Positions 1 through 64,000 of a stretch of DNA of 64,000 nt are shown piece after piece (position 1 is the stretch's first letter; each line of letters opens with the position of its first letter). The stretch comes from Halapricum desulfuricans (GTDB lineage: Archaea > Halobacteriota > Halobacteria > Halobacteriales > Haloarculaceae). The stretch spans positions 248,001 to 312,000 of the forward strand of contig NZ_CP064788.1 of NCBI RefSeq assembly GCF_017094525.1. Direction: 5' to 3'. The translations under genes were made by a program, and so were the position numbers. The notes under the pieces were generated by a model. The model was given only the letters and a program-made list of their open reading frames with translations, was not told the origin of the DNA and searched no databases.

Positions 1-431
1 CCGAACCGCAGCCGGTCGGGACGAGCGACCGAGAGTACTTCACCGCCGAGTCGACCTCGGTCGAATGGGGCGAGGCGACGCCACAGGTGGCCCCCCTCGA
101 TATTCGGAGCATGCTACGAAACGAGCAACCGGTGCCGATTACGATCCGGGAGATCAGTTACGACGTCTCGATCGGCGGTGTCACGCTGGCCAACGGCAGC
201 CAGGACGACGGAACGACGATCGGACCGGGAGAGAGCGGGGTCGTCGATCCGACGATCGACCTCGACAACTCCCGGATGGACGAGTGGTGGGTCAGCCACG
301 TCGAAAACGGTGAACGATCGACGCTTTCGGTCGACGCGTGGGCGACGATCGAAGCAGGTGGTCAGACCGAGACAGTCCCACTGTCGATGTTTGCGACGAA
401 CGAAACCGTCGAGACGGATCTGTTGGGCTGA
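1..431 (+). CDS. LEA14-like (WHy-type) protein, 3' fragment
   Basis: The open frame runs from the first bases of the window to a TGA at 431, so the gene starts outside. About 142 residues are visible. They read as beta-rich, with NEQPVPITIREISYDVSIGGVTLANG followed in the frame by a GPGESGVVDPTIDL stretch and a polar tail, which fits the water-stress/LEA14-like domain common in haloarchaeal exported or membrane-anchored proteins. The GTG at 87 is an internal codon and not a start, because the frame stays open and conserved-looking upstream. A role in desiccation or surface stability is family-based inference. Downstream it converges on an aldo/keto reductase. Confidence 0.55.
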   Translation, partial: EPQPVGTSDREYFTAESTSVEWGEATPQVAPLDIRSMLRNEQPVPITIREISYDVSIGGVTLANGSQDDGTTIGPGESGVVDPTIDLDNSRMDEWWVSHVENGERSTLSVDAWATIEAGGQTETVPLSMFATNETVETDLLG

Positions 432-454
432 CCCAACTGTTCCGCTGCTGTCGT

Positions 455-1444
455 CTAGATTCCTTCCAGCGGCGAGTCCTTCGACTCGGCGAGGCGTTCG
501 AACTGTTCACCGGTCAGTTCGACCTCGGTCGCACCGAGGTTCTCCTCAAGCTGTTCGACGGTTCGTGCACCGACGATGGGGGCCGCAACCGACTGGTGGT
601 GCATCAGCCACGCGAGACTGACCTGTGCCGGCGTGGCGTCGACTTCCTCGGCGACGGCCCGGACCTCGTCGACGACCTCGAAGTTCGCCTTGGTGAGGTA
701 GTAGTCTTCCCAGCCCTCGTCTTCCGAGGCCGTCGAGTCCTCGGGCATGTCATCGCGGCTGTACTTGCCCGTCAGCACGCCCTGTCCGAGGGGGCTCCAC
801 GGGACGAGTTCGATCCCGTAGTCGGCACACATGTTCAGATAGGTGTCCTCGACCTCCCGGTTGACGAGATTGTACCGCGGCTGTGAGACGGTGAAGGGTT
901 CGAACCCGTAGCGTTTGGCGATCTCGTTGGCCTTTGCGACGTGCCAGGCGTCGGGGACGTGTGTCGAGGCCCCGAGGAAGTTGACCTTGCCGTCCTCGAC
1001 GACGCCGTTGAGCGTGCGCATCAACTGCTCGGCAGGTGTGGCATCGTCCCAGCGGTGGATGTACAGCACGTCGAGGTAGTCGGTCCCGAGGCGGTCGAGG
1101 ATCGCGTCGACTTGCCGCCGGACGTGGGTCCGCGAGAGCCCCCTGAAGTTGGGGTTGTCCTCCCGTGTCGGCCAGTAGACTTTCGAGGCGATGACGTACT
1201 CGCTGCGATCACGCTCGGCGAGCCAGTTGCCGATCCAGCGCTCGCTGTCGCCGTCGCCGTAGATGTCGGCGGTGTCGATGAACCGTCCGCCACACCCCTC
1301 GTAGGCGTCGAGCAGTTCGTAGGCCCGTTCCTCGGTGATCTCGACCGAGTCCTGATCGGTCGTGCGGCCGAACCGCCAGGTCCCGAACGCGAGTTCGCTC
1401 ACTTGCAGGCCGGTGCGTCCCAGGGGGACGTATCCGAGTTCCAT
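455..1444 (-). CDS. Aldo/keto reductase
   Basis: A 329-residue NADPH-dependent (beta/alpha)8-barrel oxidoreductase that reduces aldehydes or ketones; substrate unknown. The catalytic tetrad is visible: Asp57 and Tyr62 in FIDTADIYGDG, Lys88 in VIASKVYW, and His130 in DVLYIHRWDD. The C-terminal NADP-binding signature is seen as APIVGARTVEQLEENL. The length is typical for the YhdN/AKR11-like group. It starts at the only Met in a sensible position and is followed upstream by a gap to a divergent flavoprotein gene, so it appears monocistronic. Cytoplasmic. Confidence 0.9.
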   Translation of the reverse strand: MELGYVPLGRTGLQVSELAFGTWRFGRTTDQDSVEITEERAYELLDAYEGCGGRFIDTADIYGDGDSERWIGNWLAERDRSEYVIASKVYWPTREDNPNFRGLSRTHVRRQVDAILDRLGTDYLDVLYIHRWDDATPAEQLMRTLNGVVEDGKVNFLGASTHVPDAWHVAKANEIAKRYGFEPFTVSQPRYNLVNREVEDTYLNMCADYGIELVPWSPLGQGVLTGKYSRDDMPEDSTASEDEGWEDYYLTKANFEVVDEVRAVAEEVDATPAQVSLAWLMHHQSVAAPIVGARTVEQLEENLGATEVELTGEQFERLAESKDSPLEGI

Positions 1445-1576
1445 ACGTACACGCGGGGTGGCCCGGGCTTGAAATTTCTGCCCGCTTTCGACCCTGAATT
1501 GCGCCGCAAAACGGGCCGTCTGACAGCGATCCGGAAGTGGAAAGCGTTATCAATTGCTGTCTGTGTTTGGTAATTA

Positions 1577-2809
1577 ATGTCCGACCGTTTCGACGTGGTC
1601 GTCGCCGGGGCCGGCCCGGCCGGCGCGCAGGCCGCACGCGACATCGCCGCGAGGGGGTACGATGTCGTCGTGCTGGAGACCGAGCCCGAATCGGAGTTCC
1701 CGCGACAGAGCAACAAGTCGACCGGGGGGACGTTCCCCTCGATGCTCACCGCGTTCAACGTCCCCGACGACGTCGTGATGCAGTTCACCGACAGCGTCGT
1801 CCTCGAATCGCCGAACCACCACTTCGAGCAACCGCAGGCCGGAGCCGTCCTCGAGTTCGCCGACTTCAAAGAGTTCCTCGTCGAGGTCAGCCGAGCGAAC
1901 GGTGCCGAATACCGCTTCGACGCCCGCGTGTCCGGCCCGATCATGGAGGGCGGAGAGATCGTCGGCGTCGAGTACAACGGCGATCGGGAGGTCTACGGCG
2001 ACGTGGTGATCGACGCGACCGGCCCGGCGGCCCCGCTCGCCAAGGCGCTGGGCGTCACCAACTTGCAGCGCGAAAAGCAGGCGATCGGGATCGAGCGGGA
2101 GTTCGAGGGCGTCGACCTCGACCATCCCGGGTACGCCGACCTCGAGGATGCGATGATGCTGCGACTCGATCACGAGTACGCACCGGGTGGCTACTCCTGG
2201 ATCTTCCACACCGGCGAGGACACCGCCAAGGTCGGGGTCTGTTACATCCAGAACGAACAGTACCAGCAGTACGCCGACGGCGATCGGACCATTGACGGCT
2301 ACCTCCAGCACTGGCTGGAAACCGACCCCCGGTTCGAGGACGCTGAGCCGATCGAGGGGACCCAGCACCGCGGGTCGGCCCACATCCAGTCGCCCGGCGA
2401 GTTGAGCACGGACAACTTCGTGGCGATCGGCGACACCGTCCCGACGATCGACCCGCTGTGGGGCGAGGGGATCAACAAGGGGATGCAGTCGGCCCGCGCC
2501 GCCGCGATCGCGGTCGATCACTGCCTCACGCCCGACGAACGGGACACCTCGGCCGACAACATCTCCGTCTATGACGACCTGTGGCACGAGACCGTCGCCC
2601 CGGACATGGACTCGCGGCTGTTCATGACCCAGTTGATGTATTTCGCGCCCAACGAGCGCTACGATCGGTTCATGCGCGACCTCGATCGACTCGACCTGCA
2701 GACGATGCGCCGGGCCAACGAGGGCAGCTGGCGTGCGATCTCGAAGCTACTGCATCTCGACGACGTGCCGCTGCTTGCGAAGTTCGCCGGTCACTACCTG
2801 CGGACGTAG
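1577..2809 (+). CDS. Geranylgeranyl reductase-family FAD-dependent oxidoreductase
   Basis: A 410-residue flavoprotein. The N-terminal Rossmann motif GAGPAG (residues 11-16) ending in VVVLETEP binds FAD, and IGDTVPTIDPLWGEGINKGM is the second FAD contact typical of the geranylgeranyl reductase/p-hydroxybenzoate hydroxylase fold. In archaea this family saturates the isoprenoid chains of membrane lipids. Whether this paralogue acts on digeranylgeranylglycerophospholipids or on another prenyl compound cannot be read from the sequence. The ATG follows directly after an AT-rich stretch, consistent with a short leader. A T5 run follows the stop codon. Confidence 0.8.
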   Translation: MSDRFDVVVAGAGPAGAQAARDIAARGYDVVVLETEPESEFPRQSNKSTGGTFPSMLTAFNVPDDVVMQFTDSVVLESPNHHFEQPQAGAVLEFADFKEFLVEVSRANGAEYRFDARVSGPIMEGGEIVGVEYNGDREVYGDVVIDATGPAAPLAKALGVTNLQREKQAIGIEREFEGVDLDHPGYADLEDAMMLRLDHEYAPGGYSWIFHTGEDTAKVGVCYIQNEQYQQYADGDRTIDGYLQHWLETDPRFEDAEPIEGTQHRGSAHIQSPGELSTDNFVAIGDTVPTIDPLWGEGINKGMQSARAAAIAVDHCLTPDERDTSADNISVYDDLWHETVAPDMDSRLFMTQLMYFAPNERYDRFMRDLDRLDLQTMRRANEGSWRAISKLLHLDDVPLLAKFAGHYLRT

Positions 2810-2810
2810 T

Positions 2811-2817
2811 GTTTTTC
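2811..2817 (+). terminator. Poly-T terminator of the flavoprotein gene
   Basis: A run of five T residues begins two bases after the stop codon. Archaeal RNA polymerase terminates at such U-tracts without needing a stem. Confidence 0.5.
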
Positions 2818-3101
2818 GACAACTAGGGAACGATCCCCAGCGGCTACCGTCAGCGTCCGCGCTGATCCCGCTGAGATAGTGAACTGCCTCGGGGCATTCG
2901 CCTCGACAGCCTGTAACTCGTTGCGTACACCAAAAGAAAGCCGCTCGTTCGAAACGCAGTGCGGTTGCGGTGGCGGTACGGTAGGTCGGCAGGGAATGCA
3001 CCCGCTCGCGCCCGACCGGACGCGAGCGGCCTTTTTCCCCAAGTTTTTACGCCGGAGTGGTCCGCTGCGCGCCGACAGGCGCGCATGCGAGACCCGACGG
3101 C

Positions 3102-3112
3102 GTAAAAAGTGG
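3102..3112 (-). terminator. Poly-T terminator of the thermosome gene
   Basis: On the minus strand a CTTTTTAC tract lies 5-12 bases past the thermosome stop codon. Confidence 0.45.
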
Positions 3113-3114
3113 GT

Positions 3115-4806
3115 TTACATCGCGCCGCCCATACCGCCCATACCGCCCATGCCGCCCATGCCGCCGCCCATACCGCCGGGGCCGCCGGCACCGGGTCCGC
3201 CTTCATCTTCGTCGTCGTCACCGGCGCCGCCCTTGAGGTCGCCTGCGGCGATCACGTCGTCGATACGCAGGATCATCACGGCGGCTTCGGTCGCGGACTC
3301 GACGGCTTGGGTCTTGACGCGCAGCGGCTCGACGACGCCGTCGTCTTCCATGTTGACGAGGTCGCCGGTGTAGGCGTCCAGTCCAATAGTCGTGTCGCCG
3401 GCGTCGTGCTGGCTGCGCAGATCGACCAGCGAGTCGATCGGGTCCAGCCCGCCGTTCTCCGCGAGGGTGCGCGGGATGACGTCGATCGCGTCGGCGAACG
3501 CCTCGACGGCGAGCTGCTCGCGGCCGCCGACGGAGTCGGCGTAATCGCGCAGACCGAGCGCGAGCTCCGCCTCGGGAGCGCCGCCACCGGGGACGACCTT
3601 GCCGTCATCGAGCGTGACCGCGACGACGCCCAGCGCGTCCTCGACGGCGCGTTCGACCTCGTCAACGACGTGCTCGGTGCCGCCGCGCAGGATCATGGTC
3701 ACGGCCTTGGCGTCCTCGACGTCCTCGACGAAGATGCGCTCGTCGCCGGCGATCTCCTTCTGGGAGACCGAGCCCGCGAAGCCGAGATCGTCTTCGCTGA
3801 CGTCGTCGATATTGGAGACGATCCGCGCGCCGGTCGAGCGCGAGAGCGCCTTGATGTCGGATTTCTTGGCGCGACGGACCGCGAGGATCCCCTCCTGAGC
3901 GAGGTAGTGCTGGGCCATGTCGTCGATCCCCTTCTGACAGAAGACGACGTCGGCACCGGCGTCGGCCAGCTTGTCGACCATCTCCTTGAGCTGTTCCTCT
4001 TCCTGATCGAGGAACTGCTGGAGCTGGTCGGGATCGGAGACGTTGACCTCGGCGTCGAGCTCGGTCTCCTTGACCTCGATCGCGGTGTCGAGCAGCGCGA
4101 TGTCGGCGTCCTCGACGCTGTAGGGCATGTTCTCGTGGACGCGCTCCTTGTCCACGATGACGCCCTCGACGAGTTCGGACTCCTCGATGGAGCCGCCGAC
4201 CACGGTCTCGACGTCGACGTTGTCGGTGTCGATACCCTCCTCGTCGGCGATCGACTGGATAGCGTCGACGATCAGTGCAGCGAGCGTGTCCTTGGCGGAC
4301 TCGGCGCCCTTGCCGGTCATCGCGGTCTCGGCGATGGACGCGAGGATCTCGGTGTCGTCCTCGTCGACCTCGATAGCCATGTCCTCGAGGATCTCCTTTG
4401 CCTGTTCGGCGGCCTGGCGATACCCCTGCGCGAGGACGGTCGCGTGGATGTCCTGATCGAGCAGGTCCTCGGCCTTCGTGAGCAGTTCGCCGCCGATGAC
4501 GACGGAGGTGGTCGTGCCGTCGCCGACCTCGTCCTCCTGGGTCTGGGCGACCTCGACCATCATGTTCGCGGCGGGGTGCTCGATGTCCATCTCGTCGAGG
4601 ATGGTCACGCCGTCGTTCGTGACGACGACGTCGCCCGTATCGGAGACGAGCATCTTGTCCATCCCCTTCGGACCGAGCGTGGTCCGAACGGACTCGGCGA
4701 CGGCCTTCCCGGCCGTGATGTTCATCGACTGTGCGTCTTTCCCGGATGTCCGCTGGGACTCCTCTGAGAGTACGATGAGGGGCTGGTTACCCATCTGCTG
4801 AGCCAT
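3115..4806 (-). CDS. ths: Thermosome subunit (group II chaperonin)
   Basis: A 563-residue ATP-dependent chaperonin subunit that assembles into double-ring folding chambers in the cytoplasm. Conserved nucleotide-binding motifs are LGPKG (44-48), NDGVT (64-68) and GDGTTT (95-100), with a VPGGGAPE motif in the second equatorial half. The C-terminus is an acidic stretch followed by a glycine/methionine repeat (GGM units), as in haloarchaeal CCT-like subunits. I chose ATG at 4806 over a TTG six bases upstream because a TATA box at 4831-4840 predicts a transcription start within a few bases of 4806. Monocistronic, with serB on the same strand upstream. Confidence 0.97.
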
Positions 4807-4830
4807 AGTCAAGCGTCGATTGAATGTGAT

Positions 4831-4840
4831 TCTATATAAG
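4831..4840 (-). promoter_or_regulatory. TATA box of the thermosome gene
   Basis: Minus strand CTTATATAGA, preceded by a purine-rich BRE-like stretch. Its centre is about 30 bases from the ATG, so the mRNA is predicted to be leaderless or to have a leader of only a few bases. Confidence 0.7.
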
Positions 4841-4931
4841 CCTTTCCTTGGAAGGCGAGAATCCGCATTTTCGGAGCCGGTCCCGAAGATATGTGAACAA
4901 TTGCCGAGCGGGTGTATAAGCGCGAGCGCGA

Positions 4932-5564
4932 TCAGAAGACACCGTGATCCTCGAGGACGGTCTGTAGTTCGGCCATCGAGGAAACGACGACGTCACAGGC
5001 GTCTTTGACCGCGGGTTTGGGGTCGTATCCGATCGCGAGGCCGGCGGTTTCGAGCATCGGCAGGTCGTTCGCGCCGTCGCCGACGGCGACGGTTTCCGAG
5101 CGATCGAGGCCGAGATCCGAGGCGACCTGATCGAGTGCTGTGTCCTTCGTCCCTTCGATCAGCGGTCCCTCGACCTCGCCAGTGAGCCCGCCGTCGCGGA
5201 GGGGAAGCCGGTTTGCGACGATCGTGTCGACCTCGGTGCCGGCCGAATCGAGCGCTGTCGCCACACCCCGCTCGAAGCCGCCGGTGAGAATCGCGGTGTG
5301 AACGCCGGCCGCATCGAGCGCGTCGATGACCGCCGCGGCACCGTCCCGGAGCTGGACCTGCTGGAAGGCCGCCTGTGCGCGCGCTTCGTCGAGCCCCTCG
5401 AGCAGCGCACACCGCTTTCGGAGGCTTTCGGCGTAGTCGATCTCGTCGTTCATCGCCCGCTCGGTGATCTCGTCGATTTCGTCGGCGACGCCGCACTGTT
5501 CGCCCAGCAGAACGACCATCTCCGAGTCCGAGAGCGTCCCGTCGAAGTCGAAGGCTACGAGCAT
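4932..5564 (-). CDS. serB: Phosphoserine phosphatase (HAD family)
   Basis: A 210-residue haloacid-dehalogenase-type hydrolase that converts phosphoserine to serine, the last step of the phosphorylated serine pathway. Motif I is DFDGT (Asp6 nucleophile, Asp8 acid/base), motif II is LTGGF (93-97), and motif IV is [10 protein letters not shown] (from 162). Length matches archaeal SerB, and the helical cap lies between motifs I and II. Alternative HAD phosphatases cannot be fully excluded, but the GDGAND and LTGGF pattern is typical of SerB. Confidence 0.85.
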
Positions 5565-5651
5565 GCCGGTGTTTCGGGGTGGGGGGTCACAAACCCCCCG
5601 GTTCGATCCGATAGCTACATCCAGGGCGGACGGCCAGCAACGAACGGACAG

Positions 5652-5884
5652 ATGACCGACGTGTCGGTTCGAACGGCCGGGCCGGACGACGCCTGTCGGT
5701 CATTTCCTCGCGCACGGGGTTCTACGAGTCGCAGGGCTACGTCCGCGGCGAAGGCCGGACGCGCGAGATAGACGGCGTCGAACTCGCGTTCGTCCTGCTG
5801 GAAAACCGCTCCGCCCCTGACAGCCTGCCCGAAACTCCCGTCAATCGCTCCGAGGTCGGTGTCGGAACGGAAGATTGTGCCTGA
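5652..5884 (+). pseudogene. Remnant of a GNAT N-acetyltransferase
   Basis: An ATG at 5652 opens with MTDVSVRTAGPDDA, a typical GNAT N-terminus, but the frame loses sense after about 14 residues. In a different frame, 5699-5884 reads RTGFYESQGYVRGEG, then EIDGVELAFVLLEN and a stop; this is the typical GNAT ending (FYE..GY motif, last strands). The middle 100 or so residues, including the acetyl-CoA-binding loop, are missing. The simplest reading is an internal deletion with frameshift. It is too short to fold as an acetyltransferase. Confidence 0.7.
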
Positions 5885-5998
5885 ACGACGCCGCTATATC
5901 GCCCGTATATTATCACATTCGATAATTCGACCACAAGATATTTGTATAAGTGACGCCCAGAAACTGGTAGTGGCACCGCCCCACCGGTGCCATGATCC

Positions 5999-6029
5999 TT
6001 TCCCCCCACCCCCACCCCCACCCCACCTA
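5999..6029. repeat. C-rich low-complexity tract (CCCCCA repeats)
   Basis: A tract of about 26 bases made of CCCCCA units on the plus strand, embedded in otherwise AT-leaning non-coding DNA. It is prone to slippage. No function can be assigned. Confidence 0.7.
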
Positions 6030-6171
6030 CTTTCGGAGGTCAACTCCCCAGGAGCACCTGTAGCGGATCCTCGAACGACAGGGATTCCTTTCCGGGCGCA
6101 TAGTCGCGATACTGTCGACGCACGCATTCCCCGGATTGATTCTGCTCTGTTATGCGTTCACAAACCAATAA

Positions 6172-6180
6172 GCATATATG
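6172..6180 (+). promoter_or_regulatory. TATA box of the small zinc-ribbon gene
   Basis: GCATATATG is centred about 28 bases upstream of the ATG at 6205, which predicts a leaderless transcript and supports this start over the upstream ATG at 6178. Confidence 0.6.
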
Positions 6181-6204
6181 CTGTCGTGCTATACCATCAC
6201 ACGC

Positions 6205-6381
6205 ATGGCCTCAGCACCGAGCGACGATATGTTTGACGAGTTCCTGTCGCAGCGTGGCCACAACATGGATTCCGCCGGCTGGGAAGACAGCTACAACAAG
6301 AAGCAGTGTCCCGAATGTGGTGGGCTCCACGACAGCGACGCCGTAGAGTGTACAATCTGCGGCTGGTCGCCCGCTCGGTGA
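6205..6381 (+). CDS. HVO_0416-type small zinc-ribbon protein
   Basis: A 58-residue protein with two CPXCG-like knuckles, CPECGG and CTICGW, near its C-terminus, and a conserved-looking RGHNMDSAGWEDSYNKKQ segment before them. It matches what I recall of the HVO_0416 family of haloarchaeal zinc-finger microproteins. Function is unknown; such proteins are often regulatory. The start is set by the TATA spacing. It is isolated between a pseudogene and the tail of a TnpB element. Confidence 0.75.
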   Translation: MASAPSDDMFDEFLSQRGHNMDSAGWEDSYNKKQCPECGGLHDSDAVECTICGWSPAR

Positions 6382-6444
6382 CGGTTCGCGTTCTCGCCGG
6401 TTTTCGAAGGCGTGTCTTCGCTCGCAGGCGCGCCTGAGGGACGA

Positions 6445-6482
6445 TGACATCCTCCCCGGCTTGAACGCCGGGGTTTCCTCCG
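6445..6482 (-). other. Right-end hairpin / likely omega-RNA 3' part of the TnpB element
   Basis: Downstream of tnpB lies a perfect 7-bp stem, CCCCGGC/GCCGGGG with loop TTGAAC (6454-6473), bordered by TGACATCCT. This is the usual right-end structure of haloarchaeal IS200/IS605-type elements. In TnpB systems the RNA made from this end forms the scaffold of the guide, and the bases just past the border (below 6445) act as guide. The exact RNA ends cannot be seen. Confidence 0.55.
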
Positions 6483-6490
6483 TTGGAGTC

Positions 6491-7843
<1,353 letters not shown>

Positions 7844-7889
7844 GCCACAATTCTTTTCACGTCTTCGCGTCAAATAAGTCTTGTGAGAC

Positions 7890-8114
7890 ATGACCGTTGA
7901 CACACCGCTTACGTGTTACATCTGTGGAGAGACTGATGATTGGACGACCGTTGATTTGATTGGTTGTTTCGAGGACCGGCAGGCCGCAGGAGAGCGGTTT
8001 GAAGAAAAGCATGGGAAGAAGCCGGAAAGTTATCTGTTCGTCTGCCCTGAGTGCAAAGAGGAGAACCCGCACCATGCCGAAAACTGCTACGAGAAGTACG
8101 GGAGAGTCGAATGA
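7890..8114 (+). CDS. Small zinc-ribbon protein divergent from tnpB
   Basis: A 74-residue protein, not recognised. It carries two Cys pairs, CYICGE near the N-terminus and CPECKEEN near the C-terminus, plus HHAENC, enough for a zinc ribbon or treble clef. Codons are clearly more AT-rich than in neighbouring core genes, suggesting recent acquisition. It starts 46 bases from the tnpB start on the opposite strand and overlaps the next gene by four bases (ATGA), so the two are probably translated together. A regulatory or accessory role for the TnpB element is only inference from position. Confidence 0.65.
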
Positions 8115-8254
8115 GGCCAGCAATTGACCTCTCTCACGGATTGCATGGCCGTCTGAAAGATTACGCGGAGGCGAATGACTTGGAGCTTTCAGAAGCGTAT
8201 GCAGAGGTGTTAGAAGCAGGTCTTGAAGCGTTGGAGACTCAAGACCAGCAGTAA
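8111..8254 (+). CDS. Small ribbon-helix-helix-like protein
   Basis: A 47-residue product starting at the ATG that overlaps the preceding stop. The sequence IDLSHGLHGRLKDYAEANDLELSEAYAEVLEAGLEAL has the strand-helix-helix spacing of RHH/CopG-type repressors: a short strand, a helix, a turn with LELSEAY, and a second helix. The AT-rich codon use matches its partner upstream. It may repress the divergent promoter or the element; no toxin gene is adjacent, unless the partner zinc-ribbon protein serves as one. Confidence 0.6.
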   Translation: MRPAIDLSHGLHGRLKDYAEANDLELSEAYAEVLEAGLEALETQDQQ

Positions 8255-8287
8255 CGCGGTGGTTTCTCATTAGAGCTTACGCGATTC

Positions 8288-8316
8288 ACGCCCGGCCTGA
8301 AGGCTGGGATTCTCTC
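8288..8316. repeat. Second hairpin resembling the TnpB right end
   Basis: CCCGGCC-TGAA-GGCTGGG (8291-8308) followed by ATTCTCTC has the same orientation and layout as the hairpin at 6454-6473 followed by GTTTCCTC. It lies just past the two small genes, so the stretch 6445-8316 is flanked by same-orientation hairpins. It is probably the end of a second or decayed related element. Confidence 0.5.
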
Positions 8317-8464
8317 GCTGTCTCAAGATAGCGGCGTCGCTCTCGGAGTGATCACTGTCGATCTACCGGTGTGACCGCACTCGTACCCGAAACAGACGTA
8401 CAGTAGTCACTGGGACCTGTAGCGTCGATAAAAACGGAATCGCAATAAAGCGATAGTGCGAAAT

Positions 8465-8659
8465 CTACTGCCGAACGACGTTGGTCGCTCGCGGACCCTT
8501 GGGGGCCTGTTCGATGTCGAATTCGATCTCCTGTCCTTCCTCGAGATCCGGACCGCCAACGTCTTCCATGTGGAAGAAAACGTCCTCGTCCGCGTCCTCA
8601 GTCTCGATAAAGCCGTAACCGCCTGTGTCGTTGAAGAAGTCAACCGTACCGTTTGCCAT
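8465..8659 (-). CDS. cspA: Cold-shock domain protein
   Basis: A 64-residue single cold-shock domain that binds single-stranded RNA or DNA. RNP1 is GGYGFIET and RNP2 is DVFFHM, both intact, and the protein is acidic as expected for a halophile. Length equals the family norm. A TATA box at 8683-8692 places the transcription start at about 8660, so the message is predicted to be leaderless. It sits between the TnpB region and a small gene near ilvA. Confidence 0.95.
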   Translation of the reverse strand: MANGTVDFFNDTGGYGFIETEDADEDVFFHMEDVGGPDLEEGQEIEFDIEQAPKGPRATNVVRQ

Positions 8660-8682
8660 TGCAACTATCTAGAAGGGAGGGG

Positions 8683-8692
8683 GATATGTAAG
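8683..8692 (-). promoter_or_regulatory. TATA box of the cold-shock gene
   Basis: Minus strand CTTACATATC is centred about 28 bases before the ATG, the spacing of a leaderless haloarchaeal promoter. Confidence 0.6.
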
Positions 8693-8708
8693 GCTTCCGA
8701 GGGTCCCG

Positions 8709-8903
8709 TTACCAAGGGCCCCGAGAACAGGACAACGCATCGTCGACACAGCGCTTGATCTGATCGGCGTCTGCCAGTCGTCTGACGGGCGGGAGAACGC
8801 ACTCGCTGTCCGGCAGTTTCACTTTCAGTCCGCTTCCCTGGCGTTTATGTCCGATCCCGACCCAACTGGGAGTGCTGTCACACGTTCCATCCTCCTCCCT
8901 CAC
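8709..8903 (-). CDS. Small cysteine-containing hypothetical protein
   Basis: A 64-residue frame from GTG 8903. It reads REEDGTCDSTPSWVGIGHK, then a SGLKVKLPDSECVLPPVRRL stretch and a DADQIKRCVDDAL helix. The mix of Gly, Pro and Trp turns with a final helix looks coding rather than shadow, and an AGGTG-like ribosome site precedes the start. I do not recognise the family. It is divergent from ilvA with only 31 bases between starts, so one of the two start positions may be wrong. A longer reading from 8996 would overlap ilvA and is less likely. Confidence 0.45.
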   Translation of the reverse strand: MREEDGTCDSTPSWVGIGHKRQGSGLKVKLPDSECVLPPVRRLADADQIKRCVDDALSCSRGPW

Positions 8904-8934
8904 ACCTAACTGACCAGCGGCGCAACCGTCGGGT

Positions 8935-10146
8935 ATGCTGTCGTTCGATGACGTACTCGCTGCGCGCGACCGGGTCGCCGAGACCGCGCGGCACACACCG
9001 CTGGATTACTCGCACACGTTTTCGTCGATGACGGGCGCGACCGTCCACCTGAAACTGGAGACCTTCCAGCGGACGGGCGCGTTCAAGATCCGCGGGGCGA
9101 CGAACCGCATCGCGACGCTGAGCGACGCCGAGCAGGCCGCCGGAGTCGTCACCGCGAGCGCGGGCAACCACGCGCAGGGCGTCGCGCTCGCTGCCACGCG
9201 GATGGGCGTCGACGCCAAGATCGTCATGCCGGAACACGCCCCGGTCTCGAAGGTCGAGGCGACCAGGAGTTACGGCGGTGAGGTCGTCCTCTACGGCGAA
9301 GACTACGACGCTGCGGCCGAGCGCGCCCACGAGATCGAACGCGAGGAGGGTCGCACGTACGTCCACGCTTTCGACGACGAGATGGTGATGGCCGGGCAGG
9401 GCACCATCGGGCTGGAAATCTACGAGGACTTGCCGGAGGTCGAGACGGTCGTCGTGCCGATCGGCGGTGGCGGACTGATCTCGGGGATCGCAACGGCGCT
9501 CAAGGGCCGCGACGAGGACATCCGGGTGATCGGTGTGCAGGCGGAGGGAGCCGCGAGCGCCCCCGCGTCTCTGGAGAAAGGCGAAATCGTCGAACGCGAC
9601 AGCGTCGAGACGATCGCGGACGGGATCGCCACCCGGAAGATCGGCGAGCGGACCTTCGAGGTGATCCGCGAGCGCGTCGACGAGGTCGTCACAGTCACCG
9701 ACTCGGAGATCGCCGTCGCGCTGACGAAACTCCTCGAACGCTCGAAGACTCTCGTCGAGGGCGCGGGCGCGGTCCCGCTTGCGGCGCTGTTGGCCGGGAA
9801 GTTCGACTACGAGGACGACGAGATCATCGTCCCGGCGCTCTGTGGCGGGAACATCGATCTGAACGTCCTGACGACAGTGATCATGCGCGGGCTGATCGAG
9901 ACCGGCCGATATCTGCGCTTGCGGACGGTCCTGAAAGACCGGCCCGGCGCGCTCGACCAGCTCGTCGAGGTGATCTCCGAACAGGACGCGAACATCTACG
10001 CGATCGAGCACGACCGCGCTTCCCGGGACATCGCGCTGAACGACGCCGAGGTCGAACTGGATCTTGAGACGAAAGGCCACGAGCACGTCCAGTCGTTGCT
10101 CGATGCGCTGGAGGCGAACGGCTACGAGATCGAAGTGCTGGTGTGA
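8935..10146 (+). CDS. ilvA: Threonine ammonia-lyase with ACT domain
   Basis: A 403-residue PLP enzyme that deaminates threonine to 2-oxobutyrate, the entry to isoleucine synthesis (or threonine catabolism). The PLP lysine is Lys51 in TGAFKIRGA; the phosphate-binding glycine loop is IGGGGLISG around residue 180. A C-terminal ACT domain (LRTVLKDRPGALDQLVEVIS) suggests allosteric control by amino acids. The length is that of the short single-ACT form. It is followed after about 75 bases by sufS on the same strand. Confidence 0.93.
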   Translation: MLSFDDVLAARDRVAETARHTPLDYSHTFSSMTGATVHLKLETFQRTGAFKIRGATNRIATLSDAEQAAGVVTASAGNHAQGVALAATRMGVDAKIVMPEHAPVSKVEATRSYGGEVVLYGEDYDAAAERAHEIEREEGRTYVHAFDDEMVMAGQGTIGLEIYEDLPEVETVVVPIGGGGLISGIATALKGRDEDIRVIGVQAEGAASAPASLEKGEIVERDSVETIADGIATRKIGERTFEVIRERVDEVVTVTDSEIAVALTKLLERSKTLVEGAGAVPLAALLAGKFDYEDDEIIVPALCGGNIDLNVLTTVIMRGLIETGRYLRLRTVLKDRPGALDQLVEVISEQDANIYAIEHDRASRDIALNDAEVELDLETKGHEHVQSLLDALEANGYEIEVLV

Positions 10147-10220
10147 CGATCGCATCGGTCAGCGCGATGGGTCTAGGCGGACCGAAGGAACCACGTGTCT
10201 CCGGCCCCCACCTTGAGGTA

Positions 10221-11465
10221 ATGACCGTGAGCGAATCCGGAGCGCTCGACGTCGAGCGCATCCGCGAGGACTTCCCCGTGCTCGAACGCGAGTTCGACGG
10301 GACACCGCTCGTCTACCTGGACAACGCCGCGACGACCCAGACGCCGGAGCACGTGATCGACGCGATCTCCGACTACTACCGGGAGTACAACGCCAACGTT
10401 CACCGCGGACTCCACCATCTCAGTCAGGAGGCCTCGATCGCCTACGAGGAGGCCCACGACCGTGTCGCCGAGTTCATCGGTGCCGACGGCCGCGAGGAGA
10501 TAGTCTTCACGAAAAACACGACCGAGAGCGAGAACCTCGTCGCCTACGCGTGGGGACTGCGCGAGCTCGGCCCGGGCGATACAGTCGTGCTGACCGAGAT
10601 GGAACACCACGCGTCGCTGGTCACCTGGCAACAGATCGCCGAGCGAACCGGTGCGGACGTCGCGTACATTCGGATCGACGAGGACGGTCGCCTCGACATG
10701 GATCACGCGCGCGAGGTTATCGGCGACGACACCGCGATGCTGTCGGCGGTTCACGTCTCGAACACGCTGGGGACGATCAACCCCGTCGCCGACCTCGTGG
10801 ACCTGGCCCACGATCACGACGCGCTGGCCTTCATCGACGGGGCGCAGGCAGTCCCGAACCGCCCGGTCGACGTTGAGGCCATCGACGCGGACTTCTACGC
10901 CTTCTCTGGACACAAGATGGCCGGCCCGACCGGGATCGGCGTCCTCTACGGCAAACGGCACCTGCTCGACTCGATGGAGCCGTTCCTCTACGGCGGCGAC
11001 ATGATCGAGAAGGTCACCTTCGAGGAGTCCCGATGGAACGAGCTCCCCTGGAAGTTCGAGGCCGGGACCCCTTCGATCGCCCAGGGGATCGCGCTGGCGG
11101 AGGCGTGTGACTACCTCGACGCGATCGGGATGGACCGGATCGCCCGCCACGAGAACGAACTCGCCCAGTACACGCTCGAACGCTTTGCGGAGTTTGACGA
11201 CATCGAAACTTTCGGCCCGCCCGCCGGCGAGGAACGGGGCGGACTGGTCTCGTTCAACCTCGAGTCCGTCCACGCTCACGACCTGTCCTCGATTCTCAAC
11301 GATTACGCCGTCGCGATCCGGGCCGGCGATCACTGCACCCAGCCGCTGCACGACAAACTCGGCGTCGCCGCGACCGCGCGGGCGTCGTTCTACGTCTACA
11401 ACACGCGCGAGGAGATCGACGTGCTGGTCGAGGCGATCGACGACGCACGCCAGCTGTTCGGCTAG
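10221..11465 (+). CDS. sufS: Cysteine desulfurase, SufS type
   Basis: A 414-residue PLP-dependent enzyme that removes sulfur from cysteine for Fe-S cluster assembly and thio-modification. The PLP lysine is Lys232 in FSGHKMAGP; the catalytic cysteine lies in AGDHCTQPLHD; TEMEHHAS and DGAQAVPN are cofactor-contact motifs. ATG 10221 is chosen because TTGAGGTA immediately precedes it and the upstream extension to 10143 is not family-like. SufBCD genes are not in view, so it may act with the Suf machinery elsewhere. Confidence 0.93.
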   Translation: MTVSESGALDVERIREDFPVLEREFDGTPLVYLDNAATTQTPEHVIDAISDYYREYNANVHRGLHHLSQEASIAYEEAHDRVAEFIGADGREEIVFTKNTTESENLVAYAWGLRELGPGDTVVLTEMEHHASLVTWQQIAERTGADVAYIRIDEDGRLDMDHAREVIGDDTAMLSAVHVSNTLGTINPVADLVDLAHDHDALAFIDGAQAVPNRPVDVEAIDADFYAFSGHKMAGPTGIGVLYGKRHLLDSMEPFLYGGDMIEKVTFEESRWNELPWKFEAGTPSIAQGIALAEACDYLDAIGMDRIARHENELAQYTLERFAEFDDIETFGPPAGEERGGLVSFNLESVHAHDLSSILNDYAVAIRAGDHCTQPLHDKLGVAATARASFYVYNTREEIDVLVEAIDDARQLFG

Positions 11466-11502
11466 CAGGTCGAGTCTCGCCGGTCTCGGATAGCGAGCGT
11501 CG

Positions 11503-12420
11503 CTACGATCGGTCGTCGTCGATGCGCGGAACGGACAGCGTCACGGCTGTGCCGCTGAGCGAGCTCTCGGAAACGGAGAGGCGGCCGCCCGCTTTCTCGA
11601 CGATCAGTCTGACGAGCCACAGGCCCACGCCCTCCGAGTGGGCGAGCACGTCCTCGACGTCGCCTTTGACGGCGGTCCGCTCGCTGTCCGGCAACCCCGG
11701 GCCGTCGTCCGCGACGACAACGCGTATCGCCTCGCTGTCGGCCGTCAGCTCGATCGTGACAGTCGCGCCCGGTCCGCCGTGTACGACTGCGTTTTCCAGC
11801 AGTTCGGTGATCGCAAACCCCAGTCGCGCGGGCACGAGCGTCCGCAGGTTCTCGGGGCCGTCGAACGCGATCGTCGCGTCCGGGTAGTCCGACCGGTACT
11901 GGGCACAGATGTCCGTGATCGCCCGCGAGAGGTCCTGCTCGACGCGGTGGTCGGCCGATTGTGCGGAGACGCCACGAAGCAGATTCGCCTTCTCCGCCAG
12001 CGTCGCCAGCCGGTCGGCCTTGCGTTCGAGGACTTCGAGGTGCGGTTCGACCTCGTCGGCGTCTCGGGCCGTCTCGACACGACCGCCGATGACGGTCGCG
12101 ATGTTGCGCAGGTTGTGTCTGACGATCCGATGCAGGATACTCAGTTCTCGTGTCTGCTGGCGGAGTCGCTGTGTCGTCTCGCGCTGGCGTTCGTGGGCGC
12201 GTGCGGTCAGTCCGTAAACCAGCAGTGCCGAGATGACCACGAATAGCCCGCCCTTGGTCGCCTCGATTCGGAATCTGGTTCTCGGATCCGAGACGAACAG
12301 GTACACGATTGCGTCCGAAAACAGGATCCAGAGCACCCCGAACGCGAAGTACACGCCGGCGATCCGTCTCGCCGTCAACTCCGGCAACGACGGTGAGGGG
12401 AGGTCGTCGAACGGGGCCAT
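11503..12420 (-). CDS. Membrane sensor histidine kinase
   Basis: A 305-residue kinase: two N-terminal membrane segments (about 21-43 and 57-74) with no sizeable sensor loop, then a dimerisation helix with the phospho-accepting His102 in RIVRHNLRN, and a HATPase_c domain with N box LLENAVVHGG, G1 DDGPGLP and a G2-like GVGLWLVRLIVEKAGG. This is the usual short haloarchaeal type. ATG 12420 is preferred over an upstream ATG at 12555, whose extension is Pro/Ser/Thr-rich and crosses the promoter region of the divergent citrate synthase gene. No response regulator is adjacent. Confidence 0.85.
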   Translation of the reverse strand: MAPFDDLPSPSLPELTARRIAGVYFAFGVLWILFSDAIVYLFVSDPRTRFRIEATKGGLFVVISALLVYGLTARAHERQRETTQRLRQQTRELSILHRIVRHNLRNIATVIGGRVETARDADEVEPHLEVLERKADRLATLAEKANLLRGVSAQSADHRVEQDLSRAITDICAQYRSDYPDATIAFDGPENLRTLVPARLGFAITELLENAVVHGGPGATVTIELTADSEAIRVVVADDGPGLPDSERTAVKGDVEDVLAHSEGVGLWLVRLIVEKAGGRLSVSESSLSGTAVTLSVPRIDDDRS

Positions 12421-12538
12421 CGACGTGGTGTGATCCGGAGATACGAAGGGGCGACCTATAGGCGTACGGGTCGGGGATGTGGGAACGTGTAGCGCGGAAA
12501 CGACAATGTTTTTCCGCCGAGGTTGATTGCAGTACAGT

Positions 12539-13675
12539 ATGTCCGACGACCTCAAGAAGGGGCTCGAAGGCGTCCTCGTCGCCGAGTCGGAACTCAGTTA
12601 CATCGACGGCGACGAGGGGCGGCTCGTCTATCGCGGTTACGAGATCGGGGATCTGGCAGAGCGGGCCAGTTTCGAGGAAGCGCTCTACCTGCTCTGGCAC
12701 GGAGAGTTGCCGACGGCGTCGGAGCTTTCGACGTTCGAGGAAGGACTGGCCGCGAGCAGGACGATCGACGAGGACGTCCTCGAGACGGTGCGGCGGCTGG
12801 CCGAGGCCGACGCGAACCCGATGGCGGCGCTTCGAACGGCGACGTCGATGCTGTCGGCTTACGACGAGGAGGACGGCGAGCCCGGAACGCGAGAAGAGGA
12901 CCTGGCGAAAGGCCGGCGGATCACCGCCAAGATGCCGACGATCGTGGCGGCGTTCAAGCGGATGCGAGACGGCGACGACCCGGTCGCGCCCCGGGAAGAC
13001 CTCGATCACGCCGCGAACTTCCTGTATATGCTCAACGGCGAGGTCCCCGACGACAAACTCGCCGAGATCTTCGATATGGCGCTGGTCATCCACGCTGATC
13101 ACGGGATCAACGCCTCGACGTTCGCCGCGATGGTCACCGCCTCGACGATGTCGGACATCTACAGCGCGGTCACGAGCGCGATCGGGACGCTGAAAGGCGG
13201 GCTCCACGGCGGCGCGAACCAGAACGTCATGGCGATGCTCAAGGAGATCGACGAGAGCGAACTGAGCGTCGTCGAGTGGACGCGCAACGCGCTGGAGGAC
13301 GGCAAGCGGATCCCCGGATTCGGACACCGGGTCTACGACGTAAAGGACCCGCGCGCGGCGATTCTGGGCGACCAGTCGCGGGCGCTGGGCAACGCCTCGG
13401 GAGAACTCAAGTGGTTCTCCTACAGCCAGGTCATCGAGGAGTTCATGGATAAAGAGACAGGCATCGCTCCCAACGTCGATTTCTACTCGGCCTCGACGTA
13501 CTACCAGATGGGGATCCCGATCGATCTGTTCACGCCGATCTTCGCGCTGAGCCGGGTCGGCGGCTGGATCGCTCACGTGCTGGAGTATCAGGCGGACAAC
13601 CGACTCATCCGCCCGCGGTCGCGATACGTCGGCCCGACCGATCAGGCGTTCGTTCCGATCGACCAGCGGGAGTGA
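12539..13675 (+). CDS. gltA: Citrate synthase
   Basis: A 378-residue type I archaeal/Gram-positive-size citrate synthase condensing oxaloacetate with acetyl-CoA in the TCA cycle. Active-site elements are His in GGLHGGANQNVM, His in IPGFGHRVYD and Asp in APNVDFYSA. ATG 12539 follows TACAGT and gives the family N-terminus (SDDLKKGLEGVLVAESELSYIDG). Monocistronic; divergent from the histidine kinase. Confidence 0.96.
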   Translation: MSDDLKKGLEGVLVAESELSYIDGDEGRLVYRGYEIGDLAERASFEEALYLLWHGELPTASELSTFEEGLAASRTIDEDVLETVRRLAEADANPMAALRTATSMLSAYDEEDGEPGTREEDLAKGRRITAKMPTIVAAFKRMRDGDDPVAPREDLDHAANFLYMLNGEVPDDKLAEIFDMALVIHADHGINASTFAAMVTASTMSDIYSAVTSAIGTLKGGLHGGANQNVMAMLKEIDESELSVVEWTRNALEDGKRIPGFGHRVYDVKDPRAAILGDQSRALGNASGELKWFSYSQVIEEFMDKETGIAPNVDFYSASTYYQMGIPIDLFTPIFALSRVGGWIAHVLEYQADNRLIRPRSRYVGPTDQAFVPIDQRE

Positions 13676-13788
13676 CTGCGTGGTCGGGCCGTTCGTGGCG
13701 TTCTGACCGGCGACAGGGACATCCGAGCAAGGTTCGGAAATCGCCGGTGACGAGAGATTTTTCCGCGGTGACTCCCTTTCGAGGAGTA

Positions 13789-14457
13789 ATGCCGCCGGAG
13801 GGGCCAGCACCGCCAGCCGATCGTGAGTCGCCAGTCGGACAGCCGGTCATCAGAGGCGATCCGGCGCTCACCGGACAGCAACCGGGCGAAGCCGTACAGT
13901 TCGATCCCGCCGATCCGGACAGTGTCGCCGAAGCGGCCGAGACAGTCGCGGCGTTCGCCGACAACACGGCCGGGGACGCGGACAACGTCTACATGTTGCG
14001 GGGTGCGGCCGCCTGTGCGGCGCTGGTCCGCGGCGAGGGGTCCTACAAAGCCGCGGCCGAGCGTGCCGGTGACGAAGCGACGGTCGCGTTCATCCGCAAG
14101 TGGTCGCGGGTCCACGATCTCCCGGAGGCGATCCGCCGCCACGTCGCTCGCGGCGATATCGCGCCCACGGCGGCCAAGCACATCGCCCGGGTGTCCGGCA
14201 CGGCGCGCTACTTGCTCGCCTGGGCCGCCCTGGATCACGATCTGACCGTCCGGGAGATTCGGTCGATCGCCAGCCGGATCAACGACGGCGAGGAGGTCTC
14301 GCAGGCGCTCGCCGCCGAGACGGGCGCGCGACTCGGACAACTGACGATCGATCTACCGATCGACGCGTATCTGTGTCTCCGCCGGCAGGCGTCGCTGTCG
14401 AACGCCGAGCCGGGGGCGTTTCTGGCCGAAGATATCGAGCCCGACGACCAATCGTAA
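13789..14457 (+). CDS. ParB-like HTH protein (DUF7119-type)
   Basis: A 222-residue protein with a central helical region SYKAAAERAGDEATVAFIRKWSR followed by PEAIRRHVARGDIAPTAAKHIARV, which has the layout of the helix-turn-helix in ParB/KorB-type proteins (IAPTAAKHIA is close to ParB-like motifs). I believe this is the haloarchaeal family DUF7119. A DNA-binding role is inferred. ATG 13789 follows GGAGTA. It lies just upstream of tRNA-Lys on the same strand. Confidence 0.7.
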   Translation: MPPEGPAPPADRESPVGQPVIRGDPALTGQQPGEAVQFDPADPDSVAEAAETVAAFADNTAGDADNVYMLRGAAACAALVRGEGSYKAAAERAGDEATVAFIRKWSRVHDLPEAIRRHVARGDIAPTAAKHIARVSGTARYLLAWAALDHDLTVREIRSIASRINDGEEVSQALAAETGARLGQLTIDLPIDAYLCLRRQASLSNAEPGAFLAEDIEPDDQS

Positions 14458-14491
14458 GGTCTTAAGCGATCACTGCCCGACCTGTAGGTGA

Positions 14492-14565
<74 letters not shown>

Positions 14566-14670
14566 TAGCATTCTGCTGCGGGCAATCCGCGAGCAGCGAA
14601 TGCGCTACGATGAGAATTGAATCAGGGAGTGGGAGGTGAGCGAGTAGCACGAGCGAACGGGAACGACCGT

Positions 14671-14692
14671 GGTTCAATTCCCATCCGGCCCG
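14671..14692 (+). repeat. tRNA-Lys 3'-end duplicate (att-like copy 2)
   Basis: This is a 22-base exact copy of positions 14544-14565 (T-arm, acceptor 3' strand and discriminator of tRNA-Lys). It cannot form a tRNA by itself. It is best explained as an attachment-site scar left by a tRNA-targeting integrase. Confidence 0.8.
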
Positions 14693-14789
14693 CTATTGCG
14701 ACGAACGGACGTGAGGAGCTATGCGGCTAAGGAATTGAGCCCTGGAAGTCACAGCCCGCACAGCGAAGCGAGCAGGAATGTCTTCCTCT

Positions 14790-14811
14790 GGTTCAATTCC
14801 CATCCGGCCCG
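14790..14811 (+). repeat. tRNA-Lys 3'-end duplicate (att-like copy 3)
   Basis: A second exact 22-base copy, 119 bases past copy 2. Read on the minus strand it supplies the final codons (GPDGN) and the TGA stop of rnp4. The stretches between the three copies are also loosely alike (both contain GAATTGA and CGAGC-type elements). Confidence 0.85.
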
Positions 14812-15095
14812 CTGTACCGATATCTCGCCTGTGCGCCACAGCTACAGGTAACGACGACGTGACCTTCTCGCGTCCGGACGCGAGCGTTACGGCCGGGCAA
14901 GAGGTAGGCGTCGCAGGCGTCGCAGGTGAATCGGTCGAAGTCCGCCGGCAGCGACAGGCGGTTGCGCTCGGCGATCCGGCGGGCGCGGCGGACGTATTCG
15001 CGAGCTCGATCCTGCTCGTCGCCACGGGCGGCCTGTTTGGCCCGCTCGTGGAGGATATCGATCCGCTCGCGGGCGATCTGCTGGTCGCTGGCCAT
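14793..15095 (-). CDS. rnp4: Ribonuclease P protein component 4
   Basis: A 100-residue Rpp21/Rpr2 homologue, part of archaeal RNase P, which trims the 5' ends of tRNAs. An N-terminal helical region (QQIARERIDILHERA, then RAREYVRRARRIAERNRL) is followed by a zinc ribbon made of CDACDAYLLPGRNARVRTR and CSCG. The last five residues and the stop codon come from a copy of the tRNA-Lys 3' end, so the native C-terminus was probably replaced. The zinc site lies upstream of this junction and is intact, so the protein is likely still functional. Confidence 0.9.
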   Translation of the reverse strand: MASDQQIARERIDILHERAKQAARGDEQDRAREYVRRARRIAERNRLSLPADFDRFTCDACDAYLLPGRNARVRTREGHVVVTCSCGAQARYRYSGPDGN

Positions 15096-15187
15096 CCATT
15101 CGATCGTAGGTCGATCCCGCGGTTAGATGTGTCGTTGTCGTCGGCCGAGTCGGCAACGTTTATTGAGTCTGCCGGAGAGAATCCGGT

Positions 15188-16246
15188 GTGCGCGTCCTGA
15201 ACTACCTCGAGTTGGAGGACCGACTCGACCGCAGCGGGATCAGCACCTCCGTCGCCCACCAGCGGGCCGCCCTCTCGCGTGCCGACGCCGACGTGAGCTA
15301 CGTCACCACGCCATGGTACGACGGCGACGTGGTGCTGGCCGGGCTCAACCGGCTCGTCGACGGCCAGGGGATGACCGAGTTCGACGTGGCCCACTGCAAC
15401 CTGATCGGTCCGGGCAGTGCCTTCGTCGCCCGCCAGGCAAAGAAGAAGGACATCCCCCTCGTGTTACACGCCCACGTGACCGCCGAGGACTTCGCCGAGA
15501 GCTTTCGCGGGTCGACGTATCTGGCCGGGCCGCTTCGGCGGTACCTGCGCTGGTTTTACTCGCAGGCCGACCTGGTGCTCTGTCCCAGCGAGTACACCCG
15601 TCGAACCCTCGAGGAGTATCCGATCGATGCGCCGATCCGCTCGATCACCAACGGGATCGACATCGACTCGATGGCCGGTCACGAGCAGTTCCGCGAGGAG
15701 TACCGCGACAGATACGACCTTGATGGGATGGTCGTGTTCGCAGTGGGGAGCGTCTTCGAACGCAAGGGCCTGACGACGTTCTGTGAAGTCGCCTGGAACA
15801 CCGACTATGATTTCGCCTGGTTCGGCGAGTACGACAGCGGCCTGCTGGCTTCCCGGACGGTTCGCAAGTGGACGAAGAACCCGCCCGAGAACGTCACCTT
15901 CACCGGCTGGATCGAGGACAAGCGCGGCGCCTTCGCCGCCGGCGACGTGTTCTTCTTCCCGTCGAAGGTCGAGAACCAGGGACTGGTCGTACTCGAAGCG
16001 ATGGCCGCCGGCAAGGCGGTCGTCCTCCGGGACATTCCGGTCTTCCGGGAATACTACGAGGACGGTCACGATTGCCTGCTGTGCTCGACTCGCGAGGAGT
16101 TCGAGAACGCGCTCGACCGGCTCGAGGAAGACCCCGACCTCCGGGCGCGCCTCGGCGAGAACGCCAAAGAGACGGCCAGAGAGCACAGCCTCGATCGCGT
16201 CGCCGAGGAGTTGACCGACGCCTATCGAGAAGTCACAACACATTAA
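15188..16246 (+). CDS. GT4 glycosyltransferase
   Basis: A 352-residue retaining glycosyltransferase of the GT-B fold, family GT4. The N-terminal acceptor domain has VLHAHVTAEDF; the C-terminal nucleotide-sugar domain has SVFERKGL, FFPSKVENQGLVVLEAMA (the EX7E signature region) and AVVLRDIPVF. It starts at GTG 15188, which gives the MRVLNYLELED family start. It lies 26 bases upstream of a second GT4 gene, so they form an operon. The sugar and acceptor are unknown; a glycolipid or cell-envelope glycan is plausible. It is more than 28 kb from the surface locus. Confidence 0.88.
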   Translation: MRVLNYLELEDRLDRSGISTSVAHQRAALSRADADVSYVTTPWYDGDVVLAGLNRLVDGQGMTEFDVAHCNLIGPGSAFVARQAKKKDIPLVLHAHVTAEDFAESFRGSTYLAGPLRRYLRWFYSQADLVLCPSEYTRRTLEEYPIDAPIRSITNGIDIDSMAGHEQFREEYRDRYDLDGMVVFAVGSVFERKGLTTFCEVAWNTDYDFAWFGEYDSGLLASRTVRKWTKNPPENVTFTGWIEDKRGAFAAGDVFFFPSKVENQGLVVLEAMAAGKAVVLRDIPVFREYYEDGHDCLLCSTREEFENALDRLEEDPDLRARLGENAKETAREHSLDRVAEELTDAYREVTTH

Positions 16247-16272
16247 TCGTCGGTCGTGCAATCGACGGACGA

Positions 16273-17406
16273 ATGGGCACACCGAGCGTCGCCGCGTTCA
16301 CCGACACGTACTTGCCGACGGTGAACGGCGTCACCTACACCGTCAAGTCCTGGCGCGAGGCCTGGGAGTCGCGGGGGCACACGATGGACCTGGTCTACCC
16401 GAAGGCCAGCGAGCACGACCCTGGGGACGGTGAATATCCCGTTCGGAGCGTTCGGTTCCCCTTCTACGAGGGGTACCGACTCGGCGCGCCACAGGTGCCC
16501 GACGCGGTGACCGACGCCGATGTCGTCCACACGCACACCCCCTTTGGCGTCGGACTGAGCGGCCTTCGACTCGCCCGCTCGAACGACCTGCCGCTGGTCG
16601 CGTCTTATCACACGCCGACCAGCGAGTACGCCGAGTACATCGCGTTCAACGGGGCGATCGAGCGGACGGTCAGACGCTGGGCCCGCACGTACGAGCGATG
16701 GTTTTTCGGCCGTGCCGATCTGGTCATCGCACCGAGCGAGCGAACGCGTGACCACATCCGCGAAGCGGTCGGCATCGACACCGAGGTCGCCGTGGTCCCC
16801 AACGGCGTCGATATCGACCGATTCAGGCCCGTCGATACCGACGACTTCCGCGACCGCTACGACATCGGTGACGGCCCGGTCGTCGGCTACACCGGCCGCC
16901 ACGGCTACGAGAAGTGCCTCTCCGACGTTCTCGCCGCGACCGGGGGGATGGACGTGACGGTCCTGTTCGGCGGCGACGGGCCCGCCCGTGAGGACCTCGA
17001 GGCCCGCGCCGAACGGCACGACGTCGACGCGCGGTTCCTGGGCTTTCTCGATCGCGAGGAACTGCCCGCCTTCTACTCGACGCTCGACATCTTCGCGTTC
17101 CCCAGCCCCGTCGAGACGCAGGGACTCGTCGCGCTCGAGGCCAACGCCTGCGGGACGCCCGTCGTCGGCGTCGACACCGGCGCGCTCTCGGACACCATTG
17201 TCGACGGCGAGACCGGCTATCGATATCCGCAGGGCGACATCGAGTCGTTCCGGGACCTGCTCGAACGCGCGCTACAGGAGCGTGATAGACTCAGCCAGAC
17301 GTGTCTCGACCGGCGTGAGCAGCTCAGCGTCGAGCACTCCGTCGATCGCCTCGAAGACCTCTACGAGTCGGTCCTGGCCGACTCGAAGACGACCCTCCTC
17401 AGGTGA
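16273..17406 (+). CDS. GT4 glycosyltransferase
   Basis: A 377-residue GT4 enzyme with TDTYLPTVNGVTYTVKSW at the N-terminus (typical of the glycolipid/SqdX-like branch), HTHTPFGVGLSGL, YTGRHGYEKC, LFGGDGPARE and FPSPVETQGLVALEANACGTPVVGVD. ATG 16273 gives this start; frame upstream belongs to the preceding gene's shadow. The SqdX-like N-terminus suggests transfer to a lipid or lipid-linked acceptor, but this is family inference. Its end overlaps the decayed photolyase on the other strand by eight bases. Confidence 0.88.
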   Translation: MGTPSVAAFTDTYLPTVNGVTYTVKSWREAWESRGHTMDLVYPKASEHDPGDGEYPVRSVRFPFYEGYRLGAPQVPDAVTDADVVHTHTPFGVGLSGLRLARSNDLPLVASYHTPTSEYAEYIAFNGAIERTVRRWARTYERWFFGRADLVIAPSERTRDHIREAVGIDTEVAVVPNGVDIDRFRPVDTDDFRDRYDIGDGPVVGYTGRHGYEKCLSDVLAATGGMDVTVLFGGDGPAREDLEARAERHDVDARFLGFLDREELPAFYSTLDIFAFPSPVETQGLVALEANACGTPVVGVDTGALSDTIVDGETGYRYPQGDIESFRDLLERALQERDRLSQTCLDRREQLSVEHSVDRLEDLYESVLADSKTTLLR

Positions 17407-17843
17407 ACTCCTCGAGACTCGCCTGCCCGTCGCGATCGGTGTCGCTATGTGTTCCCGGCGTCGGCTCGAAAACGACCCGCGCCGCCGAATCGCCGGGTCC
17501 GACAGCGCCTCGCTGGCTCGATCCGCCAGCGCGGCGTATCGGCCGGTCACGCCCCGGTTGTAGTAGATTTCGCAGCCCCGATCGAGTAGGGAAGCGATCA
17601 CTTCCCGGGATCGCCGTGCAGCAAGGCGAGGTCGCCGCCCCGGTCGCGATACTGGCGGCGGAGATCGCGCAGCGACTCGTGGACGAACCGGAGTCGGGCG
17701 TCACAGGCCAGCCCGTCGCTCCCGTAGAACTGCGGATCGAAGACGAACACCGGTGCCGGGGTGCCGTCTTCGGCGGCCGCCGCGAGCGCGGGGTTGTCGA
17801 CGCTGCGCAGGTCCGCCCGATGCCAGACGACGATGTCGCTCAC
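17399..17843 (-). pseudogene. Truncated, frameshifted DNA photolyase/cryptochrome
   Basis: From ATG 17843 the frame reads MSDIVVWHRADLRSVDNPALAAAA, then VFVFDPQFYGSDGL and LRRQYRDRGGDLALLHGDPGK before a stop at 17598. This is the photolyase antenna-binding N-terminal domain. One base is missing near 17600: the next frame continues VIASLLDRGCEIYYNRGVTGRYAAL. A second frameshift near 17490 leads into HSDTDRDGQASLEEFT and a stop. Only about 150 of some 460-500 residues remain and the FAD-binding half is gone. A MITE-like repeat lies 17 bases upstream of the former start. Confidence 0.8.
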
Positions 17844-17859
17844 TCACGTCTATTCGGAC

Positions 17860-17945
17860 TGATAGTGGTTGCTGTAACGATTTACCGGTGTGGCCGTACG
17901 ACTGCGTGCGGTTAACCCGGAACGGAATTACAGCAACCACTATGA
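17860..17945. mobile_element. MITE-like palindromic element, copy C (86 bp)
   Basis: Terminal inverted repeats are perfect over 16 bases (ATAGTGGTTGCTGTAA and its complement) inside TGA...TGA-type ends. It shares the end pattern TGATANTG...CANTATGA and its size with copies at 44716 and 62078, but its interior differs. It carries no gene. It sits between gatA and the photolyase remnant. Confidence 0.65.
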
Positions 17946-17975
17946 ATCGACAAATGCGGCGGGGTCGCTCAAGCG

Positions 17976-19280
17976 CTACGCCAGCGCGCTGCCGGCCCGG
18001 ATGATCTCCCGCTCGCCGAAGGCCGGCCCGATCAACTGCAACCCGACCGGCAGGCCGTCGCTCGTCTCGCCGGCCGGAACGGAGATCGCGGGGAGGTTCG
18101 CGAGGTTGACCGGTGTCGTGTTGGCGTCGGCCAGGTACATCGTCAGGGGATCGTCCAGGCTCTCGCCGCGCTCCATCGGCGGAACCGGCATCGTCGGCGA
18201 GGCGAGCACGTCCGCCTCTGAGAGGGCCGAATCGAAGTCCTGCTTGACCCACGCGCGGGCGTCCTGGGCCTGCTTGTAGTACTTGTCGTGGTACCCCGCC
18301 GAGAGCGCGTAGGTCCCCAGCAGGATCCGGCGCTTGACTTCCTCGCCGAAGCCCTCCTCGCGGACCGCCGCGAACTCCTCGTTCCAGTTGCCCTCGTACT
18401 CGGGCGTCGGACCGTAGCGCACGCCGTCGAACCGGGCCAGGTTCGAGGAGGCCTCGCTCATCGCGATCACGTAGTAGGCCTCGACGGCGTGGGAAAGCGA
18501 CTCCATTGCGACCTCGTGGTAGCTCGCACCCCGCGCTTCCAGTTCGTCGATGGCGTCCCAGAAGGTCTCGACGACTCGCTCGTCGGCCCCCTCAAGCAGT
18601 TCGGTTGGGATCCCGATCTCCAGGCCATCGACGTCACCGTCCGCGGCGTCGGCGAAGGCGTACTCGCGCACGCCGTCGGGGCTCCGCTCGCCGACCTCCT
18701 CGTGGGCGTCCCGGGTCGTCGAGTCGCGGTCGTCCAGTCCGGCGATCACCTCCAGCAGTTCGGCGGCCTCCTCGACGGAGGGGGCGATCGGGCCGATCTG
18801 CTCTAGGGAGTTGGCGTAGGCGATCAGCCCGTATCGGGAGACCAGCCCGTAGGTTGGCTTGATCCCGACCGTGCCGGTGAACGCGGCCGGACAGCGCACC
18901 GAGCCGCCGGTGTCGGTCCCCAGCGCGAGGTCGGCCTCGCCGGCGGCCACGGCGGCCGCCGAGCCACCCGAAGAGCCGCCGGGAACCCGCCCCTCTGCCG
19001 CGGGATTGTCGGTCGGGCCGAACGCCGATGTCTCGGTCGTCGTCCCCATCCCGAATTCGTCCATGTTGGTCTTGCCGGGGATCGTCGCGCCCGCCTCGAG
19101 CAGGCGCTCGACGACCGCCGCGTCGTAGGGCGGGACGTACTCCTCGAGCATCGCGGACCCGCAGGTCGTCCGCACGCCTTCCGTCGAGATGTTGTCCTTG
19201 ACCGCGACGGTCTTTCCGGCGAGCGGTCCGTCTTCCTCGCCTTCGATCGTCTCCCGGGTGATAAAGGCGTTGTAACTCAT
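17976..19280 (-). CDS. gatA: Asp-tRNA(Asn)/Glu-tRNA(Gln) amidotransferase subunit A
   Basis: A 434-residue amidase-signature enzyme that releases ammonia from glutamine to amidate mischarged tRNA. The Lys-cisSer-Ser triad is visible: KDNISTEG, PGGSSGGSAAA and the ALGTDTGGSVRCPAAF signature. The length is slightly shorter than bacterial GatA, as usual for haloarchaea. It lies one base downstream of gatC in a two-gene operon. GatB is not in this window. Confidence 0.95.
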   Translation of the reverse strand: MSYNAFITRETIEGEEDGPLAGKTVAVKDNISTEGVRTTCGSAMLEEYVPPYDAAVVERLLEAGATIPGKTNMDEFGMGTTTETSAFGPTDNPAAEGRVPGGSSGGSAAAVAAGEADLALGTDTGGSVRCPAAFTGTVGIKPTYGLVSRYGLIAYANSLEQIGPIAPSVEEAAELLEVIAGLDDRDSTTRDAHEEVGERSPDGVREYAFADAADGDVDGLEIGIPTELLEGADERVVETFWDAIDELEARGASYHEVAMESLSHAVEAYYVIAMSEASSNLARFDGVRYGPTPEYEGNWNEEFAAVREEGFGEEVKRRILLGTYALSAGYHDKYYKQAQDARAWVKQDFDSALSEADVLASPTMPVPPMERGESLDDPLTMYLADANTTPVNLANLPAISVPAGETSDGLPVGLQLIGPAFGEREIIRAGSALA

Positions 19281-19281
19281 C

Positions 19282-19557
19282 TCACGACACCTTCGGTCCC
19301 TTGAAAAAGCCCTCCTCGTCCTCGGCGTTCTGGAGCGCCTGCTCCTGATCGAGTGACTCCTTGCGTTCGTCGGGTCGCATCACGTTGACGAGATCGGCCT
19401 CGCGCTCGACCTCGGGCACCTCCTCGAGCGTCTCGAAGGCGTCGAGAATCTCGCCGAACTGTTCGGCGAAGCGCTCGAGTTCCGCCTCGTCGAGGTCGAC
19501 CCGGGCGAGGTCGGCGACGTGGCGAACCTCCGCGGGATCGACGGCAGAATCGCTCAT
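19282..19557 (-). CDS. gatC: Asp/Glu-tRNA amidotransferase subunit C
   Basis: A 91-residue acidic protein wrapping GatA and GatB in the GatCAB complex. Family features: VDPAEVRHVADLARVDLDEAELERF at the N-terminus and LVNVMRPDERKESLDQEQAL in the middle, ending EGFFKGPKV. ATG 19557 matches the family start; the longer frame to 19836 is not GatC-like and would cross the promoter of the divergent TFB gene. It is directly followed by gatA. Confidence 0.93.
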   Translation of the reverse strand: MSDSAVDPAEVRHVADLARVDLDEAELERFAEQFGEILDAFETLEEVPEVEREADLVNVMRPDERKESLDQEQALQNAEDEEGFFKGPKVS

Positions 19558-19819
19558 ATTCCACCGGACGGCTGGCCCGGCGGTAAGGATTTCGATGCCG
19601 CCCCGCTCTCGCTGTCGTAGCCAGTCTCCGCAAAAACGTGCCGGAATCGACGCGCTCGTCGCGAAACGCGAACGCAGCGTACACGATCGATGAGGTGTTT
19701 TTTCGATCGTGGAAACAGATTTTTCGGCTAGCCAAAGATTTAAGACGCTTGCACCACAACAGGATATCGAAGTCAGGTAGTTCTGTGGGCGTTTGCCCGC
19801 GACGTATACATCCCAACCA

Positions 19820-20788
19820 ATGACAGACACGACCATCAGACGCCACGAGCAAACGAGTCAGCGAGAGACGACCGATGAAACGGCCGAAGAGGACCTGGTC
19901 TGTCCCGAGTGTGGCGGGACGCTCGCGCGCGATTCCGAACGCGGCGAGACCGTCTGCCAGGAGTGCGGGCTCGTCGTCGAGGAGGATGAGATCGACCCCG
20001 GGCCGGAGTGGCGGGCGTTCGACGCCAAGGAGAAAGACGAGAAGTCCCGCGTGGGCGCGCCGACGACGAACATGATGCACGACAAGGGGCTGTCGACGAA
20101 CATCGGCTGGCAGGACAAGGACGCCTACGGCAACTCGCTGTCCTCGCGCCAGCGCGAGAAGATGCAACGGCTTCGAACCTGGAACGAGCGGTTCCGGACC
20201 CGTGATTCCCGAGAGCGCAACCTCAAGCAGGCGCTGGGCGAGATCGACCGCATGGCCTCGGCGCTTGGCCTGCCCGAGAACGTCCGCGAGACTGCCAGCG
20301 TCATCTACCGACGCGCGCTACAGGAGGATCTGTTGCCCGGCCGTTCGATCGAAGGCGTCTCGACGGCCGCGCTGTACGCCGCCGCCCGGCAGGCCGGCAC
20401 GCCGCGCAGCCTCGACGAGATCGACGCCGTTTCTCGTGTTGACAAGGACGAGATCGCGCGCACGTACCGGTACGTCGTCCGCGAACTCGGACTCGAGGTC
20501 AAGCCCGCCGACCCCGAGAGTTACGTCCCTCGATTTGCTTCCGATCTCGATCTCTCCGAGGAAGTCGAACGACGCGCTCGCCAGCTGCTCAGCACGGCCA
20601 AGTCCAAGGGCGTCCACTCCGGTAAATCGCCAGTCGGACTGGCCGCCGCCGCGGTCTATGCCGCCTCGCTGCTCTCGAACGAGAAAGTCACCCAGAACGA
20701 GGTCTCCGAAGTGGCCAACATCTCCGAGGTCACGATTCGCAATCGCTATCACGAACTCCTCGAAGCCGAAGACGACATCCCGACCTAG
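19820..20788 (+). CDS. tfb: Transcription initiation factor B (TFB)
   Basis: A 322-residue TFIIB homologue that binds TBP and the BRE and recruits RNA polymerase. It has an N-terminal zinc ribbon (CPEC...CQEC), a B-reader/linker rich in charged residues ([19 protein letters not shown]) and two cyclin-like repeats, the second with SPVGLAAAAVYAASLL. ATG 19820 is preferred to a TTG at 19793. A second TFB lies at 37736; haloarchaea use several TFBs for different promoter sets. Divergent from gatCA. Confidence 0.95.
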   Translation: MTDTTIRRHEQTSQRETTDETAEEDLVCPECGGTLARDSERGETVCQECGLVVEEDEIDPGPEWRAFDAKEKDEKSRVGAPTTNMMHDKGLSTNIGWQDKDAYGNSLSSRQREKMQRLRTWNERFRTRDSRERNLKQALGEIDRMASALGLPENVRETASVIYRRALQEDLLPGRSIEGVSTAALYAAARQAGTPRSLDEIDAVSRVDKDEIARTYRYVVRELGLEVKPADPESYVPRFASDLDLSEEVERRARQLLSTAKSKGVHSGKSPVGLAAAAVYAASLLSNEKVTQNEVSEVANISEVTIRNRYHELLEAEDDIPT

Positions 20789-20829
20789 CGAACCATACGC
20801 TCTTGCTCCGCGAGTCCCGAGTCGCCCGC

Positions 20830-21306
20830 ATGGAAACGACGCGCCATTTCGTCGCGACCGTCTACGTCGTCAACGACGGTGCCGTCGCGCTACATAATCA
20901 CGACAAGCTCGGCATGTGGCTTCCGCCCGGCGGTCACGTCGATCGCGACGAACTCCCGCACGAAGCTGCCGGACGAGAGGTACGGGAGGAGCTGGGCCGC
21001 GATGTCAAGTTGCTCGCGCCGCGTGAGGGGATCTCCTCGCCGACGGTCGAATCGATCCCCCAGCCACAGCACTTCCTGCTCGAAGACATCAACACCTGTG
21101 ACGGGGCTGTCGGACACCAGCATATCGATTTCGTCTTCTACGGTCGGGTCGACGACCGACGGATCGATCCGGAACCCGGCGAGGCGGGTCGGGAGGCCTG
21201 GGAGTGGTTCGACGCGGCCCAGCTCCGGGCTGAACCCGATCGTCTCGAACCCGACGTGATCGAGATCGGGCTGCAAGCGATCGAGGCCGTCAGCGCTACT
21301 CGATGA
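20830..21306 (+). CDS. Nudix hydrolase
   Basis: A 158-residue hydrolase of nucleoside-diphosphate-linked compounds. The Nudix box is present as GGHVDRDELPHEAAGREVREELG with the REVREE core for Mg binding. The N-terminus TTRHFVATVYVVNDGAVAL is the first strand pair. Substrate unknown. ATG 20830 is chosen because the upstream extension is within the spacer to tfb. The 3' end overlaps a small membrane-protein gene on the other strand by 11 bases. Confidence 0.85.
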   Translation: METTRHFVATVYVVNDGAVALHNHDKLGMWLPPGGHVDRDELPHEAAGREVREELGRDVKLLAPREGISSPTVESIPQPQHFLLEDINTCDGAVGHQHIDFVFYGRVDDRRIDPEPGEAGREAWEWFDAAQLRAEPDRLEPDVIEIGLQAIEAVSATR

Positions 21307-21472
21307 CCAGCAACCGGCCGAATATCGCGACGCTCGCGAGGAAGAGGCCACCGAAGATCACGTAGAGGAGGCTTTTCACCGCCAGCGGCAGCGGCAACAG
21401 GAAGGTACCGACTGCCAGCCCGAGCGCGACGACCCCTGCTGCCGCCCCGGCGAGTACGATCCGCGGGACCAT
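21296..21472 (-). CDS. Small two-helix membrane protein
   Basis: A 58-residue reading with two clear membrane helices: IVLAGAAAGVVALGLAVGTFLL and SLLYVIFGGLFLASVAIFGRLL, separated by a PLPLAVK turn. Hydrophobic coding over its whole length on this strand, between two genes, argues for a real gene. I do not recognise the family. It overlaps the end of the Nudix gene convergently and precedes the sugar-kinase gene on the same strand by 57 bases from kinase stop to its start side, so the kinase operon ends near it. Confidence 0.6.
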   Translation of the reverse strand: MVPRIVLAGAAAGVVALGLAVGTFLLPLPLAVKSLLYVIFGGLFLASVAIFGRLLVIE

Positions 21473-21528
21473 CTGGTGAGGACTGCTCGGCCCTGTCCTA
21501 TCAATGTATTCCTCAGCGATCGCTTCTA

Positions 21529-22386
21529 TCAGGCCGAGTCAGCGAGTAGCGCGTCGATGTCGTCCCACGAGAGGCGCGTGCGAGCCCCGAGCGACTGGAC
21601 GGCCACCGCACCGCAGGCGTTGGCGACCGCGAGTGCGTCCGCCGCCGAGCGGTGCCGGCGAGTCGCCAGGAACCCGCCAGCGAAGGCGTCGCCAGCACCG
21701 GCCGTATCGACGACGTCGGCGTCGAAACCGGAGTGTGTCTCGACACCGCCGTCGCGGAGCTGTGCCCCTCTTTCGCCCCGCTTGACCACGACGGTCTGTC
21801 CGGGCCGGCTCTCGCGTCCGATCGACTCGAATTCCCGTTCGGTGACGAACAGCAGGTCGGTCCGTTCGAGCACCGGCTCGTACTCCTGATCGGCGACCCG
21901 TCGGCCCGGATCGAAGCTGACGGACACGCCGCGTTCGGCGGCCCGGCGAGCGAGTTCGAGCGCAGTGTCGGGCCGTTGGCTCGTCAGGTGGAGGTGTTCG
22001 ACGTCGCCGAGCGTTTCGCTCGCTCCCGAGTCGATATCGAACCGTTCGTTCGCGCCCTTGTTGCCGAGCATGAGTACCTCGCCCGCCTGATCGACGATCA
22101 GGTACTTCGTCGTCGTCTCGGCTGTGACGGCTTCGAGCAGTCCCGTCTCGACGCCGAGGTCCGTCAACTCCCGCCGGATCTCCTGTCCGCGCTCGTCCCG
22201 GCCGACGCTCCCGAGCAGCGCCGTATCGACCTGCAGCTGTGCGAGGACGGCCGCTGCGTTCGCCGCGCTGCCGCCGCCCGACTGGCGTCGGCCGGTGATC
22301 CGTGCCTCGTCGTCCGGCTGTGGCAGTCGATCGACCTGCAGGGTGACGTCCCAGTTGGCGTGCCCGGCACAGAGGATGTCGGTCAC
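21529..22386 (-). CDS. PfkB-family kinase, probable ribose-1-phosphate kinase
   Basis: A 285-residue ribokinase-fold kinase with PfkB motif 1 (RQSGGGSAANAAAVLAQL) and motif 2 (VVDTAGAGDAFAGGF, catalytic Asp). It overlaps the R15P isomerase gene by four bases (ATGA). In haloarchaea the non-carboxylating pentose bisphosphate pathway uses a PfkB-type ATP:ribose-1-phosphate kinase to make ribose 1,5-bisphosphate from nucleoside breakdown; the coupling to the isomerase makes that the best assignment. Another sugar or nucleoside substrate is possible. Confidence 0.75.
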   Translation of the reverse strand: MTDILCAGHANWDVTLQVDRLPQPDDEARITGRRQSGGGSAANAAAVLAQLQVDTALLGSVGRDERGQEIRRELTDLGVETGLLEAVTAETTTKYLIVDQAGEVLMLGNKGANERFDIDSGASETLGDVEHLHLTSQRPDTALELARRAAERGVSVSFDPGRRVADQEYEPVLERTDLLFVTEREFESIGRESRPGQTVVVKRGERGAQLRDGGVETHSGFDADVVDTAGAGDAFAGGFLATRRHRSAADALAVANACGAVAVQSLGARTRLSWDDIDALLADSA

Positions 22387-23372
22387 TGTTCGTCACCTCC
22401 GAACTCCGTGCTCGGCCTCGATTCGATCCAGGGGTCGGCGACCGCCTCGCCGAACAGTTCGCGCATCAGCGCCACGATGCTCTCGGGCGGGAACTGCCCG
22501 CGTTCGGTGACGATCGCGTCCACGTACCTCGGGGGCGTCACGTCGAATGCCGGGTTCTCGACGCTGATGTCCCCGATCGCCTCCCGGTCTGGACGGTCGA
22601 TCACCTCTGATTCGTCCCGGGTTTCGATCTCGACGAGATTGCCGGTCATCGTGTCCGGGTCGAGCTTGATCGTCTGGGCCGCGACGACGATCGGCGTCCC
22701 CCGGTCGCGGGCGTTGACCGCCAGTCCGGACGTGCCGATCTTGTTGATGACGCTGCCGTCGGCGGCGATGGCGTCGGCTCCGACGAGAACGTGATCGACG
22801 TCGTTGAGATACCGGCGGGCCGCTGAATCGACGATGAGAGTCACGTCCACGCCGAGCTCGACCAGCCGCTCGGCGGTCAGTCGCCCCTGATTTCGCGGGC
22901 GCGTCTCCTTGACGATCGCTGACACCTCTTTGCCCTGCTCGCGTGCGGTTTCGACGCAGGCTAGCACGTCCGTCGAGTGGCAGTGGGTCATGATACGGTC
23001 ACCGTCGCGCAGGCGGTTGGCCCCCACGCGCCCGAGGTCCGCCTGTGCGTGATCGAGGCGCGTCCGGAACTCTTCGGCCCCAGCGACGGTGTTTCGGCGG
23101 AGCGTCTCGACGCTGTCCCCGTTCATTCGCTGGAGCACGTACCGGAGCGCGTTCGGCAACGAGACGGCCGTCGGCCGCGTCTCCAGCAACCGCCGGGCCG
23201 CGGCTCGCAACTCCGCGCGGAACGCGTCGGGCGTCTCCGCGTCGCTGTGCTTGGCCTGCTGTCGGAGCGCGTCGGCGGCCGCGTCGGCGATCGCCGCGGC
23301 TCCGCGGGTCTCCATCGCCGCGATGTCCGCCGCGATCCGCTTGACGCTTGCGTCGAGATCATGGGCCCCCAT
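22383..23372 (-). CDS. Ribose-1,5-bisphosphate isomerase (eIF2B-like)
   Basis: A 329-residue member of the eIF2B-alpha/MtnA/R15P isomerase superfamily. Key regions: RIMTHCHSTDVLACV (catalytic Cys in THCHS), KETRPRNQGRLTAERL and VLVGADAIAADGSVINKIGTSGLA. It converts ribose 1,5-bisphosphate to ribulose 1,5-bisphosphate. It is the first gene of a two-gene operon with the PfkB kinase. Ribulose bisphosphate would be used by a phosphatase/aldolase branch in haloarchaea that lack RuBisCO, or by RuBisCO if present; neither is in view. Confidence 0.88.
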   Translation of the reverse strand: MGAHDLDASVKRIAADIAAMETRGAAAIADAAADALRQQAKHSDAETPDAFRAELRAAARRLLETRPTAVSLPNALRYVLQRMNGDSVETLRRNTVAGAEEFRTRLDHAQADLGRVGANRLRDGDRIMTHCHSTDVLACVETAREQGKEVSAIVKETRPRNQGRLTAERLVELGVDVTLIVDSAARRYLNDVDHVLVGADAIAADGSVINKIGTSGLAVNARDRGTPIVVAAQTIKLDPDTMTGNLVEIETRDESEVIDRPDREAIGDISVENPAFDVTPPRYVDAIVTERGQFPPESIVALMRELFGEAVADPWIESRPSTEFGGDEQ

Positions 23373-23451
23373 ACCATGGGATTACGTCCACGGCAGCCAA
23401 AAGATGATGGGGCCGTTGCCGGGGTTCGAATTCTATATAGCGAGAAATGGT

Positions 23452-24366
23452 TTATTTTCCGCCGAACGCGCGAAGCGACTCGAAGTCGTCGTCCCGGATC
23501 GCCCGGCTGATCCCTTCGATGTCCGTTTGTTCGGGCATCTGACCGGGATATTTTCGGCGGAAGTAGCCTACGATGTTGTCGATGTCGCGTTCGAGGAGTT
23601 CGTCGCTGTTCTCGTGGTCGGTGGGCACAGCCTGGGGCCAGTCGAAGATCGTGATCCCGTCGCTAGCGACGAAGACGTTGTACTCGCTGATGTCGGCGTG
23701 GACGTATCCCTCCTGGTAGGCCGTCTGGATCTCCCGGAGAACCATCTCCAGAAGCGACCGGGCCTGCTCGGGGTCCAGCCGCGCCTTCGAGAGTTCGACA
23801 CCGTCCATCCGCTCCATGACGACCGCGTGGCGGTTGTGATCGATCGGCTGCGGGACACTGACGTCGGGATATAGCGTTTCGAGCGCGTCGTACTCCCGCT
23901 CGGCCGCCTTGCGCGCGGTGTACTGCCAAGAGACGTGTTCGCGGTCGGCGGTGTACTCCCGTTCGCGCATCACTTCCCGGAAGTTGGTGTACCCCTCGCG
24001 GTGGAACTTCAGCGCCAGCGGCCGGTAGGATCGTGCTTCGTAGACGTCGCTTTCCTTGCCGACCCCGAGTGGCGAACCGACGCCGTCGATCGTCTCTCGC
24101 TGTGCGAACGTGTGCAACGCCAGCGCGTCGTATCCCTCGAAGGTGAGCGTGTATCCCTCGTACTGGATCGTCTTGCGTTCGATCAGTTCGCGGTCCATGC
24201 AGCGGTCGAGTCGATACTCGACGTCTTCGGCCGTCAGCCGCGAGAACTCCGGGATCTTCTCGCGCTGGACCCACTCCGAGAACCGCATCCCCTGCTCGAT
24301 TCCCGAGAGGAGATGGAAGTCCTCGGGTTCGAGTTCCGCCATCACCGGCGCGACGTTCTGGACCAT
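23452..24366 (-). CDS. rio2: Rio2 serine/threonine protein kinase
   Basis: A 304-residue atypical kinase/ATPase acting in small-subunit ribosome maturation. It has an N-terminal winged helix (about 1-85) and a RIO kinase domain: P-loop-like GVGKESDVYEA, catalytic loop HADISEYNVFV, and metal-binding IFDWPQ. ATG 24366 (MVQNVAPVMAELEPEDF) is the family start; the extension to 24486 is not. Length is normal for archaeal Rio2. Confidence 0.93.
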   Translation of the reverse strand: MVQNVAPVMAELEPEDFHLLSGIEQGMRFSEWVQREKIPEFSRLTAEDVEYRLDRCMDRELIERKTIQYEGYTLTFEGYDALALHTFAQRETIDGVGSPLGVGKESDVYEARSYRPLALKFHREGYTNFREVMREREYTADREHVSWQYTARKAAEREYDALETLYPDVSVPQPIDHNRHAVVMERMDGVELSKARLDPEQARSLLEMVLREIQTAYQEGYVHADISEYNVFVASDGITIFDWPQAVPTDHENSDELLERDIDNIVGYFRRKYPGQMPEQTDIEGISRAIRDDDFESLRAFGGK

Positions 24367-24787
24367 ATGCCTGCTGTACTCGCTTGAGCGCCAAAAGGCC
24401 GACGTGTAGTGTGTTAAAGCGTATAACGATATATCAAATACTTCCCTGTGCATGCCAGAAGTTCGGGGGATATTTCGACAGGACAATACGTATTTCCTCG
24501 ATCGATTCGAACCCGCTTAGATCGATTCGATCACCGCTTCTCGAAAGCGCGGCGACGAGTCCTCGCTGGCGTCGATACCAGCCGTCACACACGAATACAT
24601 AGTCGAATCGAGACGCTCCGCTGCAGCGGTCGCGGTATCGGCCTTCTCGATCTGATCCTCCTGACGGTTTGACGATGATGCGATGAACGGCCGAACGTCG
24701 CATCACTCGAGACACGATACCGTTCGCATCGTCTGGTTCGGATCCTCCGGCGACACTCGTCGCTACTCACTGCTGTTCGCAGGGAAA
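24367..24787. other. Non-coding stretch upstream of tRNA genes
   Basis: About 420 bases between rio2 and the first tRNA. The first 80 bases are AT-rich (GTATAACGATATATC near 24419) and probably hold the rio2 promoter. The remainder has a minus-strand open frame (24434-24715) with no recognisable features. I see no supported gene. Confidence 0.5.
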
Positions 24788-24862
24788 TGGGCCCTGCCGG
24801 ATTTGAACCAGCGCTCAATCGGTTATGAGCCGATCGCTTTAACCAGACTAAGCTAAGGGCCC
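24788..24862 (-). tRNA. tRNA with anticodon CAT (probably tRNA-Ile2, else elongator Met)
   Basis: Cloverleaf with acceptor GGGCCCT/AGGGCCC, discriminator A, D-arm AGCTTAGTCTGGTTAAAGC, anticodon stem ATCGG/CCGAT around CTCATAA, and T-arm CTGGTTCAAATCCGG. The GGGCCC acceptor fits the haloarchaeal tRNA-Ile whose C34 is modified to agmatidine, but this cannot be separated from tRNA-Met with certainty by eye. Confidence 0.85.
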
Positions 24863-24979
24863 TCATCTCGACGTTTTCGGTGCGTCGACTAAACTGTACC
24901 GTCTCGTTCACAACAGAAAGACACCGTCCCGAGAACTGTGAACAGTTCTCGTGGGCCGACAAATCGCTCCACGATTTGA

Positions 24980-25052
24980 CGCCGCCGCCAGGACTCGAAC
25001 CTGGGACAACCACGTTAACAGCGTGGTGCTCTACCAGCTGAGCTACGGCGGC
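24980..25052 (-). tRNA. tRNA-Asn (anticodon GTT)
   Basis: Cloverleaf with acceptor GCCGCCG/CGGCGGC, discriminator G, D-arm AGCTCAGCTGGTAGAGC, anticodon stem CCACG/CGTGG around CTGTTAA, and T-arm CCAGGTTCGAGTCCTGG. Its 5' end faces the CCA-adding enzyme gene. Confidence 0.95.
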
Positions 25053-25150
25053 CCGTGATCGCATCTTCAGGTAGTCGGAGTCATTTGATAGGGCTTTCGC
25101 TTCGCTCGCACACCGACACGCTTTCACGTACTTGTCGGCATCCTTCAGGT

Positions 25151-26554
25151 ATGGGCGACGAGTTCGACGCCGTCGTTGCGACGGTCCGCGAACGGGCCGA
25201 TCCCGACCGCGAGGAGCGAGCGCAGTTGCACGAGGCCGTCGAAACGCTGACCGCACGTATCGAAGCCGCTATCGAGGCGTTGCCGGTCGAGGCCGACGTC
25301 GTGCAGGTCGGTTCGACCGCCCGCGGGACCTGGATCTCCGGGGACCGTGACGTCGATCTGTTCGTACGCTTTCCGCCGGGTCTGCCCCGCGAACAACTCG
25401 AAGACTACGGACTCCGGATCGGCCACGAGGTCCTCCCCGACGGCCGCGAGGAGTACGCCGAACATCCCTACGTCGTCGGCGAGTTCGACGGTTTCGACGT
25501 CGATCTGGTCCCCTGCTACGCCGTGGAAGACGCAACGGCCATTCAGTCGGCAGTCGATCGAACGCCGTTTCACACCGAGTATCTGAACGAGCGCCTCGAC
25601 GATAATCTCGCGGCTGACGTCCGGGTCTGCAAGCAGTTCCTCACGGCGATCGGCGTCTACGGCAGTGATCTCCGGACGCGCGGCTTCTCGGGCTATCTGA
25701 CCGAACTGCTCGTGCTCGAGTACGGCGGCTTTCGCCCGTTCGTCGAGGCCGCGACGGACTGGCATCCTCCGGTGGCCTTTGATCCAGAAGCGCACGGGCG
25801 GCGCGAGACGGCGCAACCGTCCCGGAACGAGGACGTCACTGCTTCCGACCTCCCGTTCGACGATCCGCTGATCGTGATCGACCCGACCGATCCCGAGCGC
25901 AACGTGGCCGCGGTCTGTAGCGAGGAGAGCGTCGCCCGACTCCAGCATTACGCCCGGGAGCTGGTCACCGACCCCCGGGTCGAACTGTTCGAATCCTCCG
26001 AGCCGGCACCGCTCGACGCCGACGAGGTCCGGGACGCGTTCGATCGCCGGGGGACGACGCCGGTCGCGATCGGCTTCGAGACGCCCGATCTCGTCGAGGA
26101 CGATCTGTACCCCCAGCTGGAGAAATCCAGAGCCGGCGTCGTCGGGCTGCTCGAGCGCCACGAGTTCGACGTCCTCCGCTCGACGGCGGTCTCCGACGAC
26201 GATCGAACGGCCGTCCTCGCGGAGCTGGGAGTGACCGAGCGTCCGGCCGTCCAGCGCCACGAGGGACCACCGGTCCACGTCCGCGAGCACGCCGCGAACT
26301 TCTTCGAACGGTACGACGGTGCGGCCGCCGCCGGGCCGTTCGTCGACGGCGATCGCTACGTCGTCGAGCGCGAACGGGAGTTCAGGACCGCCGCGGCGCT
26401 GCTGGACTCGGACGCGATCTTCGAGGTCGGGCACGGCGCTGCCGTCGAGCGACAGCTCGGAGCGTCCTACCGGGTCTACCAGGGTCGGGAAGTCGGGACG
26501 CTGGCCGAACGGTTCGGCGTCGAGCTGGCGGCGTATCTCGAACCGACACCCTGA
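25151..26554 (+). CDS. cca: Class I CCA-adding enzyme
   Basis: A 467-residue archaeal tRNA nucleotidyltransferase that builds or repairs the 3' CCA. The catalytic head has GSTARGTWISGDRDVDLFVRF (GS and DXD motifs) and a third carboxylate in FDVDLVPCY. The central and tail domains follow, as expected for archaeal class I enzymes. ATG 25151 is preceded by AGGT and gives the family N-terminus. None of the three tRNA genes here encodes CCA, so the enzyme is required. Confidence 0.93.
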   Translation: MGDEFDAVVATVRERADPDREERAQLHEAVETLTARIEAAIEALPVEADVVQVGSTARGTWISGDRDVDLFVRFPPGLPREQLEDYGLRIGHEVLPDGREEYAEHPYVVGEFDGFDVDLVPCYAVEDATAIQSAVDRTPFHTEYLNERLDDNLAADVRVCKQFLTAIGVYGSDLRTRGFSGYLTELLVLEYGGFRPFVEAATDWHPPVAFDPEAHGRRETAQPSRNEDVTASDLPFDDPLIVIDPTDPERNVAAVCSEESVARLQHYARELVTDPRVELFESSEPAPLDADEVRDAFDRRGTTPVAIGFETPDLVEDDLYPQLEKSRAGVVGLLERHEFDVLRSTAVSDDDRTAVLAELGVTERPAVQRHEGPPVHVREHAANFFERYDGAAAAGPFVDGDRYVVEREREFRTAAALLDSDAIFEVGHGAAVERQLGASYRVYQGREVGTLAERFGVELAAYLEPTP

Positions 26555-26578
26555 CACGGTCCGCAGCGCGAAGCGACG

Positions 26579-27607
26579 CTAGCCGCTCTCGTCGGGCTCG
26601 ACCGAGGGGAAACCCTGCTCTTTGAGGCTGTCGATAACGGAGCGACCGTTGTCGTTGACCGACCACTCGCGGGTCGGCGGTTCGTGACCGTCGAGCACCT
26701 TGTGAACCATCTTGACGCCGTCAGAGAGCGTTTCGAGGCCGTAGCCCCCTTCGAGTACGAACCCGAGGCCGGCGTCGACCTCGTCGGTCAGCGTCCACAG
26801 GAAGTCGGTCATCAGGCCGTAGCCGTCGGTCGTGACGACCATCCGTGAGATCGGATCGTGTTCGTGGGCGTCGAAGCCGGCACTGACCAACAGCAGGTCG
26901 GGATCGAACGCCTCCAGCGACGGGCCGATCACCTCCCGCAGTGCGGCCATGTACTCGGCGTCGCCACAGCCCGCGGGGAACGGGGCGTTCAGCGTCGTCA
27001 ATTCGGCGTCGTCCTCGCCGGTCTCGCCGACGGCACCCGTGCCCGGATACAGCCCCTCCTCGTGGAAGGAGACGTAGAACACGTCCTCGCGGTCGTAGAA
27101 CATGTCCTGCGTGCCGTTTCCGTGGTGGACGTCCCAGTCGAGAATCGCGACGCGGTCGGCCGTCTCGTGCTCGATGACGTGCTGGGCCGCGACCGCGACG
27201 TTGTTGACGAAACAGAACCCCATCGCGTCGTCCTCGACGGCGTGATGACCGGGGGGCCGACCCAGCGCGAACGGCGTCTCGTGGCTCGGCCGGTCGTCGA
27301 GGGCCGTCGTCGCGGCCCACTCGGCGAGTCCGGCGCTCGCGAGCACGGCGTCCCAGGTCTCCTCGACGGCGACGGTGTCGGCGTCCCAGTTGCCGCCGCC
27401 GTCCTCGCAGAACTCCCGGACTTCGGCGATATAGTCGGCGTCGTGGACGTTTGTCACTTCGACCTCGGTCGCCGAGTCGGCCGCGACGTACTCGACGTTG
27501 TCACACTCCGAGAGACTCTGGCGTATCGCCCGGAGGCGGTCGGGGCTCTCCGGGTGGCGCGCGCCGGTGTCGTGTTCGAGGCAGATCTCGCGGTAGCCAA
27601 ACCTCAT
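26579..27607 (-). CDS. Histone deacetylase-family protein
   Basis: A 342-residue Zn-dependent amidohydrolase of the class II HDAC/AcuC family. Seen are RPPGHHAVED (tandem His charge relay), DWDVHHGNGTQDMF (Zn Asp/His), VSAGFDAHEHDP (Zn Asp) and LEGGYGLETL (catalytic Tyr replaced by the GGY context as usual). Its start overlaps the histone gene by four bases (ATGA), and RPA precedes both, so it may act on acetylated histone or other chromatin proteins; that target is inference. Acetylpolyamine deacetylation is an alternative. Confidence 0.9.
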   Translation of the reverse strand: MRFGYREICLEHDTGARHPESPDRLRAIRQSLSECDNVEYVAADSATEVEVTNVHDADYIAEVREFCEDGGGNWDADTVAVEETWDAVLASAGLAEWAATTALDDRPSHETPFALGRPPGHHAVEDDAMGFCFVNNVAVAAQHVIEHETADRVAILDWDVHHGNGTQDMFYDREDVFYVSFHEEGLYPGTGAVGETGEDDAELTTLNAPFPAGCGDAEYMAALREVIGPSLEAFDPDLLLVSAGFDAHEHDPISRMVVTTDGYGLMTDFLWTLTDEVDAGLGFVLEGGYGLETLSDGVKMVHKVLDGHEPPTREWSVNDNGRSVIDSLKEQGFPSVEPDESG

Positions 27608-28041
27608 TCAAAGTAGGGCCCGAGTTCGTCGTATAGTTCGATGTCCTCCCCCTTAACGGTACGCCGTCCGGCATGGCGTGCCAGGACCGCCGCGGCGGCC
27701 GCGACGGTGTCGGCCTCGTCTTCCAGCAACGACGCGAGCGCGATCCGGGCGTCCATCGCCACGCGGTAGTCCTCGATGTCGAGCCGCGCGATCCGGTCGA
27801 CGGGCGCGATCGGTAACTCCAGGGCGTCCGGGTCAGGAACGGTCTCGACGCCGAAGTCCTCGGGCATCAGGGTTTTCCGGCCGTCCGCGGTCGCGCGCTC
27901 GGCCGCCGCGACCGCGCGCTCGGCACCCCGTTCCTGAATCCGGCGTGTCAGCGCCTCGGTCGCCTCGGAACTCACGCGCAGGTCCCCGGCGTTGCGACGG
28001 ATGATCGAATCGACCGGAGCGAACGGTAGCTCGACGCTCAT
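27604..28041 (-). CDS. hstA: Archaeal histone with two fused histone folds
   Basis: A 145-residue protein made of two histone folds in tandem: residues 1-68 (LPFAPVDSIIRRNAGDLRVSSEATEAL ...) and 74-145 (LPIAPVDRIARLDIEDYRVAMDARIAL ...). The fold pairs with itself as in haloarchaeal HstA-type doublets. It is acidic, and in haloarchaea such histones may act more as regulators than as bulk packaging proteins. It lies 45 bases after RPA and overlaps the deacetylase start, so all three are likely one transcript. Confidence 0.95.
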   Translation of the reverse strand: MSVELPFAPVDSIIRRNAGDLRVSSEATEALTRRIQERGAERAVAAAERATADGRKTLMPEDFGVETVPDPDALELPIAPVDRIARLDIEDYRVAMDARIALASLLEDEADTVAAAAAVLARHAGRRTVKGEDIELYDELGPYFE

Positions 28042-28086
28042 ACGCCATATCGGGGCCGATGCGGGCTTAAGAGTTTCCCGTCTGCG

Positions 28087-29514
28087 CTAGAAGAGCTCCT
28101 CGGCGTCGACTCGGTCGGCCCGGCGCTGGCCGCGCACGGTGACCTGCTGGCCGAGCTGGACGTGCTCGTCGGTCTCGACGCTGATGGTCTCCTCGCCGTC
28201 GTCGACGATCACCGGATCGCCTGTCTGGACGACCGTCCCTGTCACTTCTATCTGCTCGCCGCCCGTGCCGTCGCTGTCGTCACTGCCGACGCCCGCTGGC
28301 TCGCTTCCGTCGTCGGTCCCGCGGTCGTCCGCGAACGTGTCGAGGCCGGTCGACGATTCGCTGCTGGCGCCCCCGCTGTCTCCGTTGCTCGCCGCCCCCG
28401 CACCGGAGCCGTCCTCCAGCACGACGACCGCCGACCCCCAGCCTGCGGACGCCTCGAGGTCGTCCTGCCAGCCGTCCTGAATCTCGGCGTCAGCGACGAA
28501 CACCTCGTCGCCCGGCCCGAGGTCGATGTCGGCCTTTTCGCCCCACAGTGCCACCCGGATGTCGCCGGTGTCGTCCTGGATTCGGACGTTGCGGACCTGC
28601 CCCTCGCTGCCGTCGTCCCGATCGAACGTCCGCTTCGGGTCGGCCGATCGGACGACGCCGCCGATGTCGACCGTCTGGTCGAGTTCGACGCCGCCGATCG
28701 GGTCGGTCTCCGGGCTGAAGTCGATCTCGTCGTCGATCGCCTCGACCGCCCCGCGGTCGCCGACGTGCAACTCCAGGCTGCCGTCGCGCTCGCGGACGTA
28801 GCCGTCGACGACCTCGACGGGCGTGCCAGCCTCGAGTTCCTCGGCGCGGTCGGCCCGGTCGTCCCACAGCGTCACGCGGATCCGCCCGGACTCGTCACCC
28901 AGCGTGAGGTTCGCGACCCGTCCCTCGCTGCCGTCGTCGCGGTCGAACGTGCGAACCGACTCGGTGTCGAGGACGATCCCCCTGACGTTGACGTCCGATT
29001 GCCCCATCGACAGCGAGTCGACGTCGGTCCGCCCGTCGAGGTCGACCTCGATCTCGGCGTCCTCGTCCGGTTCGGCCTTGTCGACGCTGACCTCCAGGCC
29101 GCTGTAGCCGTCTTTTGGCCGGCCCTTGACGCGCAGGACGTCACCCGCCTGGAGCTCTCCGTCGTCGATCGAGCGGGCCTGTTCGTCCCAGAAGGAGAGC
29201 CGCACCTGTCCCGTCTCGTCGGCGGCCTCGACGTTGATGACGCGGCCGTCCTCGTCGTCGCCGTCGCGCTCGAACGTGCGCAACTCCCCGATCGAGGTCA
29301 CCTTCGCGAGGAACTTCACCTCGTCCATGCCGGGCTCAATGTCGGCGATCGCGTTGACCTCGTTCTCGCTGAGTTCGTGCGCGATCAGCATCGCCGCCGT
29401 CTCCTCGTCCGCGAGCCCCCCCATCTGTTCGACTTTCTGCTCGACGGCCTCCCGGAACTCCTCCTCGGAGACGTCGGCCTCGAGATCCGCGTAGACGTCC
29501 TCGATTGCACCCAT
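28087..29514 (-). CDS. rpa: Replication protein A (ssDNA-binding, multi-OB-fold)
   Basis: A 475-residue single-strand DNA-binding protein. After a helical N-terminus (about 1-60) come three OB folds, at roughly 65-150, 170-255 and 280-365, each with a strand pair like GRVANLTLGDESGRIRVTLWDD. A long Ser/Gly/Asp-rich linker (about 370-425) leads to a small C-terminal OB-like domain (IEVTGTVVQTGDPVIVDDGEE). It acts in replication and repair. First gene of the operon with histone and deacetylase. Confidence 0.93.
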   Translation of the reverse strand: MGAIEDVYADLEADVSEEEFREAVEQKVEQMGGLADEETAAMLIAHELSENEVNAIADIEPGMDEVKFLAKVTSIGELRTFERDGDDEDGRVINVEAADETGQVRLSFWDEQARSIDDGELQAGDVLRVKGRPKDGYSGLEVSVDKAEPDEDAEIEVDLDGRTDVDSLSMGQSDVNVRGIVLDTESVRTFDRDDGSEGRVANLTLGDESGRIRVTLWDDRADRAEELEAGTPVEVVDGYVRERDGSLELHVGDRGAVEAIDDEIDFSPETDPIGGVELDQTVDIGGVVRSADPKRTFDRDDGSEGQVRNVRIQDDTGDIRVALWGEKADIDLGPGDEVFVADAEIQDGWQDDLEASAGWGSAVVVLEDGSGAGAASNGDSGGASSESSTGLDTFADDRGTDDGSEPAGVGSDDSDGTGGEQIEVTGTVVQTGDPVIVDDGEETISVETDEHVQLGQQVTVRGQRRADRVDAEELF

Positions 29515-29592
29515 GGCTAGCGGTGTTGACGGCTGGATCGCGTTTAAACAATACGGTCACGGGGCGTTCGAGACGCTCGACGTCCGGGGCAC

Positions 29593-30528
29593 TCACTCGC
29601 GAGTCCCGGGCACCCGGCCGACAGTCACGTAGAACGGGACCGTCTCCCGTCGGCGATAGTCGCGCCGTTGCATCTGTTCGACGACCGATCGGCCCATCGA
29701 CCGCCACTCCTCGCGCAGCCGTTCGTAGGCCTCGGGGCCGTCGCCGGCGACCAGTTCGGCGCGGCTGTCGGCCAGGCCGTCGCCGGTGGCCTTCAGGCGG
29801 GCGTCCTCGACGGCCTGCTCGGAGTAGGGCGGCTCGACGGTCCGGACGTGGTCGTACCGGCGGGTTCGAACGTCTTGCAGGCCGGCCGCTTCAAATCGCT
29901 CGCGCACGTTCGCGCCCAGCGTGACGTCGGTATCGACGCCGTCGAGATACCGCTCGCGGGCGCGGCGGGCCAGCGACGGCTCGGACTCGACCGTCGACTC
30001 GACGGTGACGGCCCCGTTGTCGGGTTCGACGGCCGCGACGAGGTCCCTCGAGACGCGGGCGAAGTCCCCGATCGCGGCATCGGGATCGGGCAGATTGATC
30101 AACAGCGCCTGACAGACGACGAGATCGAAGCTGTCGTCCGGGAACGGCAGTCGCGTCGCGTCCCCGCGAACAGCCGGGGGTTCGAGACGGGCGAGCAGGT
30201 CGGGGTCGGCGTCACAGCCGACGACGGTACCCGGGACCTCTTCGCGGAGAACGCGCGTGAGCTCGCCGGTCCCACAGCCGGCGTCGAGCACGCGCTCGCG
30301 GCTGGCCAGTCGCAGGTCGGACAGGGCCTCGCGGCTGCCCGCCCACATACCCTCGCGGGTGGTTTCGAGGTACTCGGCGCTGAACTGGCGCACAGCCGCG
30401 TTTGCGAACCCAGAGAGAAAAGTCGGCCGATCCGTGCCGGCGGTCCGAGCTAGCAAGCCGGTGACATCCCGGGGCAATCCGCCGGAGCCGTTGTCCCAGC
30501 CTGGACTGCACTGGTTCGTCTCCGGCAT
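29593..30528 (-). CDS. SAM-dependent methyltransferase
   Basis: A 311-residue class I methyltransferase. Motif I is VLDAGCGTGELTRVL, followed by VVGCDADPDLLARL and the post-II motif FDLVVCQALLINLPDPDAAI. The substrate is unknown; the C-terminal charged region (YERLREEWRSMGRSVVEQM) is typical of small-molecule methyltransferases. ATG 30528 is preferred; an ATG 14 codons upstream is possible. It is monocistronic and divergent from hisS. Confidence 0.8.
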   Translation of the reverse strand: MPETNQCSPGWDNGSGGLPRDVTGLLARTAGTDRPTFLSGFANAAVRQFSAEYLETTREGMWAGSREALSDLRLASRERVLDAGCGTGELTRVLREEVPGTVVGCDADPDLLARLEPPAVRGDATRLPFPDDSFDLVVCQALLINLPDPDAAIGDFARVSRDLVAAVEPDNGAVTVESTVESEPSLARRARERYLDGVDTDVTLGANVRERFEAAGLQDVRTRRYDHVRTVEPPYSEQAVEDARLKATGDGLADSRAELVAGDGPEAYERLREEWRSMGRSVVEQMQRRDYRRRETVPFYVTVGRVPGTRE

Positions 30529-30643
30529 TGACCGGGAAACACTCGTGTCTCCCGTCTGTCGGATTGGCAACGGCTGACGCGGGTGGGCTTTCTCTCGACC
30601 CGTTTCCGAACCCCTATGTCGCTCCCGTGATCACAACGGAGTA

Positions 30644-31933
30644 ATGACCGACATCGAGAGCCTGAAGGGATTCTACGATCGGTATCCCGAGGAGTTCGCC
30701 GCCTGGCGGGACGTCATCGACGTCGTCGAGACGACTGCCGCGGAGTTCGGCTTCCGGGAGATCGACACGCCGGCCGTCGAGCGTCGGGCGCTCTACGAGA
30801 TCAAGTCCGGCGAGGAACTGATGGACCAGACCTACTCCTTCAAAGATCGCGGGGGCCGGCAGGTCACGCTCACGCCCGAGCAGACGCCGACCCGTGCGCG
30901 GCTGGTCCAGCAGCGCAAGGACCTCAAGACGCCGATCAAGTGGTACGACACCTCGAAACGGTGGCGCTACGAGAACGTCCAGAAGGGCCGGGATCGGGAG
31001 TTCTTCCAGACCGACATCGACGTCTTCGGCATTGAGTCCGTTGAGGCCGACGCCGAGGTCATCGCCGTCGCCGCGACGATCTACGAGCGGCTGGGCGTGG
31101 CCGACCGCGTCGAGTTTCTGATCAACGACCGGACGCTGCTCGATGCGCTGCTGGCAGCCGAGGGGATCGCCAACACCGACGCGGTGATGAAAGTCATCGA
31201 CGACAAGGAGAAACTCGCCCGCGAGGAGTTCCTGACCGAGTTGCGCAACACCGGCGTCGCTCACGAGTCGGCCGAACGGATCGACGAACTCACCTCGATC
31301 CGGGGGCCGATCACCGAGGAGATCGACCGGTTGCGCGAGCTCGCGCCCGACGACGAGGCTGCCGTCGAGGCAGTCGATCGGATGGCTGATCTGGCCGACG
31401 CGCTGGAGTCCTACGGCGTCGCTGAGGCCTGCAAGCTCGACCTGTCGATCGTCCGCGGGCTCGCCTACTACACGGGCCTGGTCTTCGAGGCCTTCGACAG
31501 CGAAGGCGAGTTGCGCGCACTCTTCGGCGGCGGTCGCTACGACGACCTCGTGGGCCTGTTCGGCAGTCAGGACGTGTCTGCGGTCGGATTCGCCTTCGGC
31601 TATTCGACGACGCGCGAACTCCTCAAGATGGAAGGCGAGTGGCCCGCCGAGGAGGTATCGACCGACGTCTACGTCGCCGCTGTCTCCGGGGACGTTCGCG
31701 AGGCGGCACTCGGATTCGCGAGCGGTCTCCGTGAGGCAGGGCTCGTTGTCGAAACCGATCTGGCGAACCGCGGGCTCGGCGGCCAGTTCGAGTACGCCGA
31801 CAGTATCAACGCCGACACGGTCCTGATCGTCGGCCAGCGCGACCTTGACGACGGGGTCGTCACCGTCCGTGACATGGACAGCGGCGACGAACGGCGGGTG
31901 TCGATCGAGGACGTCGTCGACGAACTCGCGTAG
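30644..31933 (+). CDS. hisS: Histidyl-tRNA synthetase
   Basis: A 429-residue class II aminoacyl-tRNA synthetase. Motif 2 is KRWRYENVQKGRDREFFQTDIDVFG, the HisA-specific signature is LSIVRGLAYYTGLVFE, motif 3 is LFGGGRYDDLVGLFG ... VGFAFGYSTTRELL, and a C-terminal anticodon-binding domain follows (VYVAAVSGDVREAALGFASGL). ATG 30644 has GGAG four bases upstream. Confidence 0.97.
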   Translation: MTDIESLKGFYDRYPEEFAAWRDVIDVVETTAAEFGFREIDTPAVERRALYEIKSGEELMDQTYSFKDRGGRQVTLTPEQTPTRARLVQQRKDLKTPIKWYDTSKRWRYENVQKGRDREFFQTDIDVFGIESVEADAEVIAVAATIYERLGVADRVEFLINDRTLLDALLAAEGIANTDAVMKVIDDKEKLAREEFLTELRNTGVAHESAERIDELTSIRGPITEEIDRLRELAPDDEAAVEAVDRMADLADALESYGVAEACKLDLSIVRGLAYYTGLVFEAFDSEGELRALFGGGRYDDLVGLFGSQDVSAVGFAFGYSTTRELLKMEGEWPAEEVSTDVYVAAVSGDVREAALGFASGLREAGLVVETDLANRGLGGQFEYADSINADTVLIVGQRDLDDGVVTVRDMDSGDERRVSIEDVVDELA

Positions 31934-32011
31934 CTGTCGTCCCACTCGGACGATCAAAGACCGACCGAAGCGGACCAAACGTTGATTACGCGATGTGCCG
32001 ACCCTGCGTGT

Positions 32012-33091
32012 ATGAAGGTCGTCCTGATCGGGGTCGGTCAAGCCGGCGGCAAGATCACCCAGGCCCTCGCCGCATACGACTACGAGATGGGGTTCGACGC
32101 GATCCAGGGGGCGCTGGCAGTCAACACCGCCGAGGCCGATCTGCAGGCACTCGATATCGACACGCAGCTGATCGGGCGCGATCGCGTGAAAGGCCACGGC
32201 GTCGGCGGGGACAACGAACTCGGTGCCGAGATCATGCGCGAGGCGTCGACGGAAGTGATCGACGAACTCGACGGCCGGATCACCTCCCGCGCGGAGGGGA
32301 TCGTGATCGTCGCCGGGCTCGGCGGCGGGACCGGCTCCGGCGGCGCGCCGATGCTGGCACGCGAACTCAAGCGCATCTACGACATCCCCGTCTACGTGCT
32401 CGGTGTGTTACCGGGACGCAACGAGGGGTCGATCTATCAGGCGAACGCCGGTCGGTCGCTCAAGACCGTCGCCCGCGAGGCCGACGCGACGGTCCTGATC
32501 GACAACGACGCCTGGCACGACAACGAGGAGAGCCTCGAGGCGAGTTTCGAGACGATCAACCGGAACATTGCCCAGCGCGTCGGCCTGTTGCTGGCCGCCG
32601 GCGAGGTCGTCGACGGGGTCGCCGAGAGCGTCGTCGACTCCAGCGAAGTCATCAACACGCTCCGGCCCGGGGGGATCGCATCGATCGGGTACGCCTCCGC
32701 GGCGGCAGCCGAGGACAGCGCGGACAACGTCAACAACATCGTCACCGCGACGCGAAACGCCCTGCTCTCGGGGACGAGTCTCCCGAACGCGGTCGAGGCC
32801 GACACGGCGCTGCTGGTGATCGGCGGTGACCCCGACCGCATCGCCCGCAAGGGCGTCGAACGCGCGCGCCGCTGGCTCGAGGACGAGACCGGCTGTCTGG
32901 AGGTCAGGGGCGGGGACTTCCCGCTCGATAGCGAGCGACTCGCCGCGCTCGTGCTGCTCGGCGGAGTCGAACGCTCCAGTCGGATCGACGAGTTCCTCGA
33001 CCGCGCTCGCGAGGCACACGAGCGAGCCAGCGAGCCGACGCCGGATCCGAACGACGCCTTCGAGAACGATCAGCTCGAAGACCTCTTTTGA
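32012..33091 (+). CDS. cetZ: CetZ-family tubulin-like GTPase
   Basis: A 359-residue tubulin/FtsZ-superfamily protein. The N-terminus MKVVLIGVGQAGGKITQAL and the tubulin signature GLGGGTGSGGAPMLA (G-box) are clear, with the conserved NTAEADL context of CetZs and TSLPNAVEADTALLVIGG in the C-terminal half. CetZ proteins set cell shape and motility in haloarchaea. ATG 32012 is chosen; a start at 31982 would add ten unlike residues. The C-terminal tail is acidic and ends in DQLEDLF, possibly a partner-binding peptide. Confidence 0.93.
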   Translation: MKVVLIGVGQAGGKITQALAAYDYEMGFDAIQGALAVNTAEADLQALDIDTQLIGRDRVKGHGVGGDNELGAEIMREASTEVIDELDGRITSRAEGIVIVAGLGGGTGSGGAPMLARELKRIYDIPVYVLGVLPGRNEGSIYQANAGRSLKTVAREADATVLIDNDAWHDNEESLEASFETINRNIAQRVGLLLAAGEVVDGVAESVVDSSEVINTLRPGGIASIGYASAAAAEDSADNVNNIVTATRNALLSGTSLPNAVEADTALLVIGGDPDRIARKGVERARRWLEDETGCLEVRGGDFPLDSERLAALVLLGGVERSSRIDEFLDRAREAHERASEPTPDPNDAFENDQLEDLF

Positions 33092-33105
33092 CGGTCGACG
33101 CGTCG

Positions 33106-33522
33106 TCACTCGTCGAGGTCGAGGTCTTCGAGCGCCGCGGCGACGTCGTCGTCGTCGGCCTCGTCTTCGTCGGGGAGCGCCACGTCGTCGTCGGTCTGCT
33201 CGTCCTGCGACGACTCGTCCGACTCCTGTGAGGGGCTGTCGGGCTCCGGTGGCGGATTCTCGGCAGTATCAGGTTCCGTCGACGACGCCTCGGAAGTCCC
33301 CGATCGGCCGGGATCGAGCGACGGGCCGCTTGACTCTCCCAGGTCGGCGTCGAGGTCCCCGCCGGGTGGGCTGTTCCAGACGTCGTGTTCGTTGAGCACC
33401 GTGTCTCGATGGCCCAGTAGCCACTCGACGTAGCCGTCGAGGTCCTCGAACCCGTGCTCGTCGGCCTCGCGGCGCAGGTTGTCTATCATCGCCGGATCGA
33501 GGTCCAGGGAAACGTCCGCCAT
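33106..33522 (-). CDS. RHH-like protein with long acidic tail
   Basis: A 138-residue protein. The N-terminus (about 1-45: SLDLDPAMIDNLRREADEHG, then DGYVEWLLGHRD) has the strand-helix-helix layout of ribbon-helix-helix proteins. From residue 55 on it is disordered and acidic (Ser/Asp/Glu/Pro). I do not recognise the family. A TATA box at 33545-33554 predicts a leaderless message starting at this ATG. It converges on cetZ with a 14-base gap. Confidence 0.7.
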   Translation of the reverse strand: MADVSLDLDPAMIDNLRREADEHGFEDLDGYVEWLLGHRDTVLNEHDVWNSPPGGDLDADLGESSGPSLDPGRSGTSEASSTEPDTAENPPPEPDSPSQESDESSQDEQTDDDVALPDEDEADDDDVAAALEDLDLDE

Positions 33523-33544
33523 CGTTTCCCGTTCGTCGGTCGAA

Positions 33545-33554
33545 GTATAAATAC
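33545..33554 (-). promoter_or_regulatory. Palindromic TATA box
   Basis: GTATAAATAC is centred about 27 bases before the ATG at 33522, which fits a leaderless transcript. Confidence 0.55.
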
Positions 33555-33602
33555 TCCTGTGTCGCAACCGCCGATCGGCTCGACGGGCAGTTCGATCGAC
33601 GA

Positions 33603-34946
33603 CTAGACGAGGCTGCGGCCGTCGAATTCGGTCCGGTCGTACTCGATGTCCATCAGCGAGAGGATCGTCGGCGCGATGTCGAACAGGTCGGCGTCCTCGA
33701 TGCGGACGTCGGGGTTGTCGACGTACAGCGTCGCGTTGTCGAAGCTGTGCATCCCGTTGCGCGGCCCCACGCCGAAGACCTCGCTGTCGCCCTTGAACCC
33801 GGCCTTCAGGTCGAATCCGTGGTTGGGGATCACGACCAGATCGGGCGCGATGTCGTCGTGATCGCCACGGAAGGCGTCCTCGCCGGTGACGACCCGGTCC
33901 GCGACCGGGTTGCCGTCCGGCCCTTCGAGGCGCTCGAGTTCGGCCCTGAGTTCGGCGCGTACCTCCTCGTACTCGGATTCGGGCACGCTCCCGCGCGGTT
34001 CCCGTCCCTCCAGATTGAGGTAGAACCGGCCGGGGATCAGCGAGTACGCCGTCGTCTCGTCGGCGATGTCGCCCAGCTCCTCGTGGTCCTCGTCGTCGTA
34101 AGAGAGCCACCCTTCCCGGGCGAGCCACTCGTTGAGATGGACCTCGTACTCCAGCGAGGTGAACCCGTGGTCGGAAGCGACCATCATCGTCACGTCGTCG
34201 GCGAGCAGTTCCCGCAACTCACCGAGGTAGTCGTCGACCGTGCGATAGAACTCGATGAACTCCTCTCTGTACTCGCCGTCCTGCTCGTAGTCCTTGAACA
34301 GGAAGTGGTTGACCCGGTCAGTCGTCATGAAGACGCCGAAAAACAGGTCCCAGTCGTCCTCCTGAATGTAGTGTTTGAACGCCTCGAACCGTCTTTCGAG
34401 CGTCTCGTGGGCGTCCTCGATGAACTCGCTCTTGTCCGCGTCGTGGCCGAGTTTGGCGTTGACGTCGATCCGGTAGTCGATCCCCTCGAGGTAGTCCCGA
34501 AGCTCGTCGGGGTAGGCGGCCTTTTCGACGCTCGGCGAGAGAAAGCCCGAGACCATCCGCTGGACGTCACGCTGGGGCGGGAACGTGACTGGCACGTTCA
34601 TTACCGTCGCTCGCCTGTCCTCGGCCTCGATGCGGTCCCACACCCGGGTCGCCTGCACGTCCCGACCCATGGGGACGTAGGTGTCATACGAGCCGACTTC
34701 CCGGTCCTGGAAGCCGTAGACGCCGGTCTCGCCGGGGTTGACGCCGGTCGTCAGCGACGGCCAGCAGGCGCTGGACTCGGGGGGGACGATACTGTCGATC
34801 GCGCCGGCGCTCCCCTCGTCGGCGATCGCGGCGAGGTTCTCGAACTCTTCCTCGTGGTCGGCGAGCAGGCTGTAGGGCACCCCGTCGATCCCGAAAAACG
34901 CGACACGGGGCCCGCCATCGCCTCGAAGCCGGTCGAACAGTCCCAT
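33603..34946 (-). CDS. Type I phosphodiesterase / nucleotide pyrophosphatase family protein
   Basis: A 447-residue member of the alkaline-phosphatase superfamily (NPP-like). It has FFGIDGVPYSLL (first metal Asp), SSACWPSLTTGVNPGETGVYGF (Thr/Ser nucleophile region), MVASDHGFTSL (second metal Asp/His) and a C-terminal DLFDIAPTILSLM plus EYDRTEFDGRSL. No signal peptide or membrane helix is seen, so it is probably cytoplasmic. ATG 34946 follows a GGAG-like stretch. A similar 544-residue protein is at 56705. Confidence 0.85.
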   Translation of the reverse strand: MGLFDRLRGDGGPRVAFFGIDGVPYSLLADHEEEFENLAAIADEGSAGAIDSIVPPESSACWPSLTTGVNPGETGVYGFQDREVGSYDTYVPMGRDVQATRVWDRIEAEDRRATVMNVPVTFPPQRDVQRMVSGFLSPSVEKAAYPDELRDYLEGIDYRIDVNAKLGHDADKSEFIEDAHETLERRFEAFKHYIQEDDWDLFFGVFMTTDRVNHFLFKDYEQDGEYREEFIEFYRTVDDYLGELRELLADDVTMMVASDHGFTSLEYEVHLNEWLAREGWLSYDDEDHEELGDIADETTAYSLIPGRFYLNLEGREPRGSVPESEYEEVRAELRAELERLEGPDGNPVADRVVTGEDAFRGDHDDIAPDLVVIPNHGFDLKAGFKGDSEVFGVGPRNGMHSFDNATLYVDNPDVRIEDADLFDIAPTILSLMDIEYDRTEFDGRSLV

Positions 34947-35013
34947 ACTCCCGTTATCAGTGACAGCCACAAGAAGCTTCTTTTCGCACGTTCCCTCCAG
35001 CAGGGGGAACTGC

Positions 35014-35145
35014 TTACGGCTCGTCGTCCGCCGAGGAATCGTAGTTCTCCGGCACGACCGTCACGTGATCGAGCCCCGACCGGGGACGGCGCTCGGGGAC
35101 GACCGTCGGATGATCCATGCCGGCTGACTGACGAGTGGTTGCCAT
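35014..35145 (-). CDS. Small protein with internal TVVPE repeat
   Basis: A 43-residue reading, MATTRQSAGMDHPTVVPERR, then SGLDHVTVVPENYDSS and an acidic end. The motif (M/L)DH.TVVPE occurs twice, 18 residues apart. A TATA-like ATAATTA/TTATAT at 35173-35181 lies about 30 bases upstream of ATG 35145, predicting a leaderless start. Other ATGs upstream in frame (35175, 35187, 35193) would place the TATA inside the gene. Function unknown. Confidence 0.5.
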   Translation of the reverse strand: MATTRQSAGMDHPTVVPERRPRSGLDHVTVVPENYDSSADDEP

Positions 35146-35279
35146 CGCAGGCGTTCCTACGCGCTCGATCCGCATATAATTACCCATGCTCATAACGAAT
35201 CGGAGCGAACCGGAGCATGTCCGGGATGCATACGAAGCGCTGTCGGACGCAGCAACGGCCGGAAATCGGCGTCGCGGCG

Positions 35280-35813
35280 CTACGCGAACGTTTCGTCGTA
35301 CAGTTGCTGGGCGTGTTCGATCGCGTCGAAGGCGGCCTGCTTGTCCTCCCAGCCCAGCGTTTCGACTTCCTTGCCTTCTTCGAGGTTCTTGTAGGTCGCG
35401 AAGAACTCGTCGATCTCGTCGAGCGTCTGCTGGGGGATGTCCTCGAGGTCCTCGATGTGGTCGTACCGGGGGTCCTCGGTCGGGACGGCGATGACCTTGT
35501 CGTCCTGCTCGCCGTCGTCGTCCATCTTCATCAGCGCGACCGGGCGCGCCTCGATGACACAGCCGGGGAAGGTCTGATCTTCGACGAGCACCAGCACGTC
35601 GAAGGGGTCCTCGTCGTCGTAGTAGGACTGGGGAATGAACCCGTAATCGGAGGGGTAGTGAACGTTGCTGTGCAGGACCCGATCGAGCACGACGCCGGGG
35701 ATGTCCTTGTCGTACTCGTATTTGTTGCGCTCGCCTTTGAGACACTCGACGACCGCGTAGATCTCTTCGGGCGGGTTCGGTCCGGTTTCCAGGTCTTCCC
35801 AGAGGTTCGTCAT
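35280..35813 (-). CDS. ppa: Inorganic pyrophosphatase
   Basis: A 177-residue family I soluble pyrophosphatase that drives biosynthetic reactions by hydrolysing PPi. Active-site segments: ERNKYEYDKDIPGVVLDRVL, YPSDYGFIPQSYYDDEDPFDVLVLV (Mg-binding Asp cluster) and MKMDDDGEQDDKVIAVP. ATG 35813 gives MTNLWEDLETGPNPPEEIYAVVE, the family start; the longer frame to 35912 is not. Confidence 0.96.
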   Translation of the reverse strand: MTNLWEDLETGPNPPEEIYAVVECLKGERNKYEYDKDIPGVVLDRVLHSNVHYPSDYGFIPQSYYDDEDPFDVLVLVEDQTFPGCVIEARPVALMKMDDDGEQDDKVIAVPTEDPRYDHIEDLEDIPQQTLDEIDEFFATYKNLEEGKEVETLGWEDKQAAFDAIEHAQQLYDETFA

Positions 35814-35949
35814 CACTCGCCTCTCCGGGCACCGGCCAAAAAGTCCTTTCGACAGCAGCACCAAGCCCGAACCGACTTCCGGACCGGACCGCGAAATCGG
35901 GGACCACGACAACGGTTACACTACATCCCCTCGACACGACTAATGTACA

Positions 35950-36034
35950 GTTAACCCGTCGAGGAGTTACGAAAACGACGGTACTGCTGGAGAGAGTTAA
36001 CAAGGGTTAAATGTCCCCATGACATCCAGTTAAC
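35950..36034 (+). promoter_or_regulatory. PadR promoter with three GTTAAC sites
   Basis: The palindrome GTTAAC occurs at 35950-35955, 35996-36001 and 36029-36034, and GTTAAA at 36005-36010 is at the TATA position relative to ATG 36036. The two proximal sites straddle the core promoter, a layout typical of autoregulation. Confidence 0.45.
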
Positions 36035-36035
36035 C

Positions 36036-36395
36036 ATGTCAGAGGCACAAGCAGTTCAGAACGATCCTGGCATTACCAAGGAACTGACGGCGTTTCAGCG
36101 GAACATTCTGGTCATCCTGGCCGAGGAGTCCCGCTACGGGCTCGCGATCAAGCGCGAACTCGAGTCGTACTACGACTCGGAGGTCAACCACGGCCGGCTC
36201 TACCCGAACCTCGACGACCTCGTCGAGATGGGGCTCGTCGAGAAGAGCGAACTCGACAAGCGGACCAATCAGTACGCGCTGACGGACGACGGCTACGAGG
36301 CGCTGCTCGATCAGTTGGCCTGGGAACTGTCGAAGATCGTCACCGACGACGCTCGCGCGGCGGATCTGCGCGAATTGATCGAGCGAGCCAACTAG
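36036..36395 (+). CDS. PadR-family transcriptional regulator
   Basis: A 119-residue winged-helix protein. The PadR core is ELTAFQRNILVILAEES, then YGLAIKRELESYY, VNHGRLYPNLDDLVEMGLVEKS and RTNQYALTDDGYEALLDQL. The C-terminal helix for dimerisation is short, as in haloarchaeal PadR proteins. Likely self-regulating through the GTTAAC sites. Its targets are unknown; neighbours are ppa and the rnhA pair. Confidence 0.9.
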   Translation: MSEAQAVQNDPGITKELTAFQRNILVILAEESRYGLAIKRELESYYDSEVNHGRLYPNLDDLVEMGLVEKSELDKRTNQYALTDDGYEALLDQLAWELSKIVTDDARAADLRELIERAN

Positions 36396-36410
36396 ACGGC
36401 TTTTTCGGCC
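36396..36410 (+). terminator. Terminator after the PadR gene
   Basis: A T5 run lies six bases after the stop inside a short dyad GGC-TTTTT-CGGCC. Confidence 0.45.
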
Positions 36411-36431
36411 GAGCAGACCACCGGGGAGCGG

Positions 36432-36986
36432 CTAGGCGTTCGTCCCGTCTCGGTCTGTCGTCGCTGCTTCGATAGTGTACTCGATCGACAGCGAGAGTCG
36501 CTCGCGCTGGTCGTCGCTGGGCCAGGCGTTACGCGGGAAATACTCCTCGCGGAACTCCGCCAGTTCGGCCTCGGTCAGCGACTCGATCGGTTTGGCGTAG
36601 TGGTTGCTCGCGAACTCGGCCAGCGCCCGGGCCGTCGCTCCGTGCGTCTCGCCGTGTTCGTCCTCGACTCGCTCGGCGATCTCGGCGTTGTGTGACGCGA
36701 CCGCCTCCCAGTCCTCGGGCTCGCCCGGCCCGGACAGCGACCGCTCGACGCCCCGCTCGAGGTCCTCGATCCGTTCGGTGCGGACCAGCCCCTCCTCGTC
36801 GAGCCACTCCTCGGGATGACAGACGAGCGTGTCGTCCGCCTCGCGGACCCGGGCCGTGTAGCCGTACTCGGCGAGGGTCTCCTCGCGGTTCCGTCGGTAC
36901 GCTCGCGCCTCCTCGCCGCTCGCCCGGCGTGCCAGTCGCGTCAGTCGTTCGGCCTCCTCGATGGCCTCCTCCGGCAGGTCGGTCAT
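36432..36986 (-). CDS. rnhA-linked protein (DUF7108-type)
   Basis: A 184-residue highly charged, mostly helical protein, starting MTDLPEEAIEEAERLTRLARR. I believe this is the haloarchaeal family annotated as RnhA operon protein (DUF7108). It begins 20 bases after rnhA, on the same strand. No catalytic motif is visible. A role with RNase HI or RNA-DNA hybrids is inferred only from its constant neighbour. Confidence 0.75.
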   Translation of the reverse strand: MTDLPEEAIEEAERLTRLARRASGEEARAYRRNREETLAEYGYTARVREADDTLVCHPEEWLDEEGLVRTERIEDLERGVERSLSGPGEPEDWEAVASHNAEIAERVEDEHGETHGATARALAEFASNHYAKPIESLTEAELAEFREEYFPRNAWPSDDQRERLSLSIEYTIEAATTDRDGTNA

Positions 36987-37006
36987 TCTCGTCCCTCCAT
37001 GGCGGA

Positions 37007-37600
37007 TCACGCCTCGTCGAGCGCCTCGTTTGCCAGCTTGTCAGCGCGCTCGTTTACCGCTCTCGGAACGTGTTCGATCGACCACGAGTCGAACTCCGAG
37101 AGCAGTTCCCGGGCACGGACCCGTCGCTCGCGCAGGTCCGGATCGTTCGTGTTCCACTCTCCCCGGAGCTGTTTGACCACCAGTTCCGAGTCGCTTCGGA
37201 TCCGGACCTCCTCGAAGCCGTGGTCGGCGGCAACCTCCAGGGCCGTGACCAGCCCCTCGTACTCGGCGCGGTTGTTGGTCGCCCGGCCAATGCGCTCGCT
37301 CCCCTCGCTGACGATTCCGTCGCCGGTCAGGACCACCCAGCCGATCGCCGCCGGCCCGGGGTTGCCACGGGAGGCCCCGTCGAAGTAGACGTGCGCCCGG
37401 CCGCCGCCCTCCCGCAACAGTCCGGCGAGTCGCTCCGGGTGCTCCCCCTGAACGACTACCTTGTTCTCGTAGGCGACTGCGATCGCCCCGCCGTGGCGCG
37501 CGCGCCAGCGCTCGTGGTCGGTATTTCCGGGTTCGATCTCGATCCCGGCCGCTTCCAGCCGCTCGCGAGCGGCCGATTCGTCACACTCGATGACCGGCAT
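37007..37600 (-). CDS. rnhA: Ribonuclease HI
   Basis: A 197-residue archaeal RNase HI that cleaves RNA in RNA-DNA hybrids. The catalytic carboxylates are in VYFDGASRGNPGPAA (Asp), NNRAEYEGLVTAL (Glu), IRSDSELVVKQL (Asp) and NERADKLANEAL (Asp). A 65-residue N-terminal extension (MPVIECDESAARERLEAAG ...) is typical of the haloarchaeal version and resembles a small substrate-binding domain. First gene of a two-gene operon with the DUF7108-type gene. Confidence 0.93.
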   Translation of the reverse strand: MPVIECDESAARERLEAAGIEIEPGNTDHERWRARHGGAIAVAYENKVVVQGEHPERLAGLLREGGGRAHVYFDGASRGNPGPAAIGWVVLTGDGIVSEGSERIGRATNNRAEYEGLVTALEVAADHGFEEVRIRSDSELVVKQLRGEWNTNDPDLRERRVRARELLSEFDSWSIEHVPRAVNERADKLANEALDEA

Positions 37601-37700
37601 TCGCGTCGAAATCGCGGCGCTGTGGGCTTACGGCTTGCGATCGACCCGATCGCTCTATTCTGTCCTGTCATATTGGTCAGAATACCTGGCCACCAAAGGC

Positions 37701-37708
37701 TTTAAGTT
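37701..37708 (+). promoter_or_regulatory. TATA box of the second TFB gene
   Basis: TTTAAGTT preceded by the purine-rich AAAGGC (BRE-like) predicts a transcription start about five bases before ATG 37736. Confidence 0.55.
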
Positions 37709-37735
37709 AAGCGAAATTGCTAATATAAAAGTGCG

Positions 37736-38698
37736 ATGACACGGTCCACCCGCCAGCGGGAACGCGAGTCCGAGACGGAGACAGACGCCGAGGAGGAAGT
37801 CGTCCAACAGTGTCCGGAGTGTGGGTCGGAGGAGCTCGTCAAGGATGCGGATCGAGGTGAACTGGTGTGTGACGAGTGCGGGCTCGTCGTCGAGGAGGGG
37901 AACATCGACCCCGGCCCGGAGTGGCGCGCGTTCAACCATCAGGAGCGCCAGGAGAAATCCCGGGTCGGCGCGCCGACGACGAAGACGATGCACGACAAGG
38001 GGCTGACGACGACGATCGACTGGAAGGACAAGGACGCCTACGGCCGCTCGATCTCTTCGAAAAAGCGCAGTCAGATGCACCGCCTTCGCAAGTGGCAAGA
38101 GCGGATCCGAACGAAGGACGCCGGCGAGCGCAACCTGCAGTTCGCGCTTTCGGAGATCGACCGCATGGCCTCGGCGCTGGGCGTCCCGCGATCGGTCCGG
38201 GAGGTCGCGTCGGTGATCTACCGGCGCGCGCTCGACGACGACCTCATCCGCGGCCGGTCGATCGAGGGTGTTGCCACGTCGGCACTGTACGCCGCCTGTC
38301 GGAAGGAGGGGATTCCGAGAAGTCTCGAAGAGATTTCCGACGTCTCTCGGGTCGAGCGCAAGGAGATCGGCCGGACGTATCGCTATATCTCCCAGGAACT
38401 CGGTCTAGAGATGGAGCCCGTCGATCCCAAGAAGTACGTTCCGCGGTTCTGTTCTGAACTCGACCTCTCTGAGGAGGTCCAGACGAAAGCCAACGAGATC
38501 ATCGAGGAGACCGCCGAACAGGGGCTGCTCTCGGGCAAATCGCCGACCGGCTACGCCGCCGCTGCGATCTACGCCGCGTCCCTGCTCTGCAACGAGAAGA
38601 AGACCCAGCGAGAAGTCGCCGACGTCGCGCAGGTCACTGAAGTTACGATCCGCAATCGCTATCAGGAACAGATCGAAGCGATGGGCATCCACAGCTGA
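37736..38698 (+). CDS. tfb: Transcription initiation factor B (TFB), second copy
   Basis: A 320-residue TFB. Zinc ribbon [10 protein letters not shown] ... CDECG, B-reader [21 protein letters not shown], and two cyclin folds ([45 protein letters not shown]). It is clearly paralogous to the TFB at 19820 but differs in the linker ([16 protein letters not shown]) and recognition helices, so the two may prefer different promoters. Divergent from rnhA. Confidence 0.95.
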
Positions 38699-38788
38699 CA
38701 CTGCCAGCTGTGTCATTTTGGGGATTCGCCGCACTGGACCGTGCATATCTCGACACACGGATAGCCGCAGGATGAGTCGCTGGCCACC

Positions 38789-39001
38789 TCACCGCCGACG
38801 CCACGCGGCGCTGAGAATGAACCCGAGGAGGACGCCGGCATACAGCAGGAGTGCGCTCCCGTCAATCCGATCGATACTGACGAGGTACGCGAGGCCCGCA
38901 AAGACGAGCAGGACGACGAGTGCGGCCGTCGCCTGCAAAGCCACCGTATAGACCTGCTTGCTCGTATCTCGGGCACGCTCTCTGTGTGTCTGTTCGGCCA
39001 T
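38789..39001 (-). CDS. Small two-helix membrane protein
   Basis: A 70-residue protein with a hydrophilic N-terminus (MAEQTHRERARDTSKQ) and two membrane helices: VALQATAALVVLLVFAGLAYLV and GSALLLYAGVLLGFILSAAW, ending in RRR. The family is not recognised. It is isolated, with an AT-rich promoter region upstream. Confidence 0.7.
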   Translation of the reverse strand: MAEQTHRERARDTSKQVYTVALQATAALVVLLVFAGLAYLVSIDRIDGSALLLYAGVLLGFILSAAWRRR

Positions 39002-39403
39002 AGTACAGTTCTATCACGCCGGATGGGTAGTTATTACTTCGATACACTCAGTAAGCTCCCGCGTTGCTGGGACCGGCTCCTGTGATCTACGCCAGCTGCC
39101 GGACAGCCGCCGCTTCGATCGGTAGCCGAGTAACACGTCGGCGGTAGAACCCGTGCAACCGCCAGTAGGATATAATTACTTGCTGATTTCGACGGTTCTG
39201 ACTGTCGTATGACATTCCTACCTGAGTCAGCGCGCAGTAGGAGTATCCTACCCGGCCGCAGATGGATCAAGTATCGCAAGTAGTCAAATATCGCTATCTG
39301 GAAATATATAATACGTATCTGGAATCTATCCGGCACAGAAATTTGCCGTACCACTACTGAACGGGCGAGAAGAGTTTTACGAGAATGGTGCTCCTACCGA
39401 TCC
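39002..39403. other. Long intergenic region with repeated GTAGGA boxes
   Basis: About 400 bases between divergent genes. GTAGGA or its complement TCCTAC occurs at about 39165, 39215 and twice in the dyad GTAGGA-GTA-TCCTAC (39237-39251). AT-rich DNA with TATATAATACG near 39305 probably holds the promoter of the exported beta-helix protein. No gene is supported. Confidence 0.5.
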
Positions 39404-41761
39404 ATGGCAGACAGGTACGATGGTCATACGCCATGCGACGAGACGGAGCGAGACACGAACGGTAATAATACCCGCTTCAACGCGGGGGAGAATGAAGGTC
39501 CTACCGGCAGTAATAGCAACCTACAGCGCCGTTCGCTTCTGAAGCTGATCGGTTCGGCCTCAGTTGCGGCAGCCGTTCCGGGACTGTCCAGTGTCGCGTC
39601 TGCGGAGACGACGTACAACGGGATCACGTTCGATCGAGTGGTCGACGCGGTCGACGATCTGGGGATGGACCCGAACGGCAACGAGCCGATCGACGCAGCG
39701 TTCAACGACGCCATCAAAACGGGGACACTGATCGAGTTCCCGCCGGGCGAGTACCTGATGGAAACCGATCACAGTGACGCGGGCGTCTCCCGGTTCGGTG
39801 TTCGCGGTCTAGGCGACCACCGCAACGACGTGCAGTTCCTGCCCGAAGCAGGGTCGGGGATCGCGTTCCTGCACGGTGGCGGGCCTGGGCCGTACATGAT
39901 CGAGAACGTTTCCTTCCACGAGCGAGACGACGAGACCTCGATGGTGTATCTCGGGATGGGATCGGAAAACGGCGTCTACGTCGGCAACGTCGAGTGGCTC
40001 GGTCGGTCGCCGCTGGACGACGCAAGCGACTACCACATCAGCGCGGACGTGTACGATCAGGACGCGGTATCCGTCTTCGAGAACGTCTACGCGGGGCTGG
40101 ACAAACCGGCTATCGAGGCCGATTACCCGGAAGGAATCGCGTTCTTCCGCGCCGGCCCCTCCCACAAGGGCGAAGTGATCATCCGGAACCCGGTGATCCA
40201 CGAGCGCAACTCCGCGGCGACGCGACTGACAGCCGGCCCCGGTGTCACGACCATCGAGGGCGGGGAGTTCGTCAACAACCAGAACGCGAACATCCGGTTC
40301 GGTGCTGGCGATCACCCATCGAAAGTCTCCAGCGCGACCGGTTGCTACGTCAAGGCTGACGGGTCCCGCGACTCAGCCGATGCCATCCGGGTCGACGCAA
40401 GCAGCAACGGATACACCGGAGCGGTCTTTCGCGACATCGAGATCGAGTGGACCAAGGAGACGGGCCGTGGCGTCATCGCCCTGCCCGACTGGGGCGGTCA
40501 CGGGAGTGCGGCGTTCTACGACTGCGTCGTGCACAACGACGGCGCGGAGACGCTGACCGTCAACGCGGATTCGGTGTCACCCGACGACGACGCGGTCGTA
40601 CTCGAGAACTGTTCGTTTACCGGCTCCGGGCGTGGCTTTGACGCGGCGGACCGCGACGGGAGCGTCATCCGCGACTCCTGTATCGACATGCCGAACGCGT
40701 CGATCGAAACCTTCGAGACGGAGAACGTCTCGAACGGCGGGTGCGGCGAAGACACCAACGAGGGACCGTCGGCGTCGATCACGGTGACGGACAAGACCGA
40801 CCTCACGGTCGAGCTCTCGGGTTCGGACTCCACGGACAGTGACGGCGACATCGTCGCCTACGACTGGGATGTCAACGACAGTTCCTACCAGAGTGAATCG
40901 ATTTCACACACCTTCGATTCCGAGGGGACCTACAGCGTCACGCTGGTCGTCGAGGACGACGACGGTGCGACCGATTCGACGACGACCGAGGTGTCTGTCA
41001 GCGAAACCGCTCTGGAGAAGCACCTGGAGATCCGCGGAACCGGCATCACCACCGAGTACGCCTTCGAGGTGAGCGAACAGCTCGAACCCGTCTCCGGGAC
41101 CATCGAGGAGTGGGACGACGTCACCGAGACGAGCGCCACGGGCTACGTCACTGAAACCAGCCACAGCGACGAGTTCTGGATTGACGGCGACATCACGTCC
41201 TTCGAGTTCCTCGAGGGCGAGGCCGATGTTTTCCTCGACGGCGAGCAGATCGACCCGACCATGGATCGACTCGAGATCCGGGGGACCGGCATCACCACTG
41301 AGTACGCCTTCGAGGTGAGCAAACAGCTCGAACCCGTCTCCGGGACTATCGAGGAGTGGGACGACGTCACCGAGACGAGCGCCACGGGCTACGTCACTGA
41401 AACCAGCCACAGCGACGAGTTCTGGATTGACGGCGACATCACGTCCTTCGAGTTCCTCAAGGGCCGCGCGGAGGTCTATCGGAACGGCGACCGGATCTAC
41501 CCGACGGAGCGCACACTGACGATTCAGGGGACCGGCACGCCCACTGAATACGCCGTCAAGGTCGGCGGCGAGATCGAGGGCGTCTCGGACACTTTCGAAG
41601 GCTGGGACGACGTCTCCGGCGACACCGCGAACGGCTGGGTCACCAACCCCTCGCACGTCGACGAGTTCACCTTTACCGGCGAACTGACGAGCGTCGAGTT
41701 CCTGCAAGGCGAAGCCGACGTCTTCGTCGACGGCGAAGCGGTCGACGTCTCGGCGATCTGA
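39404..41761 (+). CDS. Tat-exported beta-helix/PKD protein with three C-terminal repeats
   Basis: A 785-residue exported protein. A twin-arginine signal (QRRSLLKLIGSASVAAAVPG, Arg42-Arg43) follows an unusually long 40-residue N-region. Residues about 70-440 look like a right-handed parallel beta-helix (pectin-lyase-like: FPPGEYLMETD, GVTTIEGGEFVNNQNANIRF). A PKD domain follows (about 455-535: LSGSDSTDSDGDIVAYDWDV). The C-terminus has three 82-residue repeats, starting at 41024, 41270 and 41516; the first two share about 110 identical bases. A polysaccharide-binding or lyase role at the surface is inferred; no catalytic residues can be assigned. Confidence 0.85.
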   Translation: MADRYDGHTPCDETERDTNGNNTRFNAGENEGPTGSNSNLQRRSLLKLIGSASVAAAVPGLSSVASAETTYNGITFDRVVDAVDDLGMDPNGNEPIDAAFNDAIKTGTLIEFPPGEYLMETDHSDAGVSRFGVRGLGDHRNDVQFLPEAGSGIAFLHGGGPGPYMIENVSFHERDDETSMVYLGMGSENGVYVGNVEWLGRSPLDDASDYHISADVYDQDAVSVFENVYAGLDKPAIEADYPEGIAFFRAGPSHKGEVIIRNPVIHERNSAATRLTAGPGVTTIEGGEFVNNQNANIRFGAGDHPSKVSSATGCYVKADGSRDSADAIRVDASSNGYTGAVFRDIEIEWTKETGRGVIALPDWGGHGSAAFYDCVVHNDGAETLTVNADSVSPDDDAVVLENCSFTGSGRGFDAADRDGSVIRDSCIDMPNASIETFETENVSNGGCGEDTNEGPSASITVTDKTDLTVELSGSDSTDSDGDIVAYDWDVNDSSYQSESISHTFDSEGTYSVTLVVEDDDGATDSTTTEVSVSETALEKHLEIRGTGITTEYAFEVSEQLEPVSGTIEEWDDVTETSATGYVTETSHSDEFWIDGDITSFEFLEGEADVFLDGEQIDPTMDRLEIRGTGITTEYAFEVSKQLEPVSGTIEEWDDVTETSATGYVTETSHSDEFWIDGDITSFEFLKGRAEVYRNGDRIYPTERTLTIQGTGTPTEYAVKVGGEIEGVSDTFEGWDDVSGDTANGWVTNPSHVDEFTFTGELTSVEFLQGEADVFVDGEAVDVSAI
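41024..41761 (+). repeat. Three tandem 246-bp repeats inside the beta-helix protein gene
   Basis: The units are 41024-41269, 41270-41515 and 41516-41761. Units 1 and 2 are almost identical, with an identical run of about 110 bases; unit 3 has diverged. This indicates recent duplication of unit 1/2 or gene conversion. Confidence 0.9.
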
Positions 41762-41791
41762 TCCCGTCGACGAGAGGATCGCAAACTGCGA

Positions 41792-42391
41792 TCACACACC
41801 GAGCCACTCGTCGTTGCTGACCTGATAGCCGTTCGCCCGGCAGTATTTCGCCGCCCGCCGGCGCACGTCGCGTGAACCCGGGAGTTTGCCCTTCTTGTCG
41901 ATCTGTTCTACGACCCAGTCCCGGACCACAGAGATGCCCTCGTCGTCGTCGACAGCGTCGATCGCCTGCAGTTCCAGAAAGGTCCGCTCGTAGGCCTCCC
42001 GTTGAGACGTGCGAAAGTCCGCCTGTTCGATCCCTGCAGCTGCCTCGACGATCCGTTTCATGGCCGAAGCGATCGTCGGCCGCTGGACCCGCGTCCGGAC
42101 GGCGGCTGGCGACTCGAAGGTCTCGACGTCCGTCTCCGGGAGCAGTTCGGCGACGGTGTAGACGCCGGTCTCGGCTTCGATCTCCCGATCACCGACCGTC
42201 TCGACGATCTCGGCCCCCGTTGCCGGGAACGCTACCGTGTCCAGTTCCGTCTCGAAGAAGGCGAGGGTGGAGGTATCGACCGGGGGTTCGGGTTCGTCCC
42301 CGCGCTGTAGTTCCGCCTCTATCTCTCGTTCTCGCTGTCTCTGCATCTCCTGATCCGCCTGGTTCTCTCTGCCGTTTTTGTCGTCTGCCAT
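41792..42391 (-). CDS. DUF5789-family protein
   Basis: A 199-residue protein. The N-terminus is charged and Gln/Glu-rich; residues about 40-110 hold FFETELDTVAFPATGAEIVETVGDREI and VYTVAELLPETDVETFESPAAVRTRVQRP, the pattern I associate with haloarchaeal DUF5789. The C-terminal part (VVRDWVVEQIDKKGKLPGSRDVRRRAAKYCRANGY) looks like a small helical DNA-binding or Vasp-type module. Function unknown. Convergent with the beta-helix gene. Confidence 0.7.
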   Translation of the reverse strand: MADDKNGRENQADQEMQRQREREIEAELQRGDEPEPPVDTSTLAFFETELDTVAFPATGAEIVETVGDREIEAETGVYTVAELLPETDVETFESPAAVRTRVQRPTIASAMKRIVEAAAGIEQADFRTSQREAYERTFLELQAIDAVDDDEGISVVRDWVVEQIDKKGKLPGSRDVRRRAAKYCRANGYQVSNDEWLGV

Positions 42392-42445
42392 TCGTATGTA
42401 TAGCGTCTCTGGTTTGATAACTCTGTGGCTGGCACCGGGTCTCGA

Positions 42446-44257
42446 CTATTCGACGGTCACACTCTTCGCGAGGTTGCGCGGTTTGTCGATGGAGCGCCCC
42501 ATCTCGTTGGCGGCATGGTAGGCGATCAGCTGGAGCTGGACGTTCGCGAGCGCAGCGACCAGATCTGGATGTGTCGCGGGGACGGGGAGGAACTCGTCGG
42601 CCGTCTGTGCGAGTTGCGACGCCGTGCGCGGTCCGACGACGATGACTGGCCCCCCGCGGGTCTGTATCTCCCGGACGTTGCTCTCGAGGCGGCTCAGGTG
42701 CTGGCCCGTGCCGATGGCGAAGACCGGCGTCTCCGAGGTCACGAGCGCCAGCGGGCCGTGTTTCAGTTCTCCCGCAGCGAATCCTTCGGCGTGTTCGTAG
42801 GTGATCTCCTTGAATTTCAGGGCACCCTCCAGGGCGACCGAGAAGGCGCTCCCGCGGCCGATGAAGAAGTGGCCGTTGTCACCGAGACAGCGTCGGCTGA
42901 CGGCTTTCGCCTCGGTGGTTTCGATCACCGACTCGACGTTCTCCGGGAGTGATTCCAGCGCGCGCAGGCGCTGCTCGTGGCCCTCGGTCGGCTCACCGGT
43001 GACGTCCCGAACGAGCCGTTCTCCGAGGAGGACCAGCGTCGCGACCTGTGAGGAGAACGTCTTGGTGGCGGCGACGCCGATCTCGGGCCCGGCACGGATG
43101 AACAGCGCGTCGTCACACGTGCGGGCAGCAGTCGATCCAATCACGTTCGTCAGCGCGAGCGTCCGCGCGCCACGGTCCCGAGCGCGCTGCAGCGCTTCCA
43201 GGGTGTCTGCCGTCTCACCGGACTGGGTGACACCGATCACCAGCGTGTCCTCGTCGACGGGGGCAGGATAGGCGGCGTACTCGCTGGCGATGAACGTGTC
43301 GGCGTTGATGCCCCAGTCCGAGAGCAGTCGCTCACCGTACATCCCCGCGTGGTAGGAGGTTCCACAGGCGACGAACTGGACGTTCGAGACGTCCTCGAAC
43401 GACCCCGGCGGGAAGTCCTCGAGCACGACGTCGCTGCCGTCGATCCGCCCGTGCAACGTCTGCCGGAGAGCCATCGGTTGCTCGTTGATCTCCTTGAGCA
43501 TGTAGTGGTCGTAACTCCCCTTCTCGGCGTCTTCGGGATCCCAGTCGACGGTCTCGACCGAACGGGAAACGGGGGTACCGTCGAGATCGGTGATCCGGTA
43601 CCCCTCGGGTGTGATCGCAGCGATGTCGTCGTCCTCCAGATAGACGACGCGGTCGGTGAACTCCAGGAACGCGGGGACGTCACTGGCCAGGTAGTTCGCC
43701 GACTGACCGTCTCCGATCACCAGCGGCGAGCCGTTCCGGGTCGCATACACTGTTGGGTCGCCGTCGACCAGCAGCGCGATGGCGTAGCTCCCGTCGAGCT
43801 GATCGACCGCGTCGCGGAAGGCGGATTCGGGATCGTGGCCCGCGGCGAGTCGCTCCTCGACGAGGTGGGGGATCACTTCCGTGTCGGTGTCGCTGGTGAA
43901 CTCGTGGCCGCGATCCTGCAGTCTCTCACGGAGTTCGGTGTAGTTCTCGATGATCCCGTTGTGAACGGCCGCGACCCGCCCGTGACAGCCGGTGTGTGGG
44001 TGAGCGTTGTCGTCAGTCGGCGGGCCGTGTGTACTCCAGCGCGTGTGGCCGATACCGACCGGTCCGTCGACGTCACCCGCGGTGAGTTCGGACTGCAGTT
44101 CCGAAACCTGACCTTCACGCTTGTTGATATCGATGCCTGTCCCGTTCTGGATTGCGATACCCGCCGAATCGTACCCGCGGTATTCGAGGTTCTGGAGCGA
44201 GGTCAGCAGCGGGTCGAGCGAGTCGTCGCTCCCGACCCGGGCAGTGATCCCACACAT
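42446..44257 (-). CDS. glmS: Glutamine-fructose-6-phosphate aminotransferase
   Basis: A 603-residue enzyme that makes glucosamine-6-phosphate, the entry to amino-sugar nucleotides. The class II glutaminase domain begins MCGITARVG with Cys2 as nucleophile; the two SIS domains contain CGTSYHAGMYGERLL, VIGVTQSGETADTL and AGPEIGVAATKTFSSQ, and it ends in KPRNLAKSVTVE. Full length. It sits next to the surface locus that begins at 44797, and could supply amino sugars to it. Confidence 0.97.
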   Translation of the reverse strand: MCGITARVGSDDSLDPLLTSLQNLEYRGYDSAGIAIQNGTGIDINKREGQVSELQSELTAGDVDGPVGIGHTRWSTHGPPTDDNAHPHTGCHGRVAAVHNGIIENYTELRERLQDRGHEFTSDTDTEVIPHLVEERLAAGHDPESAFRDAVDQLDGSYAIALLVDGDPTVYATRNGSPLVIGDGQSANYLASDVPAFLEFTDRVVYLEDDDIAAITPEGYRITDLDGTPVSRSVETVDWDPEDAEKGSYDHYMLKEINEQPMALRQTLHGRIDGSDVVLEDFPPGSFEDVSNVQFVACGTSYHAGMYGERLLSDWGINADTFIASEYAAYPAPVDEDTLVIGVTQSGETADTLEALQRARDRGARTLALTNVIGSTAARTCDDALFIRAGPEIGVAATKTFSSQVATLVLLGERLVRDVTGEPTEGHEQRLRALESLPENVESVIETTEAKAVSRRCLGDNGHFFIGRGSAFSVALEGALKFKEITYEHAEGFAAGELKHGPLALVTSETPVFAIGTGQHLSRLESNVREIQTRGGPVIVVGPRTASQLAQTADEFLPVPATHPDLVAALANVQLQLIAYHAANEMGRSIDKPRNLAKSVTVE

Positions 44258-44715
44258 CAGATCGACACCTCCGACGTGACGACGGACGGGATCCCCGCCA
44301 CACCAGTGTGATATATCGCCCGACGCGGCCGGCAGTGAGCGTTCGAACCGAATGTCGACGGCCGTTTCGAGTAGCCGGTCAGTGACGGACGTTGCATCGG
44401 GCGACTGCTGGGCGCAAGTTGCATACGGGTTCGGAGAGTGGCGCTGCGAGTCGTGGTCACACGCATTGGATCACGATTCGCGTCTCTGAGGCGCATACAG
44501 ACAGACGGTTCAATATTCTCTTTGTTATGAACGGGCTTGTGGGGCTGAGGTCGGCCGGCCCGCCGATAATCGATGGTTACCGCTCCCCGTCACAGCGAGG
44601 ATCGGACTGGAGTCGCTGGCCGCTGTCGTCGGTGCCGTGTGTGTTCCCTGTGGCGAAGACAGTCATAGTCTACCATCACTCGAGATCCGTGACGCGCTCG
44701 CAGAATGAGGGTCGT
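44258..44715. other. Non-coding stretch between glmS and the surface locus
   Basis: About 460 bases upstream of glmS and downstream of the sulfatase-type gene. There are short AT-rich stretches (CAATATTCTCTTTGTTATG near 44512) that could serve as promoter for glmS. No gene is supported here. Confidence 0.5.
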
Positions 44716-44799
44716 TCATACTGCTGGCTATACCATTTCGAAATGATTCGCCACTCCTGTGTGGCGAATATCTCGCCGAACGTATAGCCGGCAGTATCA
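44716..44799. mobile_element. MITE-like palindromic element, copy A (84 bp)
   Basis: Ends TCATACTGCTGGCTATAC and GTATAGCCGGCAGTATCA are inverted repeats (16 of 18 match). The interior has CATTTCGAAATGAT and CGAACGTATAGCC shared with copy B at 62078, which is also exactly 84 bp. No coding capacity. Its right end contains the TGA stop of the sulfatase-type gene. Confidence 0.75.
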
Positions 44800-45738
44800 C
44801 TCCGCGTAGCCGAGCTGTCGGAGCCGATCGCGAACGACGTCGTCTTCGACGTCTGCCGTGTCGCTTTCGGGTGGTTCGGCGACGATAGTCCGCCGCGGCC
44901 CGGACTCGTACTCGAGCCAGGGGACGCGGACGAGTTCGGGGGTGTACACGCCGGGGGGATGTCCCCACTCGCGGATCGGCAGCGGCCAGGACCGCTCGCC
45001 GAGCATATTGCCGTGGTCAGACGTCACAACCGTCTTTCCCGACAGTTCGTCGAGCAGTTGCTGGACGTACGGAACGACCAGATCGAAGTTCGCCCGGTAG
45101 GCGTCGACAATCGTCTCTGGGTCGATGTCGGCCGATTTGTGCATCATCTCGTTCCAGACGTCGGTCGTGATCTCGGTCGGGTCGGGCACGGTCTGTTTGT
45201 CTAGTTTCGTCTCGGACGCGATAAACGGGTAGTGCGGTTGCATGAAGTGGACGACGAGGCGTTTCTGCGGGTATTGCTCCGCGGCGTCGAGTGCGTACTC
45301 GACCATCGTCTCCGGATGGACGGAGTTCGACTCCTCGTCCCAGCCGTCCTCCTGCCAGACGTTGACCACGGCGTGAAACTTCGGATTGTATCTTTCGGGG
45401 TATCCCCGCTGGAGGATCGGGCTCGCGGTCACGTAGACGGTGTCGGTCAGGTCCCGTTCGTGGAAGTTCCCCCGGATGAACTCGGAGGTGTGGGCCGCCC
45501 GTGACTCGCGCTCGCGCAGCGTTCCTGGGAGCGTGGACCGTTCCGCGAAGAGGTCGTACCGGCACGCATCGAGGACGATCAGCGTGTCCCAGTCCTCGGC
45601 GACGACGTCGATGCCGTCGTGGTTGAACGTGCGTCTGTAGCCGCGCGTGTAGTACAGCCGGTTCGCCTCTCTCACGAGGAGGTTCGGGCTCTCGATGGCC
45701 CACGTGAGCGCCTGTTTGAGTTGCCGTGTGGAGATCAT
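44797..45738 (-). CDS. Sulfatase/alkaline-phosphatase-superfamily protein
   Basis: A 313-residue protein. The metal-binding pattern of the superfamily is seen in LIVLDACRYDLF, VVTSDHGNMLGERSWP and EWGHPPGVYTPELVRVPW. The usual sulfatase Cys is absent; a Thr in AAHTSEFIRG may be the nucleophile, closer to phospho-transferases that modify glycans. No signal peptide. Its stop codon lies in the end of MITE copy A. First gene (minus strand) of the surface locus, divergent from the ATP-grasp pair. Confidence 0.75.
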   Translation of the reverse strand: MISTRQLKQALTWAIESPNLLVREANRLYYTRGYRRTFNHDGIDVVAEDWDTLIVLDACRYDLFAERSTLPGTLRERESRAAHTSEFIRGNFHERDLTDTVYVTASPILQRGYPERYNPKFHAVVNVWQEDGWDEESNSVHPETMVEYALDAAEQYPQKRLVVHFMQPHYPFIASETKLDKQTVPDPTEITTDVWNEMMHKSADIDPETIVDAYRANFDLVVPYVQQLLDELSGKTVVTSDHGNMLGERSWPLPIREWGHPPGVYTPELVRVPWLEYESGPRRTIVAEPPESDTADVEDDVVRDRLRQLGYAE

Positions 45739-45851
45739 GCGGTTGCTGTCGGTCGAAGATTGCGTTACAGCCGTGTTGTAAGAGGTTCGCTACCGTCGGA
45801 TCGATCCAGTAGTACCCGTCTTCCGTCGCGAGAGTCCGCCGTCGCGGATGA

Positions 45852-46979
45852 ATGGGCCTCATAACAACGCCTGCGGGATCCAACGCCTCGACAATGGGGT
45901 TGCGCGCACTTCTCGAGTCGACCCGCTCGGCCCTCGCGACCGAGGTTCGAGGGGTCGACCAATCCGATCTCACGTGGCGGCGTCGGCTGTGGCTCTACCG
46001 GCACGGGTTTCTCTCCTCGAAAGACGCCGTCTGGGATCTCACCCCCGGGACTGTAGCGCAGTACCTGTCGGACGTCGAGTACCGCCGGATCAGGGGTATC
46101 GACGACCCCTATACCGAGGCCCTGGCGAACAAATTGCTGTTTCACCTGCTCGTTTCGCCGACGCACGACCACCTTCTCCCGGACATCTACGGCGTCGTCA
46201 TGGACGGCACGTTCGTCGATGTCCCGGGGATCCCGGAGGCCGGCTCGTTCGAGCAGTTCCTCGGGAGACTCGCGGACGCCCCGGCCATCGCGAAACCCAT
46301 ACAGGCCGCTAGGGGTGACGAGATACAGCGCATCGACAGACTGGACGGACAACTCCGTCTCGACGGTCGCCCGATCGAACGGACGGCCCTGTCCGAGACC
46401 CTGATCGAGGGCCGGGACCGACTCCTCACCGAACACGTCAATCAGGCCGAGTACGCGGCACGGATCGCCCCGGACTCGACGAACACGATCCGGCTTCTCA
46501 CGATGACCGATCCCGAAACCGGCGAGCCGTTCGTCGCCAGAGCGGTCCATCGGTTCGGGACACCATCAAGTGGACACATCGACAACTGGGAGGCGGGCGG
46601 GCTCAGCGCCGAGATCGATCTCGATACCGGGACGCTGAGCAGGGCTGTAGCGAACCCACACAGTGACACGGTCGTCGAGGGATGGAACGACAGCTACCCC
46701 GAGACTGGGACCCAAATCGCCGACTGCACCGTCCCCGGATGGGACCGGATCAGCGCGTCCGTCCGCGAACTCGCCGGGGCGTACGGCCGGCTGTGGCCAC
46801 ACGTGGGCTGGGACGTCGTTGTCCGGGACGACGCGGGGTCAATCACGGTATTAGAGGGAGATCCACAGTCGGCCGACCCGGACATACAGGCACACGGCCC
46901 GCTCCTCGTCGACGACCGCGTGCGCCGGTTCTATCGACATCACGGCGTTCTCTCGTCCGAACGGAGGGGGCTCGCGTGA
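45852..46979 (+). CDS. Sugar-transfer-associated ATP-grasp protein
   Basis: A 375-residue ATP-grasp protein of the type seen next to sugar transferases (ATPgrasp_ST). Landmarks: WRRRLWLYRHGFLSSKDAVWDL, IAKPIQAARGDEIQRID (ATP Lys region), PDSTNTIRLLTMTDPETGEPFVARAVHRFG and GHIDNWEAGGLSAEIDLDTG, then HVGWDVVVRDDAGSITVLEGDPQ (metal-binding Glu/Asp). It overlaps the next ATP-grasp gene by four bases. A start at 45894 is also possible. It is a paralogue of the 62225 gene. The reaction, probably amide or peptide bond formation, is inferred. Confidence 0.8.
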   Translation: MGLITTPAGSNASTMGLRALLESTRSALATEVRGVDQSDLTWRRRLWLYRHGFLSSKDAVWDLTPGTVAQYLSDVEYRRIRGIDDPYTEALANKLLFHLLVSPTHDHLLPDIYGVVMDGTFVDVPGIPEAGSFEQFLGRLADAPAIAKPIQAARGDEIQRIDRLDGQLRLDGRPIERTALSETLIEGRDRLLTEHVNQAEYAARIAPDSTNTIRLLTMTDPETGEPFVARAVHRFGTPSSGHIDNWEAGGLSAEIDLDTGTLSRAVANPHSDTVVEGWNDSYPETGTQIADCTVPGWDRISASVRELAGAYGRLWPHVGWDVVVRDDAGSITVLEGDPQSADPDIQAHGPLLVDDRVRRFYRHHGVLSSERRGLA

Positions 46980-48220
46980 CATCCCGTGACGGCACCGACG
47001 GCGTGCTCGTTCTGGACAGCGACACGCAGTGTGCGATGAGCGTGATCCGCTCGCTGGGTAGCAAACACGTGCCCATCACGGCCGGCGGCCACTCCCGATG
47101 GTCGCTGGGGATGCTCTCGCGGCATAGCGACGAGACGTACGTCTATCCAGATCCCGACTCGGACCATATGGCGTTCGTCGATCACCTCGTCGATCACCTG
47201 CGTCGGGCCGACTACGTCGCCGTCATCCCGGCCACCGATCACTCCTCGCTCATCCTCTCGCGGTACAAGGAGCGGATCGAGCGGACGGGGACGACTGTCG
47301 CCGTCGAGGACAGGGAGACGTTCGACCGGGCGTTCGACAAGGGCAAACTCGCGGACGCGCTCGCCTCGATCGACGTGCCGACGCCGGAGACGTACAGTCC
47401 GGCCGATATGAACGACGTCGCTGCGATCGCGGACGAGATCGAATACCCGGCGCTGGTCAAGCCCCGTTGCAAGAGTCACCTCCACGACACCGGCTATACG
47501 GTGACGCTCGTCGGTGACGAGAACTACGTCCACTCGCCCGAGGAGCTGCGACGAACCTATCAGCGGCTCAGTCGCGAACAAGACCACGCGGAGGGGCGCT
47601 ATCCCCTCGTTCAGGAGTACGTGCCGGGAACGACGACCACGACGGTCGCGCTCGCGGACGGCGGTGACGTGCTGTCGTACTTCCAAGAGGAGCGACTCCG
47701 GACCTACCCCGTCTCGGGCGGGAACTCGGCGCTACTGGCGGCGATTCGCGAGCCGACGATGCTCGAGTACACCGAGCGCGTGCTCGACCGCCTCGACTGG
47801 ACGGGGCCGGTCATGGTGGAGTTCATGCGGACGCCGGACGGGGAGTTCTACGTCATCGAGGTCAACGGCAGATACTGGGGCTCGCTCCCGTTCGCCGTCG
47901 AGAGCGGCGTGGACATCCCGTGGTTCCATTATCTCCTGCTCAGGGGCTTCGATCCGTCACCCCTGATCGACGTCGGGGCCTACCGGACCGACGTTCTCCA
48001 GCGCCGATTGCTCTACGAGGACATCAAGTGGCTCGGAGAGCACCTCGCCAGTGGTCACCCCTGGGCAGTCGTCCCGTTCGTCCGCTCGTTTGGAACGACG
48101 CGTCACACGTTCGTCTCTCTCGACGACCCGGTTCCGACCGCCGGTGCGCTCCTGCAGGGCGTCTATCTGGCCGCACAGTCGATACGACAGCGCGTGCCCC
48201 CTGGCGAGAACCAGTCGTAA
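46976..48220 (+). CDS. ATP-grasp carboxylate-amine ligase-like protein
   Basis: A 414-residue ATP-grasp ligase: N-terminal preATP-grasp domain ([34 protein letters not shown]), then [38 protein letters not shown] and a metal-binding [27 protein letters not shown]. Starts at GTG 46976, overlapping the stop of the preceding gene (GTGA), so the two are translationally coupled. Substrates unknown; similar proteins ligate amino acids to carboxylates. Confidence 0.82.
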
Positions 48221-48260
48221 CGGTCTGTTAACTATACGACCTGCTGTCGAAGACCCGGAC

Positions 48261-48470
48261 ATGGGATTTACACAGGTCACACTCATCGAAGCCACACGCG
48301 TACCGCTCCAGTTCGGCGGCGATCTCATCGGACTCGCGATCCTCTTTCTCATCCTGGCGGTGATCGCGGGGATCGCCGGCGCGAGCGGGGTCGCCGGATT
48401 GAGTATGACTATCGCCAAATGGCTCGTCATTCTCTTTGTCGTGCTCGCGATCATCACGTTCGTCCTCTGA
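48261..48470 (+). CDS. Small membrane protein, DUF1328-like
   Basis: A 69-residue protein with two membrane helices: [23 protein letters not shown] and [19 protein letters not shown], the pattern of the DUF1328 family. It is on the same strand as the ATP-grasp pair, 40 bases downstream. Function is unknown. ATG 48261 is clear. Confidence 0.75.
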
Positions 48471-48564
48471 CGCGGATCATATCGCTTCGGCCGCCCTGTC
48501 TCTCCCGAGCGCTGGCTCGCGTCGAGGGAGTCACTCGCTACTAGCTGCTGTCGACCGACAGGGA

Positions 48565-49779
48565 TCATTCGCCACCGGCTGCTGCCGACCGACAGTATAC
48601 CGCGAGCGCGTAGGCCATCCAGGCCTGACACCACCGCATCAGGGTGATCCGCTTCGTGTAGAAGCGGCGTTTCTGGACGTAAAACCGTCCGTCCCCGGCA
48701 TGGAGGTGCTCCAGCGTCCAGTCGATGATACGGCGGGCGAACTGCAGGTCACCGGCGTAGGTGAACACGAGGATTCCCTGCGCGGCCGCGTGGACGTCCC
48801 GCGGGTACGCTGCGGACTCGTCGAAGCGCGGCGCACCGTCGCTCTCGAACAGCGCGTTCCGGAAGAACTCGACCGCGCGATCGAGCACCTTGTCGTACCG
48901 CTGTGAACCCGTGACCTCGCGGTACCGCTGGAGGCACTCTATGACGAAGCCGTTGTGATGGGTATCCATCGAGAGATGTGACGCGTCGGGCGGATCACGA
49001 TAGTACCACCCGCCGCTGTCGGTCTGGCGCGCGACGACGTAATCGAGGAGTTTCCGTGCCCGTTCGCGGAGCGGGTCGTCGCCGAAGCGCGCGTAGAGGT
49101 CCACGAACGTCCGGGCAGCGAGCGCGCCGGCGTTGAGCGTGTAGTGGTCGGCCGTGTCTTTCGGGTAGTAATCTATCTTCGCGCCGTCTTCGACCTCGCG
49201 GTAGTGCATGTCCTTGACCAAGAACGCCTCGGCCGTGCGTGCGACGGCCGCGTATTCCGGATCGTACTCGGCCACCGCGAGCAGTGCCTTGACACCGTAG
49301 GCGGTCGACACGACGTCGGGCTCGGTCGGCAACGTCCGGTGGTCGAGGTGCTGGTTCTCGTGGCGATGGCCACCGCAGAACCCGCTGTAGCCGGGGAACT
49401 GGTTGTCGAGCAGCCAGTCGGCCAGTTGAGTCGCCTCGCGCGCGTGCTCGAAGTCAGTCTCGAACGACGTGCGGTCGAACGCCCGGTGTGCCAGCGCGAA
49501 CAGCGCCGTTCCCTTGAAGTTGCGGCGCTGTTCGACCAGAAACAGCGGGCGAACGTTGACGGGACTGCGCTTGATCGTCTCTTGGAAGGCGAGGTTCACC
49601 CACCGGTTGTCGAACGGGAGCGCCTGCCGGAGGCGACTGCTCATGCCGTCAGCGTAGTCCCAGCCCGTGTACTCCCGTTGGGCGGCGTACTCAAGCGCCG
49701 CGAGCCCGGCGGCCGCGGTGCTGTCCGTCGGGGGACTCGCACACTGTCGCCCGGCAGGCGACCGGCGGTTGGCAACCAT
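48565..49779 (-). CDS. (alpha/alpha)-toroid-like surface-locus protein, paralogue 1
   Basis: A 404-residue protein, family not recognised. Repeated helix-turn motifs with aromatic/Gly turns suggest an (alpha/alpha) toroid: YTGWDYADGMSSRL, NLAFQETIKRSPVNVRPL, GYSGFCGGHRH, YTLNAGALAARTFVDLY, QTDSGGWYYRDPPDASHL, HHNGFVIE, and FYTKRITLMRWCQAWMAYAL. The QTDSGGW turn resembles QW-type motifs of terpene-cyclase-like toroids. No signal peptide. ATG 49779. It is most like paralogue 2 (52729). Divergent from the asparagine-synthase-like gene. Confidence 0.75.
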   Translation of the reverse strand: MVANRRSPAGRQCASPPTDSTAAAGLAALEYAAQREYTGWDYADGMSSRLRQALPFDNRWVNLAFQETIKRSPVNVRPLFLVEQRRNFKGTALFALAHRAFDRTSFETDFEHAREATQLADWLLDNQFPGYSGFCGGHRHENQHLDHRTLPTEPDVVSTAYGVKALLAVAEYDPEYAAVARTAEAFLVKDMHYREVEDGAKIDYYPKDTADHYTLNAGALAARTFVDLYARFGDDPLRERARKLLDYVVARQTDSGGWYYRDPPDASHLSMDTHHNGFVIECLQRYREVTGSQRYDKVLDRAVEFFRNALFESDGAPRFDESAAYPRDVHAAAQGILVFTYAGDLQFARRIIDWTLEHLHAGDGRFYVQKRRFYTKRITLMRWCQAWMAYALAVYCRSAAAGGE

Positions 49780-49890
49780 GTGAATCGACGTACTGACCGT
49801 GGGTGACACCGGCGGACACTTCGTTATAGACCCCTGTCCCGACAGGTAGCAGGCGTATACTGATTGGCTGGACCGGGTATTGTACTCCCA

Positions 49891-51678
49891 ATGACCGGAA
49901 TCGTCGGCGGCACCGTCGATCAGGCACAGCTGAAACAGATGGTCGAGACACTGCCACGGGAGCCGTGGTACGAGACAGAGCGGTTCGAGGCCGGCGAGCA
50001 CGGTCTCGCGCTCCAGCATCACGGTGAGAAAGACCCCAACGGATACACCTTCTGGAGCGACGGGCAGGTCGCGGGCGTGATCGACGGCGCGGTCTCGAAC
50101 CGTGACGCGCTGGGCTGGGACGACCGGGAGATATTCGAGCGACTCCTTCGCTCTCCGGAGGCGACGCTTCGAGCGCTCGACGGACCGTTTACGATCGCCT
50201 GTGTGGACGCCGACGACGACAGAGTGATTCTCGCGACCGACAAGATCGGCAGTCGGATCCCCCACTACACGACCGAGCGAGGATTCGCCTTCGCGTCCAG
50301 GCTGGCACCGTTCCTGGGATATCTCGACGAGGCGGCGATCGATACCCAGGGCGTCAGCGACCTCCTGCTCATGGGACACATGTGGAGTGACACGACGCTT
50401 CTGGAGGGAGTCAACGCAGTCCATCCCGCAACGGTCATCGAGTATCGAGCGGGGGAGATCGACGAGCGACGATACTGGAAGCCCGACTACAGGCCGGCGA
50501 AGCCGACCGACGAGTACCGCCACGAGTGGACGAACGCCTACCAGCGCTCGGCCGAACGGACGGTCAACACGATGGCAGGTGACGTCGGGCTGTGGCTGTC
50601 TGGCGGCCTCGACAGCCGAGCGACGGCGAACGAACTCGCTCGCGCCGACGACGGAACCCTCGAGTCGCTGGTGACGTACACCTACGACGCGAACCCCGGC
50701 GGCGGGGTCAACCTCAGGCTGGCCGCGGAGACGGCCGAGGTACTCGGCCTCGACAACGAGACGGTTCCGCTGACGGTCGAGCAGTTCACCCCGATGCTGG
50801 AGAAGGCGGTCTCCGTCACTGACGGGATGTTGAAGTGGAACACGCTGCTCAACCTCACCGCCACGTTCAACATCGACGATCGCGACCCGGACATCATGCT
50901 AGAGGGGATCGCAGGGTCGTTCGCCGGCCACCATCTCTCCCGACACCACCTGACTGAACCGTCGTCGCTCGTCGAGTCGATGTACGCGAGCGAGGCGACC
51001 CTGTCGGCCGAGGCAGTCGAAGACCTGCTGGCCGTGTCGGTGGACCCGCTGGGCTCGTTCCGCAAGGAAGCCCGCCGGATCGACGAACCGACGCTCACCG
51101 AGGGAATCGTCGATGCCCACTACCAGAACTACTTCCCGCGTCTCGCGCACGCGAGCAATCCCGTCGCGCGCAATCAGGTCGGAACGCGCGTCCCCTACGC
51201 CGACGGGGAGTTCCTGTCGCAAGCCGCGAAACTCCCCGTCTCCTGGCGGATGGGCGCGCTACCGTTTTCGGACGGGGAACTCATTTACGGTCTCGTCGAG
51301 CCGAAGATACAACTGATTCGCACGCTCAACGCCGATCTCGCGGAGATCCCCTACGAACGGTCGCGGCTGAAACCCTCCATGCCGTACCCCCTCCACGTGA
51401 TCGGGTTCTACACCGCGACCGCCATCGCACAGTTGCTGTCCAGGCCGACCTACGGAAGCGCAACCAGCAGGACCGAGACGTGGTACAACACCCACGAGGA
51501 GTTCCGGACGAAAATTGACGATCTCCTCGACGCCATCGGTGAACGACCGTTTATCGACGACGAGGCGGTCGCCGTCTACCGGGAACAGCTGGGCGATGGA
51601 GCCGACATGAACGCGATCAGCGCACTCACGACGCTCGAGATCTGGCTCCAGCAACACTTCGATCGACACCGAGAGTGA
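49891..51678 (+). CDS. Asparagine-synthase-like protein lacking glutaminase Cys
   Basis: A 595-residue AsnB homologue. The C-terminal synthetase domain has the PP-loop LWLSGGLDSRATANEL and continues through the AsnB helical region. The N-terminal class II amidotransferase domain is present (YTFWSDGQVAGVIDGAVSNR) but begins MTGIVGG: the nucleophile Cys2 is Thr2. It therefore cannot use glutamine in the standard way and may use ammonia or make another acyl-adenylate-derived bond. ATG 49891 is set by the TGIVGG match. It converges on a winged-helix gene. Confidence 0.85.
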   Translation: MTGIVGGTVDQAQLKQMVETLPREPWYETERFEAGEHGLALQHHGEKDPNGYTFWSDGQVAGVIDGAVSNRDALGWDDREIFERLLRSPEATLRALDGPFTIACVDADDDRVILATDKIGSRIPHYTTERGFAFASRLAPFLGYLDEAAIDTQGVSDLLLMGHMWSDTTLLEGVNAVHPATVIEYRAGEIDERRYWKPDYRPAKPTDEYRHEWTNAYQRSAERTVNTMAGDVGLWLSGGLDSRATANELARADDGTLESLVTYTYDANPGGGVNLRLAAETAEVLGLDNETVPLTVEQFTPMLEKAVSVTDGMLKWNTLLNLTATFNIDDRDPDIMLEGIAGSFAGHHLSRHHLTEPSSLVESMYASEATLSAEAVEDLLAVSVDPLGSFRKEARRIDEPTLTEGIVDAHYQNYFPRLAHASNPVARNQVGTRVPYADGEFLSQAAKLPVSWRMGALPFSDGELIYGLVEPKIQLIRTLNADLAEIPYERSRLKPSMPYPLHVIGFYTATAIAQLLSRPTYGSATSRTETWYNTHEEFRTKIDDLLDAIGERPFIDDEAVAVYREQLGDGADMNAISALTTLEIWLQQHFDRHRE

Positions 51679-51697
51679 CGTATACCGGCCACTATCA
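51679..51697. repeat. Solo end of the MITE-like family
   Basis: CGTATACCGGCCACTATCA is closely like the ends of copies A and B (minus strand TGATAGTGGCCGGTATACG). It fills the gap between the convergent AsnB-like and winged-helix genes, and contains the stop of the latter. Confidence 0.5.
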
Positions 51698-52324
51698 CGA
51701 CTGCAGCGATAGGTCCGGGGCGTCCTGTGACGTTTCGTCGAACGAGTGAAAGACCGTACACACGGCCATCGCGGCGAGTACACCGCCGAGTACCACCTGT
51801 GGCGTCAGTATCGACGGTGCGAGCTGCGCGAGCACCGCGGCGTACATCCCCAGACCGCCGAGCACGATCACACCGTAGTAGTGATACCACGGGCGGCGTG
51901 ACACGGGCCCCTGGAGGTAGGGATCGAGCTGCTGCGCCTGGTCGGTCAGTTCCATCCGGCCGCGCGCCCGGTTGAAGTCGATAACGCCCATGTCGTCCAT
52001 CTTCGGGAGATGGCACTGATACAGGCCGACGTAGACGCGCTTGCGCTCGTCGTAGGAGATCGCCGACTCGTCCTTGTCGTTTTCCAGCGCCGCGATGTGT
52101 TCGGCGACAGTCCCGAGTTCCGCGGGACCCTCGTTCGCTTGCAGGTACTGGATCACTCGCCGCCTGCGCTCGTTCTTGAGCACCTCGAAGATGATGTCGA
52201 CCGAGAGATCAGGCGCCGGCTCGGCTGGTTCCTCGAGCACGGTTTCGTCTTCGATCTCTTCCGTTTCGGAGAGCGATGTCGCATCTTCCAGCGCCTCTTT
52301 AGTAGCCTCACCAATACTACTCAT
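51695..52324 (-). CDS. Winged-helix regulator with two membrane helices (DUF7344-type)
   Basis: A 209-residue protein. After an acidic N-terminus comes a winged-helix domain (about 45-130: VDIIFEVLKNERRRRVIQYLQ, AELGTVAEHIAALEN, LYQCHLPKMDDMGVIDFNRARGRMELT), then two membrane helices (YYGVIVLGGLGMYAAVLAQL; VVLGGVLAAMAVCTVFHSF). I recognise the haloarchaeal DUF7344 type. It is a candidate regulator of this surface locus. Palindromes at 52564-52586 lie about 240 bases upstream. Confidence 0.8.
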   Translation of the reverse strand: MSSIGEATKEALEDATSLSETEEIEDETVLEEPAEPAPDLSVDIIFEVLKNERRRRVIQYLQANEGPAELGTVAEHIAALENDKDESAISYDERKRVYVGLYQCHLPKMDDMGVIDFNRARGRMELTDQAQQLDPYLQGPVSRRPWYHYYGVIVLGGLGMYAAVLAQLAPSILTPQVVLGGVLAAMAVCTVFHSFDETSQDAPDLSLQS

Positions 52325-52728
52325 CGAATCCCCTCTGCAGAGTCGTTTCTCCCGTGTGTGACTCGTTCCGACTCGATTCGCCGATCGTTGTGCGCGTTCG
52401 CTCCGCTATCATGCGATTGTGTCCCTCCTGTGTTAGCTGTGCCCCTGCATCGATGCCCAGTATGGGATTATTAGTCCACTCCCCACCGTCTCTAGTCAAC
52501 CCACTACCACCGAGCGGCTGTGTCCCAACGCTCATAGGAGTACGTTTCTGGCATACTACCGAGAACCAATTGGTTGGGTCCCCAACGCTTTTACTATACC
52601 CTCCTGTCCAGAGCACCGTTTCGCTGGTAATCAGAGTATTACCAATTCAGCCCAGGCCGAGATATCTTCCATATGACTCACACCGTTGCCCTCTCGTACG
52701 CAGTCCGTCTCGTGGGGCGTCCACACAG
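52325..52728. promoter_or_regulatory. Divergent regulatory region with nested palindromes
   Basis: A 404-base region between the winged-helix gene (minus) and toroid paralogue 2 (plus). AACCAATTGGTT (52564-52575) is a perfect palindrome and overlaps GTTGGG-TC-CCCAAC (52573-52586). TCCCAACGCT recurs at about 52522 and 52581. TTTTACTATACC at 52589 looks TATA-like. No gene is supported. Confidence 0.5.
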
Positions 52729-54009
52729 ATGACCGACCAGCGCGCTCGAGCGACCGCAATCGACACAGCAGCTTCTGACTCTTCTCTCATGGATCGGGAA
52801 GTAGTCTCATTACTCCGGAAGACACTGGCGTACGGCCGTCGCCACGACTACACGGGCTGGGACTACGGGGACGGCATGAGTAGTCGACTCCTGCGGGCAC
52901 TCCCTGTCGAGAGCAAGTGGCTGAACATCGCGTTCCAGGAGACCGTCAAGCGACCACCGATCAACCTCAGGCCGCTGTTTCTGGTCGAACAGCGCCGCAA
53001 CTTCAAGGGAACGGCGCTGTTCGCGATGGCCAACCGAACGCTCTACCAGCTCACCAGCAGGGCAGGCGAGCACACGGATGTCGACGTGCGAGCGGAGACG
53101 ATTCGACTGCTGGACTGGCTGCTCGACAACCAGTGTCCCGGCTACAGCGGGTTTTGCGGCGGACACCAGCACCGACTGCAGCATCTCAACGGACGAATCG
53201 GGGACCCAACCGATCCGGACGTGGTGTCGACGTCCTACGCCGTTCGGGCACTGCTCTCGAACGCGGACCTCGGGGACCGTTATCTACAGGAGGCCCGTAG
53301 TGCTGCCCGGTTCGTCGTCGAGAACCTCGACTACCGTGAGGTCGAGGACGGCGCGATCATCGATTATCACCTGAACCACGGCGATCACTACACGATTAAC
53401 GCCGGTGCACTCGGAGCCCGCCTGTTTCTGGACCTCTACGTGGTCGTCGGCGACGAGACGTATCTCGACCGGGCGACGGCCCTGCTGGATCACATCGCCG
53501 GACTGCAGACCGACAGCGGCGGATGGTACTATCGTGACCCGGCCGATGCGTCCCATCTCTCGATGGACTCGCACCACAACGGATTCGTCATCGAGTCCTT
53601 CCAGCGATACGCCGAGGTCGCTGACGACTCTCGCTACACGGACACGCTCGAGCGGGCGCTGTCGTTCTATCGGTCGCTGTTCGAAAGCGACGGCGCGCCG
53701 CGCTTCGACGAGTCCGCAGCGTACCCGCGGGACATCCACGCAGCTACCCAGGGAATTCTCGTGTTCACATACGCCGGGGAGTTCGACAGGGCGCGGACCG
53801 TCATTCAGTGGGTCCTCGACAACCTCTACGTCGGTGATGGGCGGTACTACTTCCGGAAGCATCGCTTCTACACACAGCGGATCACCCTGATGCGGTGGTG
53901 TCAGGCCTGGATGGCCTACGCGCTCGCAGAACACTTCCGTGTCAGCAGCCAGGAACCGCTACAGCGACGCCGGCAGTTGCCGCTCGCGTCCTGCCAGTCC
54001 AGAGAGTAG
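52729..54009 (+). CDS. (alpha/alpha)-toroid-like surface-locus protein, paralogue 2
   Basis: A 426-residue paralogue sharing nearly every motif with paralogue 1: YTGWDYGDGMSSRL, NIAFQETVKRPPINLRPLFLVEQRR, GYSGFCGGHQH, YTINAGALGARLFLDLY, QTDSGGWYYRDPADASHL, HHNGFVIES and FYTQRITLMRWCQAWMAYAL. ATG 52729 is chosen; the 45-residue N-terminal tail before the toroid is polar. Cytoplasmic. It has an extra 20-residue basic C-terminus. No catalytic assignment; epimerase, hydrolase or lyase on an oligosaccharide are all possible for this fold. Confidence 0.75.
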   Translation: MTDQRARATAIDTAASDSSLMDREVVSLLRKTLAYGRRHDYTGWDYGDGMSSRLLRALPVESKWLNIAFQETVKRPPINLRPLFLVEQRRNFKGTALFAMANRTLYQLTSRAGEHTDVDVRAETIRLLDWLLDNQCPGYSGFCGGHQHRLQHLNGRIGDPTDPDVVSTSYAVRALLSNADLGDRYLQEARSAARFVVENLDYREVEDGAIIDYHLNHGDHYTINAGALGARLFLDLYVVVGDETYLDRATALLDHIAGLQTDSGGWYYRDPADASHLSMDSHHNGFVIESFQRYAEVADDSRYTDTLERALSFYRSLFESDGAPRFDESAAYPRDIHAATQGILVFTYAGEFDRARTVIQWVLDNLYVGDGRYYFRKHRFYTQRITLMRWCQAWMAYALAEHFRVSSQEPLQRRRQLPLASCQSRE

Positions 54010-54092
54010 CGCAGCCGATTGGAGGAATGCCCACTCCGACCGGGTGACGGACGGCAGCTTCCCGCCATAGATTGGTACGCTCATTCCGATAC

Positions 54093-55127
54093 CTACCGGT
54101 GGCGGGTCAGAAACCGGTAGCCCGCTTTCGCGAGTGTCGTACGCATGCCCGACGATTCGACGACGTAGTACGGGGATAGCTGACCCCCGAACTTCGATTT
54201 GTACGCGCACAGTCGACGGGTGTTCGCCCCGACAAGGTCGTAGTAGTCGACGTTCGAGAACTCCGGGTCCGTCAGGACGTCCTCGATGATCGTCCGGTGT
54301 ACCAGCGAGTTTACGCTGACGGTGACACCGTCACCGTCGTCGGTTGTTTCGTAGCTTTCACCGATGCCCCCCTGCCAGAAGTACACCCTGTCGTCCGAGG
54401 CGAGCGTGATAATTCCGCTGAGGTACTCTCCCGCGGGATTTCGGGCGACGTAGACTCTCGAACGATCCGGGAGTGCATCGAGCAGGTCCCGGACGTACGG
54501 CCACGCGACCTGTCCGATGTCGTCGCGCTCGTCGTACCGACCCCCGACGTGATCCACGATCCGTTCGGCGGCCTCCATGCCCTCTCGTGTCACCGTGAGT
54601 TCCGTCTCGGCCGCCCGCCGAAACTCCCGGCGGCGGCTCCGGCTGAACGACTCAAGGACCGTCTCGATATCAGGCTTGTCGACGTCGACGAGATACGTGA
54701 ACGCCGGTTCTACGTGGAAGTCCTCCCAGTGGAAGGGGCGCGGATCAGTGAACGACAGACTACACCGCATTCTGAGCAGCGACAGCGCGTCGTTCGCGTC
54801 GAGTTCCTCGATCACGCCCTCGACGAACGCGCGTGTGACCGCTTCCTGCTTGCTCCGCTTGGGGCTGTTGGGCATGACGATCGGCCCGAGACGCGGCACG
54901 CCCATCCCCGGCGGCGGGGAGAAAATGACCCGACCGACCGACAGCTCACGGACGAACACCGGCAACAGGGCGACCGGAGACGTCCCTTTGAAACCGCCGA
55001 GCAACTGTAAGTCGCCGCTCGTGTGGGCATCGAGAACTGATAGCGCTTCCGGAGTGTGAAACACCTCGAACCCGGATGCTGGAAGCAGTTGTCCCCACTC
55101 GTCCAGCGTAACTCGTTTGATTTCCAT
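54093..55127 (-). CDS. FemAB/GNAT-like acyl- or aminoacyltransferase, paralogue 1
   Basis: A 344-residue double-GNAT (BioF2/FemAB-like) protein. Landmarks: FSPPPGMGVPRLGPIV in the first half, FSRSRRREFRRAAETELTV (the basic helix typical of FemAB-like proteins), and in the second half VYVARNPAGEYLSGIITLASDDRVYFWQGG plus VDYYDLVGANTRRLCAYKSKFGG at the C-terminus. In bacteria such enzymes add amino acids to cell-wall precursors using aminoacyl-tRNA. Here the acceptor is unknown. A second copy is at 58336. Confidence 0.82.
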   Translation of the reverse strand: MEIKRVTLDEWGQLLPASGFEVFHTPEALSVLDAHTSGDLQLLGGFKGTSPVALLPVFVRELSVGRVIFSPPPGMGVPRLGPIVMPNSPKRSKQEAVTRAFVEGVIEELDANDALSLLRMRCSLSFTDPRPFHWEDFHVEPAFTYLVDVDKPDIETVLESFSRSRRREFRRAAETELTVTREGMEAAERIVDHVGGRYDERDDIGQVAWPYVRDLLDALPDRSRVYVARNPAGEYLSGIITLASDDRVYFWQGGIGESYETTDDGDGVTVSVNSLVHRTIIEDVLTDPEFSNVDYYDLVGANTRRLCAYKSKFGGQLSPYYVVESSGMRTTLAKAGYRFLTRHR

Positions 55128-55155
55128 GGCCTAGTCCCGTGGTATCGGCTGTGTG

Positions 55156-55173
55156 TGATACTGCTGGCTGTCA
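55156..55173. repeat. Possible solo end of the MITE-like family
   Basis: TGATACTGCTGGCTGTCA matches the first 14 bases of the family end. It lies 29 bases upstream of the FemAB-like gene start and may be part of its promoter. The partner end is missing. Confidence 0.35.
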
Positions 55174-55365
55174 CTCCGTGCGGGCAGTCGACAGTTAGGA
55201 GTGCCGACGTCGCTCACACGAGTACAGTCGATGGAATGCGCTGGGCTCGCAACGCCGACGACGATGCCGTGGCTGTCGTCCCTGCAGACAGTCACAGCGG
55301 TCTGCATCGCCGATGGGGCTGAACGATCCCACGACCGACCTGGTACGGACATACAACGGACACCA

Positions 55366-56580
55366 TCAGGGACCGCGTCGGCCAGGCCCTTCGGGCGGGC
55401 CTCCGCGGCCGTCGTCACCGTTTCGACCGTTCGTATCCGCGTGGTCCGGGGGCCCTCGCTGTTCGTCATCGTCGTTGTCCTTCGAGTCACCGCCATCGTC
55501 TTCGCGATGGCCCGAACGATCCCGGTCTGCTTCGTCCCGCCCCCCTCGCGGCCGAGGAACCAGTCGGACGGTCGCCGATCCGGTCCCGTGGGTGCCGACA
55601 GCGGTCTCGGCTTCGAGCCGGATCGTCGCGGTTTCCTCGCCCGTGAGGTCTACGTCCGACATCCGGAAGAACAGCCTGACGACCCCGTCCCGGTCTGACT
55701 GGCGGCGTATCTTGACGGGCCGAACACCGCTATGCGTGCGGATGGTTCCGTGATCGACGTCCTCGACCGGATGCGTGTCGGTCGAGTAGAGATCGACAGC
55801 GAGTAGTCCGCGACTGCGTGGGTTAACGCGGCCCTGCGGGATCCTGACGTCGAGTCGACCCGACTGTGGCTCGTCCTCGCAGCGACCCGTGTGGATCCGG
55901 ATCGGCTCGTCCATCGATATCGAGGTCCGATCGGGGTCCGACCGGTCCCCCGAGAGCACCTGCCAGTCGGTGATCCGACCCTCGTAGTGCTGGTCGAACA
56001 GCGCAGCGTCCTCGTTGAACGCCGGATCGATCGTCACCTCGAAGGAATCGCCCAGCGGACCGTACACGCCGCCGTCGGTCCGGAAGTCGTCCCAGGTCCA
56101 GTCGATCTGCTGGGGATCCTGATCGAGCGCCCACCTGTCGTAGTTCGCCGAGCCCGAGTACAGGTCGTCGGTGACGACCCACTGTCCCGAATCCGGGCCG
56201 CTGAACCGGAACGTGGCCGAACCACCGCCGTCCTGACTCCCGGAACGGTCAGTGTCGTATCTGTCGTGAACGACGACGAGATAGTGCTCGCCCTGCGGGT
56301 CTCGATACAGGAAGAGGATACTCGTATCGTCACGCTGGAGGTCGGTCGTGCCGGCAGAGCTGTACTGGGTCTGTGCCTTTCGCCAGTCGTACAGGTTCTC
56401 GGCCGTTTCGTCTCCGCGCAGGGGCGTGATCGGGAGGCACTCCTCGCCCTGCTCGAGCACGAACGTTCTCGATTCGTCCCCGACCCGGCTCGCCCCGAAG
56501 GCGGTCCCGCCAAGCATCAGTGTGCCGGTCGCGCCCAGAACGGTTCGTCTGGTCAGCGAACCGATTTGCCTGCCTACCAT
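55366..56580 (-). CDS. Tat-exported protein with acidic/basic low-complexity tail
   Basis: A 404-residue protein starting at ATG 56580 with the Tat signal TRRTVLGATGTLMLGGTAFG. The mature part begins with an acidic, Asp-rich region (LYDWRKAQTQYSS; FLYRDPQGEHYLVVVHDRYD) and two beta-rich modules (about 110-290), then DVDLTGEETATIRLEAE. The last 60 residues are a Gly/Arg/Asp repeat-like, probably disordered tail. I do not recognise the fold. A surface or extracellular role is inferred from the signal and its place between the FemAB-like and phosphodiesterase genes. Confidence 0.8.
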   Translation of the reverse strand: MVGRQIGSLTRRTVLGATGTLMLGGTAFGASRVGDESRTFVLEQGEECLPITPLRGDETAENLYDWRKAQTQYSSAGTTDLQRDDTSILFLYRDPQGEHYLVVVHDRYDTDRSGSQDGGGSATFRFSGPDSGQWVVTDDLYSGSANYDRWALDQDPQQIDWTWDDFRTDGGVYGPLGDSFEVTIDPAFNEDAALFDQHYEGRITDWQVLSGDRSDPDRTSISMDEPIRIHTGRCEDEPQSGRLDVRIPQGRVNPRSRGLLAVDLYSTDTHPVEDVDHGTIRTHSGVRPVKIRRQSDRDGVVRLFFRMSDVDLTGEETATIRLEAETAVGTHGTGSATVRLVPRPRGGRDEADRDRSGHREDDGGDSKDNDDDEQRGPPDHADTNGRNGDDGRGGPPEGPGRRGP

Positions 56581-56704
56581 GGTGACATACAAGCCGTATC
56601 CGCGTATTAGTATACAGTCGTTATCCGCGGCCCCATTCTGTTGTTTCTATGGGGTGTTTCGTAAGAATAGCCATAACAATAGCCGCGTGCGGTCGTCTTC
56701 AGCT

Positions 56705-58339
56705 ATGGATACTCGGGATGGCGGCGTGCGGACAGTCGTCTTTGGTCTCGACGCCGCGTGTCACAGCGTTCTCGATAGACTCCCCGAGGACGCGGTCCCG
56801 ACGCTTCGTTCGATATTCGAGACCGGTGTCGACGCCCCCCTGCGGTCACAGGTGCCTCCCTGGACACCCAGCGCGTGGCCCTCCCTCTATACGGGGATGA
56901 ATCCGGGCAAACACGGAATCTTCGACTTCCTGTCCTTCGATGGATACGAGTGGGACGTCGTCAACGCCACCCACTGCCGAGAACGCCCGATCTGGGAGTT
57001 GCTCGACCGTCACGGGTTCAGTAGCGTCGTCGTAAACGTCCCGGTGACACATCCGCCGACCGCGTTCGACGGCGCGCTGGTGCCCGGGTATATGGCTCCG
57101 GAATCCCCGACGTGTCATCCGGTCGGTCTCTTCGATGAACTGGAAGACGCGATCGGTTCCTATCGGATCTATCCCGACGAGTCCGGGGGCGAGCACGGAT
57201 ACACCGCCGCCGTCTCCTCCCGGGGCGCGGCGTTTCGCTACCTCGCCGATCGGTTCGACCCGGACTTCGGCTTCCTGCAGTTTCAGGCGACGGACACGGT
57301 CTTTCACGATCGGCCGGACGACTGGGAGGCCATCGAGGCGATCTACCGTGCGGTCGACACCGAAATACAGCTGGTGCTGGACGCCTGCGATCCGGACACC
57401 GTCTTCGTCGTCAGCGACCACGGGATGGGACCGCTCGCGGGCGTCGAGTTCCGCGCCAACGACTTCCTCGCCGGGCGCGGGGACGTTCGGACCGTTGCAG
57501 GCGGTGACGGGATGCCGACCTGGTCGACGGTGCGTGACAGCGAGCTGAAAACCGGCGGGGGCGCGGCGGATCCGCCGCGCCGGGAGCAGGTGGCGGCGCT
57601 GCGGGACAGCGCACTGACAGCCGCAGTCAGTACGGCCGCTCGCCTCGGACTCACGAGTCAGCGGATCGGTCACGCCCTCGAGCGCGTCGGCCTCGCGGAG
57701 ACAGTTGCTCGCGCGGTACCGACGAGCGTGATCAGATCCGGCTCAGAGCGGGTCGACTTCCCGAACTCGGCCGCGTACATGCGCTCCAGAACCGAGTGCG
57801 GGATCCGCCTCAATCTCGCCGGGCGCGAGCCGGACGGCGTCGTCCCGCCCTCGGAGTACGAGACTGTCCGGGCCGAACTGATCGCGGCGCTGCGCGAGGT
57901 CGAGGCCCCCGACGGGGACTCTCTGTTCGAGGCGGTTCTGCCGCGGGAAGCGGTGTTCGAAGGGCCACAGATAGAGCGGGCAGCCGACATCGTCCTCGTC
58001 CCGGCGGGATTCGAGCACTTCCTCTCGGCGGAGATCCGGGGCTCGGTGTTCGGCCGGCCGACCGAACCCTGGAACCACAAGCTGGACGGTCTAGTTGCCG
58101 CCCGGGGCGAAGTGATCGACGCGGACAGGTCCCTCGAGGGAGCGACGCTGCTCGATATCGCGCCGACCGTCCTCGCGACGTTCGGTGTCCCGGCCGACCG
58201 ACGGATGGACGGGACGGTGCTGCGGATCGTCGAAGGGGTCGGCCGGCAGGACTATCCCGACCCACAGCGGACCACGCGGACCACGACCGACGACGCGACC
58301 GTCGAGCAACGCCTGACAGATCTGGGCTACATAGAATGA
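56705..58339 (+). CDS. Type I phosphodiesterase / nucleotide pyrophosphatase family protein
   Basis: A 544-residue alkaline-phosphatase-superfamily protein. VVFGLDAACHSVL holds the first metal Asp; PPWTPSAWPSLYTGMNPGKHGIFDF holds the Thr/Ser nucleophile; FVVSDHGMGPLAG holds the second metal site; and DIAPTVLATFGVPADRRMDGTVL is the C-terminal signature. It is larger than the 33603 paralogue because of an insert of about 100 residues (TWSTVRDSELKTGGG ... LRLGLTSQRIGHALERVG). Its stop overlaps the FemAB-like start (ATGA). It may process a phosphate-linked glycan donor. Confidence 0.85.
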   Translation: MDTRDGGVRTVVFGLDAACHSVLDRLPEDAVPTLRSIFETGVDAPLRSQVPPWTPSAWPSLYTGMNPGKHGIFDFLSFDGYEWDVVNATHCRERPIWELLDRHGFSSVVVNVPVTHPPTAFDGALVPGYMAPESPTCHPVGLFDELEDAIGSYRIYPDESGGEHGYTAAVSSRGAAFRYLADRFDPDFGFLQFQATDTVFHDRPDDWEAIEAIYRAVDTEIQLVLDACDPDTVFVVSDHGMGPLAGVEFRANDFLAGRGDVRTVAGGDGMPTWSTVRDSELKTGGGAADPPRREQVAALRDSALTAAVSTAARLGLTSQRIGHALERVGLAETVARAVPTSVIRSGSERVDFPNSAAYMRSRTECGIRLNLAGREPDGVVPPSEYETVRAELIAALREVEAPDGDSLFEAVLPREAVFEGPQIERAADIVLVPAGFEHFLSAEIRGSVFGRPTEPWNHKLDGLVAARGEVIDADRSLEGATLLDIAPTVLATFGVPADRRMDGTVLRIVEGVGRQDYPDPQRTTRTTTDDATVEQRLTDLGYIE

Positions 58340-59346
58340 CCATCGATATCACGAGCGCGGACGACATGACGCCTGCAGAGTGGAACACCCTCGTCGAACG
58401 GGCCCGCTACACCGACGCGATGCACCAGTGGGAGGCGCTGGCAGTCATCGCGAGACACGCCGACAGCACTGTCCACCGGCTGATCGGACACAAGGGCCAG
58501 GAGCCCGTGGGTATCTTCCCGGTATTCGAACGGCGTTACGGGCCGATAACAGCAGTCTTCTCCCCGCCACCGGGGCTCCGGATCGTCTATCTCGGTCCCG
58601 GGCTGCTCAACATGGACAAACTCACGCAGCGAAAGACCGAGCGGCGCCAGCGGGCGTTCATCGACGGCGTTCTGGAGTGGGTCGACGAGCGCATCGGTCC
58701 CAGCTACATCCACGTCCGGACCACGCCGGGATACCCGGACGTCCGCCCGTTCACCTGGAACGACTGCACGGTGTCCCCGACTTACACCTACCACGTCGAC
58801 ATCACCGGCCCGGAGTCGGACCTCCTCGATCGGTTCAGTCGGGACGCCCGCACCAACATCAGGGACGCCGCGGCGACCGACTACGACGTCGACGAGCGTG
58901 GCCCGGAAGCGATCGACCGGATCGTCGAGCAGGTCCGCTCGCGCTATGCGGCCCAGGACGTTCCCTACGACGTGACGCCCTCGTTCGTCCGGGAGCTGTA
59001 CGAGCAAACACCCGACGGAACGATTCGCCCATTCACCTGCCATCTCGACGGGTCGTTCGTCGGCGGCATCCTGGCCGTGGCGTTCGACGACACCATCGCC
59101 CGCTGGCAGGGTGGTGTCAAACCCGACGTTGACAGTGACTTCCCTATCAACGACGTGCTGGACTGGGACGTGATGCGCGCCGGACGGGAGATCGGCTGCA
59201 CGACGTACGATCTCGTCGGCGCGAACTTCCCCCGTATCAATCGCTACAAGTCGAAATTCGGTCCGATACTGACACCGTTTTACGAGGTCGAACAGGCCTC
59301 ACTGCTCGGCTCACTTGCAGCACGGATGTACAAACACCGGAAGTAA
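58336..59346 (+). CDS. FemAB/GNAT-like acyl- or aminoacyltransferase, paralogue 2
   Basis: A 336-residue paralogue of the 54093 gene. Shared landmarks are VFSPPPGLRIVYLGPGLL, FSRDARTNIRDAAATDY, the GGILAVAFDDTIARWQGG strand pair, and TTYDLVGANFPRINRYKSKFG near the C-terminus. ATG 58336 overlaps the upstream stop by four bases, so it is coupled to the phosphodiesterase. Two acyltransferases with different N-terminal halves suggest two successive additions to one acceptor; this is inference. Confidence 0.82.
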   Translation: MTIDITSADDMTPAEWNTLVERARYTDAMHQWEALAVIARHADSTVHRLIGHKGQEPVGIFPVFERRYGPITAVFSPPPGLRIVYLGPGLLNMDKLTQRKTERRQRAFIDGVLEWVDERIGPSYIHVRTTPGYPDVRPFTWNDCTVSPTYTYHVDITGPESDLLDRFSRDARTNIRDAAATDYDVDERGPEAIDRIVEQVRSRYAAQDVPYDVTPSFVRELYEQTPDGTIRPFTCHLDGSFVGGILAVAFDDTIARWQGGVKPDVDSDFPINDVLDWDVMRAGREIGCTTYDLVGANFPRINRYKSKFGPILTPFYEVEQASLLGSLAARMYKHRK

Positions 59347-59359
59347 TTGCGGCACGCTA

Positions 59360-60637
59360 TCAGACGCGTTCATCGACATTTGCGGGTCGATCCATTCCCT
59401 CTGGATGGTTCTCTTCGTTCTGGAAGTTCCGGCTCGGAGTCACCCCGGAAGCCAGTGTCTCCCGGACACCACTGAGAAATAGCCGTGGATCGTCCAGCCG
59501 AATGTAGTCGAACCGAGGATGGCGGATCGTCGAGGTGATCATATTCCAGAGGGTTCCGGCGGTCGACGGCCGTTCGATGAAGGGCGACTCATCGCGCCAG
59601 AGGCTTGCCAGATGGGCCAGTTCCCCGTACGCGATGTGACAGGCTACTCCGGGCTCGTACTGATTCTCGATTTCCTCCCCGCGCCCCATCGCTCGCTGGT
59701 AGTAGTAGTACGGGAAGTCCGCCCCGGCCCGAACTGCCTCTGGCATCGACTGCCAGACACGCGGGTTGATCTCCAGGAACTTCCACTCACCGGTCTCTGC
59801 GTCTTTGACGTACTCGATACAGGCGTATCCGTGCCAGTCGAGCTGTTCCAGGAGCGTCCGCGCGGCGTCATCGACTGCCTGTGAGTGTACGGACTTCCGG
59901 TAGACTCCGCCGCCGCCAACCCAGGAGTTCTGCCGTATCTGTCGGTGCTGGTACGTCGCCAGCGGTTCGCCGTGATCCCACAGCGCAGTGTAGAGGTGCT
60001 TTCGCTCCTGTGGGATGAAATCCTGAACGATTGGGTCGTGATGCATCTCCTCGCGAAGTTCGTCCACATCGGGGCGTGCTCCAGCCGGCACTGATCGGAC
60101 GTGTTTGACTTCCTGAAGTGATCCCGCCGGGAAATCCTCAACGTAATCCCCAGTGAGAATGTTGTACCGTGATTTGACGATGACGTCTCGATCCCACGAG
60201 TCAACCTCCGAAAGGAGTCGCGTGTCGGCATGAGGGACTCCGACTTGAGCCGCAGTCTCCGCGAGTCGGTGTCGGTCGTGACCGCTTTCGAGGACGTCCA
60301 GCGAGGGTGTGACGAGAGAAATGTGCTCTTCGAACTCCGCACGGAACTTGGCGAAGACGTAGGCGTCACACTCACGAACAGGATAGGCGGTAGCGATGTC
60401 GGGACGGCGAGCCAACTCCAGTAGCGAATCCTTGTACGCGAGCAGGTCGTTCGGCGATGCAGGTAGCAGTACCGCTTCCGAACAGTACCGAGAGGCGAAA
60501 TGCGGGATCCGTTCCCGGGGCGACGCGACGACAGTGTCTATCCCACGACGATGCAGCGAGCGCATGATGGCGTAACTTTTCAGTTCTTTGCCAGTCGGAA
60601 TGAGAACAGCTCCACCCCGAACGGACGACTCGGTCAT
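59360..60637 (-). CDS. ATP-grasp carboxylate-amine ligase-like protein
   Basis: A 425-residue ATP-grasp protein. The preATP-grasp domain starts GGAVLIPTGKELKSYAIMRSL; the core has DVIVKSRYNILTGDYVEDF (ATP Lys), IVQDFIPQERKHLYTALWDHG and YACIEYVKDAETGEWKFLEINPRVWQSMPEAVRAGADFP (metal Glu and Asn). It is the same class as the 46976 gene. It converges on the FemAB-like gene with a 13-base gap and is divergent from toroid paralogue 3. Substrates unknown. Confidence 0.82.
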   Translation of the reverse strand: MTESSVRGGAVLIPTGKELKSYAIMRSLHRRGIDTVVASPRERIPHFASRYCSEAVLLPASPNDLLAYKDSLLELARRPDIATAYPVRECDAYVFAKFRAEFEEHISLVTPSLDVLESGHDRHRLAETAAQVGVPHADTRLLSEVDSWDRDVIVKSRYNILTGDYVEDFPAGSLQEVKHVRSVPAGARPDVDELREEMHHDPIVQDFIPQERKHLYTALWDHGEPLATYQHRQIRQNSWVGGGGVYRKSVHSQAVDDAARTLLEQLDWHGYACIEYVKDAETGEWKFLEINPRVWQSMPEAVRAGADFPYYYYQRAMGRGEEIENQYEPGVACHIAYGELAHLASLWRDESPFIERPSTAGTLWNMITSTIRHPRFDYIRLDDPRLFLSGVRETLASGVTPSRNFQNEENHPEGMDRPANVDERV

Positions 60638-60779
60638 ACGTCAATGCTTCCGCCGAGTCACTATTCAGTATACACGTCATACTCCAATGCGACCCCCTCC
60701 TACGGGGAATGCATGCGACAACTCACAACTGTAGCAAGTGCATACTTACTGCCGTCGCTATGGAACGTGGATGTGATTG

Positions 60780-62054
60780 ATGGCTAACAAACACATGACG
60801 AGAAACTCATATGAGGATCGATACGTATCCCAAAACAGAGATACAGTACCGGATGTATCGTTTCTCACTGATCGACTAGAGGCCACGCTTGCGTACTCGC
60901 GTGCCAGAGACTACACCGGCTGGGACTACGGTGACGGGATGGACAGTCGCCTCAGACGCGCGATCCCTGTCGACTCGAAGTGGCTGAATATCGCGTTTCA
61001 GGAGACTGCGAAACGCTTTCCGGTGAACATCCGTCCACTACTGGGCGTCACACAGCGGCCCAACTACCAGGGCCATGCGTTGTTCGCGATGGCCAACCAG
61101 ACTCTGGATCGGATCGAAGCAGGTGAACGCGGACGCCGACTGGGGGTCGACTACGGTGAGGAGGCACGCACACTTGCGGAGTGGCTGGTCGAAAACCGGA
61201 CACAGGGCTATAGCGGGTACTGTGCGAGCTATCCCCATCCGATCCAGCATCTTGACGGGTTGGGCGAACCGGGCGAACCTGATATCGTGAACACGTCTTT
61301 CGGGGTGGAGGCGCTGGTTCGCGCAGGCGAATTCGACGCTTCCTATCCCGAGGTCGCCGAGAGTGCCAGGGATTTCGTTCTGGACGATCTGGACTATCGT
61401 CCGGCCGAATCCGGTCGCGGCGCGGTGATCGACTACCACACCAAACACCCACAGGAGTACTACACGATCAACGCCGGCGCACTCTGTGCACGGCTCTTTC
61501 TGGATCTGTATGACCACTTCGAGAACCCGGCCGATCTCGATCGGGCACGAGAACTACTTGACCACATCGAGGATCTGCAGACTGACCGGGGTGGCTGGAA
61601 ATATCGCGATCCACCGGACTCTTCGCATCTCTCGATGGATACCCACCACAACGGGTTCATCATCGAGTCCTACCAGCGCTATCGAGACGTCGTCGAGGAC
61701 GGTCGGTACGACGACACGCTGGACGACGCGCTTGCCTTCTTCCGTGGGGAACTGTTCGCGGACAACGGAGCGCCGAACTTCGACGAGCGCTCGACGTTTC
61801 CCAGAGATATCCACGCGAGTACGCAGGGCGTGCTCGTGTTCACCTACGCCGGTGATCTGGCGTTCGCGCGGCGGATCCTCCAGTGGGTCTTCGAGAATCT
61901 CTATGTCGGTGACGGGCAGTTCTACTACCGAAAGGAGCGGTTTTTCACGCGGCGCGTGACACTGATGCGGTGGTGTCAGGCTTGGATGGCCTTCGCGATT
62001 AGCGAATATCTTGACGCATATACAGACGGTCAAGGCGACCGCACCGGGGCTTGA
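60780..62054 (+). CDS. (alpha/alpha)-toroid-like surface-locus protein, paralogue 3
   Basis: A 424-residue third paralogue, more divergent: YTGWDYGDGMDSRLRRAIP, NIAFQETAKRFPVNIRPLLGVTQR, GYSGYCASYPHPIQHLD, YTINAGALCARLFLDLY, QTDRGGWKYRDPPDSSHL, HHNGFIIES, FFTRRVTLMRWCQAWMAFAI. ATG 60780 is preferred to the TTG three bases upstream. The GFCGGH turn of paralogues 1 and 2 is GYCASY here, and LFLVEQRRNFKG is LLGVTQRPNYQG. It is followed by MITE copy B and then the ATP-grasp_ST gene. Confidence 0.75.
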   Translation: MANKHMTRNSYEDRYVSQNRDTVPDVSFLTDRLEATLAYSRARDYTGWDYGDGMDSRLRRAIPVDSKWLNIAFQETAKRFPVNIRPLLGVTQRPNYQGHALFAMANQTLDRIEAGERGRRLGVDYGEEARTLAEWLVENRTQGYSGYCASYPHPIQHLDGLGEPGEPDIVNTSFGVEALVRAGEFDASYPEVAESARDFVLDDLDYRPAESGRGAVIDYHTKHPQEYYTINAGALCARLFLDLYDHFENPADLDRARELLDHIEDLQTDRGGWKYRDPPDSSHLSMDTHHNGFIIESYQRYRDVVEDGRYDDTLDDALAFFRGELFADNGAPNFDERSTFPRDIHASTQGVLVFTYAGDLAFARRILQWVFENLYVGDGQFYYRKERFFTRRVTLMRWCQAWMAFAISEYLDAYTDGQGDRTGA

Positions 62055-62077
62055 TTCCGGTTCACTTCTGCTCGGAC

Positions 62078-62161
62078 TGATACTGGTGGCGATACCATTT
62101 CGAAATGATCTGACACGCCGTCGTACCAGATATCGTCACGAACGTATAGCCACCAGTATGA
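62078..62161. mobile_element. MITE-like palindromic element, copy B (84 bp)
   Basis: Ends TGATACTGGTGGCGATAC and GTATAGCCACCAGTATGA are inverted repeats; the interior shares CATTTCGAAATGAT and CGAACGTATAGCC with copy A. It lies between toroid paralogue 3 and the ATP-grasp_ST gene. Preceded by TCGGAC, as is copy C. Confidence 0.75.
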
Positions 62162-62224
62162 CACACCCGGACCAGGCCGGTAATCAGTGCATAGTTTTGC
62201 CCTCATTTCTCCCATCGTAAGGGT

Positions 62225-63367
62225 ATGAACGCCCACGAGGCAGTCAAATCACTCTATCTCAGAGCGGGGAGGGTGGTCTTGGACAACAAACTGCTTGATG
62301 CGAAGTGGTTCGTCGAACAGGAGATTAATACCTGGACGGACTGGATGGACGTCCCGGTTCGTCGCCGCCTGCCCCTGTGGAGACAGGGGTTTCTCAGCCC
62401 GAATATCCAGCTCTACGATCTAGAGAACACCGATCCGGAGAAGTACCTCAGTCATCTCCAGGCGTTCCGTCTGTACGCCCGTGCGAACGGTGATCACCGC
62501 TACCTCGTAGACGATAAGCTCAGCCAGCACTGGATGCTGGCCGACTATCCGGACAGTCGGCCGACGGCACACGGACTTCTCGACCGTGGATACGTTCACG
62601 GTGTCGCAGGAACCGAACTCGACGCCGATGCGGTCGCGATCGAAGACTGGCTTCCGGAGACACTTGAGGCCGAATCCCGACTCGTACTCAAACAACTCCG
62701 TGGAGAGGGCGGCAATCAGGTGATCGTCTGCAGTCACGATACGGACGGGTACCGCATCGACGGAGAACCGGTCGACGAAGCCGAACTCTGCGAGCAACTC
62801 GAACCACTCTCGAGCTATCTGGTGTCTGCGTACGTCGACCAGCACGACTACGCGGCCGAGCTGTATCCTGATTCGCCCAACACGATCCGGATCCTCACTG
62901 TCTGGGACGACGAAACCGACGACCTGTACGTGCCCGCGGCCTGTCAGCGGATCGGAACCGATTCATCTCGCCCCGTGGACAACTTCGGTGCGGGTGGTAT
63001 CGCGGCGAACCTCGACGTCGAGACCGGTGTACTCGGGCAAGCAGTCCAGTATCCGTTCGGAGGATCCGTGTCCCGGTTCGAGAACCACCCGAATACCGGT
63101 GAGCGAATCGTGGGTGTCTCGATTCCGCATTGGGACCGGATCAGGACTACCGTCGAAGAGATTGCCCGCGACAATACGAACATCCCGATTATTGGCTGGG
63201 ATGTCCTGCTGTCAGAGTCGGGTGAGCCGACAATTATCGAGGCCAACACCGGGACGCATCTCGATGTTCTACAGGCCCATCGCCCCTTGCTGGCGGATCC
63301 AGACGTTACTCGAGTTGTCTCGCGGTACTTGCCCGAGGTCCAGTACCAAGCTGCTCCCGCACCCTGA
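62225..63367 (+). CDS. Sugar-transfer-associated ATP-grasp protein, second copy
   Basis: A 380-residue paralogue of the 45852 gene. Shared landmarks: RRRLPLWRQGFLSPNIQLYDLEN, LVLKQLRGEGGNQVIVC (ATP Lys), PDSPNTIRILTVWDDETDDLYVPAACQRIG, VDNFGAGGIAANLDVETGVLGQAV and GWDVLLSESGEPTIIEANTG (metal Glu/Asn). The last two are more canonical than in the 45852 protein, so this copy is the better candidate for an active ligase. Its 3' end overlaps the HalOD1 gene on the other strand by 62 bases. Confidence 0.82.
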   Translation: MNAHEAVKSLYLRAGRVVLDNKLLDAKWFVEQEINTWTDWMDVPVRRRLPLWRQGFLSPNIQLYDLENTDPEKYLSHLQAFRLYARANGDHRYLVDDKLSQHWMLADYPDSRPTAHGLLDRGYVHGVAGTELDADAVAIEDWLPETLEAESRLVLKQLRGEGGNQVIVCSHDTDGYRIDGEPVDEAELCEQLEPLSSYLVSAYVDQHDYAAELYPDSPNTIRILTVWDDETDDLYVPAACQRIGTDSSRPVDNFGAGGIAANLDVETGVLGQAVQYPFGGSVSRFENHPNTGERIVGVSIPHWDRIRTTVEEIARDNTNIPIIGWDVLLSESGEPTIIEANTGTHLDVLQAHRPLLADPDVTRVVSRYLPEVQYQAAPAP

Positions 63368-63578
63368 CCTCGCTGCTGGTTACGAAGACGGTGCAACCCT
63401 CGTATTCGAACCGGAATTCTCGCCTCTGATCCGATGGAGACCCGAACAGCGCCTCGAGTGCATCTGGATCGATGACGTTCGCCAGCGGCTCGAGTTCCTT
63501 CGGTGAAATACCCTTTGTTTTAGCAACGGAGTTTACAATATTATGGGTTATAGGTTCAACGAGGTCAGGTTCTCGCAT
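63306..63578 (-). CDS. HalOD1-domain protein
   Basis: A 90-residue protein with the haloarchaeal output domain 1 pattern: AVAKTKGISPKELEPLANVIDPDALEALF, then FRFEYEGCTVFVTSSEVRV. HalOD1 is thought to act in signalling or gene control. It ends inside the convergent ATP-grasp gene (62-base overlap). The extension REQLGTGPRASTARQLE at the C-terminus lies in that overlap and is not family-like, suggesting that the 3' end was altered. Confidence 0.75.
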   Translation of the reverse strand: MREPDLVEPITHNIVNSVAKTKGISPKELEPLANVIDPDALEALFGSPSDQRREFRFEYEGCTVFVTSSEVRVREQLGTGPRASTARQLE

Positions 63579-63842
63579 AGGATTCTGTAACTCGGTAAAT
63601 GATAAAAGCTCCCTTCAGAATTCCTGATAAGTGAGAAATGCTCTCCGTCGCCGAGATCACAAGGGTACTTGCGGGCACGGAGACTCCGCTCGGGTGACGT
63701 CGTCACGACCGCGTCGGGGGAAGAATCGATCCTGTTTATATACATATCGAGGCGAATACCCCGACCCACCGTGGTCAGGGATGAAGCCGTCACACCAGGA
63801 TACAAACCATTAAGTCGATATATCGCTAATCAGCAGACAGCG

Positions 63843-64000
63843 ATGGAATACAGTCACCGCTACCGCGCCTACCCGACAGACGAGGTAGCGGAGCGGCTGG
63901 AACACCATCTCGATGTGCATCGCCAACTCTACAACCACGTCCGCTGGGAGTACGAGAACAGCCCAGCGGACGACAAGCCCAGCGAGTACGACCAGAACAA
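63843..64000 (+). CDS. tnpB: TnpB-family protein, 5' fragment
   Basis: The first 52 residues of a TnpB/OrfB-type protein (MEYSHRYRAYPTDEVAERLEH, then DVHRQLYNHVRWEYE); the window ends inside the gene. The N-terminal RYPTDEV...L..HLD..R.LYNH pattern is typical. CGATATATCGC at 63815-63825 is a likely TATA element about 23 bases before the ATG. It is not the same subtype as the TnpB at 6491, whose N-terminus is [24 protein letters not shown]. Confidence 0.8.
   Translation, partial: MEYSHRYRAYPTDEVAERLEHHLDVHRQLYNHVRWEYENSPADDKPSEYDQN

Follow-up and report, generated by a model that had tools for sequence, protein, structure and literature searches.

A tRNA-Lys-derived end of a haloarchaeal rnp4 gene, probably acquired by chromosomal rearrangement, and the tRNA-tail family to which the repeat belongs

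The stretch of DNA described here (the window; 64,000 nucleotides, G000:C1:248001-312000) comes from the 2.89-Mb chromosome of Halapricum desulfuricans (G000) and contains an intact tRNA-Lys gene followed by two short non-coding units and, facing them, rnp4, the gene for RNase P protein component 4. Immediately 5' of the tRNA gene lies a DUF7119 ORF (window positions 13672-14457, plus strand) with a weak ParB-HTH match, and an ORF of the same kind occupies this place in the congener G002. The features needed for the following discussion are listed below in window coordinates; R1 denotes a covariance model of the tail unit that was also used for the distribution searches.

14492-14565, plus strand: intact tRNA-Lys gene, anticodon TTT (ARAGORN; Rfam RF00005)
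14566-14692, plus strand: tail unit 1, 127 bp, comprising hairpin 1, an inverted T-arm copy, hairpin 2 (part decayed) and a copy of the tRNA-Lys 3' end
14611-14624, plus strand: inverted T-arm segment of tail unit 1, TGAGAATTGAATCA
14671-14692, plus strand: copy 2, an exact 22-nt copy of the tRNA-Lys T-arm/acceptor 3' strand
14693-14811, plus strand: tail unit 2, 119 bp, complete, its right edge adjoining rnp4
14727-14804, plus strand: hairpin 2 of tail unit 2, with the inverted T-arm and copy 3 paired around an inner stem (R1, 70.1 bits, E = 1e-15)
14729-14742, plus strand: inverted T-arm segment of tail unit 2, AAGGAATTGAGCCC
14790-14811, plus strand: copy 3 of the tRNA-Lys 3' end, which reads GPDGN-TGA on the minus strand
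14793-14813, minus strand: rnp4 end read as grafted, codons S G P D G N plus stop (19 nt of tRNA copy and a 2-nt linker, CT)
14813-14814, no strand: junction J1 between the tRNA-Lys tail and rnp4, after the Tyr94 codon TAC, which ends at 14814
14814-15095, minus strand: native rnp4, codons 1-94, RNase P protein component 4 of the Rpr2/Rpp21 family (PF04032, dN/dS)
G000:C1, ~713.3 kb, outside the window: junction J2 between purH and yhbY, probably the reciprocal one

As an open reading frame, rnp4 spans 14793-15095 on the minus strand and encodes 100 amino acids, the C-terminus being CSCGAQARYRYSGPDGN followed by the stop. The product matches Pfam Rpr2 (PF04032) over the whole profile (positions 1-90 of 90; E = 6.7e-15) and keeps the conserved cysteine pairs (FTCDACD, TCSCG), which places it in this family; the match to the NCBIfam model 'ribonuclease P protein component 4' is weak and falls under the curated cut-off.

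The end of this gene is unusual in its origin. A 22-mer, GGTTCAATTCCCATCCGGCCCG, occurs in three exact copies, at 14544-14565 (within tRNA-Lys), 14671-14692 and 14790-14811, while shuffled windows contained none and none is expected by chance. On the minus strand, the codons for GPDGN and the TGA stop (14810-14793) fall entirely within the reverse complement of the third copy, and the preceding Ser codon AGC (14813-14811) is made of the linker CT and the first base of that copy, so that the full C-terminus reads ARYRY-SGPDGN-stop. The initial annotation, which held that the C-terminus and stop codon of rnp4 consist of tRNA-Lys sequence, was thus right for GPDGN-TGA; it extended the interval over 14790-14830, of which 14814-14830 is native rnp4.

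The native end can be read from relatives. Rnp4 was located in 55 of 59 relatives, and about 100 homologue C-termini were read out, most of which stop 0-4 residues past (R)Y(P/R)Y; in the alignment, which the initial annotation had proposed as a check, identity ends after Tyr94. The congeners G002, G003 and G005 end in ARYRYR, ARYRYD and ARYRYD, respectively, each followed directly by the stop. The same annotation had allowed that homologues from genomes without the repeat might share a GPDGN-like ending, and none of the ~100 C-termini is GPDGN. A stop soon after ARY(P/R)Y is usual without being strictly defining, and it is departed from here, with six additional tRNA-derived residues in G000 and three in G001, the nearest relative. 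In G001 the protein ends ARYRY-GGN-stop, the copy having a 9-bp in-frame deletion in its acceptor part, and the TGA of the T-loop is used again.

Gene order breaks at the same point. In G002, G003 and G005 the ancestral order rnp4-yhbY is kept, with mscS after yhbY, and in 82 of 110 haloarchaeal loci rnp4 has yhbY downstream at a distance of 400 bp at most, though not in G000 or G001, the only two genomes in which rnp4 faces the tRNA-Lys tail. In both of these, yhbY now follows purH and is preceded by GGC(T/G)AC-TGA-CCGGACGAAG, a remnant resembling the native rnp4 end of G005 (GAC-TGA-CATCCCGGACCGAAG). This remnant is short (GACTGACCGG in G001 and TACTGACCGG in G000); it was recognized by position and similarity, and its register in the multiple alignment is imperfect. 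An adjacency of purH and yhbY was not seen in the outgroup congeners compared. In G005 and G002, purH lies ~2-2.5 kb from tRNA-Lys and faces it, and in G003 it is far away. The 3' end of purH in G005 (L258, 1660-1860) also carries several degenerate tandem copies of the gene's own last codons and stop (CCGACATGACTGAGCG-like), as it does in G001 (L042), an arrangement that resembles the tails, behind a protein gene instead of a tRNA.

These observations bear on whether GPDGN-stop could simply be the ancestral end of Rnp4, matching tRNA-Lys by chance with no rearrangement having taken place. A few haloarchaeal homologues do have longer tails (e.g., RRPDSDDAV in L016, and also L176), yet this reading has to account for an exact 22-nt tRNA copy of a kind that never arose in shuffled sequence, for congener proteins that stop at most one residue past ARYRY, for the lack of GPDGN in any homologue read out, and for a synteny break at exactly that point with a remnant of the native end in front of yhbY; we regard it as exceedingly improbable. 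Ectopic insertion of a tail unit into the 3' end of rnp4, with the chromosome otherwise unrearranged, fares little better and is very improbable. The junction does lie within 2 bp of the unit boundary, but the whole neighborhood is altered, the junction separating tRNA-Lys, DUF7119 and citrate synthase from the rnp4/glycosyltransferase block; yhbY-mscS stands behind purH with a native-end-like remnant; and nearly all model matches in the sampled genomes stand behind a tRNA 3' end or an att copy of one.

The preferred reading is a two-break rearrangement that took place before G000 and G001 diverged and is most readily understood as one inversion, by which purH/tRNA-Lys and yhbY/rnp4 became purH/yhbY and tRNA-Lys/rnp4. 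Such an inversion would have brought the tRNA-Lys(TTT) tail with its end against rnp4, right after codon 94, and the 3' region of purH against yhbY. On the rnp4 side the break lies between Tyr94 (TAC) and the last codon, and on the tail side 2 bp past the right edge of the unit (14811); the sequences suggest a microhomology of at most 1 bp at the junctions. The gene would thereby have lost its last codon (Asp) and its stop, and would have taken a new end from the antisense strand of the tail's tRNA copy, S-GPDGN-TGA in G000 and GGN-TGA in G001, with the TGA supplied by the antisense T-loop. The purH/yhbY junction is likely the reciprocal half of the break, retaining the native GAC-TGA. Since the congeners vary in what lies between purH and tRNA-Lys (G005 has a uvrC-like ORF there, G002 has other genes) and purH is distant in G003, the ancestral sequence at the first break is not fixed exactly and additional rearrangements have taken place. 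Misassembly of the junction is unlikely because G001 has it too. The initial annotation had inferred an insertion or recombination event that cut off the native end and let tRNA sequence cap it; the recombination half of this proposal agrees with the congener ends and the reciprocal half before yhbY, and the insertion half gives way to the two-break rearrangement.

What was exchanged is small. The 94 native codons give a dN/dS of 0.16 against G001 and 0.13 against G002, so the core is under purifying selection and the gene appears to be still functional. The conserved domain does not include the six added residues, whose functional effect is probably small. To speak of an essential gene repaired, as had been done, is an overstatement, given that the exchange concerned no more than the stop and a single codon that is poorly conserved; likewise, that the RNase P complex processes this very tRNA-Lys is, as far as the data go, a coincidence. 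The case suggests that rearrangement at a tRNA-flanking repeat can swap the stop codon of a conserved gene without loss of function, and it comes with a probable reciprocal junction.

The repeat itself leads beyond this locus. Blastn of the tail against its own genome returned matches beside tRNA-Lys(CTT), Ser, Arg, Leu, Phe and Gly, and a survey of tRNA flanks with automatic extraction in G000, G001, G002 and G005 yielded 67 complete units behind many isoacceptors. A single att scar was therefore rejected: the tail sequence recurs at other tRNA loci, and the repeat, which had been taken for the scar of one element, is a unit of a class-wide tRNA-tail family. That rnp4 was end-capped with tRNA-derived sequence through rearrangement, and that the repeat is one unit of this family, we conclude with considerable confidence, which does not extend to the way in which the units move.

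The units are non-coding, are placed exactly behind tRNA genes, and have a median length of 120 bp (range 100-164, n = 67). Their order is constant: hairpin 1, an inverted copy of the T-arm of their own tRNA, hairpin 2, and a copy of the 3' end of that tRNA, running from (G)GTTC to the discriminator base. Tandem arrays reach three units in the four congeners and five in G087, where the block orders of two tRNA-Gly arrays (L254, L255), A B A' B' C and A B A, suggest that blocks of several units were duplicated. The inverted T-arm fits its own tRNA best (10.41 of 14 positions versus 9.31 ± 0.25; 0 of 5000 permutations) and tracks the T-loop variants TTCGAAT, TTCAATT and TTCAACT. Within the window, tail unit 1 matches R1 at 14609-14685 with 24.8 bits, and a decayed unit with the inverted T-arm GGAGGATCCGAACC lies downstream of tRNA-Met (24788-24862, minus strand).

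Hairpin 2 folds much better than its shuffles (z from -3.8 to -6.9; for tail unit 2, -30.1 kcal/mol and z = -3.76). Across 36 units, 93% of cells are paired and double-sided changes occur at 10 of 16 pairs (0 of 500 shuffles), and sliding one strand by a single column brings the pairing down to about half. Part of the covariation in the outer stem follows tRNA identity, because this stem is formed by the T-arm and the inverted T-arm; the inner stem has double changes at all six of its six pairs, independent of tRNA identity. At the tip of the hairpin there is in most cases a GNA triloop, frequently GCGAAGC. GCGAAGC is a very stable DNA mini-hairpin, and as a pointer to a single-stranded DNA form it amounts to a hint, not evidence. 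When Rfam covariance models were run on eight tail loci, only sub-threshold matches were returned besides the tRNAs.

The family is spread throughout the haloarchaea. R1 matched 142 of the 145 Halobacteria genomes and had no match in 122 genomes from other parts of the phylum; plasmid matches outside the haloarchaea were short, partial and confined to hairpin 2, and were set aside. In three genomes of other families, 87 of 95 matches share the strand of a tRNA gene and lie 24-537 bp downstream of it; 21-22 of the 41-44 tRNA genes per genome, about half, have at least one unit. Several of the remaining matches follow att-type copies of tRNA 3' ends near integrase-like genes.

Orthologous sites differ among close species. 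Val-GAC carries a unit in G000 and none in G001, G002 or G005; at Arg-CCG the site of G005 is empty, and those of G002 and G000 are filled; and G001 has one extra, precise unit at Ser-TGA and tandem duplications at Thr-TGT and Val-TAC. Hairpin 2 types are shared by different tRNAs (up to 94% identity), and hairpin 1 types sort separately. These differences between orthologous sites, together with hairpin types shared across tRNAs, argue for movement or exchange of units among tRNA loci. Units are probably also lost precisely, through recombination between the 22-nt repeats, and such loss could leave empty sites.

Other elements are found at or near the tails. At eight loci (L002, L005, L006, L044, L061, L067, L070 and L087), a MITE-like element of ~110 bp, its ends resembling TGATAGTGGTTGCTGTAA / TTACAGCAACCACTATCA, lies beside tRNA tails, and a TnpB-type (IS1341/IS605) element ends inside hairpin 2 of a tail unit at G129:C1:1738200-1738900 (L252), so that tails also serve as targets. 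In G000, tRNA-Glu(CTC) (G000:C1:2014945-2015019; L074) has no tail, and a 3'-end copy with a tail unit lies ~62 kb off (L005, G000:C1:2075797-2078950), suggesting a ~62-kb integrated element between the two. At G000:C1:2776600-2777400 (L244), two tail units stand behind a tRNA-Leu 3' half that has no intact tRNA with it, and a further integrated element probably has its far att site here.

As to how the units arise and spread, our ranking places a tyrosine recombinase first, followed by an HUH/IS200-605-like route, an RNA trailer function and leftover att scars, none of them demonstrated. Units would move through site-specific recombination for which the tRNA 3' end is the target and in which a tRNA-targeting recombinase acting in trans most likely helps; that this is a tyrosine recombinase is a tentative proposal, ranked first because the repeated segment matches reported att cores. 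The match of the inverted T-arm to its tRNA would be kept by quasi-palindrome correction or by selection. Alternatively, the units could travel as folded single-stranded DNA by means of an IS200/IS605-like (HUH) transposase in trans, the inverted T-arm serving as extended guide pairing with the cleavage region. The frequent GCGAAGC tip and the ability of the inverted T-arm to pair both with the tRNA T-arm and with its copy fit such a route, as do the two near-terminal hairpins, which resemble Haloquadratum PATE elements (PMC3119063); but insertion without target duplication is a trait of IS200-IS605 elements, and the 20-22-nt tRNA 3' end that flanks each unit argues against it, as does the lack of any enzyme linked to the units, making this route unlikely.

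It is equally doubtful that the units serve the tRNA transcript as functional RNA domains (3' trailers, terminators or processing regulators) maintained by selection and not mobile DNA. Conserved hairpins with compensatory changes, a constant position downstream on the tRNA sense strand and a class-wide occurrence would all be expected of such domains, but presence and absence vary at orthologous tRNAs of close species, arrays reach five units, many units are decayed, and about half of the tRNA genes have no detectable unit. The units might also be att scars left by repeated integration and excision of tRNA-targeting plasmids or viruses through tyrosine integrases, given that the copy has the extent of reported att cores, (G)GTTC to discriminator, and that integrated elements are present at the same tRNAs. 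The layout of hairpin 1, inverted T-arm and hairpin 2 is nevertheless kept across tRNA types and families, and random deletion scars would not share it; moreover, the attP region next to the XerCD gene of HSTV-2 has the tRNA-Leu half only, the inverted T-arm and hairpin 2 being absent from this one virus type. We consider such scars an improbable source. Viral attP was also rejected as the source of units, the HSTV-2 region having no hairpins, and tRNA-primed reverse transcription was set aside, as the inverted segment is the T-arm and not the acceptor end, unlike a primer-binding site.

Taken together, we tentatively propose that haloarchaea carry a class-wide, undescribed miniature element that may insert site-specifically behind virtually any tRNA and make or keep an inverted host T-arm, adapting to its target; it may restructure tRNA flanks, act as a chromosome breakpoint, and have given at least one conserved gene, rnp4, a new end. 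With about half of the tRNA genes in the sampled genomes and nearly all haloarchaea concerned, the tail family is a more important result than the rnp4 end, and it opens questions that can be put to the test: by what means such small non-coding units spread, whether they should be seen as DNA parasites or as RNA trailers, and why tRNA 3' ends are hot spots of rearrangement.

Compared with other members of its family (Rpr2/Rpp21, PF04032), the Rnp4 described here has the whole domain and the zinc-ribbon cysteine pairs and is native up to codon 94, whereas its last residue and stop are swapped for a six-residue tRNA-derived tail and the operon with yhbY is split. The literature searched was open-access; it contained att sites, PATEs and SMRs and not the tRNA-tail family, of which an earlier description elsewhere is possible. 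Archaeal att cores at tRNA 3' ends (pNOB8-, SNJ2- and HSTV2-type elements) have been reviewed (PMC8371274), and a Haloquadratum prophage is associated with a 22-nt tRNA duplication (PMC3119063). The tail units share with tyrosine-integrase att sites the direct repeat of the tRNA 3' end, the intact tRNA and the target region (PMC8371274), but differ in being units of 100-164 bp with an inverted T-arm and a conserved two-hairpin layout, in having no integrase gene, and in standing behind many different tRNAs of one genome; the flanking element or remnant with an integrase gene that marks an att scar is missing from them. Nor do they have the terminal inverted repeats and short target duplication of MITEs, the inverted T-arm being internal and the flanking repeat a ~22-nt tRNA 3' end. 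The PATEs and IS605-related elements of Haloquadratum walsbyi are likewise short, non-coding and haloarchaeal, with near-terminal palindromes (PMC3119063), but are not described as tRNA-linked, whereas a tail unit has tRNA sequence at its end and the ~22-nt repeat as its flanks. Finally, the SMR-A elements of Haloquadratum (~110 bp) are similar in size, in being non-coding, in their strong target preference and in a mode of mobilization that is not established (PMC3119063); they differ in having terminal inverted repeats and in targeting PATEs and IS605 elements, whereas tail units sit at tRNA 3' ends.
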